Virus record (IMG/VR): IMGVR_UViG_3300046804_000919
Coordinates: 1-24,953 of that record
Direction: 5' to 3' (one strand)
DNA from: a virus
Length of the DNA stretch: 24,953 nucleotides
Shown here one piece after another: positions 1 through 24,953 of this stretch (position 1 is its first letter; every line of letters begins with the position of its first letter). The notes beneath the pieces were generated by a model. The model did no database searches. It was not told the origin of the DNA and was given only the letters and a program-made list of their open reading frames with translations. Made by a program: the position numbers and the translations under genes.

Positions 1-186
1 CTTTTAGGCTGCGCAGAAATTGAGCAAGTAACTGTTAATTGAGGAATATTTCCCCCATCTTCCCACCATCGGCAAAAAGGTAGCCCTAGCTCCTACCCTA
101 GCTTCTCCACTCCCTACCACTCCACACTATACTTAACCATCCCCTGTGGGATATCATACAGCCTTCTATAGTTGATGGAGAGATAC
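1..186. repeat. Left arm of long inverted repeat
   Basis: This stretch is the reverse complement of 24106-24294. I see one difference over the whole length: a run of three C here (84-86) faces a run of six G on the other arm (24206-24211). The repeat covers the last 23 codons of the large terminase gene, its stop codon and about 113 bases of non-coding DNA. Homology ends at 186. On the other side it runs to position 1, so it may continue beyond the window. Near-identity in non-coding sequence points to a terminal-type repeat, a very recent duplication or an assembly fold-back. Confidence 0.95.
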
Positions 187-1421
187 CGCAAGCTATCGAC
201 TATGTGCGATGCCCAGTTGTGCAGTGGCTTTGTTGCAAAGCAAGCGTTAGCTTCGTCATACTCTCTTTGGTACTCACGTAATGCTCTGATACCTAGATTG
301 CATTCTGTTGTGTTTATCCTAACTCTAGGTAGCATGTATCTTAGAGCCTCGATGCCATCCTCTAAGCTAAGCTTTGGTGTGATTTGGAAATTCCATCCTG
401 CTCGTCTTGCCTGCATAAGTCTTGATTCTGCTTGCTCCCAACCTTGGTGTTTTTGGCTAATGTCATGTGGCCCGAAATGATTCCCCCACTGACAACCCCA
501 TTGCTCTTTAAGTTTATTTGCCCAGTCAAGAAAATGCTTAAGGCCGTAGCCAGTATCGTGTAAGAGAGCCAGTAAATTAATGTAATTACCTTCAACTTGG
601 AATAGCCATCCTGCGGTTGCATCTGTACCTCCTAAGTCCCAAACACTGTGTAATGGTAAGTTTGGATTTGCGCGCAATGGCAAAATTCGACCTTCGATAT
701 CCATATCATGCATTTCTCTAGTAAAATAAGCACCTTGGTTACCTGTCGTGAAGTCGCAATAAAACTCTTGCGCAATCATTTCATCCGACATACCACGCTT
801 TTTAATATCTTCAATGTCTTCCAAGGTAATGATAGGACTACCGTCAGCTTTAGTAGTCTTATCTATTCCAAGATGCTCAATATGGTATTTGGGATTGTCT
901 TTGACGGTTTCAAACAATTCCCAAAGATGATTCTTACCTCGTGGCGTGCTTTGTATAATTTCAACGCCTTTGTTCTGCACAATAATAGGGTTTAAGTATT
1001 GCCGTGCATTTGGATTATGTAATGCAAACTCTGAATAAATAATTGTAACCGGATTAGTTCCGATTAACCCAGTAAGGTTATTACTACCAGCCAATACTAG
1101 ACGGCTGCCGTTGATTAGCCTAATTTCCATTCTTGCGTCATTTTTATACTCAATTAAACATTCTGGAATATTGTTTAAGAATGGCTTACCATCAAAGTCC
1201 ATACCAGACCAAATAACGCTGCGTGCTTGCTGTAACAACGGAAACAAATAAACATGCGTTCCGACCCTCTGCAAAGCCCTTAGAATCCACATTTGCAAAC
1301 AGGCAATATCTTTTCCTGCCCTGCGATGAATAATTGCTAGAACATGCTTATTTTGTACTATAGCTTTGAACATTCGTTCTTGATGTGGGTATGGTTTAAT
1401 TGTCGGTATAGCTAAATACAT
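114..1421 (-). CDS. terL: Terminase large subunit (packaging ATPase and nuclease)
   Basis: At 435 aa this is the motor that cuts concatemeric phage DNA and pumps it into the prohead through the portal. Visible motifs fit the family. A Walker A-like HRRAGKD lies at residues 32-38, and a Walker B strand ending TIIYSE has the catalytic Glu at 131. The coupling motif QSTPRGKN is at 157-164. The nuclease domain has its first acidic residue in VWDLGGTD (D262) and a late acidic residue in WASHIVDSLRYL (D409). It is the last gene of the leftward late operon. Its ATG shares one base with the stop of the nuclease gene before it (TAATG), suggesting coupled translation. The last 23 codons lie in the inverted repeat and are duplicated at 24107-24178. 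Family assignment is firm. The subfamily (T7-like or other) is inferred from neighbours. Confidence 0.96.
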   Translation of the reverse strand: MYLAIPTIKPYPHQERMFKAIVQNKHVLAIIHRRAGKDIACLQMWILRALQRVGTHVYLFPLLQQARSVIWSGMDFDGKPFLNNIPECLIEYKNDARMEIRLINGSRLVLAGSNNLTGLIGTNPVTIIYSEFALHNPNARQYLNPIIVQNKGVEIIQSTPRGKNHLWELFETVKDNPKYHIEHLGIDKTTKADGSPIITLEDIEDIKKRGMSDEMIAQEFYCDFTTGNQGAYFTREMHDMDIEGRILPLRANPNLPLHSVWDLGGTDATAGWLFQVEGNYINLLALLHDTGYGLKHFLDWANKLKEQWGCQWGNHFGPHDISQKHQGWEQAESRLMQARRAGWNFQITPKLSLEDGIEALRYMLPRVRINTTECNLGIRALREYQREYDEANACFATKPLHNWASHIVDSLRYLSINYRRLYDIPQGMVKYSVEW

Positions 1422-1831
1422 TATATAGTTCTCATGTAAGCATCAATTATTGATATACCCAAGTCAGTTCCAATAGCCCACTCTGCCATATATCCTTTGG
1501 CCTTCATCTGATTTATAAATGCTTGCTGTCTAGCTAAATGTTCTTTTTGTGCTGGCGTTGGCTTCCATCCATCCTTCTTCACCTCAATAAACAGTCCCGG
1601 ATATTTAGATGTAGGGAAAGCAAAAAACAAATCAGAAGCTCCGGCACGCAATCCAAGCCTTGGGAGAATTTTGTTTGTCGAACGGCTTCTTTGCCCTTCA
1701 TTATGGATTTTTATTACACATTCTGCTAATTCAGGATAACGCAATCTACAATAATCCAAGATTGCCATTTGAGTTCTATCCTCTGGCTTAAGGTGAAACT
1801 TTTTGGTTGTACTCTTTGCTCGCAATTGCAC
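1421..1831 (-). CDS. VRR-NUC domain nuclease
   Basis: This is a 136-aa protein with the VRR-NUC fold, a small PD-(D/E)XK-type nuclease found in phages and in FAN1-like enzymes. The signs are a conserved HNEG near residue 43, a Gly-rich GLRAGASDL with the metal-binding Asp near 67, the catalytic pair in GLFIEVKKDG (E83, K85) and a downstream Gln in TPAQKEHL (Q95). I chose the GTG start at 1831 because AAGGA lies 8 bases upstream and the domain begins soon after. The longer reading to 1921 adds only a hydrophobic stretch antisense to nothing and overlapping the gene before it. It overlaps the DUF1353 gene by 44 bases and terL by one. Next to terL, it may trim or resolve branched DNA before packaging. 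That role is inferred. Confidence 0.85.
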   Translation of the reverse strand: MQLRAKSTTKKFHLKPEDRTQMAILDYCRLRYPELAECVIKIHNEGQRSRSTNKILPRLGLRAGASDLFFAFPTSKYPGLFIEVKKDGWKPTPAQKEHLARQQAFINQMKAKGYMAEWAIGTDLGISIIDAYMRTI

Positions 1832-2267
1832 AATGATTATCCTTGTTAAAATGACCACTCCCGGCAATACGAACTGCCAGCCAATACAGGTAAGATTTAA
1901 CAGGATTAACCAAATTGTCAATTAGTGATGAGTGAAAAATGCTATCAATTTTCTGTCTAGTTAAGTTATTAGGACAAGTATATAAATAATCATGCAGTAT
2001 TGATGGGCCAATTGTTTTAATATCGTAAGGTGATTGGATTGACCAGAATATTTTTGGAATAGATGCAAAATCTGTAATAAATCCTTTTGGAATAGTTATA
2101 AGTTTATTATCAACTTCAACAACCAATCTTGAATTTAATTTAAAAACTCCATCGTTAACAGGTGTTACTGATATTTTATTAAGAAAGTTAATATTCTCAT
2201 TTGGAGTGCATGTACTCAGAAAACTAGCGCAAATGAGAAGTCCAGCAAGAATGAAGGGACGTTTCAA
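1788..2267 (-). CDS. DUF1353 domain protein with lipoprotein-like signal
   Basis: At 159 aa this matches DUF1353, a domain of unknown function common in phages. The key signs are GFITDFASIPKIFW and, about 25 residues later, ILHDYLY. Before the domain is a short signal: KRP, then a hydrophobic run FILAGLLICASFLS, then Cys20 in LSTC. This resembles a lipoprotein signal, although Thr before the Cys is not typical of a lipobox. I chose the TTG start at 2267 because GGGGGTG lies just upstream and because it places Lys-Arg directly before the hydrophobic run. A TTG at 2288 would add seven residues. The 3' end runs into the nuclease gene. If exported, it would sit at the inner or outer membrane, which would suit lysis or superinfection exclusion. 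No role is known. Confidence 0.8.
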   Translation of the reverse strand: MKRPFILAGLLICASFLSTCTPNENINFLNKISVTPVNDGVFKLNSRLVVEVDNKLITIPKGFITDFASIPKIFWSIQSPYDIKTIGPSILHDYLYTCPNNLTRQKIDSIFHSSLIDNLVNPVKSYLYWLAVRIAGSGHFNKDNHCAIASKEYNQKVSP

Positions 2268-2363
2268 AAAACACCCCCAGTAAAACAAGGAGCTGAAAAA
2301 CCAGGGGCAGGCATTTTAGCCGAAAAAGCAACGCCTAATCGGTTAATAAATACTAAAGTGTAT

Positions 2364-2414
2364 TTACTTGCAGCCTTTGCCACGGCCACCTTTGCCTTTC
2401 TTCTTCATTTTCAT
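2364..2414 (-). CDS. 16-residue basic Gly-Lys peptide
   Basis: This tiny reading frame encodes MKMKKKGKGGRGKGCK. Half the residues are Lys or Arg and a quarter are Gly, with a single Cys near the end. A clear GGAG lies 7 bases before the ATG, and the frame fits between the membrane peptide gene upstream and the DUF1353 gene downstream. It follows the habit of this region, which is full of small Lys-rich genes. I do not recognise a family. It could bind nucleic acid or act on the membrane, but neither can be shown. It may also be a leader whose translation opens the next gene. Confidence 0.5.
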   Translation of the reverse strand: MKMKKKGKGGRGKGCK

Positions 2415-2437
2415 TCTAGTTCTCCGGTAACACACCT

Positions 2438-2593
2438 CTATCTTTGCAAAGAAAATAAGTTACGTCTATATCCTTTGCCAATTATTTTTATATCTGTTGC
2501 CATTGTCACCCAGCAAGCATGAACGAATAGTAACCACATTAAACAATATGCTTTCTTTTTAGATATTAATTTATTTAAGGCGCGACAAATCAT
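2438..2593 (-). CDS. Small single-pass membrane protein (51 aa)
   Basis: The frame starts at an ATG 9 bases after a strong AAGGAG (2603-2608). Residues 1-13 are basic (RALNKLISKKK). A hydrophobic stretch, YCLMWLLFVHACWVTMA, follows at about 16-32 and would span the membrane once. A polar basic tail follows. It begins shortly after the possible terminator at 2625-2650 and precedes the Gly-Lys peptide and the lipoprotein-like gene. Size, topology and position would suit a holin or pinholin or another inner-membrane peptide. That is inference, because no family motif is visible and no spanin pair or classical endolysin lies beside it. Confidence 0.6.
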   Translation of the reverse strand: MICRALNKLISKKKAYCLMWLLFVHACWVTMATDIKIIGKGYRRNLFSLQR

Positions 2594-2624
2594 GAAATAT
2601 TTCTCCTTGAAATTTTCATACAGA

Positions 2625-2650
2625 TAAAAAAAATCCCCAAATGGGGAAAA
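2625..2650 (-). terminator. Candidate Rho-independent terminator
   Basis: On the minus strand TCCCC, loop ATTT, GGGGA is followed by eight T (plus-strand A run 2626-2633). The stem is only five base pairs. It sits directly after the stop of the basic-protein gene at 2651, where the late message could end or be reduced before the last genes, including terL. Leaky termination there would lower terL expression relative to structural genes. Confidence 0.5.
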
Positions 2651-2806
2651 TTATTTTTTTGATGCCCTCATGTTATCCACGAGGTTCGGATATTTTCGGC
2701 CTGCTTTTTTTGCCATAGCCTTAGCCTTTGCTTTTTGTTTAGGCGTTAGTTTCTTTGGCTTGCCTAAACTCTTAGGTCTCGGCTTATCCCATATCGCTTT
2801 TTTCAT
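2651..2806 (-). CDS. Small basic phage protein (51 aa, WDKPRP type)
   Basis: The protein begins MKKAIWDKPRPKSLG, continues with a Lys/Ala-rich helix (KQKAKAKAMAKKAGRKYP) and ends NLVDNMRASKK. This pattern, with a WDKPRPK start and a PNLVDNMRA end, recurs in many environmental podo- and siphovirus genomes as an unnamed small protein. Its function is unknown. The ATG at 2806 follows the TAA of the DUF6321 gene with no gap, so translation is probably coupled. The candidate terminator lies immediately after it. High charge suggests binding to DNA or to acidic capsid surfaces, which is inference. Confidence 0.75.
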   Translation of the reverse strand: MKKAIWDKPRPKSLGKPKKLTPKQKAKAKAMAKKAGRKYPNLVDNMRASKK

Positions 2807-3070
2807 TTAGCAATCCCATTTTTTAAGAGCTAAAGCTTTTCTAGTTGGCCGTCCTTTGTCATCTTTCATAGGACCTTTCACGCCTGACATTCTAGCACAA
2901 AATGAACGTCTTCGTGCAGCAGCCTTCGCAGATTTTTTTGCTTGCTCACTTGTAACTGGCGCTTGCAAATTAGATCCGGTTAAACGGTTTATCCGCTTGC
3001 GACCACTTGCAGACAAACCGCCTTTTGGGTTCTTATCACTTTTTCTTAGGCTTACGTTTTTTCTTGGCAT
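2807..3070 (-). CDS. DUF6321-like basic protein
   Basis: This 87-aa protein has the conserved core of a widespread phage protein: [16 protein letters not shown] near the N-terminus, then [19 protein letters not shown], then [19 protein letters not shown] at the very end. The Cys in SFCARM and the terminal Trp-Asp-Cys are typical of the family as I remember it. Its biochemical role is unknown. I chose the ATG at 3070, which overlaps the end of the preceding small gene by 35 bases. The frame is open further upstream to 3130 but that part is only the other gene read out of frame. The weak GGAAA before the ATG suggests translation by reinitiation. Confidence 0.8.
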
Positions 3071-3191
3071 TTGATTTTCCGGCTGAAGATAAACTTGCAG
3101 CAATAGCCTGCTTTTGAGGATAGCCTTCATGCATCATCTTGCGTATATTGCTACTGATAGTTTTTTGGCTAGAGCCTTTCTTGAGTGGCAT
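3036..3191 (-). CDS. Small basic phage protein (51 aa, PLKKGSSQK type)
   Basis: The protein starts [19 protein letters not shown], has the helical motif [17 protein letters not shown] and ends in a run of basic residues (KKKRKPKKK). The start motif and the KQAIA helix are familiar from very many phage genomes, where the protein is unnamed. Its ATG shares one base with the stop of the 73-aa gene upstream (TAATG), and its 3' end overlaps the DUF6321 gene. The N-terminal half aligns without gaps with a segment of that 73-aa neighbour, so the two may be paralogues. Function is unknown. Confidence 0.8.
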
Positions 3192-3412
3192 TATTTACCT
3201 CTCTTGCTCATAGCTTTTTTCATGCCTTTTGATTCTGCACGTCTAGCTTTCTTTTCCATGCCAACTTCGCCATAAGCAGTTCCAATTGCACGTTTTTTTG
3301 AATATCCAGCTTTCTCCATTACTTTAACATTATGTTTCATGCCTTTTTTAGTTGCAGCAGCCTTACCTTTAACCAACATCCCTTTTTTCATTTCACGCTT
3401 CACCATTTTCAT
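3191..3412 (-). CDS. Lys-rich small protein (73 aa)
   Basis: About a third of the residues are Lys or Arg and Met is frequent. The segment [18 protein letters not shown] at about 27-44 aligns without gaps to [18 protein letters not shown] in the next gene. A good ribosome site, AAAGGA, lies inside the last codons of the preceding gene, 7 bases before the ATG. The two genes are one base apart. No enzyme motif is visible. A nucleic-acid-binding role is possible from charge alone. Confidence 0.7.
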
Positions 3413-3413
3413 C

Positions 3414-3620
3414 TTATTTTCCTTTACGTTTTGCTGAAATTTTCTTTAACGTCATAGCTAATCTTGCTTGACGTGCGGTTGTTTTATTACTAGATTTAGC
3501 AGCTTTTTTAAGCTTTGTCATTGGAATATTTTTTTCTACCGGAACACCTAGTTTTTTACTAAGTGCGCCCGGACGTTTAATCGCTTTGGATATCCATTTT
3601 TTGTCATTGGTTTTTTTCAT
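3414..3620 (-). CDS. Small basic protein (68 aa, KLGVP/AKSSNKT type)
   Basis: The core PGALSKKLGVPVEKNIP followed by LKKAAKSSNKTTARQARLA resembles a common unnamed small protein of phages and prophages that is mostly helical with a basic tail (KRKGK). I chose the ATG at 3620, not the upstream one at 3638, because AGGGGGT lies 3 to 4 bases before it and the protein then begins MKKTNDKKW like its relatives. The gene follows the tail-associated gene after only 8 bases and leads the group of five small basic genes. Function is unknown. Confidence 0.75.
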   Translation of the reverse strand: MKKTNDKKWISKAIKRPGALSKKLGVPVEKNIPMTKLKKAAKSSNKTTARQARLAMTLKKISAKRKGK

Positions 3621-3628
3621 AATACCCC

Positions 3629-4081
3629 CTATGGCCACACTATCTGTGGCAATGTCGCGATGAATGCATCCTCATCTGGAATTGAACCGCCAGCATCAAT
3701 TGCCATATATTCAATATAGACTTGTTCCCATATTTGGTCACGCCAGGTCACGAATGCATCGGCTTCGGCTTTCCACTGCACATTGCTGCTTACAGCATAG
3801 CTAATAATGCTATTTACGCTAGAGTAACCACGGCTTTGTGCTGTAGCCAATAAAAGGTCATTAACTTTTTTATCAATATCTGATTTGAAAGTCTCTACAT
3901 CAAATTGATGTTGGTACTGTGGAATTTCGGCTTCAAGTTCTGCTTCAGTTGGTTGAGCAATATTAGGAACCGCCCAATATTTAATAACGATTGGTGAGTC
4001 TTGTGAGTCTTGACCAAATTGGATATTCCATGATTCAACTTGACCGGGATATTTGATTTTGCACACGTCTACGATATTCAT
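3629..4081 (-). CDS. Tail-fibre-associated protein, assembly-chaperone-like
   Basis: This 150-aa protein starts MNIVDVCKIKYPGQ and ends IATLPQIVWP, and it has WKAEADAFVTWRDQIWEQV at about 102-120. The WKAEA.AF..WRD..W pattern recurs in proteins encoded directly after tail fibres or adhesins in many phages, some annotated as fibre assembly proteins. Its ATG shares one base with the stop of the adhesin gene before it (TAATG). It may fold or attach that adhesin, by analogy with known fibre chaperones. Homology to a named chaperone cannot be shown from the sequence alone. Confidence 0.65.
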   Translation of the reverse strand: MNIVDVCKIKYPGQVESWNIQFGQDSQDSPIVIKYWAVPNIAQPTEAELEAEIPQYQHQFDVETFKSDIDKKVNDLLLATAQSRGYSSVNSIISYAVSSNVQWKAEADAFVTWRDQIWEQVYIEYMAIDAGGSIPDEDAFIATLPQIVWP

Positions 4082-4617
4082 TATCTAACTCTCCTTGCAA
4101 AAATTGTTCCACAAGCTTTTCGTGTGCCTGATCCATCTGCAACCGTGCCTAAATAAATAGTTGTTGTAGATGATAAACTATATCTTTTGATAGGCGTTAC
4201 TAAACATTGCGCAATAAATTGATTTGTAGTGCTTTGTACAATAAAGTATTCATTTGGGGTCGGGACTGCTGCAGATGTTGCGCTTGTCCATCCTGCACTA
4301 TATGTACTGTTTTGTGATGATGCCTCAAAATAACAGACACCAAAAACATCCCAATCACCAGCAGTTAAGCTGATTGATGTAATATTTGCAGCTACGTTTG
4401 ATGTGGTTGTTATTGCGCTGCTATAAGCTACGTTTGATGATATGTACTCGCCAACATATCCAGCAGCAGCATTATCATTAGTCGTAGTTCCTACAATACC
4501 CTGTGTTGTAGGACTGAAAGTTAAACTGCCAGCCGTCCAGTTACTATTAGAAACGCCTGTGCCCCCACTTGCCACTGGCAAAGGAAGCGTTAAAGGTGAT
4601 GTAAATCCTTGTGACAT
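4081..4617 (-). CDS. Tail adhesin or fibre-tip protein (178 aa)
   Basis: The start MSQGFTSPLTLPLPVASGG matches that of the next adhesin upstream (MTQGFVNPYT), and LPLPVASGGTG is the linker motif found in all fibre-like genes here. The rest is Ser/Thr/Ala-rich beta sequence with Trp and aromatic residues (LTAGDWDVFGVCYFEAS at about 125-141), which looks like a compact jelly-roll or trimer tip. It ends CGTIFARRVR. GGAGGT lies 7 bases before the ATG, inside the end of the preceding gene. The likely role is receptor binding at the end of a tail structure. No catalytic motif is visible. Confidence 0.7.
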   Translation of the reverse strand: MSQGFTSPLTLPLPVASGGTGVSNSNWTAGSLTFSPTTQGIVGTTTNDNAAAGYVGEYISSNVAYSSAITTTSNVAANITSISLTAGDWDVFGVCYFEASSQNSTYSAGWTSATSAAVPTPNEYFIVQSTTNQFIAQCLVTPIKRYSLSSTTTIYLGTVADGSGTRKACGTIFARRVR

Positions 4618-4618
4618 T

Positions 4619-5785
4619 TTAGTAACCTCCTATGCAAGTAATATTTAATCTGAATTCAGCATTATCTAATAGTTGTGCATATGATGGTGTTCCATAATTG
4701 GTTGTAGAATTAATTTGAATTGTATCTCCTGCATTAAATTCATAAATTGATGTTACTTGACTTGTAAATGTTCCATTGCCCGTACTTACAGCAGCCCTAC
4801 CAGTATTTACAGCAATTCTTCCGCCACTCCCACCTATTGCTATGCCAACATAGTTTCCTGCTGTTATAGAAGCTCCTGTAACAGAAAATGAAGCATAAAT
4901 TATATATCTACCTTCAACTGGGACTGTATAAATACCAGTGGATGCGTTATAGCTAGATGTTGTATCAAAAAGGACTGTTGGGTAAATTACAGCATTCCAA
5001 GATGTATTAAGTGTACCTGTGCAAGTTCCCCCAACATTACAAATTGGAGCGGTGGTAATGCCTGTCCCGCCATTACTTATAGACAAAGGCAAAGTCAAAG
5101 CAGTGGGAATGCCTAAGGTTTGGTAGTATTCGTAAATATAAATTATTCCTGAACCGCCATTTCCGCCTGTATTTCCTGAGGTTCCTGCTGCGCCACCATT
5201 ACCGCCTGAGCCGATACTGTATGAATAAGAGGCGGCTGGTGCGGCAATAATTCCACAAATATAAGCTCCAGCACCGCCTCCAGAACCTCCAAAAATAGCA
5301 GCTCTTGGGCCACCAGCACCACCTCCTCCTGAGCCAGTATTAACTATAGCATTACCACCATTTCCTGCGCTGCTGCCTCCAGAGCCTGAGCCAGCTCCGC
5401 CTAACGCTGATACACCGCCCATTCCACCTTTAGGATAAACGCTATTAACGTCTGCCGTAAATGGGCCATCACCAGTAGCTCCAGTAAAAGATGCACCAAC
5501 AATACTACCTAATGTCGGTGCTCCACCTGCACCGCCTACAGAACCGTTATTAGACCCACCAGTACCGCCAGCTGCTGTAGATGTTCCGAATGTTGTAGAG
5601 CCCCCAGAGCCACCAGTACCTCCGCCTGTTCCTGACCCAGCACCACCACCACCACCCCCAACCAAAACAACTTTTAAAAACAGTACGCCAGACGGAACAG
5701 TATAAGTACCCGAACCGCTTGTGTATGTCGTTACTGTGGGGGCAGATACCGCATAAGTGTATGGATTTACAAAACCTTGTGTCAT
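4619..5785 (-). CDS. Gly-rich tail adhesin with C1q-like tip (388 aa)
   Basis: Three parts are visible. The first is a short N-terminal MTQGFVNPYT with a beta segment ending VPSGVLFLKVVLVGGGGGG. A long glycine-rich region follows at about 48-215, with motifs such as GGTGGSGGS and GSGGGGAGG. It recalls the polyglycine sandwich domains of receptor-binding adhesins such as T4-type Gp38. A linker LTLPLSISNGGTG at about 240 leads to a C-terminal domain of about 130 residues. That domain (SSYNASTGIYTVPVEGRYI, then FNAGDTIQI near the end) has the pattern of C1q/TNF-like trimer domains. AGGGGAT precedes the ATG. The likely role is host recognition. Confidence 0.78.
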   Translation of the reverse strand: MTQGFVNPYTYAVSAPTVTTYTSGSGTYTVPSGVLFLKVVLVGGGGGGAGSGTGGGTGGSGGSTTFGTSTAAGGTGGSNNGSVGGAGGAPTLGSIVGASFTGATGDGPFTADVNSVYPKGGMGGVSALGGAGSGSGGSSAGNGGNAIVNTGSGGGGAGGPRAAIFGGSGGGAGAYICGIIAAPAASYSYSIGSGGNGGAAGTSGNTGGNGGSGIIYIYEYYQTLGIPTALTLPLSISNGGTGITTAPICNVGGTCTGTLNTSWNAVIYPTVLFDTTSSYNASTGIYTVPVEGRYIIYASFSVTGASITAGNYVGIAIGGSGGRIAVNTGRAAVSTGNGTFTSQVTSIYEFNAGDTIQINSTTNYGTPSYAQLLDNAEFRLNITCIGGY

Positions 5786-5794
5786 GATATCCCC

Positions 5795-6124
5795 TTAAGT
5801 ATTCTCAACGCCAAACACATTAAATGAACAAGTTGCAAGCGCATTGTATACTCTTACAACATCTCCAGCCCCAAGGGTAATCCCGATTGTCGTTGCAAAA
5901 GTATTATTTCCACCAATTGCAATATCATAATATAAGTATTGTGCTGGAGTATCAGCACCACCATTGACTGCGACACTAATTCTAAAACTTGTAGCTGTAG
6001 CAGATTGATTTGCCACTGTAATTGTTGAAACTGTTGCAGTTGTTGCAGCAGGTACAGTATAAGCATTTGTCAGAGTTGCAGCACTTGGCTTGCTTTGGCC
6101 TAGCACCTTGTAAGTTGTCGCCAT
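5795..6124 (-). CDS. Small beta-rich tail or virion protein (109 aa)
   Basis: The sequence begins MATTYKVLGQSKPSAATLT and continues with alternating hydrophobic and Thr/Ser residues (VSTITVANQSATATSFRIS) and LGAGDVVRVYN near the end. Proteins of this pattern sit beside tail-fibre genes in many phages and are usually annotated as structural. I chose the ATG at 6124, right after the stop of the fibre fragment gene, rather than a GTG three codons earlier. No enzyme motif is visible. It may be a collar or fibre-attachment piece, which is inference from position. Confidence 0.65.
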   Translation of the reverse strand: MATTYKVLGQSKPSAATLTNAYTVPAATTATVSTITVANQSATATSFRISVAVNGGADTPAQYLYYDIAIGGNNTFATTIGITLGAGDVVRVYNALATCSFNVFGVENT

Positions 6125-6125
6125 A

Positions 6126-6419
6126 TTAACCACCCATTAAAAGGAATGTAAATGCAGCACCTGTGCCTTCTGGGGCTGCCTGAAATGTTGGTAGTGCACC
6201 AGCACCATTACTTGTCAAAATCTGTCCGGCAGTACCTACTGAGGCAATACTTTGATAAGCACCTGTTGAGGTTGTACCACCACAAAGAACAGCATATGCG
6301 GTCTGTGAGGTTGCATTAGTTCCACCGTTGGCTACTGGCAGTGTACCAGTAACCCCTGTAGTCAAAGGCAAACCTGTGCCTGAGGCTAAATTATTATTTA
6401 ATGCATTATTAGTTGCCAT
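6126..6419 (-). CDS. Short fibre-like protein with GGTN linker (97 aa)
   Basis: This short protein holds TLPVANGGTNATSQTAYAV followed by GTAGQILTSNGAGALPTFQ, both typical repeat elements of phage tail-fibre shafts. It ends AAFTFLLMGG. AAGGA lies 7 bases before the ATG. Flanked by the long fibre gene and the 109-aa gene, it could be an independent fibre subunit or a fragment that was once part of a longer fibre. No frameshift join to its neighbours is evident, because both neighbours have their own starts and ribosome sites. Confidence 0.65.
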   Translation of the reverse strand: MATNNALNNNLASGTGLPLTTGVTGTLPVANGGTNATSQTAYAVLCGGTTSTGAYQSIASVGTAGQILTSNGAGALPTFQAAPEGTGAAFTFLLMGG

Positions 6420-6428
6420 ATTTATTCC

Positions 6429-9020
6429 TTAAACTACAGTTATATTACCTTGTGGGCCACCAAGTACAGTCCAAGTTGTATTTGCCGTCGTGCACAATAA
6501 TTCTATACTATCGTATTGATTAGTACTTGCAATATATCCTGTTGCACCAACAGTAGAACTAGTAAAGCCTAATTGAATATTTTGACCAGCATTCTGCGCT
6601 ATCTTCCAACCGCCAGCACCTTTACCAACAACATTTATTACTGTACCAAAGGCTGCCGTTGTAGGTAATGTTAAAGTAACTAATCCAGCATTTGAAGCCA
6701 CATATCCATTATCAGCAGACATAGCCTGAGTTGCGCCAGTTACTTCTGTCCAGCCAATACCAGAACCTGTTCCACTAACTGTAATAGAGCCAGCTGCATT
6801 TGCTATACTTATACCGGGGCCTGCTGTGAGCGTTGCTGGTGTTGGTGTACCACCTGTAGAGCCAATCAAAACTTGACCGTTGGTCATTGACCCAGTCCAA
6901 GCAGGAACGCCAGAGCTATTTGTAACTAAGGTTGCACTATTTGCAGATGTTAAGCCGCTAACAGTATTGGTTGCAGAACTATAAAGCAGTTGGTTTGCCG
7001 TTGTTGTGCTGGGGTATGTCGCAGTTGTAAATGTGTAAATTGAACCATTACTTTGCGCTAAAGTACCATTTGCACCAACAGTGCTTGCACCTGTACCACC
7101 TCGGCTTACGCCCAATTGTCCCGACCATCCCATCGTGATACTTGCAGCTTGCAATAGAGCAGTTGCTGGAGCTCCACCTAGGGTGATTGTTACGTTTGTA
7201 TCTGAAACACTTGTTAATGCCGCTGGTGTTACCGTTGATGGCGCAGTATTTGTAATAGTAATACTGTTAGCACCATTGGTAATACTAATTCCAGTGCCAG
7301 CGGTAAGGTTTGCAGATGCAGGTAAATCATTAGTTTTACCGATGATGATTTGACCATCATTCAAACCTGCCGACCATTGTGGAACTGAATTATTATCGGA
7401 AACTAAAACAGCATGTTGTTGTGTTCCGATTTCACCAACCGTATTGTTAGCACTAGAATACAGAATATGATTCTTATTAGTACTGCTAGGATAAGTTGCT
7501 TGCGTGCTTGTCCAATTAGTGCCATCAGATTGCATTATCTTACCACTTGCAGGTGCAGTGTTTGGATATGCTGCTGTTGACCAAACAGGCTTATCAGCAT
7601 TCTTAGACATTAATACGCGGTAATTATCAGCAGGATTTGCTAACATGCTAGGAACACCAGTAGCATTACTCACTAATACACCGCCAACAGCAGCAGCAAT
7701 TTGACTTACTGTATTATTAGCAGAGCTATATAAAATATTGTTAATAGTTGTAGTTGATGGATATGTGGCTGTAGTAAATGTATATTTTGTACCATCACTT
7801 TGAGCCAATGTGCCATTTGCACCTACTGTACTTGCGCCTGTACCGCCTCGTGCGACATCTAGCAAACCACTCCATCCTAAGGTCAATGAAACAGCCTGTA
7901 ATAACGCTGTAGCAGGAGTTCCACCTAAAGTCAGGGTTACATTTGTATCGTCTACTTTAGTTAAAGCAGCGGGCGTATATGGAGCACCAAAGCTAGTCCA
8001 GCCTAATTGACCTGAGCCATCAGTTGTAACAGCCTGCCCATTTGTTCCATCAGACTGTGGCCAGTTAAGACCATCTAAAACTAAATCACCTGTGCCATCT
8101 GGCGTTAGGTTGATGTTACCGTTAGTGTCCGTAGAAATTATTGTGTTGCCAGAAATTTGAATGTTGCCGATATTTGCTTGTCCGATATTAGAAATATTGT
8201 AGCCATCTGCATCTACGTTACCACCAAATGTCATTGTACCGGGTAATACAAGAGCATTAGATAAGCTGAATACTGGATTTCCTGTTCCTGTGCCATTAGT
8301 AACATCAATTTGATTTGTTGTTCCTAACAATGTTCTAGTGCTTACAACACCAGTAGCCGTAACAGATGTCATAAATCCAGTTGCCAATGGACTTAAAGCT
8401 TGCTGATTTGGCAGTTCACCACTAGGAGACCATGGCGTTTGTAGAATGTAAGTTGCATCACTTGGTGCTAGACCACCGCCAGATGGAAAGGTAATTGCCT
8501 CAATAGCTGTATTATTAGAATTCTTTTTCCAGCCTTCATTTGCACCTAGGATAGGCAAATAAATATCTCCACCTTCACCTGTTATTGGGTCGCCTAAATC
8601 TGGCGTTGAAGATACGTTATAATGTGGCGCAACCTGCTCATTGTATAACTGCGCCTGCTGGTCAACCAAGGTTAATATGCCAACGTCTTGGTTAAGCATA
8701 CTGGGGGTAAAGTTTGTATTGGTATATAGGTTTAAACGGTCGGCTGGTGTATCTCGTGTAATTGTAATCACATCACCAGCAGCACGTGCGACTAGAAAAG
8801 TTACCTCAACTATTTCTGAGCCACCAACAAAAGCCACTGTGTAGTTAATTGAACTTACTAACTGTGTTAAATCATCAGGATCTTGTGCTGAGGTTCTAGC
8901 ATAAACAACAACATCAGATGCAGCATTAGCAGTCCAGTTAGTGGTAAATACTGTTTGGCCAGCCGTAGCAGTTATTTGGGTTTTTGGTGGTACATCATTT
9001 ATTTGTACTTGAGTAGACAT
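6429..9020 (-). CDS. Tail fibre protein with T7 gp17-like N-terminal domain
   Basis: This is an 863-aa fibre. Residues 1-130 match the pattern of the T7-type tail-fibre anchor: early Gly/Gln-rich strand, WTANAASDVVVYAR, DPDDLTQLVSSINYTVAF, VITITRDTPADR, then FTPSMLNQDVG and a helix with DQQAQLYNEQ. This domain fixes the fibre to the tail tube. The shaft is long and low in complexity, with GGTGAST elements and a 91-residue unit present twice (349-439 and 598-688). The C-terminal 120 residues (WTEVTGATQAMSADNGYVA to WTVLGGPQGNITVV) look like a compact tip domain common in phage fibres. AAAGGA lies before the ATG. It is followed by several smaller adhesin genes. Confidence 0.88.
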   Translation of the reverse strand: MSTQVQINDVPPKTQITATAGQTVFTTNWTANAASDVVVYARTSAQDPDDLTQLVSSINYTVAFVGGSEIVEVTFLVARAAGDVITITRDTPADRLNLYTNTNFTPSMLNQDVGILTLVDQQAQLYNEQVAPHYNVSSTPDLGDPITGEGGDIYLPILGANEGWKKNSNNTAIEAITFPSGGGLAPSDATYILQTPWSPSGELPNQQALSPLATGFMTSVTATGVVSTRTLLGTTNQIDVTNGTGTGNPVFSLSNALVLPGTMTFGGNVDADGYNISNIGQANIGNIQISGNTIISTDTNGNINLTPDGTGDLVLDGLNWPQSDGTNGQAVTTDGSGQLGWTSFGAPYTPAALTKVDDTNVTLTLGGTPATALLQAVSLTLGWSGLLDVARGGTGASTVGANGTLAQSDGTKYTFTTATYPSTTTINNILYSSANNTVSQIAAAVGGVLVSNATGVPSMLANPADNYRVLMSKNADKPVWSTAAYPNTAPASGKIMQSDGTNWTSTQATYPSSTNKNHILYSSANNTVGEIGTQQHAVLVSDNNSVPQWSAGLNDGQIIIGKTNDLPASANLTAGTGISITNGANSITITNTAPSTVTPAALTSVSDTNVTITLGGAPATALLQAASITMGWSGQLGVSRGGTGASTVGANGTLAQSNGSIYTFTTATYPSTTTANQLLYSSATNTVSGLTSANSATLVTNSSGVPAWTGSMTNGQVLIGSTGGTPTPATLTAGPGISIANAAGSITVSGTGSGIGWTEVTGATQAMSADNGYVASNAGLVTLTLPTTAAFGTVINVVGKGAGGWKIAQNAGQNIQLGFTSSTVGATGYIASTNQYDSIELLCTTANTTWTVLGGPQGNITVV
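6957..7229 (-). repeat. Second copy of 91-residue fibre shaft repeat
   Basis: This codes for residues 598-688 of the tail fibre, from TPAALTSVSDTN to LLYSSATNTVS. It aligns without gaps to 7704-7976. By my count 74 of 91 residues are the same. The GWSG, RGGTGASTVGANGTLAQS and YTFTTATYPSTTT blocks are the best conserved. Confidence 0.85.
7704..7976 (-). repeat. First copy of 91-residue fibre shaft repeat
   Basis: This codes for residues 349-439 of the tail fibre, from TPAALTKVDDTN to LYSSANNTVS. It is the partner of 6957-7229. A shorter related piece with ATYPSSTNKNHILYSSANN lies between the two copies, so the shaft seems to have grown by internal duplication. Confidence 0.85.
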
Positions 9021-9023
9021 GGG

Positions 9024-12000
9024 TTAGTCCTTTTGAAAGATTTTATAAGGCTCAGCATCAGCAAATGTCTCTGGTATGTCTAAACCTTCTTGCCACGCAT
9101 TCAACATTCCTCTAATGTAAACATTACCAGACATTGGTAATAAATTAATTGCTTTTTTTACACCTGTTCTATTTATTTTACCCGATGCAAGCATATACCC
9201 AGCTCCTAAAGCATCCCAAGCGTAATCCCAAGCAGGGCCTCCCAAGGTGCTTCTATCTTTATAACGAAAACCTTGGGCTCTACCTAATAAGTCATTGTGA
9301 GATACTAAGTTTAGAATTTCAATAGCATTTGGCAAAACACCTAAAAAACCATTTTGCATAATTGAATTTAATATAATGTCTTTTACCGATGCCTCATCTT
9401 CAAATGGTGGTTTTCCCGATGCCATTCTTCTAAGTGGATCTTGAACAGACGACATAACAGACATTGCAATAATTCCCTGTAATGTATTAGCATCAGCATA
9501 TTGCAATGAAGGTAATAAGTATCTTTCTGTCGCTGCAAATGCCCAACTGGTAAACATTAATAATGTACCAATGATAGGGTCTTTTGCCATCAATGGCGAG
9601 GTAAACATTTGCCCTTTAACAATTACGTCTGAAACACCGCTACGGACCGCCATAATCATTTTTTCTTGGATGTCTGCATTATCCCAGTTTTGATAATTTG
9701 AATTGCGTGCAAGGCCGTTATAATGCGTTTCACCGTATTTATTAAACTGCTCTACGATTTGTCTAGCATCCTCAGCTAAATCTAAACCAATTCTAGCCAT
9801 TTGCACACTTTCAGATTTGGTTATTGTACCGTCTAAAAATTTTTGACTAGCTTTGACAATATTATTTTGTAAGGTTCGTTCAGCAATTGATTCATTAAGA
9901 TTCTCGAAATAGTTAGCAAACGTTAAATTCTGAGAAACTCCGGCTATTGCTTGTGTAATTTTTTTAGTTTTACCAAGAACTGTGTCGTAATTATGTGTGC
10001 CTTTGGAGAAGTAATCGTATTGTGCACCACCAATGACATGGTTTACACCTAATAAATTAACAGCAGCAGCTTCCTGCATTTCAGTTTTATTGCCTTGAAA
10101 TCTATCTTTCAATCCACGTAAATGTGGCATTAAACCACCAAATAACCATGGGACAATTCCAGTTCTTAGTACTACGGCTGTGGAGTCAGTTAACTGTGCA
10201 ATCTGCAATAAACCCAGTCTAGTGGCGTAAACCATGTTGCGTAAAACTTGTAAAGATCCCATGACATCATCAGACATATTAAGATTTTTATATCTACCAT
10301 GGTAAATTGCATACATAGATGCCATGTCAGATTTTGCCGAATCAAAATCTTTTTTTAGTTTCTTTAGTTTTTTTTGTTTAAGTTTAGGGTCTTGTATTTT
10401 TTGGTATAAAGCTTCTTTAGCTTGATATTGGTTTGACATATTTTCAAAAATGTCATCAAGTCCATTTTCGCCATAAACTTCTCCTAGACCACGTTTTAAA
10501 CCAATTCTGCGCCCCATAGAGCCAAGATAGTTCTCCATGGCAGATGCCAAATCATTGTCAAGATATCCAGCATTATTGAGGAGTTCTTGCGGTATAAGAA
10601 AACTTCTTTCTTTAGTATATGCTGGATTACCAGAATGACCACCATGACCCAAAACTTCATCTAACAATTGACTTGCATCTGTTCCCAAAATTTTACTGCG
10701 CATTTTTTTTAAATAATTTATTTGGCCTTTTTTTGTTTTATAGGCTTCAATAAATTCAGGTAATTTATTGGGGTCTCTAAATTTAATTTTACCCTTTTCT
10801 TTGAAATATAGTTTTTTATTAATTCTACCTATACGCGCATCTAAATCTAATTTTTCTCTAGCAGTTTTTCTTTGGTCTTGTAATTCTTTTATTTTTTTAT
10901 TTAATGAAGATATTTCATCCTTATTTTTTGAAGCTTCCTTTTGAAGTTTTGCAGTATTAATTTCTTCATTAAGTTTAGTTATACCGGATTCATCAAGTAG
11001 TTTTTTTAGTTCTGCTCTATCTTTAGAATTTAGAATAATCCTATCTTTTAATAAAAAATGATTTTCCTCATTATCTGTTAATTCATCATGAATTTTTTGT
11101 TCTAATTCAGTTCTAAATTCACGCAATGCTATCTTTTCATTTTCTGGCGCTAATTTTATTCTTTCATCAATTTCAGTTAGTGGCCTCATAATATTAGATA
11201 TTTTTTCTGATTGGTCATTCATCCATTTTGTGGCAATTGTGAAATAATCATCAGGTTCAAAATTTAGTTTGTTATTATTCCAGTTTTGAAAAATATATTT
11301 AACTGTATTAGGTGGGCTTACAAATTGATCAATTCCATGTGCTTCTGCATATTGACGATTTACATCCTCTAAAATGTCAGTCATTCTTTTAGCAGAGCGA
11401 TTTACATGAGGATTCTCATCCTCAATTCCTGTGGCAATTACATTGCGAACACGTTTACCAAAGTCATCCCAAGAAATATTTTTTCCTTCGGTAACAGTTT
11501 GAACTAGATTCTTAAATGCGTTTACGGTTTGACTTGAGCTTGTTAACCCATTTGCAGCGTAATAATCTTTGTTGTATTCCATACGGTGTCTTGTGCCCAT
11601 GGCTCTATAATAGCCATAATATTCCTCTGCGCTACGAATTCTAGCAGTGCCTTCTAATTCACCTTCTGTACGAATACCGGTATTAGCCATGCCTGAAAAA
11701 AAGTTTCTAGCATCATCAAAAGGGCTTGATAACATTCTAAATGCTGGATTAGCAACTTTGGTAATTTCTTTTAGTCCTTTACCTAAAAAAGGCACGCCAT
11801 AAAAACCAGTTTCAGCAACAATGCTTCTTAAGTCACCTTCAATTTCTGCATGTCGTTTAGCAGACATTGCTTCTTTAATTGGGGGTGTATATTGCAAATC
11901 AACAAGCTTATCGCCTTTGAAAACAGGCTCTAACTTAGCGTCATGGTAAATTGCACCTACTAACTTTCTGCCATTCCATACTTTTAAGCCATCATTGCCA

Positions 12001-12728
12001 TATCTTAGTGTTTTACCAACAGCGCCCAATGCAAAACCAAATGCTGCATCCTCTAAACTTCGTATAGCAACATCTTCTAAGTCATATCGACCTTTGGACA
12101 AGTCTAATGCAGATTCATAACTAAAAGCATCAAGCGCAATGCCGGGTGTTGATTTAGCTGCGTTCATGAAGGCATCAATAGTAAATACTCCGGCTCTTGA
12201 TTCTGCAATTGCTGGCAATACCCATTTCGATAATCCAAGTGGACCAGAGCCAATTGTCATGCCAAGACCACCACCAATTAATTTTGGCCAGAAACCGCCA
12301 TTAGCTAAAAGCTTTTCATTTTCTATTTCTTCAAAAACAATATTTTGTCTGCGTTTTAGGTCACTTGGCGATGTAGCGTTGCGTATCGTTGGCCAATATA
12401 TTTCTGGTATGTCTTTGTACAAATCAGGGTTGTTTGTGTTAAAACTTTTATCAACATTATCAAATAAAAAGTTATATTCAGACTGTAAGATACTAGAACC
12501 TGTTTGTTCGGCATTATAAATAACTGATTGCTTTTCTGCCTCTAATAATGCGGTTTTAAAGAATGGGGTTTTTTCAGCATCTTGCATGGTTTTTTGTTCT
12601 GACCAACCACCAAAAACTGAACCCATGCCTTCATTAGTTAAATCATATGGTAATTGATTTAAAGGTCTAGCCAATGCAAATGGTATTGCTGTATCTTTTT
12701 CGGTTTCATTGCTTTGTAAATTTTCCAT
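9024..12728 (-). CDS. Large internal virion / ejection protein (gp16-position)
   Basis: At 1234 aa this is the largest gene and takes the place of T7 gp16, which leaves the capsid to help form the DNA-ejection channel across the cell envelope. A Gly-rich hydrophobic stretch lies near residues 150-175 (LIGGGLGMTIGSGPLG). The middle, roughly 520-800, is Lys/Glu-rich with a probable coiled coil (LNKKIKELQDQRKTAREKL). Hydrophobic segments occur near 830-865 (ATRLGLLQIAQLTD, IVPWLFGGLMP) and in LLMFTSWAFAATER further on. I do not see the lysozyme-like domain that T7 gp16 carries at its N-terminus. The ATG at 12728, after GGGGAAT, is preferred to an upstream TTG at 12740. The naming rests mainly on size and position. 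Confidence 0.75.
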   Translation of the reverse strand: MENLQSNETEKDTAIPFALARPLNQLPYDLTNEGMGSVFGGWSEQKTMQDAEKTPFFKTALLEAEKQSVIYNAEQTGSSILQSEYNFLFDNVDKSFNTNNPDLYKDIPEIYWPTIRNATSPSDLKRRQNIVFEEIENEKLLANGGFWPKLIGGGLGMTIGSGPLGLSKWVLPAIAESRAGVFTIDAFMNAAKSTPGIALDAFSYESALDLSKGRYDLEDVAIRSLEDAAFGFALGAVGKTLRYGNDGLKVWNGRKLVGAIYHDAKLEPVFKGDKLVDLQYTPPIKEAMSAKRHAEIEGDLRSIVAETGFYGVPFLGKGLKEITKVANPAFRMLSSPFDDARNFFSGMANTGIRTEGELEGTARIRSAEEYYGYYRAMGTRHRMEYNKDYYAANGLTSSSQTVNAFKNLVQTVTEGKNISWDDFGKRVRNVIATGIEDENPHVNRSAKRMTDILEDVNRQYAEAHGIDQFVSPPNTVKYIFQNWNNNKLNFEPDDYFTIATKWMNDQSEKISNIMRPLTEIDERIKLAPENEKIALREFRTELEQKIHDELTDNEENHFLLKDRIILNSKDRAELKKLLDESGITKLNEEINTAKLQKEASKNKDEISSLNKKIKELQDQRKTAREKLDLDARIGRINKKLYFKEKGKIKFRDPNKLPEFIEAYKTKKGQINYLKKMRSKILGTDASQLLDEVLGHGGHSGNPAYTKERSFLIPQELLNNAGYLDNDLASAMENYLGSMGRRIGLKRGLGEVYGENGLDDIFENMSNQYQAKEALYQKIQDPKLKQKKLKKLKKDFDSAKSDMASMYAIYHGRYKNLNMSDDVMGSLQVLRNMVYATRLGLLQIAQLTDSTAVVLRTGIVPWLFGGLMPHLRGLKDRFQGNKTEMQEAAAVNLLGVNHVIGGAQYDYFSKGTHNYDTVLGKTKKITQAIAGVSQNLTFANYFENLNESIAERTLQNNIVKASQKFLDGTITKSESVQMARIGLDLAEDARQIVEQFNKYGETHYNGLARNSNYQNWDNADIQEKMIMAVRSGVSDVIVKGQMFTSPLMAKDPIIGTLLMFTSWAFAATERYLLPSLQYADANTLQGIIAMSVMSSVQDPLRRMASGKPPFEDEASVKDIILNSIMQNGFLGVLPNAIEILNLVSHNDLLGRAQGFRYKDRSTLGGPAWDYAWDALGAGYMLASGKINRTGVKKAINLLPMSGNVYIRGMLNAWQEGLDIPETFADAEPYKIFQKD

Positions 12729-12729
12729 A

Positions 12730-15129
12730 TTATTCCCCAAGATTTTGCAACATCATTTCATCACGACTAGCTATGCCTCTTAGTCCTGTAATTCCTTCGC
12801 CTCTTTTTAGGCCAATATCTCTAAATCTTTCGCCTAGGCCTTTGCTTTCCTCTAAATATTGTTTGAGTCTCAAGTCCCAGTTTTCTTTAGTGGCTTGCTG
12901 GATTGTCATGGTAGCTTCTTTAATATATTTTGCATTTGGAGAGTAAAATGGAATCCTGCCTTGATTGCCAAATGTTCCATGAAAAGATTCAACAGCGCCT
13001 TCTTTGTTACGTAAGATGTAATCATATCCAGATGCCATAATGTCTTGTCTGGTTCCTAATGAAGCAAATGGGCCTGAGCGAACTTCCAACGTGTAATCTA
13101 CTCGTTCCCCGGTTCTTCGGTATACTTTAGTGATTTGTATTGGCTTAGCTTCAAGAAACTCATTTATTGTTTCTTTAGCATTTGGCGACTTTAAATCTAA
13201 AACCGCTTGAGCAAATTCGTTGTAATCTTTTCTTGGCGCTAACTCATAGTAAAACCCAAGGTTTGGATTGCTATCATAAATAGCTTTCATATTAGCTACA
13301 TATTTACTAACATCATCGTAAATATTTTGTTGAATAACAGGTACAGATTTTTTGTCCATGCCCAGCAGTTTTTCAATAGGCATAAATGTAAATTGCTCTG
13401 TGCCGTTAACAGTTGTTGTTCCATAGTTTTGATTAATTCCTTTTTGTACCCATGACTTTGCAAGCGTTTCATTACCAAATACTTTTAGTGCATCTGTATA
13501 AGCATCTGCAACACTAATATAAAAATTAGATTTGTCTATGACTTGAGACTTGCTTGGAACATCAACCATTCCTTTTGCAAATGATATTTTTTTTGCAGCA
13601 GTGCCATGACCCTTTTGAAAGTCCTGTGAAAGCTTTAATGATGCGTTTTTTTGTTCATCAGTAGGAAAAGCAATTTGTCTCGCCATTGCGACCGCTTGGT
13701 CTGGGCTTGCAGAAAATGGTAAAAGTTCATTAATACTGTGGGCCATGATTGATGCAGGACTTGATGCGCTTGAAAAAGTTGCATCTAGTCGACCGGCTAA
13801 ATCAGCATCTTCAATGCGTTTAATCTGAGACGCTGCCTGTATAGCTGTTGTTGCATCACCATTAACAAGTTGGTTGGCTAACATTTTATTTACTGCTGGT
13901 ACTGCCCTTGGTATTGTTGAGATTGCTTGAAATTGAGCATCAGCATCGGAAATTTGTTGCCCCTTATAAGCTGCATCATTTTTAACTTGCGCAACAGTGG
14001 CATCATACGTTGCATCAACTTCTTTAGGCGTTGCTCTTGCCATTACATCGAGATTTGAATTATTGCCAAGTAGTTGAGTTATGCGCTCTTGTTTAGCAAG
14101 ATTTTTATTTTGCTGATTTAAAATCCAGCCATACATTTCATTAAATTTTTGAGGCTGCAATTCTTGCTTTAAGGCATCGATATCAGTTTGCGGTAAATTG
14201 CCCTGCATGTACTTAATCTTAGCATCGGAAACAAGTAAATTTTGCTCACTACTTGTAAAGCGTTCATAATTTACAATACTGTTTAAAGCATGGTTTCTTG
14301 CAGATTCCCATTCATTATAATTTACATCAATGCCATTAAAGTTAGTTGGAACATTTGTAAGTGAATTCAAATATGGTTCAAGTTGTTTATTTTGATAAGC
14401 ATCAATAGCTTGTTTGGCTACTGAGTTATTTAAATACATTTGCTTTAATGCTTGGCGCTGTGTTTCGGCTTCATTTGGTGACCACATGCCACTTGCTTGT
14501 TTACTATTAATGTAATCAAGACTATTTTGATAAACTGTAGCAGGGTTTCCTTGGCCGGACATTATCGAATCAGTTAATTGATTCATTTGGTTTTTTACAA
14601 ATAAACCAGCATTTTCTTTGGCTTCTATTTTTTGCTGGCTAAGTAACTGATTGTTTAATTTAAAAACCTGCGTTTGAAGACCTTCTGTATACTGGTTAGC
14701 AAGTTTACTGCGAATTGTATATGGTGCTTGTTCAATAATTTGCTGTAAACCTTGAGCTACATTATCTTGATAGGATTTTATTTGGCTATTGCTTAATCTA
14801 TATGATTTATTTAAATCAAGTTGCGCTTGGTTAATAAGTTGTTGCGCCTGTAATCCGAGAGTTTGTTCTGCTTGAGCACTGTATCCTTTAACAAACGCTT
14901 CATCTGCTTTAGTAACCGGTGGTAACAACATATTACTAGGACTTTTCCCGGCTTCAAAACCACGCATTGTTTGATAGGCTTGAGAAGCATTACTTGCCAT
15001 TTGAACACCGAAATTAGCTAATGCATTTGGTGCTGTTGCAAGTTCAGTCATCGCATTTAACCAACCGCCTTGTTTTTGAGTAATGTCTAAACGCTCTTGC
15101 GGTTGTAGTGTCTGAATTTCTTGAGCCAT
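12730..15129 (-). CDS. Internal virion protein (gp15-like core protein)
   Basis: This 799-aa, largely helical and Gln/Asn/Ala-rich protein sits between the gp14-like and gp16-like genes, as gp15 does in T7. In T7 the product stacks in the internal core and forms part of the periplasmic tunnel during DNA ejection. Visible features are a Gln-rich helical N-terminal third (TKADEAFVKGYSAQAEQTLG near 75-95, then YTIRSKLANQYTEGLQTQV) and a more mixed C-terminal part with YRRTGERVDYTLEVRSGPFA. There is no signal peptide or clear membrane span. Its ATG shares a base with the stop of the gp14-like gene (TAATG), and its stop lies two bases before the next start. Confidence 0.8.
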   Translation of the reverse strand: MAQEIQTLQPQERLDITQKQGGWLNAMTELATAPNALANFGVQMASNASQAYQTMRGFEAGKSPSNMLLPPVTKADEAFVKGYSAQAEQTLGLQAQQLINQAQLDLNKSYRLSNSQIKSYQDNVAQGLQQIIEQAPYTIRSKLANQYTEGLQTQVFKLNNQLLSQQKIEAKENAGLFVKNQMNQLTDSIMSGQGNPATVYQNSLDYINSKQASGMWSPNEAETQRQALKQMYLNNSVAKQAIDAYQNKQLEPYLNSLTNVPTNFNGIDVNYNEWESARNHALNSIVNYERFTSSEQNLLVSDAKIKYMQGNLPQTDIDALKQELQPQKFNEMYGWILNQQNKNLAKQERITQLLGNNSNLDVMARATPKEVDATYDATVAQVKNDAAYKGQQISDADAQFQAISTIPRAVPAVNKMLANQLVNGDATTAIQAASQIKRIEDADLAGRLDATFSSASSPASIMAHSINELLPFSASPDQAVAMARQIAFPTDEQKNASLKLSQDFQKGHGTAAKKISFAKGMVDVPSKSQVIDKSNFYISVADAYTDALKVFGNETLAKSWVQKGINQNYGTTTVNGTEQFTFMPIEKLLGMDKKSVPVIQQNIYDDVSKYVANMKAIYDSNPNLGFYYELAPRKDYNEFAQAVLDLKSPNAKETINEFLEAKPIQITKVYRRTGERVDYTLEVRSGPFASLGTRQDIMASGYDYILRNKEGAVESFHGTFGNQGRIPFYSPNAKYIKEATMTIQQATKENWDLRLKQYLEESKGLGERFRDIGLKRGEGITGLRGIASRDEMMLQNLGE

Positions 15130-15638
15130 TATGCAATCTCCGTCATGCCAAAGGATGTTTTACCGGATTTTTTTGTTAATCCACCTGATAGGCTTGATAG
15201 TGGAATTAAGTTCAAAAATCTTTGCTGCATTGCTTGGCCAAGTTGTGTTTGACTTGATAAGGCATGTAATCCAGATAATGCATTGCCAGCTCTTAAATCA
15301 GCTTCTTTAGCCAATTGATTCATGCGTCTTACTTGTTCATCAGCAGAGTAAGCTTGCATTGATGCGCCTCTTAGAGCAACAGCAGTGCCAGCAGCAGAGC
15401 TTGTACCTCTGGCAGCTTGTACGGCAATCTGAGTACCGATGTTTTGTCTAAGCTGTCGCATAGACTGTAATGAGTCTTGAGCATATTGTGCTCTTAAGGC
15501 TTCAAGGTTAGCTTCGTATTGTGCTTGCTCAATATCACGGCCTGCTTGGATTAATCCTTGCTGTCTTCTGGTTGAGGTGTAATCCATGACCATGCCAGCA
15601 GCTTGCATACCTAATAAAATCCCGGTTAATGGGTCCAT
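15129..15638 (-). CDS. Internal virion protein (gp14-like)
   Basis: This 169-aa protein starts MDPLTGILLGMQAAGMVMD, a short amphipathic or membrane-active N-terminus. A long charged helix follows (DIEQAQYEANLEALRAQYAQ), then an Ala/Gly-rich stretch VQAARGTSSAAGTAVALRG. This layout fits the gp14-type ejection protein of T7-like phages, thought to form a pore in the outer membrane. GAGGAG lies 5 bases before the ATG, inside the end of the tail-nozzle gene. It leads the three internal virion genes. Confidence 0.8.
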   Translation of the reverse strand: MDPLTGILLGMQAAGMVMDYTSTRRQQGLIQAGRDIEQAQYEANLEALRAQYAQDSLQSMRQLRQNIGTQIAVQAARGTSSAAGTAVALRGASMQAYSADEQVRRMNQLAKEADLRAGNALSGLHALSSQTQLGQAMQQRFLNLIPLSSLSGGLTKKSGKTSFGMTEIA

Positions 15639-15640
15639 GT

Positions 15641-17953
15641 TTACTCCTCAATTTTATAATAAGCGCCAATTAAACGTATATCGAATGGGTCACTACTTGT
15701 AATAGAAATTGGATTTCTTAAAAACTCATTCCAACCTTTCATTAAAGATTTTTTAAATAAACCAGTTAGTGGAACAGGTGGTCCGTTTAAAGATAGTGGG
15801 CCAGCTAAAGGATTAAATTGGTCTAATGTTTTTAAAGTGATAGGTTGGCCATCAACAAATCCACCAATCGTGTTGTTAAATAATAATGTTACATTTCGTA
15901 TATGCTGTGGAAACACAAGACTTCCAGCTTTAGCGCTGCCACCAGTAGGTGGATTATTGGGCATCAACTCAATATCCATTTCTACAGGAAAGCCAATTTT
16001 AGCCTCTGTTACATCTATTGGTTGGCCGTGAGCAATGAACTCAACTTCTGAGTTTGTTACACTGTCACTAAAACCATAACCGTCACCGACCATTGAAACG
16101 GTTTGACCATTAAATCTGGGAAGACCGCTAATTGTATTTGTAGCTGCGCCAGAATATATGTAACTACAATCAGTGAAGACATCAAAACTAAGCTCTTCTA
16201 TATAGTACTTCGTGCTGTAGGTAAATGGCGGTACTAATTCATTAGCAATTTGTCGCTCAACAACAAACCATGCCCTGCCGTCTGGGCTACTTGCGCCCCA
16301 TCTAAAGTATCCATTTCTGACATATTCACCATCAACAACGGTAGTTTGTGTATCAGCAAAAGTGAAGCCTGAAACATTTTCGTTAATTAATGTTTGATAG
16401 ATAATTAGTGTGCCATCATCATTAATAAGAAATATATATCTGCTTCCAGCTTGTGTAAAATTAATAAATGAAATTTCGTCATGTGGATTGCGTATCAAAT
16501 GCTCAGACACAACGCTAACTATATTTGAAGCATAAGCATTATTAATACCATCCCAAAGCATTGTATGAACGTCATTACCTGTAACAATCACAATTTGATT
16601 ATCAATACCTTGTGGTTGGATTGCTGTTGCTGGATTAGATTCTTGTAACTGTAAACTAAAATTCTTTGGCGTTAAAGCACTTTCAAATGATAAAGGTGTA
16701 CTATAAATACCGGTATTCGTATGAATGGTTAGACTTCGATATGGGACAATGTACTTAATAACATTTACTGTATCAGATGATGGGTAGTATGCAATTGCGT
16801 AATCATCGTCCGTTTCTAGCTCATTAAAATCATTATAATCATTGATTACTGACAACCATAAGCCATTAACCAAAGAGTCCGTATGAGCAAAGATGGCCCT
16901 ATTCTGGAAGCTTGAACATTTTTGTGGCCAGCCTCTAGTATCACTCCAAGCTGGTTCTCGTACTAAGCAAAGTTTTCCCAATAGGTTTGTTATTGCCGGA
17001 AATGAAACAACAATATTAACTGAAACTTGCGTTGTTGATGTGTATGCCGTAATTGTTGCAACTCCAAAGCCATCAGTAAAACTACCGCCGACATAATCTG
17101 TTGAAAATATTGGAGATGAACTTGTTAACGTTGTAGATGCGCCAACTGTCCCACTTCCTAACGTAAATGTAAAAGTTGAGTAATCTACATCTCCAAAATC
17201 ATATTGAGGTAAATTTTCGAATGTTACTGGTGTTAGCGTCCATGTATTGAAAATATATACTGTGGTTGTACCAGCACCTACGTTATTCAAAGTAAAAGCA
17301 TTAATATCATTTGCTGCGTCACTGGCTGTAGCATAAACTCTTATTAAAGCGCCAGTGTTATTGCTTCTAGCAAAGTAAGTAATTCCTGCTTTTATTTGTG
17401 GTGTTGTTGATGGGTAATCAGCGGGCGTTGCATTAAAAAACCTTACTGGAAAAATAATATTAGCAGTTGTTGCAGCAGTTAATGTGAACTGATTGCTTAC
17501 AATGCCAGCACCAGTATTAATTGTTGTGTTAGTTGAGCTACGAACTATGTCTTGTGGCTTTATTGTAGCAGCAGTTAATCGAAATAGATTATCAAGAACA
17601 GTCCAGTCGGCATTTCTAACTACATCACTAGTGAGTAGTGAGCTTGCAACTGTAGCAACTAAAATGTTTTCTAAATATATTTCTATTTGTCCCGGGACCA
17701 TTGCTAAAAGATATATGCACTCGTTTAAATAAGGGAATGATTCAAAGAAAATATCTTTCCAATCTGTAACCCCAGTAATTTCATTTCTATAAATTGTGCC
17801 AAATCTTTTACCAATACCCCCTTGAGGATATGTGATTGTATTTCGTGCTTTCTTAACGCCTTTGTAGTATTTGTCTACAGTAATTCTACCGTACATTAAC
17901 GGGCTTAATTCACCTACGCTAAATTCATCTTGGGACCATGTAACTTCTGGCAT
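15641..17953 (-). CDS. Tail tubular protein B (nozzle, gp12-like)
   Basis: This 770-aa protein starts MPEVTWSQDEFSVGELSPLM, followed by GRITVDKYYKGVKKARNTI and PQGGIGKRFGT. That is the typical opening of podoviral tail tubular B (tail nozzle) proteins, where the N-terminal strand and the PQGG.GKRPG-type turn are well conserved. The bulk is beta-rich. WGASSPDGRAWFVVERQI near 575 and a C-terminal beta domain (QHIRNVTLLFNNTIGG) complete it. The protein forms the lower tail tube below tail tubular A and carries the fibres. AAGGAT precedes the ATG, 8 bases after the stop of tubular A. Confidence 0.9.
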   Translation of the reverse strand: MPEVTWSQDEFSVGELSPLMYGRITVDKYYKGVKKARNTITYPQGGIGKRFGTIYRNEITGVTDWKDIFFESFPYLNECIYLLAMVPGQIEIYLENILVATVASSLLTSDVVRNADWTVLDNLFRLTAATIKPQDIVRSSTNTTINTGAGIVSNQFTLTAATTANIIFPVRFFNATPADYPSTTPQIKAGITYFARSNNTGALIRVYATASDAANDINAFTLNNVGAGTTTVYIFNTWTLTPVTFENLPQYDFGDVDYSTFTFTLGSGTVGASTTLTSSSPIFSTDYVGGSFTDGFGVATITAYTSTTQVSVNIVVSFPAITNLLGKLCLVREPAWSDTRGWPQKCSSFQNRAIFAHTDSLVNGLWLSVINDYNDFNELETDDDYAIAYYPSSDTVNVIKYIVPYRSLTIHTNTGIYSTPLSFESALTPKNFSLQLQESNPATAIQPQGIDNQIVIVTGNDVHTMLWDGINNAYASNIVSVVSEHLIRNPHDEISFINFTQAGSRYIFLINDDGTLIIYQTLINENVSGFTFADTQTTVVDGEYVRNGYFRWGASSPDGRAWFVVERQIANELVPPFTYSTKYYIEELSFDVFTDCSYIYSGAATNTISGLPRFNGQTVSMVGDGYGFSDSVTNSEVEFIAHGQPIDVTEAKIGFPVEMDIELMPNNPPTGGSAKAGSLVFPQHIRNVTLLFNNTIGGFVDGQPITLKTLDQFNPLAGPLSLNGPPVPLTGLFKKSLMKGWNEFLRNPISITSSDPFDIRLIGAYYKIEE

Positions 17954-17961
17954 AGCTATCC

Positions 17962-18555
17962 TTAGTTAATAGAGTTTGGATATACACCGCCAATATAACG
18001 GTTGCCCAATACAGGAAAATCGACCTGTGTAAATTGAGGATGGTTTTGACAATCAACAGCCAATGCCATGCCTTGTTGTCTAATGGCCTCAGCTTTAATT
18101 GCTTGATAGTAATCCGTTTTTTCAGCATTACTTAAACAAAGGTAAGCAGCAATTTCGAATACAAAGTAGTTAACAAAATGCGCTGGTAATCGAGATACAT
18201 CTGGTTGGAATATAAATTCCATCCACCATGGACCTTCTTGGAATGTATATATTCTATCATTGTTGAATATATTCCAATCATAAACATTCGGATAAACCTT
18301 AAGGACTTTTAACCAGCCACTTGGCAATTGAAACGCATATTTGTACGGAGGTGGTGCAACTTCAACTAATTGAGATAACTGCTCAATCTTAGTTGCAAAA
18401 CGCCAGTTCCCCTCTGCAAGCTTGCTAGGCAAAAGCATATCAAAAGCTTGTTCTGCAGCGACAACAAGTTCATCTTGGTCTATTAATGATACAACAGGGG
18501 CATGGCCCAACTGTGTAACAGCATTACTAATAATCTGTACCTTAGTTAAAGCCAT
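17962..18555 (-). CDS. Tail tubular protein A (adaptor/gatekeeper, gp11-like)
   Basis: This 197-aa protein starts MALTKVQIISNAVTQLGHAP. The pattern of an N-terminal helix ending ALxxLG and then WxxA..ALAE-type motifs (here FDMLLPSKLAEGNWRFATK) marks the gp11-type adaptor that sits under the portal. It also has the usual Pro/aromatic turn (PPPYKYAFQLPSGWLKVLKV) at about 70-89 and a late helix YFVFEIAAYLCLSNAEKTD. I chose the ATG at 18555 because AAGGGGA lies directly against the earlier ATG at 18561 and is 6 to 7 bases from this one. The order tubular A then tubular B is conserved in T7-like phages. Confidence 0.9.
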   Translation of the reverse strand: MALTKVQIISNAVTQLGHAPVVSLIDQDELVVAAEQAFDMLLPSKLAEGNWRFATKIEQLSQLVEVAPPPYKYAFQLPSGWLKVLKVYPNVYDWNIFNNDRIYTFQEGPWWMEFIFQPDVSRLPAHFVNYFVFEIAAYLCLSNAEKTDYYQAIKAEAIRQQGMALAVDCQNHPQFTQVDFPVLGNRYIGGVYPNSIN

Positions 18556-18566
18556 GCTCATTCCCC

Positions 18567-18848
18567 TTAGTATGCAGCAGTTGTTACAGTACCAGCATCA
18601 CGGTCCACAGTTGCAACTACTAATGTAGCATTAGCATCGCTTCCGATAGTCATGATAATGTCGCCAACTGCTAGGTCATAAACTGCAGGTGCGAAATAAT
18701 TAGCAGCAGCAATTGCAGCAGCGTTATCACTTGCACTAGCGTATGTAAATAAAGCAGGACCGTTTTCGATAGCTGGGCCATCAACGGTTACTGCGCCAGA
18801 GTTGAAAGCTAGAGTTTGTCTAGTCCATCTGTTGTCATTAAAAGCCAT
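18567..18848 (-). CDS. Capsid-associated small protein (head fibre/decoration type)
   Basis: This 93-aa protein starts MAFNDNRWTRQTLAFNSGAV, continues with LFTYASASDNAAAIAAANYF and then AVYDLAVGDIIMTIG. This MAFN..W.R start with a YxSA.DN..A..AANYF core is common in small genes right after the major capsid gene in podo- and siphoviruses. Such genes are often annotated as head-fibre or decoration proteins, and the predicted beta sequence at the end (TLVVATVDRDAGTVTTAAY) suits a surface domain. AAGGGGA lies before the ATG. Position just after the capsid gene supports a capsid role. Direct evidence is not visible. Confidence 0.72.
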   Translation of the reverse strand: MAFNDNRWTRQTLAFNSGAVTVDGPAIENGPALFTYASASDNAAAIAAANYFAPAVYDLAVGDIIMTIGSDANATLVVATVDRDAGTVTTAAY

Positions 18849-18863
18849 GTTAAATCCCCTTAA

Positions 18864-19694
18864 TTAAGCTGTGATATCGCATTCTATGGCCAACACGCCC
18901 CGGTTATCAATTACCACGGCACCAGCAGAAAACACGCCATTTACTAAGTAAGATGTGTTTTGTGGAATGTAGTTAATTTCTGTGCGGAAGTTCATACCAA
19001 TACCCATACCAGTAGACATTTTGTGCCATGCTAATGCGGTTTGGATGTTACCAGTTTTTGGTAAACCGCCTTCGGTCATTTGTGGAATAACTACGACATT
19101 AAAGCCTAAGTATTCACGAATGCGAGCACGGTCAATTACGTCATTTTTAGTGTAGAAGGTAGAAACGAATTGATCATCTTGCATCAATGATTTGAAGTTA
19201 CTTGCAGACATTGCAACAAAACGTTCAGCTAATGGAACACCGTTGTTGTCAAAAAACTCTAAACATTGGGTGAACTTTAAGTAATCAAAGTTTGTTCCAC
19301 CGTCAGGGATTGTATCACCAGGGTCAGCAGCTAAAGCATCAATGGTTATTTGGTCAGAGCGACGACCCATAGCTTGAGCAACTAACATGGCGTTTTCCAT
19401 TTTAGCGTCAAAGTTTACAGTTAACTCTTGCACTTCGTCGACTGCGGTTGGCGTGGTGTATTTTTGTAATGTACACAAAGCTTTGTTGTAACCGGGGTCT
19501 TGAATTGTAACAGCAGCTAAATAAGCGGTTGGTACAGAGATTACTTGGTTTACTTTGCGGAACTCTACTTGTGCGCCAATAACGTCATATTTCATACGTA
19601 CTGAATCACGGAGTAAGAAACCTTGAGAATGGTATTCTGCTTTTACGAGTGCATCGAACTCAATCTGTTGCACATTAGTTAAAGATGTAGACAT
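18864..19694 (-). CDS. Major capsid protein
   Basis: This 276-aa protein lies between the scaffold and the small capsid-associated gene, the usual place of the major head protein. It starts MSTSLTNVQQIEFDALVKAE, has a regular alternation of strands and helices, VQAMGRRSDQ-like helix (LVAQAMGRRSDQITIDALAA at about 101-120) and a C-terminal domain ending AVVIDNRGVLAIECDITA. These are consistent with an HK97-type fold, but the fold itself cannot be proved by eye. I chose the ATG at 19694, 5 bases after AAGGGGC, rather than 19727. A 143-base untranslated stretch with a hairpin precedes it, the longest gap in the late operon. Confidence 0.85.
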   Translation of the reverse strand: MSTSLTNVQQIEFDALVKAEYHSQGFLLRDSVRMKYDVIGAQVEFRKVNQVISVPTAYLAAVTIQDPGYNKALCTLQKYTTPTAVDEVQELTVNFDAKMENAMLVAQAMGRRSDQITIDALAADPGDTIPDGGTNFDYLKFTQCLEFFDNNGVPLAERFVAMSASNFKSLMQDDQFVSTFYTKNDVIDRARIREYLGFNVVVIPQMTEGGLPKTGNIQTALAWHKMSTGMGIGMNFRTEINYIPQNTSYLVNGVFSAGAVVIDNRGVLAIECDITA

Positions 19695-19781
19695 TTTATG
19701 CCCCTTAAAATAAGTTAAAGAAAACAACTCGTTTTAAATTGGGCTTGTAAATTTTTTCTGGTTATCCTTTCGGGCCGTGTT

Positions 19782-19826
19782 AAATACAAGTTATCCAACT
19801 TACCAGAAAACTGGACACTTGTATTT
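19782..19826. promoter_or_regulatory. Hairpin in the major-capsid leader
   Basis: A perfect ten-base inverted repeat (AAATACAAGT at 19782-19791 and its complement at 19817-19826) encloses a second pairing TCC/GGA. An alternative inner CCAG-TTTT-CTGG hairpin also lies within it. It sits in the 143-base gap between scaffold and capsid genes. No T run follows on the minus strand, so it is unlikely to be a terminator. An mRNA processing or stabilising element, or a protein-binding site, would fit. The motif GGATAAC occurs twice on the minus strand, once inside this element and once downstream of it. Confidence 0.6.
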
Positions 19827-19837
19827 ATATTAAAGAT

Positions 19838-20539
19838 TTATTTGTTATTTTGCAATCTTTCGATTTTTTCTGTGATTTCCCTGCGGTAACGTGGATCTTT
19901 TTTATACTTGTCCATATTGTCACGTAATTCAGCGTGCAAATCTTCCATAGTAAATACACCATCGGATTGTGATTGCTCATTGCCGGGTATCATTGTATTT
20001 TGTCCTAACATTTTTGACCTCAATTCTTCAAGAGCTAATACGGCATCAGCAGTTCTTAGGTTGCTTGTTAAAGCATGGAATGAACTTTCTGATAAGTTAC
20101 TTTTAGCCCAGTTATTTAGAACATCAAGACGCTGGTCTGCATTATCACCTAAAGCTGCCTTTTCTGCTTCGTAGTCAATACCAAACTCATCAAGGTACTT
20201 TCCTACCGTGGTAAGCATTTTGTCCATAACATCTTGCGGTACACGTTTAGATTTAGCGAATTGCGCTAGTTCTTGGAATGGTTCATAGTCAGGCTCTACC
20301 CAACCTTTGCCAGCCTCCCAAGAATATTCATTAGGCGCTTCCCCAAATCTTTTCTGTAATTCAGCGTAAGACTTAGCGACATCAGACGCTTTTTTAAACT
20401 GGCTTGGTAACCATTCAGGGCGTTCACCAACTCCGGGTGTATTATCATCAAGCCACCAAGATGGTTCAGTTGTTGCGTTTAATGCAACATCTTGCGCTGC
20501 CATGTCTTCGACTGTTGCTGATATAGTATCAAAACTCAT
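19838..20539 (-). CDS. Capsid scaffolding protein
   Basis: This 233-aa acidic, helical protein lies directly upstream of the capsid gene. Its N-terminal half has a disordered acidic start with EPSWWLDDNTPGVGERPEWL and then KASDVAKSYAELQKRFGEAP, a motif typical of podoviral scaffolds. The end is a short basic helix (DKYKKDPRYRREITEKIERL), which in scaffolds contacts the coat protein. It shapes the prohead and leaves before or during DNA packaging. Its ATG shares one base with the stop of the Bbp19-like gene (TAATG). Confidence 0.88.
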   Translation of the reverse strand: MSFDTISATVEDMAAQDVALNATTEPSWWLDDNTPGVGERPEWLPSQFKKASDVAKSYAELQKRFGEAPNEYSWEAGKGWVEPDYEPFQELAQFAKSKRVPQDVMDKMLTTVGKYLDEFGIDYEAEKAALGDNADQRLDVLNNWAKSNLSESSFHALTSNLRTADAVLALEELRSKMLGQNTMIPGNEQSQSDGVFTMEDLHAELRDNMDKYKKDPRYRREITEKIERLQNNK

Positions 20540-20850
20540 TAAACACCTGCCTGTTTAGCCTCGTGATCTTTTCTAGCTTGATAGCTTTGTACACTGCCAA
20601 GAATTTGTCTTAAAGCTTCACGATAACCTTCGTAAAAAACACACATGTGCGGATACTTCTCATCAACTGGGCCCGGTGTCGGGGCAATTAAAAACTTTTC
20701 TTTAATAATCTCTAAAAGCTTTTTACCGTCAGTTGTGTTGAATACATTCCAACAGAGTTCATCAAGAGGAGTTCCTGATTGCTGGCTTTCCGTTGTTGTA
20801 TAGTTTTCATAATAATTCTGTGGTTCGATATGTGGGTTATGTTCAGTCAT
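20539..20850 (-). CDS. Bbp19-like phage protein
   Basis: This 103-aa protein has a disordered N-terminal third. It is followed by LCWNVFNTTDGKKLLEIIKE and then VFYEGYREALRQILGSVQ. The pair F-x-T-x-DG..+.LL....E and the F.EG.R...R.IL helix is the signature of the small Bbp19-like family found between portal and scaffold genes (first named in Bordetella phage BPP-1). Its function is unknown. It lies one base after the portal stop and overlaps the scaffold start by one base, so it is probably translated with both. Confidence 0.75.
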   Translation of the reverse strand: MTEHNPHIEPQNYYENYTTTESQQSGTPLDELCWNVFNTTDGKKLLEIIKEKFLIAPTPGPVDEKYPHMCVFYEGYREALRQILGSVQSYQARKDHEAKQAGV

Positions 20851-20851
20851 T

Positions 20852-22426
20852 TTACACCTGTGGTAGTGGGGCCTGTTGACCCTGTTGTTCCATCATCATT
20901 TGCTGTTCATTTCTTTTGTTTTGCTGGTCTTGCATGACCTGCGCAACCTCTGCTGGAGCATTTAATAATCTATTATCGATTTGCATTAAATCAGCCAATA
21001 GATATGGGTACTCCATTGGATTAATAAAAATTTGAGCAGCTTCCGGACCACTTATACCTTGTAGCAATTGGAAGAACTGAGTAAACCTAGCAATCTGTTC
21101 CTGTCCTTTCGCTAAAGCTAGTGGCGACCGATATACAAATGATATCATCTTTCTATCAATTTGTGGATAGGGTAATAAGCCCATTTTATCGAGGATGTAA
21201 CTACATCTTTCGATTACTGGCCACAAGAATTCTTGTTGTAAACGACTAAATAAAGGCCCGATACGTTCTGCCAAGGTTTGGTTTTGAATCATGATTTGAG
21301 TTGCGCTTACAGGCTGTTTAGTGTCAGTTGGAATCAAAGAATCTGCAAACAACAAACTCCGAATCTGCATACGCAAATCTTGGATAGTCAATTGGCTAAA
21401 TTGAGGATTTGAAGTATCAGGCAATGGAATCAATGGCGGTTGTCCTGAGCTGCCAAGAGGCGCAATTGGAATAATCGTCATTGGTTGTAGTTTAAATGTA
21501 TTTGGATTGAATGTCGCATCATTGAATGCCATGTATGGCTTGAATGTATTTAAGTTAGCAGCAGCAAGCTCAATTCGAGCCAATTCATTTAAACTGATAA
21601 TCGATGGTAAAGCATCCATTACTGGGCCACGACCATATGTATCAGCGTTTGTTTTTTGGAATCGCCATACTATACCGGGGTTTACTTCAAAGTCTTCGGT
21701 GTAGAAAATATCATTATCAGAGCAAACTACGTATTGATACTTTTTATCTCGTTGAGGATTATACATCACTCCTTCATACACTTTTTTGATTGTATAGTCA
21801 GGATTGTTTTTAATCTCTCTGATTAACTCTTGTGGCAATACAGCTTTTGACCAGCGAATAGTAATTTCGTTAGCCTTAACATCTTCCCAGTTACGATACC
21901 AAGATTCAATCTTGCCAGTCATTGCTTCTTCAATGGCTAACTTATCCATCGGAATTGAAGTAAATAACAATGGTTGTTCGTCAGTGTATTGATTAATTAC
22001 TAAACATGATGTGCCTACAGATAAATCAAAATAACATTCATTGATAACCACATCAAAATTAGAGTCGTGGATGTAATCAAACAGTTTGCGCATGTAGTCA
22101 TTGAGCAAACGTTGAGCATCATCCCGACTTATTCCTGCTTCATCTTCATCGAATTCTGGGTCAATTGTTAAAAAACCCCATTGCGTCTGAGGTGGGGTCA
22201 TTGCAGTATGGAGTTTACTAACAAAAGTCTTTGTGGCTTCAATGGCTGTTGTGTCATAAACACGAGTGCCTTTCGCTTCGCCTTGTTGTTCTTTGGGTCG
22301 CCAGAATCGATTGCGGTTTGGTATTGCATAGAAATAACAGGCTTCATGCAGACTAGCCCAAAGATAGCTTATCTGCATTGCACGGTTGTAACGCTGCTTA
22401 AATTGGTCTACTAGTCTGTCAGCCAT
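20852..22426 (-). CDS. Portal protein (head-tail connector)
   Basis: This 524-aa protein belongs to the podoviral head-tail connector family. Signs are the N-terminal WASLHEACYFYAIPNRNRFW, then VYDTTAIEATKTFVSKLHTA with MTPPQTQWGFL, the IMPNECYFDLSVGTSC-like core (INECYFDLSVGTSCLVI), a long helix in DALPSIISLNELARIELAAA, and PVSATQIMIQNQTLAERIGP. The C-terminal tail is rich in Gln and Met. It forms the twelve-subunit ring at the unique vertex through which DNA enters and leaves and binds terminase and tail tubular A. AGGAT precedes the ATG, 3 bases from the stop of the gene before. Confidence 0.95.
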   Translation of the reverse strand: MADRLVDQFKQRYNRAMQISYLWASLHEACYFYAIPNRNRFWRPKEQQGEAKGTRVYDTTAIEATKTFVSKLHTAMTPPQTQWGFLTIDPEFDEDEAGISRDDAQRLLNDYMRKLFDYIHDSNFDVVINECYFDLSVGTSCLVINQYTDEQPLLFTSIPMDKLAIEEAMTGKIESWYRNWEDVKANEITIRWSKAVLPQELIREIKNNPDYTIKKVYEGVMYNPQRDKKYQYVVCSDNDIFYTEDFEVNPGIVWRFQKTNADTYGRGPVMDALPSIISLNELARIELAAANLNTFKPYMAFNDATFNPNTFKLQPMTIIPIAPLGSSGQPPLIPLPDTSNPQFSQLTIQDLRMQIRSLLFADSLIPTDTKQPVSATQIMIQNQTLAERIGPLFSRLQQEFLWPVIERCSYILDKMGLLPYPQIDRKMISFVYRSPLALAKGQEQIARFTQFFQLLQGISGPEAAQIFINPMEYPYLLADLMQIDNRLLNAPAEVAQVMQDQQNKRNEQQMMMEQQGQQAPLPQV

Positions 22427-22429
22427 GTT

Positions 22430-22711
22430 TTATCCTAGTTTTTCTTGTGTGCCCATATCGCTCATGGGTTGCATGAATCCAGCCGAACGATAACGTCTGC
22501 GCATACTGCGAATTGTTTTTTCTTGGATTGCTCTTCTTTCGGATTCTTTTTCGCCACTAATTCGTGCTTGTTCGGCAATAGCAGCTTCTTTTTGCTGATA
22601 ATACGAATTGATAGCATCTGACTTCATTCGTCTTTCAGCAGCAGTTTGATGTGGAATTACACTTGCAATAGCGCCTTCAACTTTCTTTAAACCTTTAGAT
22701 AACCAACTCAT
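22430..22711 (-). CDS. Small helical protein between terS and portal (93 aa)
   Basis: The protein starts MSWLSKGLKKVEGAIASVIP, an amphipathic helix. A charged coiled-coil-like stretch follows (YYQQKEAAIAEQARISGEKE), then a very basic segment IRSMRRRYRSAGFM and a short end. Small genes of this kind often precede the portal in podoviruses and have no named function. TAGGAG lies 6 bases before the ATG. An amphipathic start and a basic segment could suit a minor head or packaging factor, which is inference from position. Confidence 0.6.
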   Translation of the reverse strand: MSWLSKGLKKVEGAIASVIPHQTAAERRMKSDAINSYYQQKEAAIAEQARISGEKESERRAIQEKTIRSMRRRYRSAGFMQPMSDMGTQEKLG

Positions 22712-22720
22712 ATTAATCTC

Positions 22721-22855
22721 CTATATCCAAATATGTACATATATTACTTTTTCTTGAAATTCGGACGGTTGTATTACTCTATCAACAAATACAATCCTGT
22801 GTGGGATTTTTATTTGCTTACGAAGCGTCTTTAATTGAGATAATATTGTCGCCAT
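22721..22855 (-). CDS. Small overlapping protein (44 aa, RPSxF/VIYVH type)
   Basis: This frame overlaps the last 38 bases of terS in the +1 frame and fills the otherwise empty gap before the next gene. It encodes MATILSQLKTLRKQ, then HRIVFVDRVIQPSEFQEKVI and finally YVHIWI. Short phage proteins with an IVFVD..I.PS.F.E+VIY pattern near the small terminase are familiar to me, although unnamed. A weak GGA lies 3 to 4 bases before the ATG, so translation may be coupled to terS. Confidence comes from the protein-like pattern and from the fit in the gap, not from a strong ribosome site. Confidence 0.6.
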   Translation of the reverse strand: MATILSQLKTLRKQIKIPHRIVFVDRVIQPSEFQEKVIYVHIWI

Positions 22856-23399
22856 TTTCCAAGCTCATTTTAGCTAAATCGTCTTTCATCTTATCAACTT
22901 CTTGTTGTAGTTTGAAGCTTTCATAAGCACGTATACCGATATTGATTGATTCCATCAATTGCTTAATCTCAGACGCGCTTAAATCGCCCTCAGAAGCTTG
23001 CATAAGCAATTGCTGATACTGAACATGTGGGTCAGCTTTTGTATCAAGGTTGACACGCACACGGCCTTGTTTATTGTAATAAAATCTTGATGTACCAATG
23101 CCTTCCCAAAATCTCCAATTAAAGTCCGGATTGTCAGCATTGTTTTCGCCTTCACGTTCCCACAACATTTGAGCAAAATTAACTGCAATCCGAGAACATT
23201 CGTCAAAGATTCGGTGTTTTCTGCGCCAGTCATAGTATGTTGTATCAGAAACTAATGCCTCTACACAAAACTCTGCAACAGAACCGCCATTACCAATAAT
23301 TTCAAGAACCATTAAGCAATGTTTTTTTTCATCGTAAACTTTGCCATTAACGTTCTTTTTAGCTTGTTCGTAAATTTTTTTAGGGTCTAATTTTGTCAT
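22818..23399 (-). CDS. terS: Terminase small subunit
   Basis: This 193-aa protein recognises the packaging site and loads terL. An N-terminal helix-turn-helix is visible at about 36-62 (IIGNGGSVAEFCVEA, then SDTTYYDWRRKH), the usual terS pattern for homing on DNA. A middle segment with FNWRFWEGIGTSRFYYNK and a C-terminal helical part (KLQQEVDKMKDDLAKMSLEN) for oligomerisation follow. I chose the ATG at 23399 with AAAGGAG 8 bases upstream, rather than 23423. It is the first gene of the leftward late operon and is divergent from the lysozyme-fold gene. terL lies at the far end of the same operon. Confidence 0.85.
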   Translation of the reverse strand: MTKLDPKKIYEQAKKNVNGKVYDEKKHCLMVLEIIGNGGSVAEFCVEALVSDTTYYDWRRKHRIFDECSRIAVNFAQMLWEREGENNADNPDFNWRFWEGIGTSRFYYNKQGRVRVNLDTKADPHVQYQQLLMQASEGDLSASEIKQLMESINIGIRAYESFKLQQEVDKMKDDLAKMSLENGDNIISIKDAS

Positions 23400-23421
23400 T
23401 TTTAGATTCTCCTTTAAACTC

Positions 23422-23450
23422 ATTATGTCTAAATTTTAAAAGGGTTACAA
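23422..23450 (-). promoter_or_regulatory. Candidate sigma-70 promoter for the late operon
   Basis: In the 51-base gap between divergent genes the minus strand reads TTGTAA (23450-23445), a 17-base spacer, then CATAAT (23427-23422). These match four and five of six consensus bases. The start of the message would fall about 10 bases before the AAAGGAG of terS, leaving a very short leader. A phage-specific promoter cannot be excluded. Confidence 0.42.
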
Positions 23451-23921
23451 ATGATTGATATTAAACAACTCAGAGAGTTAATTATTAAACCATCATTGGA
23501 TAAGTTACAAATGTATAGCACAGATGCGGAGGAATTACTCGTATTTACTTGTGCTTGTGAGTCACTCGGTGGAACTTACATAAAGCAAGTTAAAGGGCCA
23601 GCGCTTGGTATTTATCAGATGGAGCCTAATACATACACAGATATTTGGCAGAATTTTATTAAGAATCAAGGTAATTTAGTAAACATGCTTTCGCTTAACT
23701 TTAACGTGCTTTCAATGCCATTGCCTGAGCGTATGATTTATGACCTACAATATGCAACTGCCATGGCTAGATTGCATTACCGTCGAGTTAAAGCGCCCAT
23801 TCCAGACCACAAAAATATTGATGCCGTTTGGGAGTATTACAAAAAGTATTATAACACTCCATTAGGCAAGGCCGAGAAAGAGCAATCTATAAAGCACTAT
23901 CAGAAGTATCTAAAGAGCTAA
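23451..23921 (+). CDS. Lysozyme-fold protein, transglycosylase-like
   Basis: This 156-aa protein contains two elements of lysozyme/SLT-like folds. CACESLGGTY has the candidate catalytic Glu37, and GPALGIYQMEPNTYTDIW at about 49-66 recalls the G.(M/Y)Q(I/M).P motif of transglycosylases. Phage proteins with an ES.GG.Y..Q..GPALGIYQMEP pattern are common and mostly unnamed. It could cut peptidoglycan in lysis, or act from the virion and so replace the lysozyme domain missing from the gp16-like protein. AAAGGG lies 6 bases before the ATG. It is the only plus-strand gene beside the late operon and is convergent with the 72-aa gene, overlapping it by 35 bases. Confidence 0.7.
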   Translation: MIDIKQLRELIIKPSLDKLQMYSTDAEELLVFTCACESLGGTYIKQVKGPALGIYQMEPNTYTDIWQNFIKNQGNLVNMLSLNFNVLSMPLPERMIYDLQYATAMARLHYRRVKAPIPDHKNIDAVWEYYKKYYNTPLGKAEKEQSIKHYQKYLKS

Positions 23922-24105
23922 GAGCGCTATTGCATTCTTGTACATCTTTCATTTCGACTAACTGCAAGCAATGGGAGCAAACTAATCCTGTTGCTTGTTT
24001 AGTGTATTGGCTTACAACAAAATTATATGCAATAAAACTATGATAACCATTTGTATTCATTACACAGTGTGAAATATCCTCATACCAAGCTAACCAGTCA
24101 CGCAT
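23887..24105 (-). CDS. Small unknown protein with CxxC (72 aa)
   Basis: The protein starts MRDWLAWYEDISHCVMNTNG, has VVSQYTKQATGLVCSHCLQL in the middle and ends in Ser/Asp-rich sequence. The CSHC pair could bind metal with other Cys or His (HC at 13-14), but the full set is not evident. I chose the ATG at 24105. GGAGAG lies 4 bases upstream and belongs to the inverted repeat, whose homology stops exactly at 24106. Its 3' end overlaps the lysozyme-fold gene. If the repeat junction is a chimera, the true start or upstream DNA of this gene may be lost. Function is unknown. Confidence 0.5.
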   Translation of the reverse strand: MRDWLAWYEDISHCVMNTNGYHSFIAYNFVVSQYTKQATGLVCSHCLQLVEMKDVQECNSALSSLDTSDSAL

Positions 24106-24178
24106 GTATCTCTCCATCAACTATAGAAGGCTGTATGATATCCCACAGGGGATGGTTAAGTATAGTGTGGAGTGGTAG
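24104..24178 (+). pseudogene. Duplicated 3' end of the terL gene
   Basis: From 24107 the plus strand repeats the last 23 codons and stop of terL (from YLSINYRRLY to VKYSVEW). An ATG is formed by chance at 24104 from outside sequence. There is no ribosome site, so expression is unlikely. In this orientation it lies upstream of the early-type promoter, as terL would at the joint between two genome units. Confidence 0.85.
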
Positions 24179-24294
24179 GGAGTGGAGAAGCTAGGGTAGG
24201 AGCTAGGGGGGCTACCTTTTTGCCGATGGTGGGAAGATGGGGGAAATATTCCTCAATTAACAGTTACTTGCTCAATTTCTGCGCAGCCTAAAAG
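24106..24294. repeat. Right arm of long inverted repeat
   Basis: This is the partner of 1-186. The sequence is the same except for six G at 24206-24211, where the other arm has three C. The left boundary (24106) abuts the ATG of the 72-aa gene. The right boundary corresponds to position 1, so it is set by the window edge and may not be the true end. Confidence 0.95.
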
Positions 24295-24353
24295 GGGACT
24301 GGCAGGGCGATACTCAGACTTCTGAGGCACCGGACTCACTCCCCCCAGCGAAA

Positions 24354-24408
24354 ACCCGAAACCCTCCCCGCGTGGCCCCGAATTTTTTGATTTTTTGGTT
24401 TTTCGGGT
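24354..24408. promoter_or_regulatory. Inverted repeat with alternative pairing
   Basis: ACCCGAAA at 24354-24361 can pair with TTTCGGGT at 24401-24408. A second CCCGAA at 24377-24382 can pair with the same right arm. The two stems exclude each other, and the T-rich run lies in both loops. It could be part of a terminator or switch before the early promoter, or chance in a low-complexity stretch. Confidence 0.35.
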
Positions 24409-24455
24409 ATATTTCAAGGTTCCGTTCCTACTATACCACTCACTTCATTTACCTA

Positions 24456-24483
24456 TTGACAACTGTCACATAACTGATATAAT
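24456..24483 (+). promoter_or_regulatory. Strong sigma-70 promoter before early-type genes
   Basis: TTGACA at 24456-24461 and TATAAT at 24478-24483 are both perfect consensus hexamers, with a 16-base spacer. The start point would fall near 24490, about 20 bases before the first ATG at 24512. A host-recognised promoter of this strength is what an early region needs. Confidence 0.85.
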
Positions 24484-24511
24484 GGCGTCTGATTATTTAC
24501 AGGAGAAGAGA

Positions 24512-24718
24512 ATGAGTGAAATATATGTAGAGATAAGCGAACAAGTTTGGCCAGCTTTTTATAGCGACAATCAACAGCAAGCTTTATTAAATGTTCTTAG
24601 CAAAATCCAAAATCAACCATTTTATCGCAATCAAGATATCATGACGTTTGCAGGTTTTTGTAATGACGCCAAAGAATTATTATTTTATGTACAAAGCAAA
24701 TTAAAAGGTCTGAAATAG
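24512..24718 (+). CDS. Early-type small protein (68 aa)
   Basis: This is the first gene after the strong promoter. The protein begins MSEIYVEISEQVWPAFYSDN, is mildly acidic to neutral and mostly helical (QQQALLNVLSKIQ, FCNDAKELLFYVQSKLKGLK). No family is recognised. AGGAGAAGAG lies just before the ATG at 24512. An upstream ATG at 24395 would place the start before the promoter, so I rejected it. Small genes at the start of early regions often adjust host functions. That is inferred from position only. Confidence 0.75.
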   Translation: MSEIYVEISEQVWPAFYSDNQQQALLNVLSKIQNQPFYRNQDIMTFAGFCNDAKELLFYVQSKLKGLK

Positions 24719-24731
24719 AGGCGAAAGCCTC
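24718..24731 (+). promoter_or_regulatory. Intercistronic tetraloop hairpin
   Basis: GAGGC-GAAA-GCCTC forms a five-base-pair stem closed by a GNRA tetraloop. It begins in the last base of the preceding stop codon and is followed by CATGGGAG and the next start. The pattern is repeated after the next gene. It probably protects message ends or sets spacing of the ribosome site. Confidence 0.65.
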
Positions 24732-24746
24732 ACATGGGAGAAGAGA

Positions 24747-24848
24747 ATGAGAACACAATTTTTAATATCAGAATATCATACGGGATTAATTAGAAAGCTA
24801 ACTATATCTTGGCTTGATGGTAAGGTGACTGGCTGGGCTTTAGATTGA
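24747..24848 (+). CDS. Tiny early-type protein (33 aa)
   Basis: The frame encodes MRTQFLISEYHTGLIRKLT, then ISWLDGKVTGWALD. The ribosome site and start (GGAGAAGAGAATGAG) are identical to those of the gene before, over 15 bases. A hairpin precedes and another follows it, so it is framed as a separate cistron. The pattern of alternating hydrophobic residues suggests a small beta sheet. No family is recognised. Confidence 0.55.
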   Translation: MRTQFLISEYHTGLIRKLTISWLDGKVTGWALD

Positions 24849-24850
24849 CA

Positions 24851-24863
24851 GGGGCATAGCCCC
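24851..24863 (+). promoter_or_regulatory. Second intercistronic hairpin
   Basis: GGGGC-ATA-GCCCC forms a five-base-pair stem. Like the hairpin at 24718-24731 it follows a stop codon by a few bases and is followed by GCATGGGAGGAG and a start codon. The sequence of the stem differs but the arrangement is the same. Confidence 0.65.
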
Positions 24864-24878
24864 GCATGGGAGGAGCAA

Positions 24879-24908
24879 ATGATTAAAGTAGATAAACGTA
24901 CACGCTAA
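24879..24908 (+). CDS. Nine-codon frame with strong ribosome site
   Basis: MIKVDKRTR follows GGGAGGAG with the same spacing as the neighbouring genes. After the TAA the same frame continues with 13 basic codons (RHVRRMCRWIKNV) to a TAG at 24948. It may be a true micro-gene, a leader, or a short basic gene of about 23 codons broken by a point change or a sequencing error. Confidence 0.35.
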   Translation: MIKVDKRTR

Positions 24909-24912
24909 CGAC

Positions 24913-24953
24913 ATGTTAGAAGAATGTGTCGATGGATTAAAAATGTTTAGGCA
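24913..24953 (+). CDS. Possible gene start cut by window edge
   Basis: From the ATG at 24913 the frame reads MLEECVDGLKMFR and remains open at the end of the window. No clear ribosome site precedes it, so it may depend on translation of the nine-codon frame just before. It overlaps the alternative continuation of that frame. Confidence 0.25.
   Translation, partial: MLEECVDGLKMFR

Follow-up and report, generated by a model that had tools for sequence, protein, structure and literature searches.

The window, a stretch of 24,953 bases that constitutes a whole IMG/VR record, comes from a short-tailed phage in which a single control region occurs twice, as mirror images, on either side of the structural genes. 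Because the record is complete, the left end of the window is also the end of the contig. The late module (114–23423, minus strand), which forms the large arc of the genome, encodes the packaging, head, tail and internal virion proteins. Its final gene is a complete terL (114–1421, minus strand; PHROG terminase large subunit, 1.4e-21), the 3′ end of which lies inside the left copy of the repeat. Its first gene (22818–23423, minus strand) encodes a helix-turn-helix protein with weak HTH_Tnp Pfam matches, which keeps this place in relatives and is probably the small terminase. At the module's far end, the gene here called lys (23451–23921, plus strand) reads toward the right copy of the repeat; it matches a family of unknown function (phrog_3108, 4e-39), it adjoins the repeat throughout the group of relatives, and its product is lysozyme-like as judged by inspection only. 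The initial annotation described the late operon as pointing away from the right arm, which is true of the minus-strand terL, but lys, the gene immediately left of the repeat, shares the plus strand of that arm and marks the late module's other end. A small CxxC open reading frame (23887–24120, minus strand), which in the window has its start codon within the repeat, belongs to family F0, seen in most long lys arms; in most relatives this family is found between the lysis gene and the repeat, antisense to the lysis gene.

Some further features of the late module may be mentioned here. Directly upstream of terL, the product of 1421–1921 (minus strand) is nuclease-like, with a match to a Holliday-junction-resolvase family (phrog_824, phrog_5702), and could act in packaging or in the resolution of recombination. 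Between 2651 and 3638 on the same strand there are four to five consecutive small, very basic and related-looking reading frames (50–107 aa, with many K, R and A residues), which recur in the relative G003 at 20767–21342 and perhaps encode DNA-binding virion proteins. The 863-aa tail-fibre-like gene contains two 146-nt direct repeats, at 6958–7103 and 7705–7850, that are 73% alike.

The inverted repeat and its contents

The right copy of the repeat, R, is proven by repetition within the window at 24106–24294 (plus strand), and is matched in inverted orientation by the left copy, R′, at 1–186 (minus strand). The two are 100% identical save for one 3-nt gap in a G run; this sole difference, GGG versus GGGGGG, resembles slippage. 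The length of the match excludes chance, and we regard the inverted repeat itself as secure. The initial annotation suggested looking for a second copy at the right end of the contig, where it is absent; it is the left end that carries it. The contig terminates within R′, 5 nt short of the point at which a conserved element, described below, would start. R opens with a copy of the last 23 terL codons and the stop, without a start codon (24106–24178, plus strand). By tblastn, 24107–24175 encodes terL residues 413–435 at 100%, followed by a stop, and the segment is a detached copy of the end of the complete gene at 114–1421. Homology to the relatives G003 and G032 suggests that the repeat unit of the window probably continues past the promoter and into or beyond the first early gene, to end at around 24500–24900.

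Read rightward, the end of terL is followed by non-coding repeat DNA, a GC-rich stretch, a consensus promoter and a small gene, all on the plus strand, as first annotated. R spans about 0.5–0.8 kb and holds an outward promoter together with a conserved non-coding element of 36 nt. In the window this element, CTGG-N25-CACCGGA, occupies 24299–24334 (plus strand) and points outward from the late module; in most cases GAGAGTT is found inside it. With a weight matrix, each of 37 records yielded a single site scoring above 15 bits, always in R and always outward, including in records outside its training set (G012, G017, G028, G049 and G050), and no further such site occurred in about 1.5 Mb. When 2.9 million viral contigs were scanned with the element pattern, 13 stretches matched, every one from this group. 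An exact 31-nt pattern from the window's R matched nothing in viral_contigs, and blastn of the element region against 50,697 phages gave no match. The element is a candidate protein-binding or cleavage site. An RNA element was rejected, as minimum-energy folds had no common structure and an Rfam search returned nothing above threshold; the missing common fold makes a DNA site the likelier of the two.

Next to the element lies a GC-rich C-tract (24341–24369, plus strand) with four runs of at least three C, which places a G-quadruplex motif on the opposite strand. Such a motif accompanies 15 of 30 elements, against a background of 0.0015 per 120 nt. The promoter (24456–24483, plus strand) is an extended −10 sigma-70-type sequence, TTGACA-16-TATAAT with TG before the −10 (12/12), which reads into the early arc and recurs at 12/12 in the R of the window's close relatives; sigma-70-type sites of at least 9/12 are not enriched (5 found versus 5.1 expected from shuffles). 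The first gene at this end of the early arc (24512–24718, plus strand) encodes 68 aa of unknown function and is conserved in G021, G032, G033, L200 and L202. The small early-type genes of the initial annotation are borne out to this extent, the subsequent tiny reading frames being only putative.

Relatives and the genome plan

Relatives were found using the terL protein and a terL alignment, and most of their records were read whole. Viral contigs contained 60 terL loci. Two scans of the bacterial and archaeal genomes in genome_contigs gave zero terL relatives, and prophage or host DNA was rejected as an origin on this basis. No terL in the phage collection exceeds 37% identity to that of the window. 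Late modules are almost always 22–24 kb long and run between terL and a lysis-type gene; their records tend to end shortly after terL. In one late module (L036, of G017), 18139–18396 encodes part of a replication initiator family (46% identity, 86 aa).

Forty-two contigs, the window among them, hold the terL end as well as the lys end of the late module. By our count, 29 of these have an inverted repeat, 69 nt or longer, that joins the terL side to the lys side; in most of the remainder, one arm is cut within about 80 nt. No close relative has divergent modules and lacks the terL fragment. An assembly chimera was rejected as the sole explanation, since dozens of records, differing in the sequence of R, contain the inverted repeat. 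The start of the repeat inside terL varies, from codon 413 in the window and G003 to about 378 in G019 and about 332 in G017, and such drift of the borders is characteristic of inverted repeats in which one copy overwrites the other. Within genomes, copies assembled independently beyond the k-mer length are 97.7–100% alike (window, 98.4% over 189 nt; G048, 98.7% over 234; G011, 97.7% over 174; G044/L191, 100% over 434), whereas the R of the window and that of G003 are only about 76% alike, a pattern that indicates concerted evolution. Four isolates were checked (ZP6, HTVC010P, MEP301 and Vibrio phage 1.254.O), and the long inverted repeat is absent from them. We found no tailed phage of this kind reported in the open-access literature.

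The nearly complete record G003 (31.6 kb) reads as R′ (1–119), late module, R (23805–24291), early arc, R′ (31524–31600), with R′ pieces of 119 and 77 nt, an R of 487 nt and an early arc of 7.2 kb. In this relative the repeat therefore recurs at the early arc's far end. The R of G003 comprises the last terL codons, a non-coding stretch of about 350 nt, the promoter and 18 codons from the start of an early gene. That of G032 measures 817 nt and takes in the entire 68-aa gene homologous to 24512–24718 of the window. The ends of the late arc both adjoin one side of R and those of the early arc both adjoin the other, giving a dumbbell. This shape indicates a circular or concatemeric molecule containing an inverted repeat, as opposed to a linear one that ends in simple terminal repeats; circularity is suggested by the early arc's two ends. 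Hairpin ends, division into separate linear segments, and inverted terminal repeats were rejected, as in many records R runs on into late DNA on one side and early DNA on the other. No single contig has both copies of R complete, and the plan is best explained by a genome of roughly 32–36 kb, with a late arc of about 22–24 kb and an early arc of about 7–14 kb.

Two joints between the arcs

The early arc is joined through R to terL in G003, G007 and G033, and to the lysis gene in the window, L024, G032 and L190. Two phages were each recovered with both joints. For one, represented by G032 and G033, flanks of 10810 and 4168 nt (about 15 kb) are 100% identical and the joint is lys–R–early in the first record versus terL–R and the same early end in the second. 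For the other, both joints are seen between G007 and L190, with flanks of 3789 and 6854 nt at 100%, and L196 agrees with L190. The terL joints, and the T7-like order of terL, non-coding DNA and early promoter, are what a T7-type concatemer joint would give, with R serving as a direct terminal repeat that separates terL from the early genes and the inverted copy incidental or misassembled. We consider this very improbable: the window and its relatives have the repeat in inverted orientation, the inverted copy stands by the lysis gene in dozens of records with differing R and often deep inside the contig, and a direct repeat cannot yield late modules flanked on both ends by outward-facing R. The related suggestion that the early region follows terL as in T7, with the late segment reversed in this sequence, is too simple for relatives that have both joints and R twice inverted. 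Divergent modules with duplicated repeats, the better of the initial annotation's two options, is the arrangement that the relatives display.

On the evidence of the assemblies, we think it likely that the genome exists as two coexisting isomers. R and R′ would together form a large inverted repeat dividing a circular or concatemeric genome into late and early arcs, and homologous or single-strand-annealing recombination between the copies would flip one arc against the other. The same recombination would homogenise the copies of R, and the population would hold two isomers. With an early promoter and a 36-nt element in each R, in the same outward sense, the early arc would have a promoter at both ends, both ends of the late arc would carry the element (possibly a terminase start site, possibly a replication origin), and the phage would work in either isomer.

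This recombination would probably be carried out by two phage-encoded proteins, an ExoVIII-like nuclease and one of Rad52 type. Profile searches of G003 show that the early arc encodes an SSB, an O-like initiator, and the nuclease (phrog_412 ExoVIII, 5e-57; DUF3799, 4e-25) with a partner protein. For the predicted structure of the partner (mean pLDDT 69), the best structural matches are RAD52 (Z 6.2, rmsd 5.6, 136 aligned), Mgm101 and Sak, with Red-beta further down and modest scores overall (Z 4.8–6.2). A viral library gave Rad52- and Erf-named proteins at E<1e-3, and Foldseek against the PDB alone gave no significant match. The model suggests that the partner is probably a Rad52-fold annealing protein, and the pair could recombine the repeats. 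No site-specific invertase was found among the G003 early proteins scanned by profile, the other early reading frames being only compared with one another.

Alternatively, each species may have one arc order, with opposite joints arising from arbitrary assembler choices; we hold this to be fairly unlikely. Both joints are known from assemblies, and since R, at 0.5–0.8 kb, exceeds many short-read inserts, a joint could indeed be the assembler's choice. Short reads cannot order two arcs linked by a long repeat, and GetOrganelle reports every possible configuration for such circular genomes (PMC7488116). Many contig-end overlaps, at 99–127 nt, equal the k-mer length; these overlaps, and the varied positions of the ends, also led us to reject the contig ends as virion ends. 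In the window's clade, the six phages (WIN, G021, G024, G032/L202, L200 and G003) share one orientation, with the record G033 as the sole exception. This dominance suits a fixed order, and at the least implies that flipping may be rare. However, orientation is mixed across the relatives (by our reading of an early-arc gene-order comparison, 13 records have one orientation and 5 the other), and an unsupported assembler would be expected to stop, as happens at most copies of R. The clade-wide dominant orientation, together with copies assembled independently beyond k, argues against joints made purely by chance. With a fixed order, R would be a duplicated regulatory region that gives a promoter to both ends of the early arc and is kept matched by gene conversion, a proposal to which we attach the same limited credence; exchange between inverted copies is often accompanied by crossing over, that is, by flips. 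The inverted-repeat plan also explains why records of this family often end at terL and are classed as linear, and databases probably contain many half-genomes of these phages.

Possible roles of the repeat and known systems

R may act in packaging, replication or early transcription. A packaging start (pac or cos) in two inverted copies, which would be compatible with the isomers, is a guess that has something in its favour yet falls short of probable. Whichever copy was cut, the late arc would be packaged first and the early arc last in either isomer, and the early genes would enter the next host first in both; in T7, the early genes are injected first. Such a site is suggested by the single rigid 36-nt element in each R with its fixed 29-nt spacing, by its GC-rich position just beyond terL and its constant outward sense, and by the lack of a shared RNA fold, which speaks for a site in DNA. 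The same features would, however, be expected of an origin or operator, and near the element contig ends show no accumulation at any single base.

We judge it unlikely that R is instead a replication element, also compatible with the isomers, in which recombination between inverted copies turns the forks around and double rolling-circle replication produces concatemers. The inverted repeats and the recombination pair are the parts that this requires, but no origin was found, and the gene for the O-like initiator belongs to the early arc, outside R. Double rolling-circle replication provokes inversions at inverted repeats; inverted-repeat recombination has been tied to it in the 2-micron plasmid, and it has been suggested for chloroplast DNA and HSV (PMC3147054). 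We tentatively propose, as a combination that we rather doubt holds in full, a widespread family of uncultured short-tailed phages with a two-isomer genome, in which the early promoter and the start site for packaging both reside in R, either arc orientation can be packaged, the early genes are always first in, and an annealing recombinase flips the arcs during replication. If true, this would be the first tailed-phage family known to us with a genome built as two flippable arcs. It would extend the herpesvirus and organelle design to phages, and the purpose of that design (packaging, replication or expression) would become testable in a small genome.

Several known systems resemble this arrangement in part. 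T7-type podoviruses, with direct terminal repeats, share the short-tailed gene set and the order of terL end, repeat and early promoter, but the repeat of the present phage has inverted orientation and flanks the late module on both sides. In Mu G and P1 C inversion, inverted repeats likewise flank an invertible piece; there an invertase swaps tail fibres, whereas in the present phage the invertible piece would be an entire arc, late or early. The halovirus phiH1 is also a tailed virus of prokaryotes with a multi-kb invertible segment, the 11-kb L segment (PMC6210493), but its flanking repeats are copies of the insertion sequence ISH1.8, while R is a regulatory repeat in its own right, conserved throughout a phage family.

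Closer parallels come from chloroplast genomes and the yeast 2-micron plasmid, in which a circle is split by an inverted repeat and the two single-copy arcs are found in either relative orientation. In plastids, the borders of the repeat wander across the ends of genes, much as those of R do within terL. The 2-micron plasmid uses a site-specific recombinase, of which none was identified among the phage early proteins scanned. In the HSV-1 genome isomers, too, inverted repeats part unique arcs that invert, and the HSV packaging signal sits in the repeats. HSV-1 encodes the exonuclease UL12, which stimulates single-strand annealing (PMC3415443), and the phage encodes its ExoVIII-like nuclease. 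HSV-1 differs in being a eukaryotic virus with far larger repeats and four isomers, where the phage has one repeat pair and two candidate isomers. What the phages share with the herpesvirus, plastid and 2-micron designs is the presence of two inverted copies between unique arcs, as found in the window, in 29 of 42 contigs and in G003, and the homogenisation of those copies.
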